Shown here: positions 1-40,973 of the stretch, in pieces | Numbering within the stretch: position 1 is the stretch's first letter | Layout: every line of letters starts with the position of its first letter | Notes under the pieces: generated by a model | What the model was told of the DNA's origin: nothing | Database searches by the model: none | The model's input: only the letters and a program-made list of their open reading frames with translations | Virus record (IMG/VR): IMGVR_UViG_3300037245_000995 | Coordinates: 1 to 40,973 of that record | DNA from: a virus | Length of the DNA stretch: 40,973 nucleotides | Strand: one strand, 5' to 3' | Translations under genes and position numbers: made by a program

Positions 1-83
1 ATACAGTTATTGGTCGTAATCACCTTGAAACTGGCAAAGCCAAAGTTGTCCACGCTACCCACGTACTATTCAGAAAGAGCTAA
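1..83 (+). CDS. C-terminal part of a small hypothetical protein (gene crosses the contig ends)
   Basis: The frame starting at base 3 is open to a TAA at 81-83 and encodes 26 residues ending in LFRKS. It joins in register with the open frame that runs off the right end (40826-40973): one base there plus bases 1-2 here complete an Asp codon. The joined protein would be 76 residues, with a helical Glu/Lys-rich N-terminal half. The ribosome binding site of the next gene lies inside this tail. No family is recognised. The link depends on the contig being circular, which is inferred. Confidence 0.6.
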   Translation, partial: TVIGRNHLETGKAKVVHATHVLFRKS

Positions 84-84
84 A

Positions 85-678
85 ATGCAATTTCGAACAA
101 AGTCACACGACGGAGAACCGGCAGTGCAAAACGGTGCTACCTGGCGTAATATATTCGACCTTGCCGGAAGTTTTAATAGGGCTATTGTAGAAGTCCGAGA
201 ATACGACGAGAACGCCGAGATAAGCGAACAACAGAGGAAATGGTTGCATTGTGAGGCTGGACCGATCAGAGAGCTTATGCGTAGCGGTTGGAGTTTCAGA
301 GAGGCAAAGGAACATTGTAAGGTCGAATGGGGTAGGCCGTGGTTTGTTGTCGAGTTGACCGATGATAATTTTAAGGATGTTGACGGTATTTTCAGGTGGG
401 AATGTCGGAAGTCATTATGTAGAAAGATCATACACCCGCTCGATGTTATCAGTGATGTTAGCACAGATACAGGGGAAGTTATTCACGTTTGCCCTAGTTG
501 TAGTAGTGATATTTTCCCGATCGCTTTAAAGTCGATCATGGATGTAAGCGTTGCGAAAACAAATTTATGGTTTGCTGAAATATGGGCTCACTTTCCGAAA
601 AACGAGGACGGTACTCCGAGAGTTCAGCAACCCGACCCGAATTGGTCTAAGAAAAAAGAAAAGAAAAATGAGCGATAA
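85..678 (+). CDS. Hypothetical phage protein with a CxxC pair
   Basis: The product is 197 residues. The frame is open upstream to a TTG at base 10, but the ATG at 85 is preferred because an AAAGAG ribosome binding site precedes it and the upstream gene ends at 83. An N-terminal part with a QQRKWLH segment is followed by a Trp-rich middle (EWGRPWFVVEL) and a late CPSC pair that could bind a metal ion. The segment around QQRKW loosely recalls phage NinB-like recombination proteins, but I cannot support that assignment. It is the first of a run of small early genes and overlaps the next gene by 11 bases, so the two are probably translationally coupled. Confidence 0.7.
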   Translation: MQFRTKSHDGEPAVQNGATWRNIFDLAGSFNRAIVEVREYDENAEISEQQRKWLHCEAGPIRELMRSGWSFREAKEHCKVEWGRPWFVVELTDDNFKDVDGIFRWECRKSLCRKIIHPLDVISDVSTDTGEVIHVCPSCSSDIFPIALKSIMDVSVAKTNLWFAEIWAHFPKNEDGTPRVQQPDPNWSKKKEKKNER

Positions 679-829
679 TATAAACGTAAACAAAGAAGAC
701 ATGAAAGAAGTCGTAGATGATTTTATGAAGAGATTAACGAAGAAATATGTCACGTGTTCGGGCGTCCTCTGGAGGATAAACTCACGTAGCTTGCAGTGTC
801 TGAAATGCAAGAAAATTTTCGTAGGATAA
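668..829 (+). CDS. Small Cys-containing hypothetical protein
   Basis: The product is 53 residues. The ATG at 668 follows an A/G-rich stretch (AAGAAAAGAAAA) and overlaps the end of the preceding gene. The same frame is open further upstream, but that part is a shadow of the preceding gene. The C-terminal half holds one Cys (TCSG) and a CLKC pair, enough for one small zinc site. The N-terminal half is acidic and helical. The function is unknown. Confidence 0.6.
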   Translation: MSDNINVNKEDMKEVVDDFMKRLTKKYVTCSGVLWRINSRSLQCLKCKKIFVG

Positions 830-900
830 AAACCTAATCACCAGAATCATTATATTAACGTGTAGTGGCTTTTTCACCTTTGCACTGAAAGACTGAAAAT

Positions 901-984
901 ATGTTAAACAGCGTTGATCCGATTGAAGTGTTGATTCTTACTATTAGGGTGATAATCGGATATATTATTGGTAAATGGTGGTAG
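901..984 (+). CDS. Possible 27-residue membrane peptide
   Basis: A 28-codon frame encodes a peptide with one hydrophobic stretch (VLILTIRVIIGYIIG) ending in KWW. A weak GAAAGA site precedes the ATG. The stretch from 830 to 900 holds no other gene. The peptide is too short to be judged by composition, and it could be chance. It would fit a small inner-membrane phage peptide. Confidence 0.3.
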   Translation: MLNSVDPIEVLILTIRVIIGYIIGKWW

Positions 985-1001
985 TTAGAATAGGAGATTT
1001 T

Positions 1002-1259
1002 ATGATAGCGATGAACTTAGATAATCACGGAACGGCTATTTGTAGCGATTGTGAGGAATGTTGTGCGTCGGGATCGTTTGGGCTTTGTGCCGAAGTAGTC
1101 GAGCCGAATCCAAAAGAACCGATATTTATAGATCAGATTTTCAACCCGGCAATATTAGTGCCGTTAAGATCGCAGGTACACAGAAAAGTATTCAAAGGCG
1201 TTTCAGGCTGTCCACCGATGAATCGGGGACGGCATTTTGATAGGAAAGCGAGGTTGTAA
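1002..1259 (+). CDS. Cys-rich hypothetical protein
   Basis: The product is 85 residues. The ATG at 1002 is chosen because TAGGAGA lies 7-10 bases upstream; the frame itself opens at 975. The N-terminal third has a dense cysteine cluster (CSDCEECC, then FGLC), and a further Cys lies near the end, so a metal-binding role is plausible. It overlaps the next start codon (TAATG), which suggests translational coupling to the DUF1643 gene. No family is recognised. Confidence 0.6.
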   Translation: MIAMNLDNHGTAICSDCEECCASGSFGLCAEVVEPNPKEPIFIDQIFNPAILVPLRSQVHRKVFKGVSGCPPMNRGRHFDRKARL

Positions 1260-1786
1260 TGAATAATTTATTTGGCGATGATTGGGTTTACGAGATCAAC
1301 AAGGATAATACCGCAAGATTTATTTTGGGCGAATTAGGCACAACCCCGCTTGTTTGTATCGGGGTTAATCCGTCTACGGCTACGCCGGAAAAGCTGGACA
1401 ACACTTTGCGGAGAGTAAAATCATTTTCTAAATCGCTTGGTTATGACGGATGGATAATGTTGAATCTCTATCCGCAACGGGCAACTAATCCGGACGATTT
1501 GCACGAAGAAATCAATATGTTTTTGGCGAGGGAAAACGAGGAAATAATAGACCTCCATTTTCAGGAAATCAACTATACAGTGTGGGCGGCGTGGGGAAAG
1601 CTAATCGAAAAGCGGCCATATTTGAAAGAGTGCCTTGAGAATATTTGCCGTCATTTTGAACAGGATAGATGGATCACAGTTGGCGACCTTACAAAAGATG
1701 GACACCCAAGACACCCGCTATACTTACCGAAAAATTCAGAAGTGCAAGACTTCGACGTAAATAAATATCTTAAAAAACTGAAATAG
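1259..1786 (+). CDS. DUF1643 family protein
   Basis: The product is 175 residues, the usual length for DUF1643. Family signatures are visible in order: an IGVNPSTA motif near residue 35, a DNTLRRV segment, GYDGWIMLNLYPQRAT around residues 60-75, a WAAWGK segment, and a late GHPRHPLYL motif. The family occurs in many bacteria and phages; its biochemical role is not established. The start overlaps the previous stop. It lies in the early accessory cluster, consistent with host takeover or nucleic-acid metabolism, but that is inference. Confidence 0.9.
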   Translation: MNNLFGDDWVYEINKDNTARFILGELGTTPLVCIGVNPSTATPEKLDNTLRRVKSFSKSLGYDGWIMLNLYPQRATNPDDLHEEINMFLARENEEIIDLHFQEINYTVWAAWGKLIEKRPYLKECLENICRHFEQDRWITVGDLTKDGHPRHPLYLPKNSEVQDFDVNKYLKKLK

Positions 1787-1809
1787 AAACTTAATTTGGA
1801 GTGTTAAAA

Positions 1810-2364
1810 ATGAATGAGTACAGCATTACTAAAGACGGCGGTCTTTTGTTGTTGCCAAAAAACCTTACGACATTATTATTAGGTTTTTTGCCGAATGAGC
1901 CTACAAGATTCGATCTCGAAAGAGTCAAAGTCGAAAGCGGTACGCTTATCGCAAGCGACGGCAGGGGGATGGTTGTTGTCGAAACGGATTGCAAAATTGA
2001 CGACAGCATGAACGTGCTATCGTGCTCCGGGCACCTAATGCCGATACAATGCGAAAAAGGATTTCCGGACTGGAAGTCTTTATTTCCGGATATGGACGGA
2101 TACGAAGAAGTGCCGCTTAACGACCTCGGTCTTTATAAGGATTACAGCAGTATTGTAATGGGTATTTTCCATAGCGGATCTGCGATCTGTTTGGATCTTT
2201 TTGGTGAGAGAATAAGGAATCTTATCGATTGTTGCGGTGATAGCATCAAACTTTATATATCAAAAAAAGACACGCTCGGGGACGCCGTTTTACTTAAAGG
2301 CCTTCTTCTAGGCGGTCAAGATCACGAAATAACCATGTTTATCATGCCGGTTAATATCCGGTGA
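1810..2364 (+). CDS. Possible sliding-clamp-like phage protein
   Basis: The product is 184 residues. The ATG at 1810 is used because GGAG lies 8 bases upstream; a GTG in frame at 1801 is less likely. A stretch reading GTLIASDGRGMVVVE, then FPDWKSLFPD, and a C-terminal ITMFIMPVNIR resembles the pattern of DnaN-like clamp domains in phages (substrate-loop DGH-like motif, FPDY-like motif, terminal MPMR-like strand). A full clamp is about twice this length, so this would be a short version. The likeness is by eye only. Its place just upstream of a replication initiator fits. Confidence 0.45.
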   Translation: MNEYSITKDGGLLLLPKNLTTLLLGFLPNEPTRFDLERVKVESGTLIASDGRGMVVVETDCKIDDSMNVLSCSGHLMPIQCEKGFPDWKSLFPDMDGYEEVPLNDLGLYKDYSSIVMGIFHSGSAICLDLFGERIRNLIDCCGDSIKLYISKKDTLGDAVLLKGLLLGGQDHEITMFIMPVNIR

Positions 2365-2384
2365 GAATTAAAATAATTTTTCTC

Positions 2385-2412
2385 TTTACACAGTGGTTAG
2401 GCTAAGTAGGAT
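2385..2412 (+). promoter_or_regulatory. Candidate sigma70-like promoter
   Basis: TTTACA (2385-2390) and TAGGAT (2407-2412) are separated by 16 bases. The same -10 hexamer and spacer occur at 6485-6512. Transcription would begin near 2420 and meet the hairpin at 2461-2518 before the replication gene. A GATAAT at 2410 is an alternative -10 with a 19-base spacer. Confidence 0.4.
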
Positions 2413-2460
2413 AATGATTATGGTAAAAACTACGATCAAATCGATAACTTCTTTGTTGAA

Positions 2461-2518
2461 AGCCACAACAGGTAACAGGGCATCGTAGTGCCTTACCATC
2501 CTGTTTGTGGCTTTTTTT
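2461..2518 (+). terminator. Intrinsic terminator or attenuator before the replication gene
   Basis: A long imperfect hairpin starts with AGCCACAACAGG and closes with CCTGTTTGTGGCT, with an inner GGCA/TGCC stem, and is followed by seven T residues. Its T tract ends just before the AGGTG ribosome binding site of the gene starting at 2531. Either it ends upstream transcription or it works as an attenuator on the downstream gene. Confidence 0.8.
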
Positions 2519-2530
2519 ATAGGTGCTGAT

Positions 2531-3253
2531 ATGGACGGAACATATATAATATCGAACTATGCTAAGCTCTACAATCCGACAAATACCAGTGGCGGGGAGT
2601 TGAAAAACGCAACCTATGTCAAATATCCGGTAAAGCCGAGAGGCAAAGGGTTGAGGGCGTTATTGAAAAAAGAAGATGGTGCGGGGATCTTGGGAATTTG
2701 GGGATTATTGCTTCAAGCCGCTACCGAAACCACAACTCCGGATCTTCGGGGAAAATTGCTTAATCACAAAGACGAACCGGCCAGCGTCGAAGAAATTGCC
2801 GATGCGATCAGCTTTGAAAGTGATGTAGAAAGGGTACAGAACGCCCTTGATGTGTTAAAAGAACTCGGCTGGATTGATTACGCGGTTAATACAGACAAGC
2901 TCCGTAATGATTCTGTATCGGTTCCGGACGAAGTACCCTCTAAACTAAAGGGTAGTAGAGATAACTTAACTAAAAATAAGAAAAGGGATTTAGGTTTTAG
3001 ATTGACAAAGGAATTTTTTGAAAACCTTTTTGATGAATCATTTAAACCAGAAACACAGTACGAAATAAATACTTTCAATAAGCTGGCAAAGCGATGTTAC
3101 GAATACGCTCTCAAAAACCGGTTAAAAGCTTTTGGTAGGTGTGTGATCGATGATATTGCTGATGCGAAAGAATATTGTAAGACTAACAAGAAAAACCGGA
3201 CGGAATTTATCAAAATAGCTACGAGCAAAATAACTAAGGAATTGAAGACATGA
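2531..3253 (+). CDS. DnaD-like phage replication initiator / replisome organiser
   Basis: The product is 240 residues. The ATG at 2531 follows AGGTG by 5 bases; the frame opens earlier (2507) inside the terminator stem, which is not a credible start. Residues about 35-125 (RALLKKEDGAGILGIWGLLLQAA ... SVEEIADAISF ... NALDVLKELGWID) match the winged-helix N-terminal domain of phage replication proteins of the DnaD-like group. A Ser/Lys-rich linker and a helical C-terminal domain follow. Such proteins bind the origin and load host helicase. No phage polymerase, primase or helicase is seen, so the host replisome is presumably recruited. Confidence 0.75.
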   Translation: MDGTYIISNYAKLYNPTNTSGGELKNATYVKYPVKPRGKGLRALLKKEDGAGILGIWGLLLQAATETTTPDLRGKLLNHKDEPASVEEIADAISFESDVERVQNALDVLKELGWIDYAVNTDKLRNDSVSVPDEVPSKLKGSRDNLTKNKKRDLGFRLTKEFFENLFDESFKPETQYEINTFNKLAKRCYEYALKNRLKAFGRCVIDDIADAKEYCKTNKKNRTEFIKIATSKITKELKT

Positions 3254-4011
3254 AAGAACGAGGCTTATTACTAAAAGGTGACATGGTACGTGCTGTGCTG
3301 GATGGTAGGAAAACGCAGACACGGCGGGTAATTAAAATGACTGATATGGAACTAAAAAGCTATAACAGTACGCATACAGCCATAGTTGATGGTGAAGCCG
3401 TTTTTTCTGCGACGCTCGGCTATGAAAACCATTGCCCGCCGTTAAGGCTCACGTCGCCTCTCGGCAAAGTCGGGGACAGGCTGTATTGCAGGGAAACATT
3501 TAGGATTGTGCATGTATACCGCAAAAACCACACCTATAATTATCACCGGATAGGTGTGCAATATAAAAACGGCAGAGACGGAATGGTTGATACAACAGAT
3601 GATTTACAAAGAGAGCAAGCTATAAGGTTCTACGATAAAAGTATGAATAAAAAATGGAACCCCTCAATTCACATGCCAAAATGGGCTTCCCGCATCTGGC
3701 TTGAAATAACAGCAGTAAGGGTAGAGCGTGTGCAGGATATAAGCGGCGAAGATGTTTTAAAAGAAGGTATCAATCCACCAATACCGGATGGCTGTGAGCT
3801 AACAGAAAGACCGCCTGATTTCGACGATTGGAATAGTACGAGACAAGAGGAGTGGTTTGAGACGCAAGCACGAGCAACATATATGAGCCGATGTGCTGAT
3901 GTAGAGAATTGTTTTAAGGAATTTGAAGATCTCTGGCAATCTCTCTACCCCGGAAGCTGGGAACGCTCAGACTGGGTATGGGTATATGAATTTAAAGCAG
4001 TGAAAGGATAA
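3250..4011 (+). CDS. ASCH-like phage protein
   Basis: The product is 253 residues. The start overlaps the preceding stop (ATGA). It opens with KGDMVRAVLDGRKTQTRRV, the typical N-terminal signature of a widespread phage family with an ASCH/PUA-like fold, followed by GDRLYCRETF and, at the end, a WVWVYEF strand. The ASCH fold is associated with RNA binding, but the phage family's function is not established. It sits in the early operon behind the replication initiator. Confidence 0.8.
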   Translation: MKERGLLLKGDMVRAVLDGRKTQTRRVIKMTDMELKSYNSTHTAIVDGEAVFSATLGYENHCPPLRLTSPLGKVGDRLYCRETFRIVHVYRKNHTYNYHRIGVQYKNGRDGMVDTTDDLQREQAIRFYDKSMNKKWNPSIHMPKWASRIWLEITAVRVERVQDISGEDVLKEGINPPIPDGCELTERPPDFDDWNSTRQEEWFETQARATYMSRCADVENCFKEFEDLWQSLYPGSWERSDWVWVYEFKAVKG

Positions 4012-4015
4012 GAAG

Positions 4016-4279
4016 ATGAATAGAAATAGCATATTTGGATGGAGTTATCCACCAGGGTGTTCAGGCCCTCCAGCAGACGATGAGCCGCCTATAAGCCCTC
4101 AATCGGAAGAAGTTTGTCTTCTTCTTGAAGAAGCGGAGTGCGAACAGGAATTGATTGATAAGGTGGTAAAAATCGTAGACGACTTAGCTTTTTTAGCGGC
4201 GAATTGTCCCGAATGTGAAAAACGAAGTGCAGAAGCAGAAATAAAATTCTACGAAGAATTTAAAACTATAAAAGGATAG
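4016..4279 (+). CDS. Hypothetical acidic protein
   Basis: The product is 87 residues. A Pro/Gly-rich N-terminal stretch is followed by an acidic helical region and a late CPEC pair. The ATG is preceded by AAAGGATAAG. It continues the early operon with 4 bases between genes. No family is recognised. Confidence 0.65.
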   Translation: MNRNSIFGWSYPPGCSGPPADDEPPISPQSEEVCLLLEEAECEQELIDKVVKIVDDLAFLAANCPECEKRSAEAEIKFYEEFKTIKG

Positions 4280-4284
4280 AGACA

Positions 4285-4560
4285 ATGGCATATTTTTCAA
4301 ATGGTACAGAAGGCGAAATGTATGATAGGCAATATTGCGACAGATGTATTCATCAGGCAGAAGAAGAATCTACTGATGAATGCCCGGTTAAATTCTTGCA
4401 CATGATCGACAACTACGACCAATGCGGAGATAGCGATAGGTCTAAATCAGTAAAGCTAAGACTGGAACTGTTTATTCCAACAGGCAAAGACAGTTTTCCT
4501 GAACAATGCAAAATGTTTATACCTAACGGCGATGTTGAAGGACAAACTAAAATGTTTTAA
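4285..4560 (+). CDS. Small Cys-rich phage protein
   Basis: The product is 91 residues. CDRC near residue 18, a CPV motif near residue 34, a further Cys near residue 48 and a C-terminal CKMF segment resemble a common class of small phage proteins that carry a YCDxCxH start and end in a hydrophobic CxMF motif. Metal binding is likely; function unknown. AAAGGA lies upstream of the ATG. Confidence 0.65.
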   Translation: MAYFSNGTEGEMYDRQYCDRCIHQAEEESTDECPVKFLHMIDNYDQCGDSDRSKSVKLRLELFIPTGKDSFPEQCKMFIPNGDVEGQTKMF

Positions 4561-4572
4561 GGGAGTACCCAA

Positions 4573-4764
4573 ATGACTAGAGAACAAGAGCTTGAGGAAC
4601 TGATAAAAAAATACGAAGAAGTTATTGTTGAAGTTAAAATATCCCATACATGGATGTTGAAAAGTATTAGGCACGGTTCTGACGAAACTTCGGGCGGGAA
4701 CTATTCGGATGAACTCAAACATGCAATAGTGGTTCAAGAAATGATAGAGGATTGTAATGCCTAA
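4573..4764 (+). CDS. Small coiled-coil hypothetical protein
   Basis: The product is 63 residues and starts with a Glu-rich helix (REQELEELIKKYEEV) that looks coiled-coil. GGGAG stands upstream of the ATG. It overlaps the HNH gene by 8 bases, so the two are likely co-translated. No family is recognised. Confidence 0.6.
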   Translation: MTREQELEELIKKYEEVIVEVKISHTWMLKSIRHGSDETSGGNYSDELKHAIVVQEMIEDCNA

Positions 4765-5023
4765 GCATGTTGAAAACTTCTATAAGTCGAGAGGTATATA
4801 TCCCGGTGAAGTCGTACTCTGTGAGAAATGCGGCAGGCATACGGTAAACATTCACCATATACTGTTTAAATCGCAAGGCGGTAGTGATGAACCTGAAAAC
4901 CTTATAGCTTTATGCACCGGCGATAATTCATGCCACGATATAGCTCACGGGAAAGTAAAAGGAAAATCGTTTACAAGGGAAGAACTATTTAAAATTGCAA
5001 AAGAAAAGATTGGAGTGTTATAA
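4757..5023 (+). CDS. HNH endonuclease
   Basis: The product is 88 residues, a minimal HNH domain. Zinc ligands appear as C22/C25 (CEKC) and C53/C59, the catalytic motif as HH at 33-34, Asn 48 (ENLIALC) and His 60 (CHDIAHGK). The HNH fold cuts DNA with one metal ion. Its place among early genes, far from the terminase, suggests a role in host or phage DNA cleavage or homing rather than packaging, though that cannot be decided here. Confidence 0.85.
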   Translation: MPKHVENFYKSRGIYPGEVVLCEKCGRHTVNIHHILFKSQGGSDEPENLIALCTGDNSCHDIAHGKVKGKSFTREELFKIAKEKIGVL

Positions 5024-5382
5024 TGGACATAGCAAAAGAAGCCGCAAGACTTTTTAGTCCGAAGCCGTGGAAGCATAAAGTGCCTTATGATATTTGTGTT
5101 AAGTGTTGGTCGCAATCAATTAAAGAACCTTGCCCCATCCCCGACCCCATCGACATAACAGACTGGAACATTGCTATTCAGGTGTTACGTGATTTGTGTA
5201 AACGTGGAATGTTTAATATGGCCTCAATAGCTGCTCACTCATCAACATATAAACCTGATGTCAGTAACGATCTCAATAGAAGTATGTTCTGGCAGTGGGT
5301 AGGCAAAGAAGCCACCGCCGAACAGATATTTGAAATATGCGTGTTAGCAAAACAAGCTGAAAGGAAATCTAATGACAGATAA
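5023..5382 (+). CDS. Hypothetical protein
   Basis: The product is 119 residues. The start overlaps the previous stop (TAATG). A CVKCW pair followed by a Pro-rich CPIPDP stretch may bind a metal. The rest is helical with Trp residues. It overlaps the next gene by 11 bases. No family is recognised. Confidence 0.65.
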   Translation: MDIAKEAARLFSPKPWKHKVPYDICVKCWSQSIKEPCPIPDPIDITDWNIAIQVLRDLCKRGMFNMASIAAHSSTYKPDVSNDLNRSMFWQWVGKEATAEQIFEICVLAKQAERKSNDR

Positions 5383-6109
5383 GAACGACGCAGTAGCAGA
5401 GGCAGAAGTGGAATTTCCTACTTACGGAGACGTGGCAGACAGACCACTTGAAGCTTTTAATACAATACAAGACCTTAGAGCCGAAGTAGAGTCATTAACA
5501 ACAGAAATCAAGGGTCTTGCAATAACATCTGATACCCTGTGCGGTGAAATTGTCGCTAAAGATGCTACTATCGCAGGGCTGAGAGATGTATTGATAAGCC
5601 TTGATATTGTTGCACATGCTTTGAAGTCAAATTTTCCCAGAATGAATATGTCGTTAATCACAGATCCCATCACCAAAGCCTTCAAAACCCTCAAAGCCGA
5701 CACACCGGCAAGCCCTTGTGAATGGAAATATGACGAAGACCATTGCAAATACGATACATCTTGTGGTGAGGCATGGAGTTTCATTGATGACGGCATAGAA
5801 GAAAATGGCGTTAAGTATTGCTTTAAATGCGGAAAGCCAGTTATAGAGCATGGGTTGTCTGAAATCAAAGAAGGAGATGTATTCTTGTTGAACGAAAACG
5901 ATGACGAGTGGTATGACTATGTTGAAGATCGCAACGGGAAACTTCAATTGCACAAATTTTACAAATCCGTAACAGATATGAGTTTATTAGATGCTATCCG
6001 GGCAGATAATTGCAGAGTTATAGGCAATTACAAAGACGACCCGGAGTTAATAAAAAAATGCAAGTTGCCAATACCCCCTATACTAGAGGAAGGACTTGAA
6101 GATGAGTAA
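5372..6109 (+). CDS. Hypothetical coiled-coil protein with a zinc-binding segment
   Basis: The product is 245 residues. Residues about 25-75 form a heptad-like coiled coil (IQDLRAEVESLTTEIKGL). A middle Cys-rich part (CEWKYD, CKYDTSC, CFKCGKP) around residues 125-165 looks like a small zinc ribbon. The C-terminal third is acidic and ends in LEEGLEDE. AAAGGAAA lies ahead of the ATG. It belongs to the early operon. No named family is recognised. Confidence 0.65.
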   Translation: MTDKNDAVAEAEVEFPTYGDVADRPLEAFNTIQDLRAEVESLTTEIKGLAITSDTLCGEIVAKDATIAGLRDVLISLDIVAHALKSNFPRMNMSLITDPITKAFKTLKADTPASPCEWKYDEDHCKYDTSCGEAWSFIDDGIEENGVKYCFKCGKPVIEHGLSEIKEGDVFLLNENDDEWYDYVEDRNGKLQLHKFYKSVTDMSLLDAIRADNCRVIGNYKDDPELIKKCKLPIPPILEEGLEDE

Positions 6110-6434
6110 GGAGTTTCCATTATTCGAAGAACACGCGAGAAATTCAGATCCACGGACGAGTCACGACAGGGCGGATGAGTTGACGAAAACGCCGAGGCTT
6201 ACAAAGATCCTTTTGATGGTTTTGAAATACGTTGACTATTGCGATGGAAAAACAGCGAGGCTTATCGGGCAGATTATGTTTCAAGATTCCGGTATTTCCG
6301 ATCATGTCGAGTGGCCGCATAAAGTAATGAGCAGACTGGTAGATGCCGGTTGGGTTCGCAGAGAGGATCACGACGGCGGTTTGCGGTGTTTTATAACAGA
6401 AGCAGGTGTTCACCTGCTTGCCGATAGCATCTGA
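6102..6434 (+). CDS. Winged-helix-like hypothetical protein
   Basis: The product is 110 residues. The ATG at 6102 is preferred to the in-frame TTG at 6096 because AGAGGAAGG is well placed. The pattern of three helices followed by DAGWVRREDHDGG-LRCFITEAG looks like a winged-helix DNA-binding domain, with the wing near residues 85-100. It is the last gene before a strong terminator and could be a regulator. The reading is structural inference only. Confidence 0.6.
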   Translation: MSKEFPLFEEHARNSDPRTSHDRADELTKTPRLTKILLMVLKYVDYCDGKTARLIGQIMFQDSGISDHVEWPHKVMSRLVDAGWVRREDHDGGLRCFITEAGVHLLADSI

Positions 6435-6438
6435 ACGG

Positions 6439-6472
6439 TACCGGCGAGGGTGTCGACTTGCCGGTATTTTTT
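6439..6472 (+). terminator. Intrinsic terminator closing the early operon
   Basis: TACCGGC (6439-6445) pairs perfectly with GCCGGTA (6460-6466) around a 14-base loop and is followed by six T residues. It separates the early genes from the promoter at 6485. Confidence 0.9.
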
Positions 6473-6484
6473 ATAAAATATTTA

Positions 6485-6512
6485 TTGACAATTAAAAACT
6501 ATATTGTAGGAT
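6485..6512 (+). promoter_or_regulatory. Sigma70-like promoter for the packaging/late genes
   Basis: A consensus TTGACA (6485-6490), a 16-base AT-rich spacer and TAGGAT (6507-6512) lie directly after a terminator and before a block of co-directional genes. The -10 overlaps the AGGA ribosome binding site of the first gene, so the 5' leader would be very short or the first gene is read mainly from readthrough transcripts. Confidence 0.6.
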
Positions 6513-6519
6513 TAAAGTT

Positions 6520-6702
6520 GTGAACGAAAAAAAGACAAAATTGAGCCGGAACGGAATACAAATAGGGGCGAGCCGCCCGTTCTGGACGCAGCATAATAGC
6601 CGGGGGAATTGCATCGGTGCTTTAACAGACGAAGAATTAGACGCAACTGGTCTCAGTCAATATAAAAAAATTCCATTTAACCCTATGATGCGGGCGGATT
6701 AG
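6520..6702 (+). CDS. Small hypothetical protein
   Basis: The product is 60 residues and starts with GTG behind TAGGA. It is basic at the N terminus and has no recognisable domain. It is followed after 2 bases by the J-domain gene. Confidence 0.5.
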   Translation: MNEKKTKLSRNGIQIGASRPFWTQHNSRGNCIGALTDEELDATGLSQYKKIPFNPMMRAD

Positions 6703-6704
6703 CA

Positions 6705-7016
6705 ATGAGAAACGAACCACTACCAACAAACGACAATAAAGCGATGGCGTTGCAGGTGCTTGGATTGACTTTCGGAGCAACGCAGGAAGAAGTGAAAGCC
6801 GCTTTCAGGAAAAAGGCGTTAATATTTCACCCGGATAAGGGGGGCGATGTTAAAGATTTCATCGCTGTAAAAACTGCCTACGACTGGCTGGTAAAGCATG
6901 GAACTGAAAAGAAAGATGAAACTTTCCTGTGTCCAGTTGCTCCGGTATGGCATAGGGTGGTTTATACTACGGGAGGCACAACGGCTTCATGTACTGTTAG
7001 AATTATTTTTACATAA
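6705..7016 (+). CDS. J-domain (DnaJ-like) protein
   Basis: The product is 103 residues. Residues 15-70 form a J domain: helix I (ALQVLGLTFGA), helix II (EEVKAAFRKKALIF), the HPD motif at 42-44 followed by KGG, and helix III (FIAVKTAYDWLV). J domains stimulate the ATPase of DnaK-type chaperones. No Gly/Phe region, zinc finger or substrate domain follows; the last 35 residues are of unknown type. It may recruit the host chaperone to packaging or assembly, which is inference from position. Confidence 0.85.
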   Translation: MRNEPLPTNDNKAMALQVLGLTFGATQEEVKAAFRKKALIFHPDKGGDVKDFIAVKTAYDWLVKHGTEKKDETFLCPVAPVWHRVVYTTGGTTASCTVRIIFT

Positions 7017-7025
7017 GGGTCTATA

Positions 7026-8381
7026 ATGGCAAAGGAAAAAGCGAAAAAGAAATCGAAGAAAAAAGTTATCAAGAAAACGCCGAAAAAGGTTTTGCCCGGA
7101 GAGCGTATCGAGTGCAAATACGGTAAGCTGGTAAATATCGGAGATTTAAAACCGAATCCGCAAAACCCAAACCTACATACTCCGGATCAGATCGACAAAC
7201 TGGCGGCTCTTATAACGCTTCACGGATGGAGATTGCCAATTATTGTATCGGAGCGAAGCGGGTTGATCGTTGCCGGGCATGGGCGGCTTATGGCAGCGGA
7301 AAAGATCGGGGTTGCAAAGGTACCGGTAGACTTCCAGAATTTCAAAGACGATGCCGAGGAAATGGCTGTTTTAATATCCGATAACGTGGTTGCTGAACTA
7401 TCGAGCTTTGACGGGCTAAAGATGGCCGAACTGCTGAATGAGCTTGACGCTTTGCCGGGCGTGGATCTGATGGCTTTTACTGCGTTGGATGAGGAACAAA
7501 TACTCGATTTCATTCATGGCCCGGATGGTTCAGGCGGCGAGGGTTTGACCGATCCCGATGCAGTGCCGGAAAACGTCAAAACCCGATGCAAGGCTGGCGA
7601 TCTGTGGCAGTTAGGTGAACATCGGCTATTGTGCGGCGATTCTACGAAAAAAGAGGACGTGACGCGACTGATGGCCGGAGAAAAGGCTGATATAACTTTT
7701 ACGAGCCCGCCGTACAATGCAGGAAAATCAGAATCGTTGTCGGGGAACACCCACACGAAAGGAAATAAATATATTGGCGGACACAACGACGATATGGACG
7801 GAGGTTCTTGGTTGTCTTTAATTCAAATATCCCTTGAAATGAGCCGAAAAGTAAGCAGTTTTCAATTTTACAATCTGCAGCAGTTGGCAGGGAATAAGAT
7901 AGAATTGATAGATTTACTTTATGCGAACAGGAAATACTTTGCTGATGTTGCAATATGGGACAAGCAGAACACCGCCCCGGCGATGGCAGAAAATGTTATG
8001 AATAGTCAATTTGAATATGTGTTTATATTCTCATGCGAAAAATCTCCGAATCGTGCCATAAGAACAGGCAACTTTCGAGGCAATGTTTCAAATGTTTATA
8101 GTGGTAATCCACAAAGGAACAATGAGTTCTCTGATACTCATGCGGCAACATTCCCCGTTGATTTCCCCGAACACTTCATATCTAAATTTGCCAACATAGA
8201 AAAAACAGTCTACGAACCATTCTGTGGAAGCGGTACAACAATAATCGCCTGTGAAAAGACAAACCGTAAATGCTATGGCATGGAAATAGACCCTCATTAT
8301 TGCGATGTAATCATAAAGCGTTGGGAAGATTTCACTGGCGAAAAGGCAAAGAAATTAAAACCGTCAAGACAAAACAAATAA
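7026..8381 (+). CDS. ParB-like domain fused to DNA methyltransferase
   Basis: The product is 451 residues. A Lys-rich N terminus is followed by a ParB-type domain at about 30-130 with the IVAGHGRLMAAEKIG motif near residue 80. The C-terminal half is an amino-methyltransferase of the class with the catalytic motif first: TSPPYN near residue 228 (motif IV) and EPFCGSGTT near 396 followed by CYGMEIDPHYCD (AdoMet-binding motif I and II). It would methylate adenine N6 or cytosine N4. No restriction partner is nearby, so protection from host restriction or control of packaging is more likely. It lies directly upstream of the terminase genes. Confidence 0.9.
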   Translation: MAKEKAKKKSKKKVIKKTPKKVLPGERIECKYGKLVNIGDLKPNPQNPNLHTPDQIDKLAALITLHGWRLPIIVSERSGLIVAGHGRLMAAEKIGVAKVPVDFQNFKDDAEEMAVLISDNVVAELSSFDGLKMAELLNELDALPGVDLMAFTALDEEQILDFIHGPDGSGGEGLTDPDAVPENVKTRCKAGDLWQLGEHRLLCGDSTKKEDVTRLMAGEKADITFTSPPYNAGKSESLSGNTHTKGNKYIGGHNDDMDGGSWLSLIQISLEMSRKVSSFQFYNLQQLAGNKIELIDLLYANRKYFADVAIWDKQNTAPAMAENVMNSQFEYVFIFSCEKSPNRAIRTGNFRGNVSNVYSGNPQRNNEFSDTHAATFPVDFPEHFISKFANIEKTVYEPFCGSGTTIIACEKTNRKCYGMEIDPHYCDVIIKRWEDFTGEKAKKLKPSRQNK

Positions 8382-8384
8382 GCT

Positions 8385-8840
8385 ATGTCGAAAAAACCAA
8401 AAAGAAAAGTAGGCAGGCCAAAGGGTAAATCACCCGGCGTTGCTATCACGAGCAAGAAAATAAGCGATGCTTTCGATATGTATTGCGATAAAAAGAATAT
8501 CAGCCAGATTGCCAGAAAATTAAATATATCAAGGTCTACTGTGGCGAGGCATCGTAATCTTGAGGGTTGGGACAAACGGCGGAAATTGATTCAGGAAAAA
8601 GCTATAAGGCGGGTCGATAATAAGATCGCGGTCGATCAGGGTCGGCACATCACTTTGTCAAGGGCAATGCAACAAAAGGGCGGTGCTCGGTTACTCACAT
8701 TGACCGATGATGATATTTCTGCGAGGGATGCAAGGGAATTTATCAAAGATGGTATAATGCTTGAAAGAGAAATATCGGGCGGCGGCGGCGGTACGATTCA
8801 GATTACAATCAAACTACCATTAGGTTTAGAAGATATGTAA
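8385..8840 (+). CDS. terS: Probable terminase small subunit
   Basis: The product is 151 residues. A basic N terminus (KKPKRKVGRPKGK) precedes a helix-turn-helix at about 30-60 (NISQIARKLNISRSTVARHRN). The middle is helical, and the C-terminal tail after a Gly-rich stretch (SGGGGGTI) forms a strand, as in small terminases where the tail faces the ATPase. It starts 3 bases after the methyltransferase gene and the large subunit follows 1 kb later. The assignment rests on the HTH and the context. Confidence 0.7.
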   Translation: MSKKPKRKVGRPKGKSPGVAITSKKISDAFDMYCDKKNISQIARKLNISRSTVARHRNLEGWDKRRKLIQEKAIRRVDNKIAVDQGRHITLSRAMQQKGGARLLTLTDDDISARDAREFIKDGIMLEREISGGGGGTIQITIKLPLGLEDM

Positions 8841-8860
8841 TAACGAAAGGATGTTAAGAA

Positions 8861-9148
8861 ATGGAAGATAGCATAAGAAAATCAAGACGGTTCGGGCGGT
8901 TCTCTATTGATGGGGTTTTAATGGAAGATTCTGATCCGGAAAAAATGTTGTTTTTAATGGGGCATTTTGTCATTGTCAGGTGTGAGCACAATTTTATGTA
9001 CGATCGATTCGAGTATCAGGCTTGGTCGATGTTGTTCGATCCGGTACCGGAAGCTGTCCAAATGCCGGAGTATAGAATAATATTCCATGAGAACAAAGAC
9101 AATGACGGTAATGTTGTTCTCGACGGCATATCAGCAGAAAAGGTTTAG
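8861..9148 (+). CDS. Hypothetical protein
   Basis: The product is 95 residues, behind a good GAAAGGA site. It has an alternating hydrophobic pattern suggesting beta strands and ends in an acidic segment. It lies between the terminase subunits. No family is recognised. Confidence 0.6.
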   Translation: MEDSIRKSRRFGRFSIDGVLMEDSDPEKMLFLMGHFVIVRCEHNFMYDRFEYQAWSMLFDPVPEAVQMPEYRIIFHENKDNDGNVVLDGISAEKV

Positions 9149-9165
9149 CGAAAGGATTTTGCATA

Positions 9166-9303
9166 ATGGCAGATGATAAAAAAATCAAAGCACTCAAAGC
9201 GGGCGAGGAGCGAGGGGCGTTAATAAGCGTGAAAGAATCAAAGGAATGGCACAGACTTACCAACCGTATATACGAAAAGAAACTTGAAAATCAGAATAAA
9301 TAA
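9166..9303 (+). CDS. Small Lys/Glu-rich hypothetical protein
   Basis: The product is 45 residues, charged and helical, with a clear GAAAGGA site 11 bases upstream of the ATG. Its end is 15 bases before the next start. The spacing and ribosome binding site match its neighbours, so it is probably real. Function unknown. Confidence 0.55.
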   Translation: MADDKKIKALKAGEERGALISVKESKEWHRLTNRIYEKKLENQNK

Positions 9304-9318
9304 GCGAAAGGTTAAGCG

Positions 9319-9822
9319 ATGAAGAAAGAAATAAAAGCCGAATATTTATCACCATCAGTAATGAGGATTTCCGGGTTGTCGGGTTCAATGGGCGAGCAAT
9401 TAGTAACAGCCAAATCATGCGAGCTTGTCCCTGAAATGAACTCATTGCTTCCAGGTTCAGACGTTTGGACGCTAGAGGGCGTTGCCTGCACGAATGAAAG
9501 TGATGGTGTTGTAATAGTCAATTTGACGTATAAATACAAACAGGCAAAAGACCCTGTACTCGAAAAGCTGGAAGAAATACGGTGCGGGTTGATCGATGTC
9601 GAAACCGCTATCGAGAAAATTGCGAACCCAAAGCCTGATTTAAGAACAGCTATGGATATTGTAAATCCATATATAAGCAAAGAATATGCCGACGTACTTA
9701 TAAGAGCGGTTGATAAGATGGAAGAATATATGAAGGCTTTTCCAGCCTTGATAGATAATGAACCGCGATTCTTTTTCCAGATCGATGAGGCAATTAAAAT
9801 GACAGCAGTTGCTCGTAGTTAG
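9319..9822 (+). CDS. Hypothetical protein
   Basis: The product is 167 residues. The N-terminal half (residues 1-75) reads as beta strands, the C-terminal half as helices. GCGAAAGG stands before the ATG. It sits between the terminase subunits; the order suggests a packaging or virion role but no motif shows it. Confidence 0.6.
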   Translation: MKKEIKAEYLSPSVMRISGLSGSMGEQLVTAKSCELVPEMNSLLPGSDVWTLEGVACTNESDGVVIVNLTYKYKQAKDPVLEKLEEIRCGLIDVETAIEKIANPKPDLRTAMDIVNPYISKEYADVLIRAVDKMEEYMKAFPALIDNEPRFFFQIDEAIKMTAVARS

Positions 9823-9840
9823 CGTTTTGACAAGGATATT

Positions 9841-11256
9841 ATGTCGAGTGATATTAACATTGATTTGAGGATGTTGCCGGAAGTTAGCAATACGGCTTTC
9901 TTTCCGCTATTTCTCTGCAAGGATAGATACATGATTATGTTCGGCGGTGCCGGATCGGGGAAATCATACTTTGCGGCGGAGAAGATTCTTGTACGGGTTC
10001 TCAAAGCGATGGCGGCGGGGAAAGTACATAAATTCCTTTGTCTGCGTAAAACTCAACCTGCGGCAAGAAAATCTATACTGTCGTTATTTCAAGAATACAT
10101 TATGCTGTGGGGACTATCCGGATCGTGCAAGATCAACAAAACGGATATGACGATTACTTTTTTGGGTGGATGCCAGATAATCATAACCGGCATGGACGAT
10201 AAGGAAAAGATTAAATCGATCCACGGCATAACCGGGATATGGTTAGAGGAAGCGACTGAATTTTCGTATGACGATTTCAAACAAATCGATTTGCGGCTAC
10301 GTGGTAAGTTGTGGGATTATAAGCAAATCATAATGACATTTAATCCGATTGATGAACAGCACTGGATCAGGCAGAAATTGTTTACCGATGAATTACAGGC
10401 AGAGATTGAATCAGGCACAAAGGTTGTCCGTAAAGAATTTCAGCAGATGATCGAGGGAAAGCTCATCACGTATGCAATGACTATAATGCACTCGACATAC
10501 AAAGACAACCGGTTTATCGATGATGAATACAAGGCAAAGCTTGAGCAGTTAGTACATGAAGATCCAAACTATTTCAAAGTCTACACGCTCGGCGTATGGG
10601 GCGTTCTTAAAGGGCTTATTTTCGAGCATTGGGAAGTCTGCAAAGAATGGCCGGGGGAGTTCGATTCGGGCGGGTACGGGTTAGATTTCGGTTTCTCTGT
10701 TGATCCAACTGCGGTCATTGAAGCGAGGTTTAACGGAAATGATCTATATTTGAAAGAGCATTTATACGAGTGCAAATTAACGAACCGAGATATAGCGAGC
10801 AAACTCAAGGAAATAACCAAAGGCAACGCCAATAAAATGACGGTCGCTGATTCGGCAGAACCTAAATCGATTACCGAAATAAATCAATACGGCCATACCT
10901 GTATACCTTGTGCAAAAGGGAAAGATTCGGTTATATATGGTATTCAGAAAATAAAGCAATTCAATATTCATATCGATTACAATTCGCCGAATCTGGTAAA
11001 AGAATTACAGGCGTATAAATGGGCGGAAAATAAAGACGGTGAGCCAAAATATCCACGAAAGCCAGTTGATTACAATAATCACCTGATAGATGCTGGCCGA
11101 TATGTTGTAACTAAGCTAAAAGGGATGATGGTTACGCTTGAAATTATAGGCGGAGAACCTGAAAAAAAGAGTTATTTTGACGATAATCAAGCACCTGGAC
11201 ACGAAGATCCACAAGACCCGGATATTGATAACCCTGAAATTTGGCAGGATATTTAG
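9841..11256 (+). CDS. terL: Terminase large subunit (PBSX-like)
   Basis: The product is 471 residues, the usual size. The ATPase half shows Walker A GGAGSGKS at 35-42, an adenine/coupling LRKTQPAARKS segment near 70, and Walker B IWLEEATE at about 133-140. The nuclease half has the RNase H-like acidic residues in GLDFGFSVDPT (about 280), VADSAEPKS (about 334) and HLIDAGRY (about 413). The pattern fits the PBSX group. It cuts concatemeric DNA and drives it into the prohead with the portal. TTG or ATG starts upstream are not needed. Confidence 0.95.
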   Translation: MSSDINIDLRMLPEVSNTAFFPLFLCKDRYMIMFGGAGSGKSYFAAEKILVRVLKAMAAGKVHKFLCLRKTQPAARKSILSLFQEYIMLWGLSGSCKINKTDMTITFLGGCQIIITGMDDKEKIKSIHGITGIWLEEATEFSYDDFKQIDLRLRGKLWDYKQIIMTFNPIDEQHWIRQKLFTDELQAEIESGTKVVRKEFQQMIEGKLITYAMTIMHSTYKDNRFIDDEYKAKLEQLVHEDPNYFKVYTLGVWGVLKGLIFEHWEVCKEWPGEFDSGGYGLDFGFSVDPTAVIEARFNGNDLYLKEHLYECKLTNRDIASKLKEITKGNANKMTVADSAEPKSITEINQYGHTCIPCAKGKDSVIYGIQKIKQFNIHIDYNSPNLVKELQAYKWAENKDGEPKYPRKPVDYNNHLIDAGRYVVTKLKGMMVTLEIIGGEPEKKSYFDDNQAPGHEDPQDPDIDNPEIWQDI

Positions 11257-11258
11257 TA

Positions 11259-11286
11259 TTGACAGATTGTATAAAAGTGTTATTTT
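11259..11286 (+). promoter_or_regulatory. Sigma70-like promoter before the portal gene
   Basis: TTGACA (11259-11264), a 16-base spacer and TATTTT (11281-11286) fill the only gap between terL and portal. It would start transcripts for the head genes close to the AAAAGGA ribosome binding site of the portal gene. Confidence 0.55.
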
Positions 11287-11307
11287 AAAGAAAAAAGGAA
11301 TTTTCTT

Positions 11308-13419
11308 ATGTCGATACGATCACGGCTGGCAAGGCTTATAGGTGGTAAACAATTCGGTAATTTATCCCTAGTGTCAAGCTTTCCGGGCGGAGGTGGTCAG
11401 GTTTGGAACCCTGCGAAAAACCCTGATATTCTCATCAAGAAAATCAAAGGCTGGTCATACGTTTGTATTGATAAAAATGCTAAAGCTGCTGCACAGGTGC
11501 CTTTGCGGTTGTATAAAATACAGGGGCTTACAAACAAAAGCCACGCAGGTTTAGTATCAAAGCCTATTGCCGACAAAAGAGTACACGATTTCTTGAGGTT
11601 CAAGCTTGCAGAACGTGTTCCGATTGGAGGTCAGCTTGAAGAAGTTACCGAACACCCGATGCTTGAATTACTACGAAAAGTAAATCCGCACCAGAACTCA
11701 TACGACCTGAAAGATACGACATTCCGATATTTAGATGCTATCGGTGCGGCGTTTTGGTATCTCGAACGCGGAGCCGGTGCCGAGATAATAAACATTTGGC
11801 CGCTATTATCTCAACATGTTAGCATTGTACTGAACAAACGGAATGGAATCAAGGAGTACAAGTATGGCCGGGGTATGAATAAATTCACGATCAGTACCGA
11901 CGATATGATGCACTTTAGAAATACATCGCTAAACAATCCGTTTGTCGGCGATAGCCCGATGGCGGCAGGGGAGCAATCAATAGACCTCAATGACAGCATG
12001 AATCGGTACGAGATTGGCATATTCAATAATAGAGGACTTCCCGATGCCGTATTAGAAATACCTGCCGATGGAGGAATATCCGATGATGAAAAAAAACGAA
12101 TCGAGAGCAAGTGGCGAAGGAAATTTAGGGGCGTAGATAAAGCTGGGCAAATGGCAATTGTTTCTGGCGGTGCCAAATTACATGAATTTGGGCATTCGCC
12201 TAAGGAAATGAGCTATTCCAAAGGCCGAGAGCATACACAGGAGGAAACTTTTGGCGTGTTCGGTGTTCCAACTGGATTCGCAAGGCCGGATAAGATTTCA
12301 AGGGCGAATCTGTTTGGCATGATGGATTTATATATGAACTGGACGATCAATCCAAGACTTGTATCTGTAGAGCAGAAACTAAATGAGCATTTTACGCCGA
12401 ATTGGGGTGATAATCTATTCTTGTTATTTGACAACCCACGCCCGGAGGATGCAGAATTTCGACTAAAGCAGATAACCAGCCACTTGGCCAGCAAGTATAC
12501 CACCATTAACGAGGAACGAGAAAAAGACGGACTGCCTCCTGTACCGTGGGGCAATGCTCCTGTAGAACCGGTAGCTCCGTCTGGACAAGAGGAAGAAGAA
12601 CAGCCGGAAAAGCCTGAACCGAAAAAAACCGATAAGCGAGAGGGTCAAACGAACGATCTGCCGGAACCGGACTTTTTCCCTTTGATGTTCAGGACGATGC
12701 TTGCTATTACTTTCGGGGAAATGAAATCGGAGATTATCAAGGGGATTAAAAACTTTGTTGGCTTGAAAGCAGGTACGAAACAAACGCCGGAAGATATTAC
12801 AAGCTCCGTTTTCGATCAACAGAAATGGCAAGCCCAATTAGAGGCCGATATTATGCCTTGGGATAAGGGGATATTGATTCAGGGAACGATCGATGCTTTG
12901 GAGAAGATTGATCCTGCGGCGGTCTTTAATGCTTCAAGTCCTGCGGTTGCTACGGCGTTGGAGAAACGTCAAGGACAGATCAAGTCTATTATTACTACGA
13001 CTGAAAAGGAACTGCGTAAAACGCTGGCCGATGGAATTGCGGCAGGTGAAAGTAGATCGGCTTTGATAAAGCGGGTACGTGATGAATTTGATGCAAGGTC
13101 AAAAGCCGATAGGGTTGTCAGGACTGAAACTATTTGGGCTCATAATGAGGGAACGGTTATTGCTTGGAAACAGTCGGGGGTTGTGTCGGCTACAAAGTGG
13201 GACACGGTAGAGGATGATCGTCGTTGTCCTTACTGTAAGGCTATGGATGGAAAAATAATCGGGCTGGGTTCCAATTACTTTGAAAAGGGCGATTCGTTTA
13301 CGGTCAAAGACGACAACGGAAACGACATAACTTTGAAACTGTCTTATGACGATACCGCACATCCGCCGTTGCATCCGAATTGTCGTTGTCAATTAATACC
13401 AATACTTATTGAGGATTGA
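11308..13419 (+). CDS. Portal protein fused to a Mu-F/SPP1-gp7-like head morphogenesis domain
   Basis: The product is 703 residues, longer than a typical HK97-type portal (about 400-450). Residues about 40-420 match the HK97-like portal family (WSYVCIDKNAKAAAQVPLRLY, then IFNNRGLPDAVLEIP and VFGVPTGFA). A Pro/Glu/Lys-rich linker (about 425-455) leads to a C-terminal part with the Mu F / SPP1 gp7 signature: RVVRTETIWAHNEG, DDRRCPYCKAMDGK and a terminal HPPLHPNCRC metal-binding motif. The portal forms the DNA entry ring; the extra domain is normally a separate minor head protein. Confidence 0.9.
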   Translation: MSIRSRLARLIGGKQFGNLSLVSSFPGGGGQVWNPAKNPDILIKKIKGWSYVCIDKNAKAAAQVPLRLYKIQGLTNKSHAGLVSKPIADKRVHDFLRFKLAERVPIGGQLEEVTEHPMLELLRKVNPHQNSYDLKDTTFRYLDAIGAAFWYLERGAGAEIINIWPLLSQHVSIVLNKRNGIKEYKYGRGMNKFTISTDDMMHFRNTSLNNPFVGDSPMAAGEQSIDLNDSMNRYEIGIFNNRGLPDAVLEIPADGGISDDEKKRIESKWRRKFRGVDKAGQMAIVSGGAKLHEFGHSPKEMSYSKGREHTQEETFGVFGVPTGFARPDKISRANLFGMMDLYMNWTINPRLVSVEQKLNEHFTPNWGDNLFLLFDNPRPEDAEFRLKQITSHLASKYTTINEEREKDGLPPVPWGNAPVEPVAPSGQEEEEQPEKPEPKKTDKREGQTNDLPEPDFFPLMFRTMLAITFGEMKSEIIKGIKNFVGLKAGTKQTPEDITSSVFDQQKWQAQLEADIMPWDKGILIQGTIDALEKIDPAAVFNASSPAVATALEKRQGQIKSIITTTEKELRKTLADGIAAGESRSALIKRVRDEFDARSKADRVVRTETIWAHNEGTVIAWKQSGVVSATKWDTVEDDRRCPYCKAMDGKIIGLGSNYFEKGDSFTVKDDNGNDITLKLSYDDTAHPPLHPNCRCQLIPILIED

Positions 13420-13422
13420 AAA

Positions 13423-13518
13423 ATGATAAAGAGAATTAGAGTTTTATTTAGGTGGCATCGCCAAAACTATCGGAAGTTTTTAAGAGCACGAAATGCTTCT
13501 GGTGTGTCAATCTGGTAA
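13423..13518 (+). CDS. 31-residue basic peptide
   Basis: A 32-codon frame begins 4 bases after the portal stop behind GAGG at proper spacing. The peptide is strongly basic and aromatic (RVLFRWHRQNYRKFLR). It may bind nucleic acid or membrane, but the call rests only on position and ribosome binding site. Confidence 0.35.
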   Translation: MIKRIRVLFRWHRQNYRKFLRARNASGVSIW

Positions 13519-13577
13519 AAGGTACAAAATGCTCAAAGAATATAAAAATAAAGTTATGAAAAACGGGAGTAATAAAA

Positions 13578-14321
13578 ATGGCAAAGGCAACGAAATCAAA
13601 AAAATCCGTAGTCGAAGAAACAGACGAAGCTCTGGAACATATCGAAATCGACAATAGCAGGATTGACGGTGAAAAACATTTATCGTTTGGTATCTGCAAG
13701 GCCAGCGATATTAACGAGGAAGAAAGAACCGTTGTTGCGACTATCTCGACTGGCGTTGTTGACAGGGATTCGGAAGTCTTATCGCCGAAAGGTGTTATAC
13801 TGGATTCGTTTATAGATAATCCGGTGGTGCCTTGGAGTCACCAGACTTTTGATCCGCCTATCGGTAAAGCTATCTGGATCAAACCCGGAAATAAAAGGAT
13901 CACGGCAAAGGTCAAGTTTGCTATGACAGAACGAGCCGAGGAAGTTTGGCAGTTGTTCAAAGGTGGTTTCCTGCGTGCTTTTTCGGTTGGGTTCAGGCCA
14001 CTTGAGGGTCATAGGCCAACGCCGGATGATATAAGAAAGAACCCTGATTTAGCAGAGGCTCATTTTATATTTACTAAGTGGGAGTTGCTTGAATTTTCTC
14101 CGGTGACGGTACCTGCGAACCCGGAAGCGTTGGCAACAGCGGTAAAAAGTAAAAATATTTCGTTGTCAGACGACTTAAAAGCGGAATTGCATATTGAGGT
14201 CGAAAAGGCCGTTGAAGTGGAAGAAATCGAGGAAACGGTGTATATTCCGGTCAGCGAAATAGTGCCAGCAACAAAAAAAATTGAAGTTGAGCCTTTTTTA
14301 GAGGTTGACAAGATTTCGTAA
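13578..14321 (+). CDS. HK97-type prohead protease
   Basis: The product is 247 residues. The family core spans about 35-185: DRDSEVLSPKGV, PWSHQTFDPPIGKA with the catalytic His 88, and GGFLRAFSVGF with the catalytic Ser 136, followed by WELLEFSPVTVPANPEA. This protease trims the scaffolding part of the capsid protein during maturation. A charged N-terminal extension of about 30 residues and an acidic tail flank the core. GGGAG lies upstream of the ATG. The capsid gene follows. Confidence 0.95.
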   Translation: MAKATKSKKSVVEETDEALEHIEIDNSRIDGEKHLSFGICKASDINEEERTVVATISTGVVDRDSEVLSPKGVILDSFIDNPVVPWSHQTFDPPIGKAIWIKPGNKRITAKVKFAMTERAEEVWQLFKGGFLRAFSVGFRPLEGHRPTPDDIRKNPDLAEAHFIFTKWELLEFSPVTVPANPEALATAVKSKNISLSDDLKAELHIEVEKAVEVEEIEETVYIPVSEIVPATKKIEVEPFLEVDKIS

Positions 14322-14347
14322 TGTGCTTTATTTGAATTATGTAGTGC

Positions 14348-14426
14348 GGAAATATCAGATTTATCCGTGATGGAAATATTAGGGTAACACCGGAAATATT
14401 AGTTGCGGAATGGTCAGAGATATTAG
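14348..14426 (+). repeat. Four spaced copies of a GAAATATTAG-like motif before the capsid gene
   Basis: GGAAATATCAG at 14348, GGAAATATTAG at 14372 and 14392, and AGAGATATTAG at 14416 occur 24, 20 and 24 bases apart in the 143-base gap between the protease and capsid genes. No gene or terminator is seen in this gap. The array could bind a protein at the DNA or RNA level. Confidence 0.55.
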
Positions 14427-14464
14427 CATTTAAAAATGTTAATGAAATTTTAAGGACTATTCTT

Positions 14465-15841
14465 ATGAAAACTAAAATCCGGCTGTTAAAGGAATGGAAG
14501 AACGGCGAGGAAACATTGTCAGAGGGTCAACTTCTCGGCATGAGTGAGGACGACGCAAAAGCACTTGTCGATAAAGGCATTGCCGAATTATACGAGCCAC
14601 GGGCTGGCGATATTGTCGAAGCCGTAAAGCTCAATGCTGATCCCGGCGTTACAAAAGAAGATATACTTGAAGTTGTGAATGAAATATTGGCGAAAAATTC
14701 ACAGTTCCAGGCAAACCAAGAGGACGCTACTACGCAAGAGGAAAAATTCCTTTTGACCGGTGGATTCAAGGGTATTGCTCACTTCGCACAAGAGATCGCA
14801 CGTACGACCGTCAACCGCAAAGAAACGCCTATGCTAAGTACATGGAATAAAGCGATTGCCGATGCTGTTAAAGCACAAGGCCCGGACGGTGACGGACTTC
14901 AAGAGGGTGTTGGCCCGGACGGTGGATTTTTGGTGCCTACCGAGTTTCGCAATACTCTGATGCGTAATACGCTTGAAGCGTCAATCCTGCTTAACCGAGC
15001 AACCCGTATTCCGATGGCTACGAATCAAATCGCTATTCCGGTGGTTGTAGATGCAAGCCACGCAAGTTCTGTATTCGGCGGAATTATTATTTACAGACCT
15101 GCCGAGGGTGCCGAGATTACGAAGAGTAAGCCGAAGTTTGGCAGGATAGAGTTGAAGCTATCGAAGCTGGCGGCTGTTGCGTATGTCACTTCTGAAATGC
15201 TGGAAGATTCGCCGATAAGTATGGAACCGCTTCTCGGTTCGATGTTCAGTGAGGCGATGGCGTTCCAGATCGATGAGGATATTGTCAATGGTACCGGTGT
15301 CGGTCAGGCGATGGGTATTCTTAATGGTCCAAGTCTTGTCACGGTTGCGATAGAAAGTGAACAGGCAGATTTAACTATTTTAACGCAGAATATCATAAAA
15401 ATGTGGTCGAGGATAATGAGCCGTTCTCACGGAAACGCTATTTGGCTGGCAAATCAAGATTGTTTCCCGCAGTTGGCTTCGCTTGAGCAGGCTGTTGGCA
15501 CAGGTGGATCGACTGCCGGATTGCTTCAAACAGCTACGAATGGTGTAACAGGTGCTCCGTTAATGACGTTGCTCGGTAGACAGCTATTCTTGACAGAACA
15601 TGCTCAAACGCTTGGCGATGTTGGCGATATTATCCTTGCTGATATGAGGCAGTACCTTGTCGGTGAAAAAGCTGGTGGTGCTATAAAGACGGCAACATCG
15701 ATTCATCTGAAATTCTTGGAAGATGAGGTTGCTTTCCGCTTTACTACTCGATTGGACGGCCAGCCGTGGGAAAAGACCGCACTTACACCGAAACATAGTA
15801 CGGCTACGCTGTCGAGCTTCGTTACTCTTGCGGCAAGATAA
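14465..15841 (+). CDS. Major capsid protein (HK97 fold)
   Basis: The product is 458 residues. Residues 1 to about 130 are charged and helical and correspond to the scaffolding delta domain removed by the protease. The rest matches the phage capsid family: a GPDGGFLVPTEF N-arm motif near 155, IPMATNQIAIPVVVD, the P-domain helix AVAYVTSEMLEDSPISMEPLLGSMF, the nucleotide-like FQIDEDIVNGTGVGQAMGIL, and a late ILADMRQYLVGEKAG with VAFRFTTRLDGQPW. The start follows TAAGGA. Expected at hundreds of copies per virion. Confidence 0.95.
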   Translation: MKTKIRLLKEWKNGEETLSEGQLLGMSEDDAKALVDKGIAELYEPRAGDIVEAVKLNADPGVTKEDILEVVNEILAKNSQFQANQEDATTQEEKFLLTGGFKGIAHFAQEIARTTVNRKETPMLSTWNKAIADAVKAQGPDGDGLQEGVGPDGGFLVPTEFRNTLMRNTLEASILLNRATRIPMATNQIAIPVVVDASHASSVFGGIIIYRPAEGAEITKSKPKFGRIELKLSKLAAVAYVTSEMLEDSPISMEPLLGSMFSEAMAFQIDEDIVNGTGVGQAMGILNGPSLVTVAIESEQADLTILTQNIIKMWSRIMSRSHGNAIWLANQDCFPQLASLEQAVGTGGSTAGLLQTATNGVTGAPLMTLLGRQLFLTEHAQTLGDVGDIILADMRQYLVGEKAGGAIKTATSIHLKFLEDEVAFRFTTRLDGQPWEKTALTPKHSTATLSSFVTLAAR

Positions 15842-15906
15842 CTTGGGATCGTTTCAGTTTGACGATTGTAACAATAAGATAATCTCAAATTCATGAGGTA
15901 ACTAAA

Positions 15907-16404
15907 ATGGGTAGAATAGCAGATCAACTTCAACTAGTGCAGGCTATAACTCCTGTTGATTTCCAGACGGCACAAACTGGTGATTATGTCAGTATGAAAA
16001 ACTACGGGCATTTGTCGATCATCATACATCACTCAATCGGAACCGATGATGATGATATTGTCATCTCGTTACGTCAGGCAAAGAATGTTTCCGATGGTAG
16101 TGGAAAAGTTCTGAATATCTCCGAGTTATTCTACAAGATCGGAGCAACTGCGTTGTCGGCTGTTTCTCTCTTTACGAGAGCAACAAAAACGGCGGCGGCT
16201 ACATGGGACACCGACGCTCTCGACGAAGCACAGAACGAAGCACTCTATATAATCGAGATCAGCAAAGACGATCTTGATACGGATAACGATTTCGATTGTG
16301 TTCGTGTTGCTATCGCAGATACGGGTAGTAATGCAATGCTTGGCTCGGCACTTTACTTGTTGTCCGACCCACGTTTCGATGCTGTTGATGCAATCAGCGA
16401 CTAA
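15907..16404 (+). CDS. Putative head decoration or minor head protein
   Basis: The product is 165 residues. The sequence is rich in short hydrophobic strands (SIIIHHSIG, DIVISLRQA, YIIEISKDD), typical of a beta-rich virion protein. It follows the capsid gene behind GAGG and is followed by a strong terminator, so it is probably made in high amount with the capsid protein. Similar small proteins in this position are capsid-associated. No family is named with certainty. Confidence 0.6.
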   Translation: MGRIADQLQLVQAITPVDFQTAQTGDYVSMKNYGHLSIIIHHSIGTDDDDIVISLRQAKNVSDGSGKVLNISELFYKIGATALSAVSLFTRATKTAAATWDTDALDEAQNEALYIIEISKDDLDTDNDFDCVRVAIADTGSNAMLGSALYLLSDPRFDAVDAISD

Positions 16405-16429
16405 GAAAATCGCTACGTTTTATCGCTCT

Positions 16430-16468
16430 AAGCAAGCCGAAGGTCGGCTTCGGCTTGCTTTTAATTTT
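16430..16468 (+). terminator. Strong intrinsic terminator after the capsid genes
   Basis: AAGCAAGCCGAAG (16430-16442) pairs perfectly over 13 bases with CTTCGGCTTGCTT (16448-16460) around GTCGG, followed by a T-rich tail. Transcription of downstream late genes must pass it, as no convincing promoter lies between it and the next gene. Confidence 0.92.
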
Positions 16469-16491
16469 ACTTTTATCCATGAGGTATAATT

Positions 16492-17247
16492 ATGAGTACG
16501 AGAAGTAAACATAAAAGTCAAAATCTATTCTTTTTCGATGATAAGATCAATCCCGCAGTTGTTAAAGGGCCTTGGGTTGATTGTCCGATGCAAGCATACC
16601 TGCAAGATCCGTCTATTGGTCATTACATCATGGAAGATTTTAATAACATTGATGCGGCTACGATGGCGGGTTATACGGTTACGCAAGCAACAACCGGAAC
16701 GTTTGCACTTAGCGACGAAGTCGGTGGAGTGGCACTTGCGGATTGTAATTCGGCGACGCAACACCAGGGCGTTAATGTCCAGAAATTAGGACTGCCATTT
16801 TTACCGGCGGCAGATAAGGATATTTGGTTTGAGTGTCGGTTCAAGGTAAAAGATACGGCGATTACTCCGCAGTTGTTTGTCGGGCTTGCTGATATCGATA
16901 ATACGCTTTTGCCGAATGGTGCTCTCGATGCAAACGCCGATTATGTCGGGTTGACTGTGCTTACAACTCTTGCCGGTGTAGCTGAACTGTCAGCTTGCAA
17001 AGCGACGAATCAGGATCAAATTCTTGCGATTAAGACGCTGGTCGAGGATACCTACGTCAAATTTGCTTTCAAGATTACGGGCGTTACGAAGATTGAATAC
17101 TGGATCGACGATGTTAAGGGTTCAGATACCCTATTAACGGCGGCAATTCCGGTCGTCCTTATGACACCGAGTTTTGTTTGTCAGACAGACAGCACAACCG
17201 ATCCGGTTTTGCACATCGATTATTTCCGGTGCTTCCAGCTTCGCTAA
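16492..17247 (+). CDS. Beta-rich structural protein, lectin-like candidate
   Basis: The product is 251 residues. After an N-terminal 45 residues, alternating strands (FALSDEVGGVALADC, WFECRFKVKD, YVKFAFKITGVTKIEYWIDDVKGS) give the look of a jelly-roll or concanavalin-like domain, with DIWFECRFKV and IEYWIDD typical of such folds. It is a single gene flanked by terminators on both sides. A capsid decoration or head-fibre role is plausible but unproven. Confidence 0.6.
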   Translation: MSTRSKHKSQNLFFFDDKINPAVVKGPWVDCPMQAYLQDPSIGHYIMEDFNNIDAATMAGYTVTQATTGTFALSDEVGGVALADCNSATQHQGVNVQKLGLPFLPAADKDIWFECRFKVKDTAITPQLFVGLADIDNTLLPNGALDANADYVGLTVLTTLAGVAELSACKATNQDQILAIKTLVEDTYVKFAFKITGVTKIEYWIDDVKGSDTLLTAAIPVVLMTPSFVCQTDSTTDPVLHIDYFRCFQLR

Positions 17248-17260
17248 TATAAAATAATAT

Positions 17261-17285
17261 GCCGGGGGTTTATCCCCCGGCTTTT
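17261..17285 (+). terminator. Second intrinsic terminator in the head module
   Basis: GCCGGGGG (17261-17268) pairs perfectly with CCCCCGGC (17274-17281) around TTTAT and is followed by TTTT. It is the second stop within 850 bases after the capsid genes. Confidence 0.92.
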
Positions 17286-17305
17286 GATACGACATTGGAG
17301 AAATC

Positions 17306-17584
17306 ATGCCGGATAAGACCGAGGGAAAACTAAAACTGATCCATGTAATATGGACGCTTTTAGCGGCGGCGGTGCTTGTTGGCGTTGCTGGCGGTGCTAT
17401 TAAGAATCAGCAGAAAACGAATACCGAGCAGATTAAACAGCAACAGCAGAGTAAAGTCGAAAAAGAAGTGTTCGAAATGCACCAAAATCAACAGAATCAG
17501 CAATTCAAAGATATTAAGGAAACGATGAAAAACGGGTTTGATAAAATAGATGGAACCCTGAAAGAAATTCAGCAGAAAATTTAA
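17306..17584 (+). CDS. Membrane-anchored coiled-coil protein
   Basis: The product is 92 residues. A hydrophobic segment (VIWTLLAAAVLVGVAGGAI) at about 14-32 is followed by a Gln/Lys-rich coiled coil to the end. One membrane helix plus a long coiled coil is reminiscent of XhlA- or spanin-like lysis accessories, but the topology and position in the head module make this uncertain. TTGGAG precedes the ATG. Confidence 0.6.
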   Translation: MPDKTEGKLKLIHVIWTLLAAAVLVGVAGGAIKNQQKTNTEQIKQQQQSKVEKEVFEMHQNQQNQQFKDIKETMKNGFDKIDGTLKEIQQKI

Positions 17585-17594
17585 GGGGCATATT

Positions 17595-17939
17595 ATGGCT
17601 ATAGCAGTTGTATCTCATAAAGTGAAAACGTTTGGCTTCTCAAAAATTGGTTCGTCTGTGGATGCTTCGGGCGTAGAAATAATAGTTGCCGCAGTAGCGG
17701 GTAAAAGTCACTACATACGCCGTATTGATATTTATTGTGTTGCGGCAATAACCATAACCATACAAGACGATACAGGAACTCCGGTTGTCATTGTTCCGGG
17801 GGTATTATTCGCCGGTACATCGGCACCGTATACAATCGAGTTTATAAATCCAATAAAAGTAACTGCTGGAAACACGATTGATGTTTTAGCGAGTGCTGGC
17901 GGTGCTGTTGCCGTTCTCGTACAGGGATTTACTCAATAG
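17595..17939 (+). CDS. Small beta-rich hypothetical protein
   Basis: The product is 114 residues composed almost wholly of short hydrophobic strands (EIIVAAVAGKSHYIRRIDIYCV, AITITIQDDTG, TIDVLASAGGAVAVLVQGF), consistent with a beta sandwich. It sits directly before the large fibre gene and could be a virion surface component. It begins 10 bases after the previous stop, behind AAGGGG. Confidence 0.55.
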   Translation: MAIAVVSHKVKTFGFSKIGSSVDASGVEIIVAAVAGKSHYIRRIDIYCVAAITITIQDDTGTPVVIVPGVLFAGTSAPYTIEFINPIKVTAGNTIDVLASAGGAVAVLVQGFTQ

Positions 17940-17948
17940 AGGTATAAA

Positions 17949-20174
17949 ATGGCACTCACTTCTATAATCGATCCTAGATTGCTCGATGGTTCGGCTACGA
18001 ATGAAATACCGGTGTTTAATAGTACCACGGGATTATTCACACCTACTCTCACGCTTACTGGTTTAACATCTGTATCAACGACTGATTTAATAGTCGGCAA
18101 TAATATTCTATTAACCGACGGCGGATTTATCGGCGTTACAGGCGATACGACTTTGGTTGAATTTGCAGCAGGCACGGTTACGATTACAGGTGATTTAGTC
18201 GTTGGCATTATTACAGCAGATTATATCAATATCACCGATGAAACAGAGGGGTATCAAGTCGATGGTACGACCGTTTTAACTTTTGTCGATGCAAAAAGTT
18301 TATTGTTAGGTGGTGCGGGTAACACAACAATGGCCACGGGTGGACCCGGTAATATTTGTATAGGAGAAAATGCTGGTCTCTCTCTTACATCGGGGTTTGG
18401 TAATTTATTTTTAGGTCCAGCAGCAGGAGGTAGTACAACAATTGGTAGTGATTTAATTATGATAGGTTTTGGTATTGTTGCATCATCAGCTACTGCAAAT
18501 TGCGAATTAAATATTGGTAATATACTCAAAGGTAGTATGGATACTGGATCAGAGTTTTTATCTTTTCCGCATGATAAAAAGTTTTTCTTTGGTATAGGGA
18601 GTGATGTCTCATTGCAATTCAATGGTACTAATTTACTTGTCAATAGTGAAAATGTAACAGCAAATGATAGCGTTCTTTTTACTAATTTCGATACGTATAG
18701 TTTTGACAATCTTATGATTGCACTTGGAGATATTTATCTTGATGGAAATACTACAAAGTTATATATTGGAAGTCTCCAAGACACTTCATTGCAATTTGAC
18801 GGTGCCGATCTTATTATTAACAGCGAAGAAGTAACGGCTAACGACGAGGTACACTTTACTAATTTTGACAAATATACTTTTGATAACGATGTTGTAATTG
18901 ATGGTGATATTTTATTAACCGACGGCGGGTTTATCGGTGTCACTGGCGATACGACTTTAGTCGAATTTGCGTCGGGTGTGGTTACTGTTAGCGGTGATTT
19001 GGTTGTTGATACGTCGGTATTTGTCGTAGATAGTGGAAACGATCGTGTTGGAATAGGTGTTGCAAGTCCGCTAGCCAAAATACATATTGCCGGTGGTGAC
19101 GATAAAGATACAGGGCCGATCTTAACTTTCATCGGTAATGCGATAAATCAAGTCGAAAGTGGTAGGATTCGATTCCTAGAGGGGGCGGCTAATTATCGAG
19201 GTGCATATATTCATTACGACGGTAATGCAGATTCTCTCACAATCGGTATGCACAAAGTCGAAGATGTATTAACTGCGAGTGATCTACCGTCAATAACGAT
19301 AGCAAGAGAAACAGGGCTTGTAACGATTGTAAACAATATGAGTGCGGCGGGTACGGTTACTGTCAGTGGTGATTTAGTCGTTGATACGTCGGTGTTTGCC
19401 GTAGATAGTGGAAACGATCGTGTTGGAATAGGTGTTGCAAATCCACAAGTTAAAATACATATTGCCGGTGGTGACGATAAAGATACCGGCCCGATTTTAT
19501 CGTTTATTGGTATTGCGGCAAATCAAGTCGAAAGCGGTAGGATTAGATTTCGTGAAGGTGGTGCTACTTATCGCGGTTCCTATATTCATTACGACGGTGA
19601 CACAAACCTTTTACATATAGGGATGCATAATACGGACGATGAGTTGATCGCGAATGATGTTGATGTGATAACTATTACAAGAGACACGAGTGACGTTAGC
19701 ATTGCTGGCGATACGTATTGGACAGGTGACGGAACTGGTTTACCTTATGGGTCTGTTTGGGGTAATGAAATAGGTTGGACGCAAGCGAGTGCAGTACAAA
19801 ATACGTGGTATGAAATATCCGATGCAGATATAACGACTGGTCAACTCAATGAAGTAACACACGATGGAAACGGACAACTCACAATAGGAATAGCAGGTAG
19901 GTATCATTGCATTTGGAGTGTATCGTCAGAGGTAACGGCAGCAAACCAACACTTACAGATAACATTTTCAGTAAACGGAACCGAAACAAGTGATGGGATC
20001 AATCATTATGAATCCTTTGGTATCAGCAGACAATTTCCAATATCAGGGAACGCCATATTAGACTTAGCAGCAACCGACACCTTAGAAGTTTCAATAAGAA
20101 CAACCGACGCCGGGACACCTGATATAAATGTAGATCATTTAAATATATCAATAGTTCACATTGGTGGCACTTAA
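17949..20174 (+). CDS. Large repeat-containing fibre / adhesin
   Basis: The product is 741 residues. The N-terminal two thirds consist of repeated beta-structured units: LTDGGFIGVTGDTTLVEFA twice, VNSENVTANDSVLFTNFD-like twice, and a 125-residue unit with DSGNDRVGIGVA-P-KIHIAGGDDKDTGPIL twice (about residues 345-469 and 470-590). Such GIG-P-KIHI units occur in tail fibres and surface adhesins. The last 140 residues (from WTQASAVQNTWYEI) look like a C1q/TNF-type jelly roll, a common receptor-binding head. It lies in the head module, not after the tape measure, so a head fibre is possible. GAGG precedes the ATG. Confidence 0.75.
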   Translation: MALTSIIDPRLLDGSATNEIPVFNSTTGLFTPTLTLTGLTSVSTTDLIVGNNILLTDGGFIGVTGDTTLVEFAAGTVTITGDLVVGIITADYINITDETEGYQVDGTTVLTFVDAKSLLLGGAGNTTMATGGPGNICIGENAGLSLTSGFGNLFLGPAAGGSTTIGSDLIMIGFGIVASSATANCELNIGNILKGSMDTGSEFLSFPHDKKFFFGIGSDVSLQFNGTNLLVNSENVTANDSVLFTNFDTYSFDNLMIALGDIYLDGNTTKLYIGSLQDTSLQFDGADLIINSEEVTANDEVHFTNFDKYTFDNDVVIDGDILLTDGGFIGVTGDTTLVEFASGVVTVSGDLVVDTSVFVVDSGNDRVGIGVASPLAKIHIAGGDDKDTGPILTFIGNAINQVESGRIRFLEGAANYRGAYIHYDGNADSLTIGMHKVEDVLTASDLPSITIARETGLVTIVNNMSAAGTVTVSGDLVVDTSVFAVDSGNDRVGIGVANPQVKIHIAGGDDKDTGPILSFIGIAANQVESGRIRFREGGATYRGSYIHYDGDTNLLHIGMHNTDDELIANDVDVITITRDTSDVSIAGDTYWTGDGTGLPYGSVWGNEIGWTQASAVQNTWYEISDADITTGQLNEVTHDGNGQLTIGIAGRYHCIWSVSSEVTAANQHLQITFSVNGTETSDGINHYESFGISRQFPISGNAILDLAATDTLEVSIRTTDAGTPDINVDHLNISIVHIGGT
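18981..19690 (+). repeat. Tandem 375-base direct repeat inside the fibre gene
   Basis: Two copies, starting at about 18981 and 19356, are 375 bases (125 codons) apart. They are nearly identical over the stretch encoding DSGNDRVGIGVA and AGGDDKDTGPIL and diverge toward the end. This is an in-frame domain duplication, as is frequent in fibres. Confidence 0.85.
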
Positions 20175-20191
20175 TAGAGAAAGGTGGTATT

Positions 20192-20506
20192 ATGCAGACA
20201 ATTACGGTAGAAATACAGGACGACGAAACGGCGATTATTTATACCATACCGACGGTTGATTATCCGTTGATGGTAGAGGCTTTGGCTTCGATGGTATCGG
20301 TTAAGCAGGTTCCGGCGTTGGATGGTTCGGGTGATCCGATCCTTGACGACGAAGATCAACCTACTACCAGAAACACGACTGTTTCGGAGCGTGTTATCGA
20401 GAGGATCAATACGCTTATAAATAAAGATTGCAAGATTTATCAGCTAAATAACGTAGTGGATAACGCCCAAAATGAGGGCGATATAAAAACGGTAATAGTA
20501 ACATAG
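20192..20506 (+). CDS. Hypothetical protein
   Basis: The product is 104 residues. The N-terminal third is beta-like (TITVEIQDDETAIIYTIP), the rest helical with an acidic patch (DPILDDEDQPT). GAAAGGTGG precedes the ATG. It follows the fibre gene by 17 bases and could be an accessory to it. No family is recognised. Confidence 0.6.
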   Translation: MQTITVEIQDDETAIIYTIPTVDYPLMVEALASMVSVKQVPALDGSGDPILDDEDQPTTRNTTVSERVIERINTLINKDCKIYQLNNVVDNAQNEGDIKTVIVT

Positions 20507-20523
20507 AATTAAGGAGAGTAAAA

Positions 20524-20910
20524 ATGTTAATCGATGTAACTGTAGTACTTAAAGATGTAAAAGGTGAACCATTTTACGAGATGAAAAAATATCCTAATCC
20601 CAAATACATCGGAACACAGGAAACGCCTGATGAACCGTTGGAACATGCACGAAAAAATGATGTGACATTAAGAAGTGTTTGCGTTAGTGTTCTGGATAGT
20701 ATAATCAAAGAAGATCAGGGTTTGAGCGGGCAGAAAAAACGTGACATGGGAACACTGGCACAACTAATAAACGATAAGGATAACGTTGATTTCAAATCGG
20801 AAGAAATCACATTGCTTAAAAAACGCATCGGGCAAATATGCTCGCCCGTGTTAATCGACAAAGCATGGAATATACTTGATCCCAAATCCGAAGATGAAAA
20901 CGAGGCGTAA
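20524..20910 (+). CDS. Hypothetical protein
   Basis: The product is 128 residues. It opens with strands (LIDVTVVLKDVKG) and continues as charged helices with a TLRSVCVSVLDSI segment, ending acidic (SEDENEA). AAGGAG is well placed. Two similar-sized neighbours lie on either side in the region before the connectors. The function is not known. Confidence 0.6.
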   Translation: MLIDVTVVLKDVKGEPFYEMKKYPNPKYIGTQETPDEPLEHARKNDVTLRSVCVSVLDSIIKEDQGLSGQKKRDMGTLAQLINDKDNVDFKSEEITLLKKRIGQICSPVLIDKAWNILDPKSEDENEA

Positions 20911-20912
20911 TT

Positions 20913-21161
20913 ATGGCAAGAGTCGGTTTTGTTTTTAGAACGGGAAAAATCCTTACTTATGAGGGTTTGTCCCCAAGCGGTTCGGTACTTACAGCCGCAG
21001 GTGAATCGCTTCCGGAAATAGCGGGAACGGGATATTATACGGTTGTCGATGCTAATTTGTCTGTCGGTGATATTGCGATAGTTCGTGAGGGATCGAATGA
21101 GGTCGGCGGCGGTGATATTACTTTAACGCAAACCGGCGAGGGTGTTCCAAAGATAGAATAA
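20913..21161 (+). CDS. Small beta-rich hypothetical protein
   Basis: The product is 82 residues. The sequence (FRTGKILTYEGLSPSGSVLTAAGESLPEIAGTGYYTVVDANLSVGD) resembles the compact beta domains that occur in head-tail connector and fibre proteins, and a similar sentence of strands opens the next, larger gene. It begins 3 bases after the previous stop. Confidence 0.55.
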   Translation: MARVGFVFRTGKILTYEGLSPSGSVLTAAGESLPEIAGTGYYTVVDANLSVGDIAIVREGSNEVGGGDITLTQTGEGVPKIE

Positions 21162-21170
21162 GGGGAAATT

Positions 21171-22358
21171 ATGAGTTGTCCAGATACAGGCATATTGGGT
21201 GAAAACCTAACTTTCAGTATTCAGGCATCAGACCCTGCGGGATCGCCGGTCGATACTGATTCGTTACCTACTTATAAAATCTATGAGAACGCGACGGATA
21301 CGGAGATTGTTTCGGGAACGATGGCAAAGCTCGACGATTCGGGGACGACTGGTTTTTATTCTGAAACGGTTGCTTTGACGGCGGCATTGGGTTATGAGAG
21401 ATTCAAAACTTATACGATCAGGGTTGTTTCGGCTATCGATTCGGTTGCTGTTGTGGTTCCGTTCTCGTTTTTAGTGTATGGCGAGAGCGATACGGTAACG
21501 GGTGCAACGGGTGATTATCTTACTACCACTGCGAGGTTCAAAAACTATGCTGGTATAACGGGTAGTGACGACGACACTTTGATTAGCTTGTTAGTGGCGA
21601 GAGCTACGAACGCAATCCAGAAGTTTTGTAACAGGGATTTCGTTTTGACGACGTACAGGGAGTTTTACGACGGTGATCTTGGCTTTGAATTAACGCTACA
21701 CAATTTCCCGGTGACTAATGTCGCTATGCTTGGGGTTGGCCGTGAGGATGCGTTTATGATTAAGAATACGTCGGCGGATGCGTATAATGCCTATGTATCC
21801 GTGACGGCTACGAAAATAAAATTGGTTGTTCAGGGCGGGGACAATGCGGACGATTCGAGTTTGACGCTTGCGGATTATGCAACGCTTACGCTTCTTGTCG
21901 CGGCTATTACGGCACTTGACAAGGGTTGGCAAATGATCCTGACCGATATACAAGCTGTCTGGTCGGCGATAGAACTATTGCCGACAAGTAAGGGGTTGGC
22001 GTGTCTGGACGATTATGCTACGCCGAAATTACCGCAAGAGCCTACGGCTGATTTTCATACCGATAACACGGCTGGAATATTGAAGTTTTGTGGCAGGTTT
22101 CCAAAAGGGTTTGAGAATATCGTTGTCAGATATACGGCGGGTTTTGCTACGGTTCCGGACGATCTCGAACAGATTTGTATCGATCTGATTAAGTCATATT
22201 ACGATGCGAGGAAAATTAACAAGGCACTGAAAGGCGAGAAGTTTGGCGATTATGCCTATACAAACCAGTCGGTAAAAGATTCCTCGGGTGCTATGGGTGC
22301 TTCGGGTTTACCGGCTGATATAGCGGTAAGATTGAAAGAGTGGAGAACGATGGTATGA
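21171..22358 (+). CDS. Head-tail connector (gp6-like) with extra N-terminal domain
   Basis: The product is 395 residues, longer than the usual 100-200 for connectors. Residues 1 to about 110 form an Ig-like or beta-rich domain. From about 115 (TTTARFKNYAGITGSDDDTLISLLVARATNAIQKFCNRDF) the gp6-like connector family is recognisable, including the strand part ENIVVRYTAGFATVPDDLEQICIDLIKSYYDARK near the end. The protein forms a ring under the portal. A further insert sits between these two signatures. It ends with an ATGA overlap to the next gene. Confidence 0.8.
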   Translation: MSCPDTGILGENLTFSIQASDPAGSPVDTDSLPTYKIYENATDTEIVSGTMAKLDDSGTTGFYSETVALTAALGYERFKTYTIRVVSAIDSVAVVVPFSFLVYGESDTVTGATGDYLTTTARFKNYAGITGSDDDTLISLLVARATNAIQKFCNRDFVLTTYREFYDGDLGFELTLHNFPVTNVAMLGVGREDAFMIKNTSADAYNAYVSVTATKIKLVVQGGDNADDSSLTLADYATLTLLVAAITALDKGWQMILTDIQAVWSAIELLPTSKGLACLDDYATPKLPQEPTADFHTDNTAGILKFCGRFPKGFENIVVRYTAGFATVPDDLEQICIDLIKSYYDARKINKALKGEKFGDYAYTNQSVKDSSGAMGASGLPADIAVRLKEWRTMV

Positions 22359-22687
22359 GTTTTTTGAATATGTTAAATACCACGGCAGAGATACAGAGCT
22401 TTACTACGGCTCAAACCGTTAGTGGTACGGCTAATCGAACTTATGTAACTCGGATTGCTTCGCTGGCATGTGGTGTACAGCCGAAAAGGTTGAAATCTGT
22501 TGATGAGTTTGGTAAAACTACTTTGAGAAATGTGTATCGATTGTACTGTGAATATAACGCCACGAATCTAACGATAGACGAAGCGGATCGGGTAATATGG
22601 GATTCGAGAACGTTTGAGATTTCGGCTATCGGCGATGCTGGTGGTCGAGGCCATCACCTTGAAATAGATATGTTGGAAGTAAAATAA
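22355..22687 (+). CDS. Head-tail joining / head closure protein
   Basis: The product is 110 residues, typical for SPP1 gp16-like head-tail joining proteins. The ATG at 22355 overlaps the preceding stop and is better than the in-frame GTG at 22340. Family features are the opening MLNTTAEIQ, a CGVQPKRL stretch, a middle YRLYCEYN strand and a final RTFEISAIGDAGGRGHHLEIDMLEV. It closes the portal channel and docks the tail. Confidence 0.8.
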   Translation: MSFLNMLNTTAEIQSFTTAQTVSGTANRTYVTRIASLACGVQPKRLKSVDEFGKTTLRNVYRLYCEYNATNLTIDEADRVIWDSRTFEISAIGDAGGRGHHLEIDMLEVK

Positions 22688-23169
22688 TGGCTACTGAAAA
22701 AATACAAGGCGGTTCGTTAGAGTGGAACGGTATCGAGTTTATGATACTCGCTACGCAGGAAACGGTTAGAGGGATGAAAAAGGCGGCTATACATACGCAG
22801 GGTGTTGCGAAAAAGATGATCGGCGGTGCTGGAAGCGGTAGAAAGTACAGACGTAGAGGCATAATTCACACGGCTTCGGCACCGGGTAGACCGCCTGCGA
22901 GAGATACGGGAATTTTGGCAAACAGTGTTTCGTTTGATGTAAAAAGAAAAGGGTTTTTGGTTCGTGGACGGGTTGGGCCGGAATTGACGAAGATCCGGGG
23001 GAAAAGGGGGAGAGGCAGGAAACCGATTACTGATCCTGAATACGGCGTTTATCTGGAAAAAGGTACTAAGAATATGGCGGCACGACCTTGGCTTGCTCCG
23101 AGTGTTATTAAGGCAACGCCTATTATCGTGAGAATATTGCGTAAAGCTGTCGGAGATATATTAAGATGA
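22687..23169 (+). CDS. HK97 gp10-like neck/tail component
   Basis: The product is 160 residues. The family signature HTASAPGRPPARDTGILANSV is clear at about 60-80, with a closing YGVYLEKGTKNMAARPWLAPS near 120-140. Members connect the head completion proteins to the tail. The stretch between is rich in Arg/Lys/Gly. The start overlaps the previous stop (TAATG). Confidence 0.9.
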   Translation: MATEKIQGGSLEWNGIEFMILATQETVRGMKKAAIHTQGVAKKMIGGAGSGRKYRRRGIIHTASAPGRPPARDTGILANSVSFDVKRKGFLVRGRVGPELTKIRGKRGRGRKPITDPEYGVYLEKGTKNMAARPWLAPSVIKATPIIVRILRKAVGDILR

Positions 23170-23588
23170 TTTCTGATGTTGGACAGGCTATAACGACGAA
23201 ATATAATGAAAGCCCTGCTGGTAGTGCTTTGCGGGCTGTTTTGACAGGTGGGCTTTGGTTTACCCAGGCAAAAGACGATGTTGCTTTTCCGTATGGTGTG
23301 TTTAAGTGGGTTGGATCGAATATCGACGAGATTGCCGGAACAAGGCTTAACGGCCTCGAAACGGCCACAATAACCGTACATCTTTTTTCTAACGAGGACG
23401 ATGGCGGTACTGAAATATTCGATATTACGCAAAAATTTATCGCTCTTTTCGACTGGTCTGTTTTGACTTATCCAGAGGGTTCGGAGTTGAGCCATATAAG
23501 TTTTTCGAGAATTAGCATTGTCAACCACGGTATTGTTGATAAAATATGGGATATGGAATTAGATTACGAATGTCAATATTCACATTAG
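23166..23588 (+). CDS. Tail completion / terminator protein (DUF3168-like)
   Basis: The product is 140 residues, of the size and position of tail terminator proteins that cap the head end of the tail tube. The pattern VFKWVGSNIDEIAGTRLNGLETATITVHLFSNEDDGGTEIFDI with a terminal helix and strand fits the family. The start overlaps the previous gene by 4 bases. Confidence 0.75.
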   Translation: MISDVGQAITTKYNESPAGSALRAVLTGGLWFTQAKDDVAFPYGVFKWVGSNIDEIAGTRLNGLETATITVHLFSNEDDGGTEIFDITQKFIALFDWSVLTYPEGSELSHISFSRISIVNHGIVDKIWDMELDYECQYSH

Positions 23589-23600
23589 AAAGGGTACATT

Positions 23601-24392
23601 ATGGCCGGGCCTTATCATGGAAAATTAGGGATTATTGATTTCGGAGTTGCCGCAGGTGCTCCGCTTGTCAATCTTCAAAGCTGGACGTTGACGACAGTAG
23701 CCGATCTTGCAGAATCTACGGCGATGGGCGATGCTTGGGGTGCTCACCTTGCGGGGTTGACTGACTTTAATGCGACGGCAGAGGGTCAATCTCAAATAGC
23801 ATTAGATACTGTTGCGTTGCTTGGTTCCGGACAGGCCGATGTTCAGTTTGGGCTTACTTCTGGTGGGCCGGAGTTAACGGGCGGTGCTATCATAACCGGA
23901 ATAACTGAAACGGTTAGTATCGAGGGTAATGGTACGCTTAGTTATACGATCGAGGGTAACGATGCGGCGGGGTTGGTTTATAACGCTACGGGCGGCGGTA
24001 CTGCTGGCGGTAATTCAAATCCTTTCCACGGGAAACAGTTACATGCTACTGCCGCAGGTGTATCTATCACTAATCCTACCGAGTGGAGTATGATTATGGT
24101 TGCTGATGTAGCGGATTCTACGGCGGCTCATGCTTCTAATACCGGACGTACTAAGTTGGTTGGTATCAAGAGGGCTACGTGTACGATCACGGCAAAAGCT
24201 GATCTTGGCCCTGAAATTAACGAGGGTGATTCGGGTGCGATGATCCTTGGCCGCACAGCTACTATCGGGGATGGTCAATACACAGGAACGGCGGTTTGTA
24301 CAGGTGTTGAATTTGGCGTTGATGTAAACGATGTTGAGATTGTTACATACAGCTTGACATTTACAACGGCGGCAGTCTTAGCAACGGCTTAA
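23601..24392 (+). CDS. Major tail tube protein with two related domains
   Basis: The product is 263 residues, beta-rich with low complexity (Ala, Gly, Thr), as is usual for tail tube proteins. Two halves look alike: residues about 6-60 (GKLGIIDFG ... SWTLTTVADLAESTA ... DFNATAEG) and about 143-200 (GKQLHATAAG ... EWSMIMVADVADSTA ... TCTITAKA). The order (after terminator protein, before chaperone) supports the assignment. AAAGGG precedes the ATG. Confidence 0.85.
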   Translation: MAGPYHGKLGIIDFGVAAGAPLVNLQSWTLTTVADLAESTAMGDAWGAHLAGLTDFNATAEGQSQIALDTVALLGSGQADVQFGLTSGGPELTGGAIITGITETVSIEGNGTLSYTIEGNDAAGLVYNATGGGTAGGNSNPFHGKQLHATAAGVSITNPTEWSMIMVADVADSTAAHASNTGRTKLVGIKRATCTITAKADLGPEINEGDSGAMILGRTATIGDGQYTGTAVCTGVEFGVDVNDVEIVTYSLTFTTAAVLATA

Positions 24393-24415
24393 AAGTTTTT
24401 ATCAGGAGAGTATCG

Positions 24416-24826
24416 ATGATAGATGTAAAGAAGTTTGGGAAATTAGGCGTTGGTGATATTGCCAAATATGAACAGTGGCAAAAAGACGAGCGAAAAAGAG
24501 AACTGATCGCAACGATGAAAGAGCTTCACGGTGAGAATATCCCGGTCGATGCTTTTGATAAGATCGAAAAAGAGTTGCGGAATATGCCGTCGCTTTTGCA
24601 TGATGGTGATCTGGATGCGATGGGGCTCCAATATTTGCTTTGGCTGTCGTTGAAGAAAAACGATCCGGAGATAACGCTTGAACAGGTTGGCGATGAGTTC
24701 GATATCGAAAAAGCACAAGAGTATATAAAGCATATATTCCCGCCTACCATGCCGGAAAAAAAAACACCACGGAAACGCCAGCCAGTGAAAAAGGCAAAGA
24801 AGAAAGCGAAGAAAAAGAACCGATAA
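24416..24826 (+). CDS. Tail assembly chaperone, short (G-like) product
   Basis: The product is 136 residues, mostly helical, with a basic tail of PKKAKKKAKKKNR that results from reading past the frameshift site. The gene sits between tail tube and tape measure, the standard place of tail assembly chaperones. In lambda-like phages a fixed ratio of short and frameshifted proteins is needed for tail length control. TCAGGAGAG precedes the ATG. See the frameshifted version for the longer product. Confidence 0.85.
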   Translation: MIDVKKFGKLGVGDIAKYEQWQKDERKRELIATMKELHGENIPVDAFDKIEKELRNMPSLLHDGDLDAMGLQYLLWLSLKKNDPEITLEQVGDEFDIEKAQEYIKHIFPPTMPEKKTPRKRQPVKKAKKKAKKKNR

Positions 24827-25035
24827 TAAGGTCGGTACTTCGGATTGTTCGTGCTACTGATGGAGCTTTGTCGTATACCGAATTGATGGCGATGGATCTT
24901 GGCGAGTATATGACGGTTATCGGCGAATTGAGTAAGATCGACAAAGCGGACAGCAAAACAGAGAAACCGGGTATGAGTGTCGAAAAGCAAATACAAATGA
25001 TTAAGACTGATCCTGCTATACGAAAGGCCGAATAA
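24416..25035 (+). CDS. Tail assembly chaperone, frameshifted (GT-like) product
   Basis: With a one-base slip back at 24757-24763 the first 116 residues of the short product join 90 residues of the -1 frame, giving 206 residues. The added part begins NTTETPASEKGKEE and contains an acidic linker and a helical domain (SVLRIVRATDGALSYTELMAMDLGEYM). Its stop (25033-25035) shares a base with the tape measure ATG. The added frame has no start of its own and codes well over its whole length, which supports the frameshift. Confidence 0.85.
24757..24763 (+). promoter_or_regulatory. Programmed -1 frameshift site (A AAA AAA)
   Basis: A run of nine A residues (24756-24764) contains a slippery heptamer aligned with the zero frame (codons AAA AAA at 24758-24763). 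The -1 frame is open from there to a stop at 25033-25035, exactly abutting the tape measure start. Confidence 0.85.
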
Positions 25036-26438
25036 TGGCACTTGGAAAAGCGGTTGTTAATATATTGGCAAATTTGAAGCCTTTGAAACGGGGGCTTTTG
25101 GCGGCGAGGGTTCTTGTATCGAGAATGGTAACTTCCATTTCGAGGACTTCTTTTAATCTTCTTAAATCGGGGTTGCGTAAGATTATGTCGCTTGCGAAAT
25201 TAGCGGCAATAGCGATACTTGGGGTGGGGATTGCTTCGGTTAAGGTTGCTTCTGATTCTGTGGAAACGGAGAATTTGTTTCGACAATCGTTTGGAAAGAT
25301 GGCAGACGAAGCGGATCGATGGGCGAAAAAATACTCGAAGTCTCTGAACTTATTCGAGGTCGATACGAAAAAGGCGTTGGGTACGTTCTTTTTAATGATT
25401 AACGGGATGGGGGTTGCAGAGGATCAGGCGTTTAAAATGGCAAAGGGGTTGACGAAGCTCGTTAATGATCTGGCTTCGTTTCGGAATTTAGGGCTTGAGG
25501 AGGCTTTCCTGAAAATTGCGGCGGGTATAACTGGCGAGAGTGAACCGCTTAAAAGGCTCGGTATTGTCGTTAATGAAACGACGATTCAAATGCTTGCACA
25601 GAAAGATGCGACAATACTTGCTCGGGTTGCGGCTGAAAAGGCAACTCCGAAGCTGGAGCGATACGGTAATACGTATTTAGATGTTTCGAAGAAAACAAAA
25701 ACGGCTACTATCAAATTGACAGAGCAGGAAAAAATAATGCTGCGATATCAGGACATTTTGAATAAAACGTCAAAGGATCAAGGGGATATGGCGAGGACGC
25801 TTAACGATACGTCGAATGTTTTTAAACAGATCGGGGCTCAAATAAAAAGAACGGCAGATACTATCGGTCAGTCGTTTTTGCCGGAAGTTACTAAAGTTGG
25901 GATTGCTTTGCGTGATTGGTTCGTGAAAAATCAGGATCAGGTTAGAGAATGGGCGGAAGTTATTTCTGCAAAGGTGAATGAAGTTATCAAACTTATTAAA
26001 GAGTTGTTTGCTTTAGCCCAGGGCGGCGAATGGCAAAAGTTGTTCGACAGGATCGGCGATATATTCAAGAATGTTTTGGGGGGATTGGTAGAATTTATAA
26101 AATCGATAACGCCGAAAGCAGTAGGAATCGGTAAAGCGATAGGCGAGGGATTCTTGGCTTCTGTGAAAGATACGCAGCTTGGTAGGTTTCTGGATGTTGT
26201 GGGAACTGCCGCTAAAGGGGTTGCTAAAGTTGTCGATGTTGTTGTTGGTGAGCCAGCTAGGATTTTTGGAGAGCGTTTCAATCCAGAATCCAGAGATACG
26301 GCAAGGCTCAACCCTAATTTGAGAAATAGAAGAAATCAGCTTTCACCTGTAACAATTACTACGGGGGATGCGTCTACGATAATCTCTGAACTTCAAAAAT
26401 TGAATAGACAGGTACAGCGTCAAAACGAGGACTTCTAA
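25035..26438 (+). CDS. Tail tape measure protein
   Basis: The product is 467 residues, almost wholly helical. A hydrophobic segment (LAKLAAIAILGVGIASVKV) lies at about 53-71, followed by the tape measure signature FRQSFGKMADEADRWAKKYSKSLN and LASFRNLGLEEAFLKIAAGITGESEPLKRLGIVV. The length would correspond to a tail of about 70 nm at 0.15 nm per residue, which is short for a siphovirus. It follows the chaperones, as expected. Confidence 0.92.
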   Translation: MALGKAVVNILANLKPLKRGLLAARVLVSRMVTSISRTSFNLLKSGLRKIMSLAKLAAIAILGVGIASVKVASDSVETENLFRQSFGKMADEADRWAKKYSKSLNLFEVDTKKALGTFFLMINGMGVAEDQAFKMAKGLTKLVNDLASFRNLGLEEAFLKIAAGITGESEPLKRLGIVVNETTIQMLAQKDATILARVAAEKATPKLERYGNTYLDVSKKTKTATIKLTEQEKIMLRYQDILNKTSKDQGDMARTLNDTSNVFKQIGAQIKRTADTIGQSFLPEVTKVGIALRDWFVKNQDQVREWAEVISAKVNEVIKLIKELFALAQGGEWQKLFDRIGDIFKNVLGGLVEFIKSITPKAVGIGKAIGEGFLASVKDTQLGRFLDVVGTAAKGVAKVVDVVVGEPARIFGERFNPESRDTARLNPNLRNRRNQLSPVTITTGDASTIISELQKLNRQVQRQNEDF

Positions 26439-27295
26439 TGGCGGTCATATCAGATATAATCGAAAGTAATTCAGGAAGATTAACATTACAGGGGTGGGAG
26501 TTTGAGCGGATTTATTTTGTAAGTGAACTGGCTTCGGTGGGAAGTGATATGTTGGTGGAAGCTGTTGCTACGGCGGGTGTTGCACTCGGTGATTCTCATC
26601 CATCCATAGCAACCGCTTTCGTGTTTGAAATTTTACCGGAATCGATACCAACGGCAGGGGATCAGGTTAAGATAACGTATGTTTATCGTCAATTCGATGT
26701 GAATTATGAGTATAACATCGATGCGGGGCAAGAGACGCAAGTAACTGATGAGTATTGGGCTGATAGGGGTGATGATGGGACTGGCATTCTAACGAAAATG
26801 GAAGCAATAGAATATACTTTTCCTGCCGATTACATACACAATAAAAAGTTTCAGGGTGTGACTGATCCGCAAGGTGTCGAAGCGAATATATTCATAAACA
26901 AGCCAAAGATAATAATATCGAGGACGGAAAGAGTTGCGATCGCGGCGGATGGATTAAGCGGACATTCGCCGGGAATCCCGCTAACTGGCAATATAATTGT
27001 TGACCGAAATATTGAGTTTGCAAATAAGTTAAATTTGGCGGAGTGGAACATAAGGCCGTCTGATCCAGAGGGTATATGGATCTGTAACGGTATACAGGGT
27101 GTTTCAATTAACGGCGGTTTGGCGTGGCGGGTAACTTATACTTTCACACGGGATGGTATAAATAAGTGGGTTTTCACGGCAAATTATCTTGATCCGACGA
27201 CGGGTTTTCCTGAACCGGATGCTGAAATTGGAAACGGCAGGGCTGAATATGATATGTACTTATTACGGAATTTCACTTTGTTAGAGCTACAATAA
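26438..27295 (+). CDS. Putative tail-tip protein
   Basis: The product is 285 residues, beta-rich, with no recognised domain. It opens TAATG-coupled to the tape measure gene, the position of a distal tail or baseplate hub component in siphoviruses. A C-terminal segment (LAWRVTYTFTRDGINKWVFTANYLDPTTGFPEP) has the look of a phage structural protein. Assigned by context. Confidence 0.6.
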   Translation: MAVISDIIESNSGRLTLQGWEFERIYFVSELASVGSDMLVEAVATAGVALGDSHPSIATAFVFEILPESIPTAGDQVKITYVYRQFDVNYEYNIDAGQETQVTDEYWADRGDDGTGILTKMEAIEYTFPADYIHNKKFQGVTDPQGVEANIFINKPKIIISRTERVAIAADGLSGHSPGIPLTGNIIVDRNIEFANKLNLAEWNIRPSDPEGIWICNGIQGVSINGGLAWRVTYTFTRDGINKWVFTANYLDPTTGFPEPDAEIGNGRAEYDMYLLRNFTLLELQ

Positions 27296-27705
27296 TGGCT
27301 AAAACAAACAAACAAATCAAAAGGCAAGTCAGGACAAACAGCCATGCGATTGAGAAAAACAATACGCAGATCAATCCGCCTGTAAATACGCAGGTTAGAA
27401 ATAAGATCAATTCCCCGGTAATACGATATGGGATAGGTAGGCGGGCGAGAACAAAGGCGGCGGCGGGGAGTGGATCGACAATCGTTTGTAATCTTTACGA
27501 TCTTAACGGGGTTGAGCAAACGACTGGTGATGAATCTGGGATCACTGTTTATTGTGATATTATAAATACTACGGATTTGAATTTGGCGGTTCCGAGATTG
27601 CCGAATAATTTTGATATAACGATTGAATTACATCCGCATAATGCAACCGAAGATCGTTGGCGGTGTACTACGGCTATATTCCAGAAAAGCAAGGATTGTC
27701 CATAA
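27295..27705 (+). CDS. Putative tail-tip or fibre-base protein
   Basis: The product is 136 residues. The N-terminal 45 residues are charged and Asn/Gln-rich and probably form a short coiled coil; the rest is beta-like (TIVCNLYDLNG, ITVYCDIIN, DITIELHPHN). The start overlaps the previous stop. No family is recognised. Confidence 0.6.
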   Translation: MAKTNKQIKRQVRTNSHAIEKNNTQINPPVNTQVRNKINSPVIRYGIGRRARTKAAAGSGSTIVCNLYDLNGVEQTTGDESGITVYCDIINTTDLNLAVPRLPNNFDITIELHPHNATEDRWRCTTAIFQKSKDCP

Positions 27706-28175
27706 TGGTAGATATAGGATATAACCCATCGACAGGGGAAATAGAATACGATGCAGAAGCGGGTGCTATATGCGAGGGGTGTTGTGGGCCGGAAATAGTA
27801 TGTGATTTTTGCGGTTCTACGGGAACGATAAGGATAACATTTGCTAATGTACTACTTTGCTCGGACAGCTCGCCGATAGGCTTTGTAAACGGTGTCCACG
27901 ATGTACCTTTTTCAACCGGTGGAGCTAATGGGTGCGTATATCGTCTTGTCGATGTTGGTAATGATGTGACTTTTGTATATCAGACTAGCACCTTGGCACC
28001 TGCAAGTACATTGGTCGATGCTTTTCAAACAAGCACTGGCAAAAGTTATTATACTTTGAGAAAGTTAGGTTCTTGTATTCTTACAGGTACAACAGAGCCG
28101 AATGATAAAGGAATTGGTGATTGTGGTGGTGCAATAATAGGGTATGATGGAACGGCAACATGGGCTGAAATATAA
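27705..28175 (+). CDS. Cys-rich tail-region protein
   Basis: The product is 156 residues. The ATG at 27705 overlaps the previous stop; the frame extends upstream but only as a shadow. The N-terminal part has CEGCCG and CDFCG clusters (four or more Cys), a metal site or disulfide-rich knob; the rest is beta-like. It lies between tail-tip genes. Function unknown. Confidence 0.6.
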   Translation: MVDIGYNPSTGEIEYDAEAGAICEGCCGPEIVCDFCGSTGTIRITFANVLLCSDSSPIGFVNGVHDVPFSTGGANGCVYRLVDVGNDVTFVYQTSTLAPASTLVDAFQTSTGKSYYTLRKLGSCILTGTTEPNDKGIGDCGGAIIGYDGTATWAEI

Positions 28176-28459
28176 TGAGTTGTTGCGGAAAAGTAAAAAA
28201 GGTTATAGAAAAGAGCTTGCATATCGCACAGGCTTATACATCGCTGGCGGTGGAAAACATAAGCGGTAAAGAAGTAATGAAATATGAGCGAACCGAGGAA
28301 CGGATTGAGATTTGTAGAAAGTGTGAGTTTAAGAACTGGAAAAATAATAATCGGAGCCTTTGGTGTAAATTGTGCGGGTGTTACGTGCCGGGAAAGGCTA
28401 GAATAGAAAATGAGAACTGCCCGAAAGGGCTTTGGGAGATTTTGAAAAATGGCAACTAA
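28175..28459 (+). CDS. Zinc-ribbon phage protein
   Basis: The product is 94 residues. After an N-terminal CC and a helical part, a C4 ribbon appears: CRKCEF, WCKLCGCYV and NCPKGLW. This pattern occurs in small proteins of many tailed phages, often among tail genes; its role is not established. The start overlaps the previous stop, and the end overlaps the fibre gene by 11 bases. Confidence 0.75.
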   Translation: MSCCGKVKKVIEKSLHIAQAYTSLAVENISGKEVMKYERTEERIEICRKCEFKNWKNNNRSLWCKLCGCYVPGKARIENENCPKGLWEILKNGN

Positions 28460-29939
28460 AACATGGTTAGGCGGAATCGGAACAATCGGTTATAACAGTG
28501 GTGGGCCAACTGAACCGACTGTTGGTGATATAATTACTGGTGCAACGTCCGGGGCTTCGGGTGCTTATATAAGTGCTACGATAACGGGCGGCGGTTGGGC
28601 TGGTAGTGATGCGGCGGGTGTTATGATGTTTCGTGCCATATCAGGAACATTTACGGAAGATGAACTTTTGACAAATACGACTCAATCGGATGCTGATATT
28701 GCGACGATCGATATTGCAACAACTCCGTTGGTTGATCTGTCGGGTAACTTTACTACTGCTGAAAATTGGGATACGGCTGTTGTACCTGCTGATGGTGATA
28801 GTCTGGTGTTTAACGGATTTGCAACAGAGGTACCGGCCAGCTTTGCAGACGCTACTTTGCAGACGGTAGGCAGAAAGTTCAGCGTTACTCAATTAGCGAC
28901 TATCGGTTATGATAGCGGAAGCGATGAGCCTGATGTTGGGGATATTCTACTTGGTTTAACTTCGGGAGCTACGGCTAGATATGTAAGCACGACATTAACG
29001 GGTGGAACATGGGGCGGTGGTAATGCGGCTGGTGTGCTGTCGTTAAAATCGGTCAAGGGAACATTTACAAACGATGAAATAATCCAGAACACGACACAGG
29101 CCGATGTTGATGTTTTAACTATCGATACGGGTACGGCTTATGTAAATCCGTTGGATCAGTCGGCAAAAGATTTTGTATCTATTATCGTGAGTAGTTCGTA
29201 CACAGGCAATATCGGGTATCAAGATACGACGACAGATGTTTATGTTGCTTTGCTTTGTGCGGCGGGATCGGTTTCATTTTCCGGATCGGGAAAGATGTAC
29301 CTATTCTCGAAACATGCGGCGGCAGATATTGATTCGGTTGTGTGTGCGGCTACCGGTACTATAACTCTTGGCAAAGCTGATTCGAGCGGTCAGGAGCTTA
29401 TTACTGTTACAAACGCCGGTGGAACTGTAACGATATTGCCAGCTATTGCGGGGACGACGGCGGCACCTGAACTTGATGAGTTGTTTAGCGTAGCAAATGC
29501 GGCGACGAATACGATAGGAGAGGATAATTCGAGTGCGGTTTTGCTGGTCAGGGTTATTCTCGGAACGGTTCTTTTGAAATGTTCGGCGGCAGAGATAAAT
29601 GTATCGGGTGGTACGCTAAATATCGGAGCTTCTGATTTTGCACCTGCGGCCACAAGAACGATCACGAAATTACTGCAATTCGCTGGAACTGTAAAAATTG
29701 ATATGGCGGTTACGATAAGTGAGCTTCGATGCTTCGATGGAACGCTTACGACAAGCGGGTCGGGGACTAAGATTCTTGGCGATGCGGCTATTAACGCCGG
29801 AACGATCGAAGTGTACGATGCGAATGTTGATTTAACCGGCGGTGCTGTCGGCAGTGTAACACTTGCGGCTAATGCGGAAGTCAAGCAATTAACGAACGGA
29901 TCATTCAACCCGCCAAAACAGGTGAATACTACTTGGTAA
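28449..29939 (+). CDS. Tail fibre-like beta-helical adhesin
   Basis: The product is 496 residues, rich in Gly, Thr, Ala and Val. Two similar units occupy about residues 12-92 and 150-230 (TIGYNSGGPTEPTVGDIITGATSGA and TIGYDSGSDEPDVGDILLGLTSGA; each closes with a GTFT-DE-NTTQ-D segment). The remainder (from about 240) consists of short repeating strands, like a beta helix. The position at the end of the tail module fits a fibre or tip adhesin that contacts the host surface. Confidence 0.75.
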   Translation: MATKTWLGGIGTIGYNSGGPTEPTVGDIITGATSGASGAYISATITGGGWAGSDAAGVMMFRAISGTFTEDELLTNTTQSDADIATIDIATTPLVDLSGNFTTAENWDTAVVPADGDSLVFNGFATEVPASFADATLQTVGRKFSVTQLATIGYDSGSDEPDVGDILLGLTSGATARYVSTTLTGGTWGGGNAAGVLSLKSVKGTFTNDEIIQNTTQADVDVLTIDTGTAYVNPLDQSAKDFVSIIVSSSYTGNIGYQDTTTDVYVALLCAAGSVSFSGSGKMYLFSKHAAADIDSVVCAATGTITLGKADSSGQELITVTNAGGTVTILPAIAGTTAAPELDELFSVANAATNTIGEDNSSAVLLVRVILGTVLLKCSAAEINVSGGTLNIGASDFAPAATRTITKLLQFAGTVKIDMAVTISELRCFDGTLTTSGSGTKILGDAAINAGTIEVYDANVDLTGGAVGSVTLAANAEVKQLTNGSFNPPKQVNTTW

Positions 29940-29945
29940 GGAAAT

Positions 29946-30515
29946 ATGGAACTTAAACAGCTATTGAAAACATTACGCAGGGAAAAGGTATCGAAGATCG
30001 TAATTGTCGGTACAGAGGGAAGTGGTACAACGATCGGGGCTTGGATTCTTGCTAAAGAACTGAAAAAGACTTATATCGATCAGGGTGTTTTTGGTGCTTT
30101 GAACTATGCCGCCTTTTTGGAAAAAGTTAAAACTAAATCGGATTACGTTTGTCGGTGTCCGGGTTTGAATCATTGTGCGGTTGCTATGCCGAGCGATCTA
30201 TTTTTGATTGCTATGAATAGAGAGCTTTCGGATGTGTTGACGGCACTACGCAGAGTAGGTTTTCAGTATGGCGAGAAAGAGCGTAGAATCTATGAGGATT
30301 ATAAGATGTTCGATACACACCTGCCGATGCCGCATACGAAGTGTGAATTTCTGTCAAGGTTCGTTTCGAGGGCGAGGCGGGTAGAATATCTCGATTATGA
30401 ATCGATGGATTATCATAAGCTGTTTGTTAAGAAACCTGTAAGGCGATTGTTCAAGGCCGGGCAGATCATGGCCGATGAGGAAACGCCGGAAATATTTAAT
30501 TTCGGAAAGGCTTGA
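29946..30515 (+). CDS. P-loop-like hypothetical protein
   Basis: The product is 189 residues. The N terminus KIVIVGTEGSGTTIGAWILAKEL is a strand, a Gly-rich loop (GTEGSGTT) and a helix, as in P-loop folds, but Lys of the Walker A motif is missing; sulfotransferase-type loops look similar. Later HCAVAMPSDLFLIAMNRELSDV may carry the second conserved region. It has no homologous role that I recognise in tails. GGAAAT precedes the ATG. Confidence 0.55.
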   Translation: MELKQLLKTLRREKVSKIVIVGTEGSGTTIGAWILAKELKKTYIDQGVFGALNYAAFLEKVKTKSDYVCRCPGLNHCAVAMPSDLFLIAMNRELSDVLTALRRVGFQYGEKERRIYEDYKMFDTHLPMPHTKCEFLSRFVSRARRVEYLDYESMDYHKLFVKKPVRRLFKAGQIMADEETPEIFNFGKA

Positions 30516-30516
30516 A

Positions 30517-30807
30517 ATGGATTATGAAATGAAATGGAAGTGTGCGGCGATAATTCTCGCAATAGTTTTATTGATAATAGGTGCTATTGTTTTCTCTGGT
30601 TGTGCAAGTGTGAAAGTACATAAGGAACTGCCGGACGGTACCTATATCGGTGTTGATTATGTTCGGTGGTGGAATCAGAGCCTAGAGGGATTGAGGATTA
30701 GAACGCCAGAGGGCTATGAGATTTTTCTTGATAAGCAGAAATCGGACTTCGAGGCCGGTTTTAACTTGGGGATGATGAGCGTTAAGATGGGCGGTGATGG
30801 GGAATGA
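30517..30807 (+). CDS. Putative lipoprotein
   Basis: The product is 96 residues. The ATG at 30517 follows GGAAAGG; upstream in-frame codons belong to the previous gene. A hydrophobic stretch (AAIILAIVLLIIGAIVF) ends in a lipobox-like VFSGC with Cys 29, after which a short polar domain follows. The signal would target it to the periplasmic side of the inner or outer membrane. An outer-membrane spanin or superinfection-exclusion lipoprotein are both possible. Confidence 0.65.
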   Translation: MDYEMKWKCAAIILAIVLLIIGAIVFSGCASVKVHKELPDGTYIGVDYVRWWNQSLEGLRIRTPEGYEIFLDKQKSDFEAGFNLGMMSVKMGGDGE

Positions 30808-31223
30808 AATATAGAGAAACGAAATACTACAAATATCAGTTGATGGGCGATGAAGTCTTTTCGATGATGGAGTTTTCGTCGATCGAGTATTCCAGCAGGT
30901 TTATCCGGATCGAGGACGGGACACTCCGGGTTAAGAAGTTTTATGCTTGGGATGGTTCGTCTGTACCGGGGAAGAAATACATAAAATGGATTTGGGATTG
31001 TGATCGATTCTGTAAGACCGCAAGCCTGATCCATGATTCGCTGTACCAGATCATACGGGAAAAAGATTTGTCCGAGGACTACCGGCTAAGAGCCGATGTA
31101 ATATATCGGAAAAGGTGTATAAGGGCGGGTATGAAAGAGTGGCAAGCCAACCTGCGGTTTTGGGCTTTGCGGAAATGGGGGAGTACGAAACACCATAAAC
31201 CGAATCCGATATTGATAGATTAA
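30804..31223 (+). CDS. DUF1353 family protein
   Basis: The product is 139 residues. The family motif YAWDGSSVPG near residue 47 is followed by a TASLIHDSLYQ motif near 74 and a helical RLRADVIYRKRCIRAGM stretch, as is typical for DUF1353. These occur near the lysis or tail end of many phage genomes; the biochemical function is not established. It overlaps the lipoprotein gene by 4 bases, suggesting co-translation. Confidence 0.9.
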   Translation: MKYRETKYYKYQLMGDEVFSMMEFSSIEYSSRFIRIEDGTLRVKKFYAWDGSSVPGKKYIKWIWDCDRFCKTASLIHDSLYQIIREKDLSEDYRLRADVIYRKRCIRAGMKEWQANLRFWALRKWGSTKHHKPNPILID

Positions 31224-31250
31224 AAGGTTTCTTCATCTACTCTCCTCCGA

Positions 31251-31281
31251 AAGTCGGGTTGCTAAAGCGACTCGGCTTTTA
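31251..31281 (+). terminator. Intrinsic terminator closing the late operon
   Basis: AAGTCGGGTTGC (31251-31262) pairs with GCGACTCGGCTT (31267-31278) over 12 bases with three G-T wobbles around TAAA, then a short T run. It stands 27 bases after the last late gene. Confidence 0.75.
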
Positions 31282-31506
31282 CGTTATCAGGCATACCGGC
31301 CAACAACGCATAGGGCAGGATGGATTTGTTTTGATTTTTTGTATGGTTATCCCCCCGGTTCGTACAATCGCTTAGAAACGCACACAGAGCCTCATATTAA
31401 AATTCATAATTCCAAAAAAATATTCTTGGTCCATCGGCATTATTAGCCTGAAAACGGCGATGTGGCTATATTTCTCAAATATCTGCAAATAATTCCGATT
31501 TTATGT
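31282..31506. other. AT-rich intergenic region without genes
   Basis: No convincing open frame, tRNA or strong hairpin is seen. The second half is AT-rich. It separates the late-operon terminator from the promoter at 31507, so it could hold control or origin sequences, but nothing specific (iterons, DnaA-box series) is recognisable. Confidence 0.5.
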
Positions 31507-31534
31507 TTGACATTTCCTATAAAACTGTTATACT
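31507..31534 (+). promoter_or_regulatory. Strong sigma70 promoter
   Basis: TTGACA (31507-31512), 16-base spacer, TATACT (31529-31534): the closest to consensus in the window. It begins the early/RNA region after the late terminator. A palindrome sits at its expected start point. Confidence 0.8.
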
Positions 31535-31538
31535 CTTT

Positions 31539-31558
31539 ATAGTTAAATCAATAACTAT
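31539..31558. promoter_or_regulatory. Palindromic operator candidate at the transcription start
   Basis: ATAGTTA (31539-31545) and TAACTAT (31552-31558) form a perfect 7-base inverted repeat around AATCAA. It begins 5 bases after the -10 hexamer, so it covers the expected start point, a classic place for a dimeric repressor. The repressor itself is not identified. Confidence 0.55.
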
Positions 31559-31576
31559 TAGAAAGGAAACCGAGAA

Positions 31577-31987
31577 ATGCAAAAGTACAGCAAAGAAGAA
31601 AAGAAAGCGTATTTCGCAAAGCTCCGAGAGGAATGGCAAACGGCCAAATCACTTCTTACGGCTGGCGAGATCAAGGAGATCGAGGCAATCATTATCAATC
31701 ATGGGATGGAGATTTCAGCGATCAGCTATAAGATGGTTGCGATGCAGATGCACGCTCAACAGCTTGACGGCATACCGTATCTTGATGCCAAAACATTCAA
31801 GGGCTGGAAAGAAAACGGTTTTACGGTCAAGAAAGGTTCGCACTCGACACTATCCGGTATTACTTGGATCGGCCCCGAAGCAAAGGAAGATGAACAACCC
31901 TTAGACGATGCTGATAAAAAGGGCTATGTATTTCCGAAAGCATACCATTTGTTTCACAGATCACAAGTTGAAGCGATAGCTGTATAG
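31577..31987 (+). CDS. ArdC-like N-terminal domain protein
   Basis: The product is 136 residues. The C-terminal half (AKTFKGWKENGFTVKKGSHS ... ITWIGP ... GYVFPKAYHLFHRSQVE) resembles the ssDNA-binding ArdC-type (DUF1738-like) domain of anti-restriction and phage/plasmid proteins: W/F-G-VKKG followed by a strand and a FP-AYHLFHRSQ motif. The protein ends soon after this motif. GAAAGGAAAC precedes the ATG. It is the first gene after the strong promoter, suiting early anti-restriction or DNA protection. Confidence 0.65.
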   Translation: MQKYSKEEKKAYFAKLREEWQTAKSLLTAGEIKEIEAIIINHGMEISAISYKMVAMQMHAQQLDGIPYLDAKTFKGWKENGFTVKKGSHSTLSGITWIGPEAKEDEQPLDDADKKGYVFPKAYHLFHRSQVEAIAV

Positions 31988-32496
31988 TGTTACGCCCGTA
32001 AGGTTTTCGCCCGGTTCGACTCCGGGCGGCGGGTTTGCAAGTGGCGAAAGAGATCGGACGAGCGATCTTGAATAGCTCGGCAGAGCAGGGAAAGCCGAAA
32101 GCCTGTTATTTTACAAGTTAATATGGGATGTTCGGAATCGACAACCGGACTGGAAATCGAGGCCATTCTAAATAAGTGAAGCCACTACCCGGTGGCCGAG
32201 CGAGATTTGCACTGAGTATGCAAAGGCCGGAACAGGGAAACACATCGAAAAGCAAGCCTGATAAAATCCGATGTTATTGAGTAATGCTTATGACGCTCGT
32301 CATACTTTGCATAGCGACAACTTACGAACCGATGAGAATCGGCGGTAAGCTCTGGCACGTAACGAACACAAACGGCGAATCAGGAAATACGGAAATTGCA
32401 GATGTAAAAACCGATCTTAGTATTAGTTCAGGTGCGGGGCGATTATATCAAGCCGCATCTATACAAATGCTAATTGAAATTTTGAAAGGAACAGAA
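31988..32496 (+). ncRNA. Candidate large structured non-coding RNA
   Basis: About 500 bases lack a credible gene but hold many perfect hairpins: 32008-32028 (7 base pairs, TTCGACT loop), 32051-32068 (6 pairs), 32181-32196 (5), 32206-32224 (6), 32242-32274 (6 pairs closing a 21-base loop), 32289-32304 (6) and 32321-32349 (two 5-pair helices with an internal loop and a GAGA tetraloop). An open frame over 32284-32496 is continuous with the next gene but has no ribosome binding site of its own and overlaps hairpins. It would be transcribed from 31507. No known RNA family is recognised; tmRNA and group I intron signatures were not found. Confidence 0.5.
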
Positions 32497-32982
32497 ATGG
32501 GACGCGAGATACGAATGGTTCCGCCGAACTGGGAACACCCTAAAAATGAACGCGGTGAAATACAACCCATGCACGATGAGGATTACGAAACAGCCGCTAG
32601 AAAATGGAAAGATGGGTATGCCCTGTGGGAAAAGGGTGAACATCCGAGTCAAGAAAAGTATGAATATTGGGAGTATGACGGCACGCCCGATCCAGAAATA
32701 TGCCGACCTAAATTCACCGAAGACCCTACATGGTTCCAAATGTATGAAACGGTTTCAGAGGGAACGCCCGTAAGCCCGCCGTTTGAAACCAAGGCGGAGC
32801 TAATTGACTATCTTGTGGAAAATGGAGATTTTTGGGATCGAAAGCGTGGTGACGGTGGATGGAAAAGAGAAAATGCCGAGTCTTTTGTTGAAAGTGGATT
32901 TGCATTTACGGGTTTGATAAAAATAAACAGCAAAGGGGGATGCGAGATTAAAATGGCAAGAGACGGACAGTCTGAAAAGTAA
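32497..32982 (+). CDS. Hypothetical phage protein (VPPNWEHPK type)
   Basis: The product is 161 residues. The ATG at 32497 follows AAAGGA by 6 bases. It opens GREIRMVPPNWEHPKNERGEIQPMHDEDYETAARKW, a pattern seen in a family of phage proteins, and ends in a GFAFTGLI segment. The middle is rich in Trp and Pro. Function unknown. The frame extends upstream to 32284, but that part looks like structured RNA rather than protein. Confidence 0.75.
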   Translation: MGREIRMVPPNWEHPKNERGEIQPMHDEDYETAARKWKDGYALWEKGEHPSQEKYEYWEYDGTPDPEICRPKFTEDPTWFQMYETVSEGTPVSPPFETKAELIDYLVENGDFWDRKRGDGGWKRENAESFVESGFAFTGLIKINSKGGCEIKMARDGQSEK

Positions 32983-33014
32983 AATAATCGAAACCTTTTG
33001 AAAGAGGTGTAATT

Positions 33015-33203
33015 ATGATGTTAGACACAGATGTATTGAGGCAAAAAATAGAAACATTTTACGCAGGTAAAGTGGAACAAATTGAGGACAGTTCGCTGAG
33101 TGATAAATTAGCCTTGCATAGACTCCAGCAATTCGAAAGTTGGGAATCATGCAAGCTTAGTCTTATTGATGATGTCGAGGCATTATATATAGAGTTCGAC
33201 TAA
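33015..33203 (+). CDS. Small hypothetical protein
   Basis: The product is 62 residues, acidic and helical, with AGAGGTG upstream of ATGATG (either ATG can be the start). A long hairpin follows its stop. No family is recognised. Confidence 0.6.
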   Translation: MMLDTDVLRQKIETFYAGKVEQIEDSSLSDKLALHRLQQFESWESCKLSLIDDVEALYIEFD

Positions 33204-33207
33204 CACC

Positions 33208-33244
33208 CCAGCCAACAACGGTTCAACCGATTCCGGGTGTTGGC
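33208..33244 (+). terminator. Hairpin after a small gene (terminator-like, no T run)
   Basis: AGCCAACA pairs with TGTTGGCT at the base, and an inner CGGTT/ACCG stem can form. There is no T tract (GGCTTAACAAG follows), so an RNA-processing or stability role is as likely as termination. Confidence 0.4.
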
Positions 33245-33282
33245 TTAACAAGTTAATCGAGTTTATATTGAAAGAGCTTATT

Positions 33283-33615
33283 ATGACGCTTAATAAAACA
33301 TGGGAAGAATGTCTCAGGATGTGGAAGTGGGTTAGTAAGAAATGGAAAAAAGGCGATAACGTGTTGGTTTTAAAGATTGACTGGCTACATGACAATGGGT
33401 ACGGATTTAACGAGTTAGACCACGACTGTTTCTTTTGTGAATACGACGAATTCTACTCCCGAAAATATAACAACAAGGGCGAATGTCGGCTTTGTCCAGC
33501 AAGAAAAATTGACAATAATTTCGGGTGTGCCCTCTCAAGATATAGCTACAAGAACAAACCCAAAGCCTTCTACCGCAAACTCGTCGAACTCAACAAAAAG
33601 AGACTTGCTAAATAA
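33283..33615 (+). CDS. Hypothetical protein with four-Cys site
   Basis: The product is 110 residues. ATG 33283 follows AAAGAG; an in-frame TTG at 33268 is less likely. CFFCEYDEF and CRLCPARK pairs, with a further Cys at the FGCAL motif, suggest a zinc site. The C terminus is basic (FYRKLVELNKKRLAK). No family is recognised. Confidence 0.6.
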   Translation: MTLNKTWEECLRMWKWVSKKWKKGDNVLVLKIDWLHDNGYGFNELDHDCFFCEYDEFYSRKYNNKGECRLCPARKIDNNFGCALSRYSYKNKPKAFYRKLVELNKKRLAK

Positions 33616-33649
33616 ACCGGGCTTAATCTTAATTAGAAAGGGTAGAGTT

Positions 33650-33934
33650 ATGATTACACAAGGAAAATGGCGATTAAACGCATATGGCTCACGAAAAGAT
33701 GGAACATTCACTATCGGGCCTGTCGGTTACGTCGATGGGATAGCCCAAACTCTAACAACCGCCCCGCCTAGTGAACAAGAATCAAACGCTCGCCTTATCG
33801 CCGCCGCACCTGGATTATTAAAAGAGTTGTCTATGAGTAGAGTATATATTTTGTCAGAGTGTGAACGATCTGTCGGTAGGCATAGAATGTTGGATAGAAT
33901 CGAAACAGCCATCGCAGCAGCAGAAAAGAAATAA
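33650..33934 (+). CDS. Small hypothetical phage protein (ARLIAAAPGLL type)
   Basis: The product is 94 residues. AAAGGGTAGAG stands before the ATG; the frame is open further upstream as a shadow. The central ESNARLIAAAPGLLKEL motif recurs in many small phage proteins of unknown function. Confidence 0.65.
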   Translation: MITQGKWRLNAYGSRKDGTFTIGPVGYVDGIAQTLTTAPPSEQESNARLIAAAPGLLKELSMSRVYILSECERSVGRHRMLDRIETAIAAAEKK

Positions 33935-33962
33935 TCGAAACCAATTCAGGAGAGCGATAAGC

Positions 33963-34037
33963 ATGGAAGCTATAACATATTTTTTATTCGGGTGTTGCCT
34001 GATATGGGTTGTAGGTCGGGCAATGTTTAAAAATTAG
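33963..34037 (+). CDS. 24-residue membrane peptide
   Basis: A 25-codon frame encodes one hydrophobic stretch (AITYFLFGCCLIWVVGRAMF). CAGGAGAG lies 9 bases before the ATG, and the following gene starts 13 bases after the stop. A good ribosome binding site makes it more credible than most micro-ORFs. Role unknown. Confidence 0.45.
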   Translation: MEAITYFLFGCCLIWVVGRAMFKN

Positions 34038-34050
34038 AAAGGGAAGTCTG

Positions 34051-34320
34051 ATGCAAGGGAGCACAACAATAATAAGCGATCTGAAAGCTGAAATAATTAA
34101 AAGAAATCGGGATTTGATCGTTAGTATAAAGTCAGATGAAAGAGTGCCAGCAGAAACAGCAGATGCAACGGTAGAATTCCAAGAGCATTTGATCGATTAT
34201 ATCCTCACGGGTGTAAATATTCAGAGAGCCCAAGAATTGGGTATCGAGCGGTCAGCCAGAGTCTTAAACAGTCAGTTTTTACAGGCAATGGAAGCGGTGC
34301 TTAGCGTGCTGATAAAATAA
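34051..34320 (+). CDS. Helical hypothetical protein
   Basis: The product is 89 residues with regular helices (ISDLKAEIIKRNRDLIVSIK, RAQELGIERSARVLNSQFLQAMEAVLSVLI). The GAAAGGGAAG site is strong. It is the last gene before the tRNA promoter. No family is recognised. Confidence 0.6.
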   Translation: MQGSTTIISDLKAEIIKRNRDLIVSIKSDERVPAETADATVEFQEHLIDYILTGVNIQRAQELGIERSARVLNSQFLQAMEAVLSVLIK

Positions 34321-34344
34321 TTATAAAATTTATAAAAAAAGGGG

Positions 34345-34372
34345 TTGACGGACAATGAGGATGCGGTAAAAT
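34345..34372 (+). promoter_or_regulatory. Sigma70-like promoter for the tRNA cluster
   Basis: TTGACG (34345-34350), 16-base spacer, TAAAAT (34367-34372). It precedes the hairpin at 34407 and the tRNA at 34442, leaving a leader of about 60 bases. Confidence 0.65.
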
Positions 34373-34406
34373 TACGATTGCTACGGTTTTCTTTTTAGTT
34401 AGGTTA

Positions 34407-34435
34407 GGCGGGTATGGCTTGTTGTCATACCCGCC
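34407..34435 (+). promoter_or_regulatory. Perfect 10-base-pair hairpin in the tRNA leader
   Basis: GGCGGGTATG (34407-34416) pairs with CATACCCGCC (34426-34435) around a 9-base loop. It stands between promoter and tRNA, 6 bases before the tRNA. The following bases GTTTATTG form only a weak T run, so it might act as terminator, attenuator or tRNA-processing signal. Confidence 0.6.
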
Positions 34436-34441
34436 GTTTAT

Positions 34442-34513
34442 TGCGGTGTGGAGAAGTGGTATCTCGTCGGGTTCATACCCCGGAGATCGCAGGTTCGAAT
34501 CCTGCCGCCGCTA
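34442..34513 (+). tRNA. Initiator-type tRNA-Met (anticodon CAU)
   Basis: A complete 72-base cloverleaf: acceptor 34442-34448/34506-34512, D stem GAGA/TCTC with loop AGTGGTA, anticodon arm TCGGG-TTCATAC-CCCGG with CAU at 34474-34476, T arm GCAGG-TTCGAAT-CCTGC and A73. Three features specific to bacterial initiator tRNAs are present: three consecutive G-C pairs at 29-31/39-41, an A11-U24 pair in the D stem, and no Watson-Crick pair at 1-72 (U-U). The sequence from the D stem to position 48 closely follows E. coli tRNA-fMet. CCA is not encoded, so the host enzyme must add it. Confidence 0.88.
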
Positions 34514-34515
34514 TT

Positions 34516-34591
34516 GCGGAGATAGTTCAAAGCTGGCCAGCGTGGAAGAACGGGAATGTCCAAGATGGGGGTTCGAGCCCCCCTCTCCGCT
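34516..34591 (+). tRNA. tRNA-like element with normal acceptor/T arm but abnormal core
   Basis: Acceptor GCGGAGA/TCTCCGC (7 pairs) and T arm GGGGG-TTCGAGC-CCCCC (5 pairs) are perfect, followed by T73. G1-C72, C2-G71 and U73 are glycine-type acceptor elements. GTTC (34525-34528) can pair with GAAC (34548-34551) as a D stem, but the loop is 19 bases and holds the palindrome GCTGGCCAGC, and only 15 bases remain before the T stem, too few for a normal anticodon arm. It starts 2 bases after the tRNA-Met. It may be a degenerate tRNA-Gly or a specialised minihelix. Confidence 0.55.
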
Positions 34592-34620
34592 TTAAATTAT
34601 TTAATCAAAGGACTTGCATT

Positions 34621-34803
34621 ATGAACACGAAAAAAGCAAAAGGTAGACCGCCTAAAAAACCTGCGGAGTTTATGTTTTTTGGTATTAAGTGTACCAAAAA
34701 GGAACGTGCTGAGGTTTGGGAACAGATCGGCCAGCATGGTATTGATATTGGCGGTAGGCCAACTGTAAGCGACTTTTTCTTGAAGAAAATCGGCATAAGG
34801 TAA
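34621..34803 (+). CDS. Small basic DNA-binding-like protein
   Basis: The product is 60 residues. The ATG at 34621 follows AAAGG; the frame is open upstream through the tRNAs but not as protein. KAKGRPPKKPAEF at the N terminus and a later GRPTVSDFFLKKIG resemble small ribbon-helix-helix or mobilisation-type regulators. It could regulate the region. Inference from pattern only. Confidence 0.55.
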   Translation: MNTKKAKGRPPKKPAEFMFFGIKCTKKERAEVWEQIGQHGIDIGGRPTVSDFFLKKIGIR

Positions 34804-34804
34804 C

Positions 34805-35086
34805 ATGGGTGCTGATCTTGAAATATTCCGGGCAATGGTTTGCATAGCTAAGCTGGAATCATTAAGGTATGATATCGTTAATCATCGCCAGCTTATCAAA
34901 CAACTTGAAAATCAAATCCAGTTTGTTTTAACTGACGACAAAAAGGTGTGTAGGGAATGTCTTGTTACGGCGTATCTTTACGTTAAACAGATAGGGGATG
35001 TTGCAAAACTTGTAGAAGATAGTTTACGTAATTTCGGGCATGGCCGATCCATGCTTATGGATCTTAATAATAGGATGCCAGCATAA
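34805..35086 (+). CDS. Helical hypothetical protein
   Basis: The product is 93 residues, largely helical with a VCRECLV pair of cysteines. It starts 2 bases after the preceding stop and is followed by the SbcC-like gene. No family is recognised. Confidence 0.6.
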   Translation: MGADLEIFRAMVCIAKLESLRYDIVNHRQLIKQLENQIQFVLTDDKKVCRECLVTAYLYVKQIGDVAKLVEDSLRNFGHGRSMLMDLNNRMPA

Positions 35087-35118
35087 ATAATCTCAATTTT
35101 AGAGCGAAAGGAATAGCG

Positions 35119-37074
35119 ATGAAAATCACACTATTGGCGTTGGACATTGAAAACTTCAAGGGCATACAAGCCTATGGAGAAGTGTTCGACGGAAACGATG
35201 TAACGATCTCGGCTGAAAACGGGGTAGGGAAAACGACGGTGTACGACGCTTTTCTCTGGCTGTTGTTCGGCAAAAATTCCGAGGGCAAAACTGCTTTCGG
35301 GGTGCGTCCGGTGGACAAAGACAAACAACCGGTGCCGGGCTTAACGGTTATGGTTCGTGCCTGCCTCGATATTGACGGTCATGGTGTTATTCTCGAAAAG
35401 CGGAATATCGAAAAGCCAGCTAAAAAGCAGGTCATAAAAGGCTTTGAATCCGAGTATGAGATCGAGGGAGTGCCGAAGCTCAAAAAAGAGTTCGATGCTT
35501 TCGTGGCCGAAATGATAGCCGAGGAAAAGTTCAGGGCTTTAACGGATCTGAATTACTTCAACAATCTGCTGTGGGCTGATCAGCGAATGATTCTAATGGA
35601 GCTTGCCGATGAAATCGGTATTCCTACTGGTTTCGATGAGTTGTTGAAAGTAACGTCTGGCAAAAAGCTCAAAGACGTTGAAACGGTAGCCAAGCGTGAA
35701 AAGAAAGGCTACGAAAAAGAACAGGCCGAAATCAATCCACGTATCGACGAGATTGAAAAGGGCTGTAAGGGTTACGCGACGGAAGTCAATACAAAAGAGA
35801 TCGACGGAAAACGTAACGCTGTTAAGATGAAGATCGGCCAGCTTGATTCGAAACGTGCAAAGCTGTTTGGTGCGGAAAAGGAACGCCAACAGACGATCGA
35901 GACGATCAATACTTTGAAACGACAACAGATCGAGCGAGAGAGTGCACTTGCCAGCGATACAAGCGGAGTTGTCGGGTTGGTTCAGGAAAAAGCTGAAATG
36001 CAAACGGCTTTGAACGGTATTAACTCTGATATTCAGCAACAGCAGATCAGTTTGGCTTCGTATGTTGGAGATCGTGATAGGGCTTTGAAAAGACTTAACG
36101 GCATAGTATCGGTGCGGGATCAAGCCGATGTTGATATTGCGGCAAAAGTCGCTAAGTTGACAGAAGCTATCGAAAATGTAGTCGATACCTGTCCTACTTG
36201 TGATCGTCCGTTGGATGAGAGCAAGATTGCCGAAGCCATCGAAGCTGTGAAAGCACAGATCGAAACGGCTAAAGCCAAAAGCAAGGAATCGATCGAGGCT
36301 ATACAACACGACGGCAATGAGGCTGTGGCCGATATAAAACTTGCCAAAACTTCTATCGAAAATGTCGAGGCTGTTATTCAAAACCTGTCTGCGAAGCTGG
36401 AAAAAACCGAAGCGGCTAACGCAGATCGGATAAAAGAAATCGACAGGCTGATCCATCGTAACGAACCACCGGCAAAAGAGAACGATAACGAATGGAAAGT
36501 ATTTGCTCTGAAAATTCAGGGCTTCGAAGAAAAGCTCGGCGATTCGGTTGCTGATGTTTTGCAGGGGATCGATACGGAGCGGATCGGTTTGCTCGAAGAA
36601 GTCGCGGCGTATGATATGACACTGGCAAGTGGCGATCGACTTGCCGCAGATAAGAAGCGTATCGACGATTATAAGGCGAGGGAAAAGGAACTTGCACAGC
36701 TTATCGCCGATATCGATAACAGGCTTGAACAGATCGACCAGTACGGCAAAGCCGAAAGCGAGTTGATCGAAAAGGCCGTAAATGACAAGTTCAAGCATGT
36801 GGAGTTCAAGCTATTCAAAGAATTTCAGAATGGCGAGGTTGAACCGTATTGCGTAGCTACATATAAAGGTGTTTCGTACCCGGATCTATCGACAGGCCAG
36901 CGAATTTACATAGGTGTCGATATAATCAATGTTCTTTCGGATCACTTCGATATATCCGTTGTATTGTTTATCGATCACAGTGAGAGCCTCACGATGCCTA
37001 TCGAGGCGAATAGCCAAGTTATCAAACTACAGGCGGCAGAGGGCGTTAAGGAGCTTGTTACTGTTGCCACATAA
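35119..37074 (+). CDS. SbcC/Rad50-like SMC-type ATPase
   Basis: The product is 651 residues. The N terminus LALDIENFKGI and Walker A ENGVGKTT (33-40) belong to the ABC ATPase head. A long coiled coil (about 190-570) has a zinc hook CPTC near 358-361. The C-terminal head carries the signature YPDLSTGQRIYIGVD (about 590) and Walker B ISVVLFIDHSES (about 614). With a nuclease partner such proteins open and process DNA ends. Here no SbcD-like nuclease gene is seen. The signature motif deviates from LSGGQ. GCGAAAGGA precedes the ATG. Confidence 0.9.
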   Translation: MKITLLALDIENFKGIQAYGEVFDGNDVTISAENGVGKTTVYDAFLWLLFGKNSEGKTAFGVRPVDKDKQPVPGLTVMVRACLDIDGHGVILEKRNIEKPAKKQVIKGFESEYEIEGVPKLKKEFDAFVAEMIAEEKFRALTDLNYFNNLLWADQRMILMELADEIGIPTGFDELLKVTSGKKLKDVETVAKREKKGYEKEQAEINPRIDEIEKGCKGYATEVNTKEIDGKRNAVKMKIGQLDSKRAKLFGAEKERQQTIETINTLKRQQIERESALASDTSGVVGLVQEKAEMQTALNGINSDIQQQQISLASYVGDRDRALKRLNGIVSVRDQADVDIAAKVAKLTEAIENVVDTCPTCDRPLDESKIAEAIEAVKAQIETAKAKSKESIEAIQHDGNEAVADIKLAKTSIENVEAVIQNLSAKLEKTEAANADRIKEIDRLIHRNEPPAKENDNEWKVFALKIQGFEEKLGDSVADVLQGIDTERIGLLEEVAAYDMTLASGDRLAADKKRIDDYKAREKELAQLIADIDNRLEQIDQYGKAESELIEKAVNDKFKHVEFKLFKEFQNGEVEPYCVATYKGVSYPDLSTGQRIYIGVDIINVLSDHFDISVVLFIDHSESLTMPIEANSQVIKLQAAEGVKELVTVAT

Positions 37075-37171
37075 CAAACATTTTTGTTTTCTTTTCTACT
37101 CCGAGGCCACGCCCGCCGCCTTATAAGTGGTAAGTGCGGGTATGCAATTATACTTTAATTTGGAGCGAATT

Positions 37172-37675
37172 ATGAACAGAGAAATTACATTTAGAGGTAA
37201 GCGGATAGATAACGGTGAATGGGTTGAGGGGTTTTATTTCCAAGCATACAACGATATTGGTGTTATGGAGGCCGAATATAAGAGCTACATCATAGAACCA
37301 TATATTTTTGTTATGTCTGGATTACAGCCGTTAAGTACTGATCGATTAGCAATAGCCGATTTTGTCGAAGTCCACCCCGAAACCGTAGACGAGAGTACCG
37401 GCATCAAGGACAAGAACGGGAAAGAGATTTATGAAACTGACATTGTTAAGTGTAGAGTTACAAATGCAGACGTGGGCGAAATAACAGGTGTTATAGCATG
37501 GGGTAAATATCGAATGGGCTTTGCCTTACAGGATTTAAGGGGCGAGGGCTTCGGTTTCGTTGCTTCAATCCGTAGCATGTGGCCTACAATGCCTCGTATT
37601 ACAGAGTTACCTAAAGGTGGTATTGATGGCGAAGTCGTCGGCAACATCCACGAAAACCCGAACCTATTAAAATAA
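37172..37675 (+). CDS. YopX family protein
   Basis: The product is 167 residues. The ATG at 37172 follows TTGGAGCG; the frame extends upstream but that part looks non-coding. Family signatures are an N-terminal TFRGKRIDNGEWVEGF and TGIKDKNGKEIYETDIVK near 90, with a final EVVGNIHENPNLL. YopX-type proteins are common in phages; the function is not established. The start context GGAGCGAATTATGAA is repeated at the next gene. Confidence 0.88.
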   Translation: MNREITFRGKRIDNGEWVEGFYFQAYNDIGVMEAEYKSYIIEPYIFVMSGLQPLSTDRLAIADFVEVHPETVDESTGIKDKNGKEIYETDIVKCRVTNADVGEITGVIAWGKYRMGFALQDLRGEGFGFVASIRSMWPTMPRITELPKGGIDGEVVGNIHENPNLLK

Positions 37676-37693
37676 ATTTACAGGGAGCGAATT

Positions 37694-37906
37694 ATGAAAG
37701 CTGAAATCGCAAAAGATGGACACCTAACCTTAATGCCTGAATCAGAGGTTGAGGAATTTGCTTTAAAACTCTGGTGGGCTGATTTTAGCGAACATAGTAA
37801 GTGCGATGGTTCGGGCAAATACACAATAAGCATTATAACATACGATCAATTCAAAGAACGTAAAGCTCAATTAGGGCATAAAGATATTTTGGAGCCGACA
37901 ATTTAA
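37694..37906 (+). CDS. Small hypothetical protein
   Basis: The product is 70 residues. It opens MKAEIAKDGHLTLMPESEVEEFALKLW, a strand-turn-helix pattern common in small phage proteins. GGGAGCG stands before the ATG. It lies directly before recT. Confidence 0.6.
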   Translation: MKAEIAKDGHLTLMPESEVEEFALKLWWADFSEHSKCDGSGKYTISIITYDQFKERKAQLGHKDILEPTI

Positions 37907-37921
37907 TCAGGGAGTACGAAA

Positions 37922-38761
37922 ATGGCAGATTTAGCGAAAATGAAAGAGCAGTTGATGGCCGATGGTGCATTAGGTATGTTTGCGGATAATCTGCCTAACG
38001 TAACCGGAGCTCATGCACAGGAAGCGGCAAGGCGGTATGCGAAGATGGTATATACTGCGATATGCCAGAGCGAGGATTTGCAGAAATGTTCGATACAGAG
38101 TATCGTCAAAGCGTCGAGCATAGCGGCAAGCCTTGATCTTGATATTGATCCGCGAGGTTTGGCATACTTGATCCCTTACGGTACAGAAGCTACTTTTCAG
38201 ATCGGGTACACTGGTTTGATCGAGCTTGCGTATCGTTCTGGCAAAGTGAAAGCTATCTCGGCGAATTGCATCTATGAAAGCGAAAAAGATTCGGTCAAGA
38301 TCAGCCGTATCGACGGCCAATTTTCGGTAGACCATCCGTTTAGTTATGAGGCTCCGACCGGCGATATGATAGCCGTCTATGCGAGTGCCGATATTACTGG
38401 TATGGGGGTATACACTAAAGTTATGCGAAAGAGCGAGGTTGAGCGATTACGTAACGTTTCAAAGTGTCCGAACAGTCCGGCATGGAAAAACCACTACGAG
38501 GCGATGGCAAAGAAAACCGCTATCCGCCAGCTTGCGAAATTCCTGCCGAAGTCGATCCTTGAAGATTTTTCAAAGGGTGCGGCTTTGGACGAAAGAGAAA
38601 CATTCGTTGAAGCGAAAGCGAAAGCTGAAAAGCAGATAAAACTACAATCTGGTAGCCAGACGATAGATGCTAATTTCGAGGATCAACAGAAAAAAGAACC
38701 TGAACCGAAAGCACAGGCCGATGAATCGACCGGCGATGATTTCAAGAATTATAAGCCATAA
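37922..38761 (+). CDS. recT: RecT-family single-strand annealing protein
   Basis: The product is 279 residues. RecT signatures are clear: a helical N terminus, AICQSEDLQKCSIQSIVKASSIAASLDLDIDPRGLAYLIPYG at about 45-85, FQIGYTGLIELAYRSGKVKAI, and MAKKTAIRQLAKFLPKS near 195. It anneals complementary single strands in phage recombination and normally pairs with a 5'-3' exonuclease. The C-terminal 60 residues are acidic and disordered. GGGAG precedes the ATG. Confidence 0.95.
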   Translation: MADLAKMKEQLMADGALGMFADNLPNVTGAHAQEAARRYAKMVYTAICQSEDLQKCSIQSIVKASSIAASLDLDIDPRGLAYLIPYGTEATFQIGYTGLIELAYRSGKVKAISANCIYESEKDSVKISRIDGQFSVDHPFSYEAPTGDMIAVYASADITGMGVYTKVMRKSEVERLRNVSKCPNSPAWKNHYEAMAKKTAIRQLAKFLPKSILEDFSKGAALDERETFVEAKAKAEKQIKLQSGSQTIDANFEDQQKKEPEPKAQADESTGDDFKNYKP

Positions 38762-38776
38762 GGGGAGGGGGTATAT

Positions 38777-39565
38777 GTGGATAGTACTAAAGATTTAATG
38801 ACCTTTGGAAGCCTTTTCAGTGGTGCCGGCGGACTGGACCTGGGCTTAGAACGTGCCGGCTTAGAATGTACTTTTCAGGTGGAAAATGACAAACACTGCC
38901 TTACCATCCTCACCAGGCACTGGCCTAATGTACCCAAAAACGAAATCCGATCCTGTGTGGGACTTGTGGGCGGAGACCCTTGCCCCATACGAAGTTCTCT
39001 TGGGAAAATTTCTGGCTCAATCGCCAAAGATATGTCGGGATACTTTCTTGCAATGGCAGCAAGAATCAAACCCCGGTGGATTCTCCGCGAGAATGTTGTT
39101 GCACCTGACGTTGTGGAGTTCAAAGCCGCATTGGAAGTGCTCGGATACACTTGCTTTGTTATCGAAACAAACTCAAAAGCATTTACAGGTCAAAGCCGGG
39201 CCCGTCAAATCGTGGTCGCATTTAATCGACCAAAATCTGCCGAAAGATTCATGGTTTTGGTACAAAAGGAAATCTATAAAAAGCCTGTTAAAGAGAATAT
39301 GCCGGAACAAAAAGCCGCTATGTGTATTGATACTAGAGGCAGAGGGGCTTGCTCATATAGTCAAAATTACCTGTATGGCGGGCCCAGCAAAGGAATACGT
39401 TGTTTCACACACATTGAGCGAGAGCTTCTTCAAGGATGGCCTATTGGATGGACTGACGGAATATCTCACGCAGGTCGTCAACGAATGACAGGTAACGGAG
39501 TAACGTCTCCGATGGCAGAGTTTTTCGGTAGAATGATAGTTGAAGTTTTACGGAGTAAGCTATGA
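38777..39565 (+). CDS. C5-cytosine DNA methyltransferase
   Basis: The product is 262 residues, shorter than most Dcm enzymes. A GTG start at 38777 is chosen because GGGGAGGGGG lies 6 bases upstream; the ATG at 38798 is an alternative. Motif I FSGAGGLDLG (14-23), motif IV GGDPCP with catalytic Cys 69, motif VI ENV (105-107), motif VIII QSRARQ (139-144) and the C-terminal LLQGWPIGWTD with RMTGNGVTSPMAEFFGR (motifs IX-X) are present. The target-recognition region is short. No restriction gene is adjacent. Confidence 0.93.
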   Translation: MDSTKDLMTFGSLFSGAGGLDLGLERAGLECTFQVENDKHCLTILTRHWPNVPKNEIRSCVGLVGGDPCPIRSSLGKISGSIAKDMSGYFLAMAARIKPRWILRENVVAPDVVEFKAALEVLGYTCFVIETNSKAFTGQSRARQIVVAFNRPKSAERFMVLVQKEIYKKPVKENMPEQKAAMCIDTRGRGACSYSQNYLYGGPSKGIRCFTHIERELLQGWPIGWTDGISHAGRQRMTGNGVTSPMAEFFGRMIVEVLRSKL

Positions 39566-40272
39566 AATTTCATCAGCACTTTTCAGGCAGTTCGGGCAAT
39601 ATGTATGAGGTAACGGCACAGAACGGACACCGGCTGTTAATCGAGTGCGGGGTTCGTTGGCCGTTGCTTATCAAAGCCCTTGACTATAAGATGGGTAACA
39701 TCGAGGGGTGTTTGATTTCTCATTCGCACAAAGATCATTGCCATGCGGTAGACAGCGTAATACAGGCGGGTATCGATGTTTATACCAGTGCTGAAACGAT
39801 AGAAAAATGCGGGTTGTTTCACAGGAATGTAACAGCTATCAAGAGTAAAGACTTGATCTGGACGGAGAGTTTTCAGGTCTACGTTTTCTATACGATCCAC
39901 GATTGCCCGGGTAGTGTTGGGTTTGTTATCAGGGAGCTTGCTACAAAAGAGTGGTTGCTTTTCGTTACAGATACGAAGTGTATTGTACCGAGATTCGAGC
40001 AAAAGTTTTCTATCGTAGCGATCGAGGCGAGTTACTGCGGTGAAACACTCGAGAGGAAAGTAGCGGCGGGGATCATCGACGAAGCACTGGCAAGGCGTTT
40101 GCTTGATTCTCACATGGAAGTTAAGGAAACGATGCGTTACATCGATGAATTTATCGACAAGGAAAAACTGCACGAAATACACCTGTTGCATATTTCAGGC
40201 GATAATAACGACAGAGAACGGTGCCGAAAACGATTTGAGAAGCACTTTATGAAAGATGTGGTGATAGTATGA
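39562..40272 (+). CDS. Metallo-beta-lactamase-fold protein
   Basis: The product is 236 residues. The HSHKDH metal motif (His 54, His 56, Asp 58, His 59) is present with a preceding strand, an Asp in a VTDTKCI strand (third metal region), and a late LLHISGDNND. Proteins like this occur next to RecT in many phages and may be a nuclease or other hydrolase. The start overlaps the preceding stop by 4 bases. The fold is confident; the substrate is not. Confidence 0.88.
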   Translation: MKFHQHFSGSSGNMYEVTAQNGHRLLIECGVRWPLLIKALDYKMGNIEGCLISHSHKDHCHAVDSVIQAGIDVYTSAETIEKCGLFHRNVTAIKSKDLIWTESFQVYVFYTIHDCPGSVGFVIRELATKEWLLFVTDTKCIVPRFEQKFSIVAIEASYCGETLERKVAAGIIDEALARRLLDSHMEVKETMRYIDEFIDKEKLHEIHLLHISGDNNDRERCRKRFEKHFMKDVVIV

Positions 40273-40775
40273 AAAAGATACCACTCACGCAGGGCAAGTT
40301 TGCGTTGGTAGATGATTGCGATTACGAACGATTAGTACGATATAAATGGCATGTCGGTAACACAACGGGCGGGAATTGGTATGCATTTAGAAGTGGTATC
40401 TATAAAGATGGGATTCAGCGTCATATTGCGATGGGCAGGGAAATATTAAACGCAAAAGAAACAGAACAAGTCGATTATCGCACTGGAAACACATTAGATA
40501 ACACCCGTGGCAATATAAGATTGTGTGATAATATGCAGAAAAAACAGAATAGCAAAAAACACGCTACTTATTGCGGCAGACAAACCTCAAGTAAATTCAA
40601 AGGCGTATGTTGGCATAAAGGCGATAGAATTAGAAAGGGACGATGGCAAGCAAGTATCACTGTTGAAAAAAAGAGGGTATGCCTAGGATCTTTTCAAGAC
40701 GAAAAACTGGCCGCCACTGCTTACGATGAGGCCGCAATGGAGAATTTTGGCGAATTTGCAAGGACTAACTTTTAA
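40269..40775 (+). CDS. HNH-AP2 protein, HNH His probably replaced
   Basis: The product is 168 residues. Residues 1-100 match the HNH_3-type homing nuclease fold (PLTQGKFALVDDCDYERLVRYKWHV, then RHIAMGREIL and NTLDNTRGNIRLCDNMQKKQN). In the family a VDHxNGN motif precedes NTLDN; here it reads VDYRTGN with Tyr 70 in place of His. Residues 108-168 form an AP2 DNA-binding domain (SSKFKGVCWHKGD ... GRWQASITVEKKRVCLGSF ... AATAYDEAA). The altered residue suggests a loss of activity. It overlaps the previous gene by 4 bases. Confidence 0.85.
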   Translation: MKKIPLTQGKFALVDDCDYERLVRYKWHVGNTTGGNWYAFRSGIYKDGIQRHIAMGREILNAKETEQVDYRTGNTLDNTRGNIRLCDNMQKKQNSKKHATYCGRQTSSKFKGVCWHKGDRIRKGRWQASITVEKKRVCLGSFQDEKLAATAYDEAAMENFGEFARTNF

Positions 40776-40825
40776 ACGATTTGCGAAAAAGTTTATGAAA
40801 GATACCATTATTTCAGGAGAGTAAC

Positions 40826-40973
40826 ATGATTACACAAGAACAGATAGTAGCGTTGAAGCAAGAACTTGCCGACGAGGAAAAACTTCACTGTGAAAGGATA
40901 GAAAGGTTAGGGCAACTCCGGATAACCATACACAATATGGAAAACGCCCTAAAGCAGCAAGAGCCGAGCATTG
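40826..40973 (+). CDS. N-terminal part of a small hypothetical protein
   Basis: ATG at 40826 behind TCAGGAGAG; 49 codons are open to the contig end without a stop. The product is helical and charged (QEQIVALKQELADEEKLHCERIERL). It continues in register into bases 1-83. The AGGAGAGTA site resembles those of the tail chaperone gene and of a small peptide gene (33963). Confidence 0.75.
   Translation, partial: MITQEQIVALKQELADEEKLHCERIERLGQLRITIHNMENALKQQEPSI

Follow-up and report, generated by a model that had tools for sequence, protein, structure and literature searches.

An initiator-type tRNA with an elongator-like anticodon loop in a virus record with tailed-phage genes, and the recurrence of its loop among viruses

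The two main features of initiator tRNA are a mismatch at positions 1·72 and three G-C pairs in the anticodon stem, and formylation is assisted by G2:C71, C3:G70 and A11:U24 (PMC7949028). Moved into elongator tRNAMet, the two main features confer activity in initiation (PMC7949028, PMC8576571). The initiator is also attacked by toxins: enteric VapC enzymes cleave tRNAfMet between A38 and C39 (PMC4105405), and elongator tRNAMet is spared by a related VapC (PMC8522696). In a Shigella host that bears VapC, phages are reported to avoid tRNAfMet genes (PMC10264068), and phage tRNAs able to escape host defences have been described (PMC10264068, PMC11555353). Phage-borne initiator tRNAs are already known. 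Such tRNAfMet genes were reported in prophages of the phiLM21 group (PMC12429752), which resemble the locus studied here, by their description, in carrying tRNAfMet on a phage, and initiator-type tRNAs of phages are common in IMG/VR. The new part is a recurrent loop variant; in the available literature we found no description of a phage-associated class of initiators that recurs and has a loop of the elongator type.

The window, that is the whole stretch of 40,973 bases that was analyzed, is an IMG/VR virus record with tailed-phage genes. ARAGORN reported a single tRNA in it, Met(CAU), at 34441-34514, and Rfam RF00005 matched 34442-34513 with 61.6 bits, where the gathering score is 29 (Table 1). 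The tRNA is real. All four arms are intact, and the sole mismatch is the functional one at 1·72, a U1·U72 opposition in the acceptor stem UGCGGUG/CGCCGCU. The three marks named in the sequence-only reading of this DNA could all be read off directly: GGG/CCC at 29-31/39-41, A11-U24 in the D-stem GAGA/UCUC, and no Watson-Crick pair at 1-72. With G2:C71 and C3:G70, which assist formylation and are followed by G4:C69, all five initiator features of PMC7949028 are present. The gene does not encode CCA at its 3' end.

Table 1. Positions of the tRNA, its parts and neighboring elements in the window
Feature	Position	Strand	Basis
Initiator-type tRNA(CAU), 72 nt	34442..34513	+	ARAGORN, Rfam 61.6 bits, log-odds
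tRNA(CAU) acceptor	34442-34448/34506-34512; A73 at 34513	+	ARAGORN/Rfam
D-arm GAGA-AGUGGUA-UCUC, A11:U24 as in initiators	34451..34465	+	sequence, D-stem log-odds +17.4 bits
Anticodon arm UCGGG-UUCAUAC-CCCGG	34467..34483	+	sequence
Three G-C pairs of anticodon stem	34469-34471/34479-34481	+	sequence
Anticodon CAU	34474-34476	+	sequence
tRNA-like sequence, probable tRNA-Gly(UCC) relic	34516..34591	+	Rfam 36.8 bits, above gathering score
Promoter-like TTGACG-16-TAAAAT	34345..34372	+	10/12 match
12-bp terminator-like hairpin, tail GTTTATTG	34407..34435	+	fold z-score -4.3

The CAU tRNAs of the training set for scoring were drawn from the genomes of Bacillota, Bacteroidota and E. coli K-12 (two phyla plus E. 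coli). The K-12 gene labels are independent of the scored features; all other sequences were classed by their 1·72 pair. This classing and the range of taxa covered both limit the test. In this set, the initiator marks were present in 11/11 distinct bacterial initiators, but in 0/10 elongator Met and 0/5 Ile2 tRNAs, so that their presence in the window tRNA is far from chance for an elongator. Position-specific log-odds derived from these 11, 10 and 5 sequences favored the initiator class by 22.0 bits over elongator Met and by 54.6 bits over Ile2. The tRNA thus scored as neither of the two latter classes, and both determinants and score bear out the initiator-type identity assigned in the sequence-only reading. 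Under leave-one-out, true initiators scored from +37.6 to +58.3 and elongators from -20.7 to -69.5, which places the window tRNA between the groups and under the lowest true initiator. The D-stem (+17.4), the anticodon stem (+8.4) and the T-arm (+5.9) pointed toward initiator, the anticodon loop (-8.1) and acceptor positions 2-7/66-71 (-6.1) toward elongator. The shortfall relative to true initiators comes from the loop and from the greater part of the acceptor stem, both of which resemble those of an elongator.

Identity was 78% to E. coli tRNAfMet, 58% to elongator Met and 55% to Ile2. The middle part, earlier said to follow E. coli tRNAfMet closely, departs from it at loop positions 32 and 38; the elongator-like character of the loop and acceptor stem had been overlooked. 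The window tRNA shares with the E. coli initiators (metZWV/metY) a 1·72 mismatch, G2:C71, C3:G70, A11:U24, the three G-C pairs and A73. It differs from them in having U32/C38 instead of C32/A38 and U1·U72 instead of C1·A72, in an acceptor (2-7/66-73) of the Bacillota elongator Met type, and in the missing CCA. Its loop is UUCAUAC, whereas CUCAUAA is near-invariant in bacterial initiators, although we know of no requirement for the latter. In one Bacillota elongator tRNAMet (L229; GGCGGTG...TTCATAC...CGCCGCTA) acceptor positions 2-7/66-73, including U72 and A73, and the loop are identical to those of the window tRNA, with G1 swapped for U1. L229 is distinguished by G1·U72, by C11:G24 and by an anticodon stem in which the run of G-C pairs is incomplete. 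The window tRNA is a mosaic, with a body that follows initiator rules and a loop and remaining acceptor of elongator tRNAMet; by its sequence it is of initiator type, and it is not a copy of a host initiator.

Isolated phages offer several counterparts, a number of them unannotated. Initiator marks are found in the genomes of Pseudomonas phages D3, FBPa47 and PaMx74. The tRNA of PaMx74, an isolated phage, has the same UUCAUAC loop in a closely similar arm with one G·U in the stem, whereas D3, FBPa47 and Donnerlittchen differ from the window in that C33 (CCCATAA) replaces the near-universal U33. In PaMx74, where it is unannotated, and in Donnerlittchen, the gene for the initiator-type tRNA closely follows that for the large terminase. 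The closest phage tRNA is an unannotated tRNA-Met of Bordetella phage vB_BbrS_PHB09, which has 83% identity, U1·U72, GGG/CCC and UUCAUAC, and likewise no other tRNA nearby. It differs from the window tRNA by an elongator D-stem (GCTC/GAGC), U73 and an encoded CCA, and scores as an elongator overall (log-odds -19.4). An initiator-type tRNA with the canonical loop is present in Bordetella phage PHB04.

Searches for the anticodon arm showed that the variant loop recurs in many viruses; it was found in none of the bacterial initiators examined. The exact 20-nt arm CTCGTCGGGTTCATACCCCG was present in 2 of 84,980 bacterial and archaeal genomes. One of the two contigs (L131) is clearly phage-type, with HNH, a replication initiator, phage transcriptional regulators and a YopX-type protein; the other (L132) encodes a YopX-type protein and a phage-type methyltransferase. 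YopX-type proteins (phrog_8684/phrog_98) are thus encoded on both contigs and also in the window, at 37127-37675. Across 595 genomes from two bacterial phyla, the matches listed all read GGG-CTCATAA-CCC, save for one CTCATAT and two centre genomes that had been picked because they carry the variant loop. Among the listed viral tRNAs with an arm of the form TCGTCGGG-N-TCATA-N-CCCG, C32/A38 was found in 96/117 and another combination in 21/117 (18%). Host tRNAs at the borders of prophages may account for some of these viral matches, in which case the true rate of departure in phages would be higher, not lower.

A related arm with the same variant loop, CGGGTTCATACCCCGGAG, occurred in 64 IMG/VR stretches, with a non-pairing 1·72 in 56 of them. 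The 11:24 pair was A:U in about half of these tRNAs and mostly C:G in the others, and 36 of the 45 distinct well-formed members scored as initiators. The class exhibits mosaic tRNAs that join an elongator-like loop to differing sets of initiator marks. In 12 of 17 IMG/VR records checked, many of them fragments, the variant-loop tRNA was the only one. One identical lone tRNA was common to eight metagenomic contigs; it has U1·U72 and G11:C24, and its 3' half is nearly identical to that of the window tRNA.

The sequence-only reading had also described the tRNA as the only complete one in the window. This holds, with the qualification that a tRNA-like sequence begins two bases further downstream. 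ARAGORN gave no call there. Its acceptor stem and T-arm are perfect, the D-stem is GTTC/GAAC, and position 73 is U; the D-loop is enlarged to 19 nt and carries a palindromic 10-mer, GCTGGCCAGC. The D-stem and the T-stem lie only 15 bases apart, and enumeration of anticodon arms yielded no placement that fits. The acceptor pairs G1:C72, C2:G71 and G3:C70 are glycine identity elements, and phage matches were to tRNA-Gly genes only. The sequence is probably a relic of tRNA-Gly(UCC). We rejected a function for it, given the failure to fit an anticodon arm and the lack of another copy of its exact 23-mer in IMG/VR. The idea that initiator Met and Gly(UCC) form a dedicated pair, prompted by D3, four IMG/VR records and the window, was also rejected, since Gly(UCC) was present in 6/28 variant-loop and 5/41 control records (Fisher p = 0.33).

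A promoter of its own had likewise been proposed for the tRNA, and this proposal was not sustained. Sites as good as the promoter-like one numbered 6 in the region, against 3.1 (sd 1.9) expected by chance, and the terminator-like hairpin sits between this site and the tRNA. The hairpin may be an attenuator, an upstream terminator or a leader structure; an Rfam L20-leader match at this place was dismissed as a chance match (18.6 bits versus 58.7). Hairpin and tRNA anticodon arm have an 8-mer, TCATACCC, in common, perhaps by chance. Judged by structural proteins, the nearest relative is G001 (portal identity 54%), which shares head and neck genes with the window. No tRNA was found in G001 despite these common genes, which marks the tRNA(CAU) gene as accessory.

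We propose that the phage initiator-type tRNA supplements or replaces host tRNAfMet and that its variant loop is kept, most likely, for nuclease resistance, a reading to which we give a probability of about 0.5. The tRNA may have originated from an elongator converted to an initiator, or by recombination; the success of the elongator-to-initiator transplant (PMC7949028, PMC8576571) makes such a mosaic biochemically credible. We infer that the gene would be expressed and the transcript processed by host enzymes (RNase P, CCA addition), charged with methionine and formylated, and that it would enter the ribosomal P site. The resulting supply of initiator during infection would be most useful if host tRNAfMet were scarce or cut by a tRNA-targeting defence. 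Raised initiation, or replacement of a damaged host initiator, as suggested in the sequence-only reading, is plausible in view of VapC toxins and of defence-evading phage tRNAs. Nuclease resistance is the likeliest reason for the variant loop because the changes fall at the 38/39 bond cut by VapC. U32/C38 would alter this bond and could confer resistance to initiator-specific VapC nucleases, comparable to the nuclease-evading phage tRNAs whose anticodon loops are altered close to a known site of nuclease cleavage (PMC10264068).

Other observations weigh against the proposal. E. coli elongator Met is spared by VapC even though its loop is the canonical CUCAUAA, so nuclease specificity may not depend on the loop alone, and the stem matters too. 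U32/C38 could come from an elongator ancestor without selection. The score under that of any true initiator and the tRNA-free nearest relative also have to be counted against it. More tentatively, we consider that a recurrent phage class arose from elongator tRNAMet, which became an initiator by loss of the 1·72 pair and gain of the three G-C pairs, and that the retained loop resists VapC-type nucleases, allowing translation to start while host tRNAfMet is destroyed. Equally tentative, and taken jointly with resistance to nucleases, is the notion that A11:U24 was also gained in about half of this class, making it a natural counterpart of the laboratory elongator-to-initiator conversion.

A simpler explanation is ordinary dosage, in which the tRNA tops up initiation on phage messages and the loop variant is neutral. 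The complete set of initiator determinants fits this, as do the ATG start codons in 50 of 59 chosen window ORFs and the canonical loop in those 96 of 117 listed viral initiator-type arms; with most arms canonical, phage initiator tRNAs as a whole can be explained without nuclease evasion. Since dosage accounts neither for the repeated occurrence of U32/C38 across many unrelated phages nor for its absence among the examined bacterial initiators, we regard it as possible but doubtful. The neighboring relic and the hairpin directly before the gene mean that the window tRNA could itself be decaying, a non-functional remnant of a phage tRNA cluster like the adjoining tRNA-Gly-like sequence that lost its anticodon arm; the missing CCA and the absence of tRNAs from the nearest relative point the same way. 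Decay would, however, hardly have left four intact arms, 61.6 bits and a single, functional mismatch at 1·72, and G2:C71, C3:G70, A11:U24 and the three G-C pairs would not survive it, making a remnant unlikely. Use in elongation, as a tRNAMet of the elongator kind, would agree with the match of loop and acceptor 2-7/66-73 to Bacillota L229, with the negative log-odds of these parts, and with the elongator score of the PHB09 tRNA despite U1·U72 and three G-C pairs. We consider it quite unlikely, because Watson-Crick pairing is impossible at U1·U72, a feature that excludes initiators from elongation, and because D-stem, anticodon stem and total score (+17.4, +8.4 and +22.0) all favor the initiator.

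Integration of the phage into a host tRNAfMet gene, which the phage copy would then replace, has been described in actinobacteriophages for tRNAs of other isotypes (PMC10865867). It is very improbable here: neither tyrosine integrase (PF00589) nor serine recombinase (PF00239) gave a match in the 41-kb record, which may be incomplete, and many bacteria have several initiator genes. A tRNA-Ile2, with CAU read after lysidine modification by TilS, would account for the anticodon and for nothing else; with 54.6 bits in favor of the initiator, and with a 1·72 mismatch plus three G-C pairs in no Ile2 sequence seen, we give it hardly any credence.

If phages keep nuclease-resistant initiator tRNAs, as the proposed nuclease escape implies, translation initiation would be a contested step in the conflict between phage and host, and toxins that cut tRNAfMet, VapC among them, would acquire an anti-phage role open to direct test. 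The Shigella host that bears VapC-LT2 reportedly has phages that avoid tRNAfMet genes (PMC10264068), whereas the window phage encodes an initiator-type tRNA. The variant-loop tRNAs would be a counter-case to such avoidance, taking another route in which an altered tRNA is encoded.

The 21-kb right half of the window had no nucleotide match in GenBank phages, and portal relatives in GenBank phages, among the matches listed, were below 25% identity. The window genes include terminase, portal, protease, major head protein, tape measure, an SbcC-like nuclease, a RecT-like protein and methyltransferases. Positions 7026-8381 encode a single protein of 451 aa in which a ParB-like domain is fused to a DNA methyltransferase.
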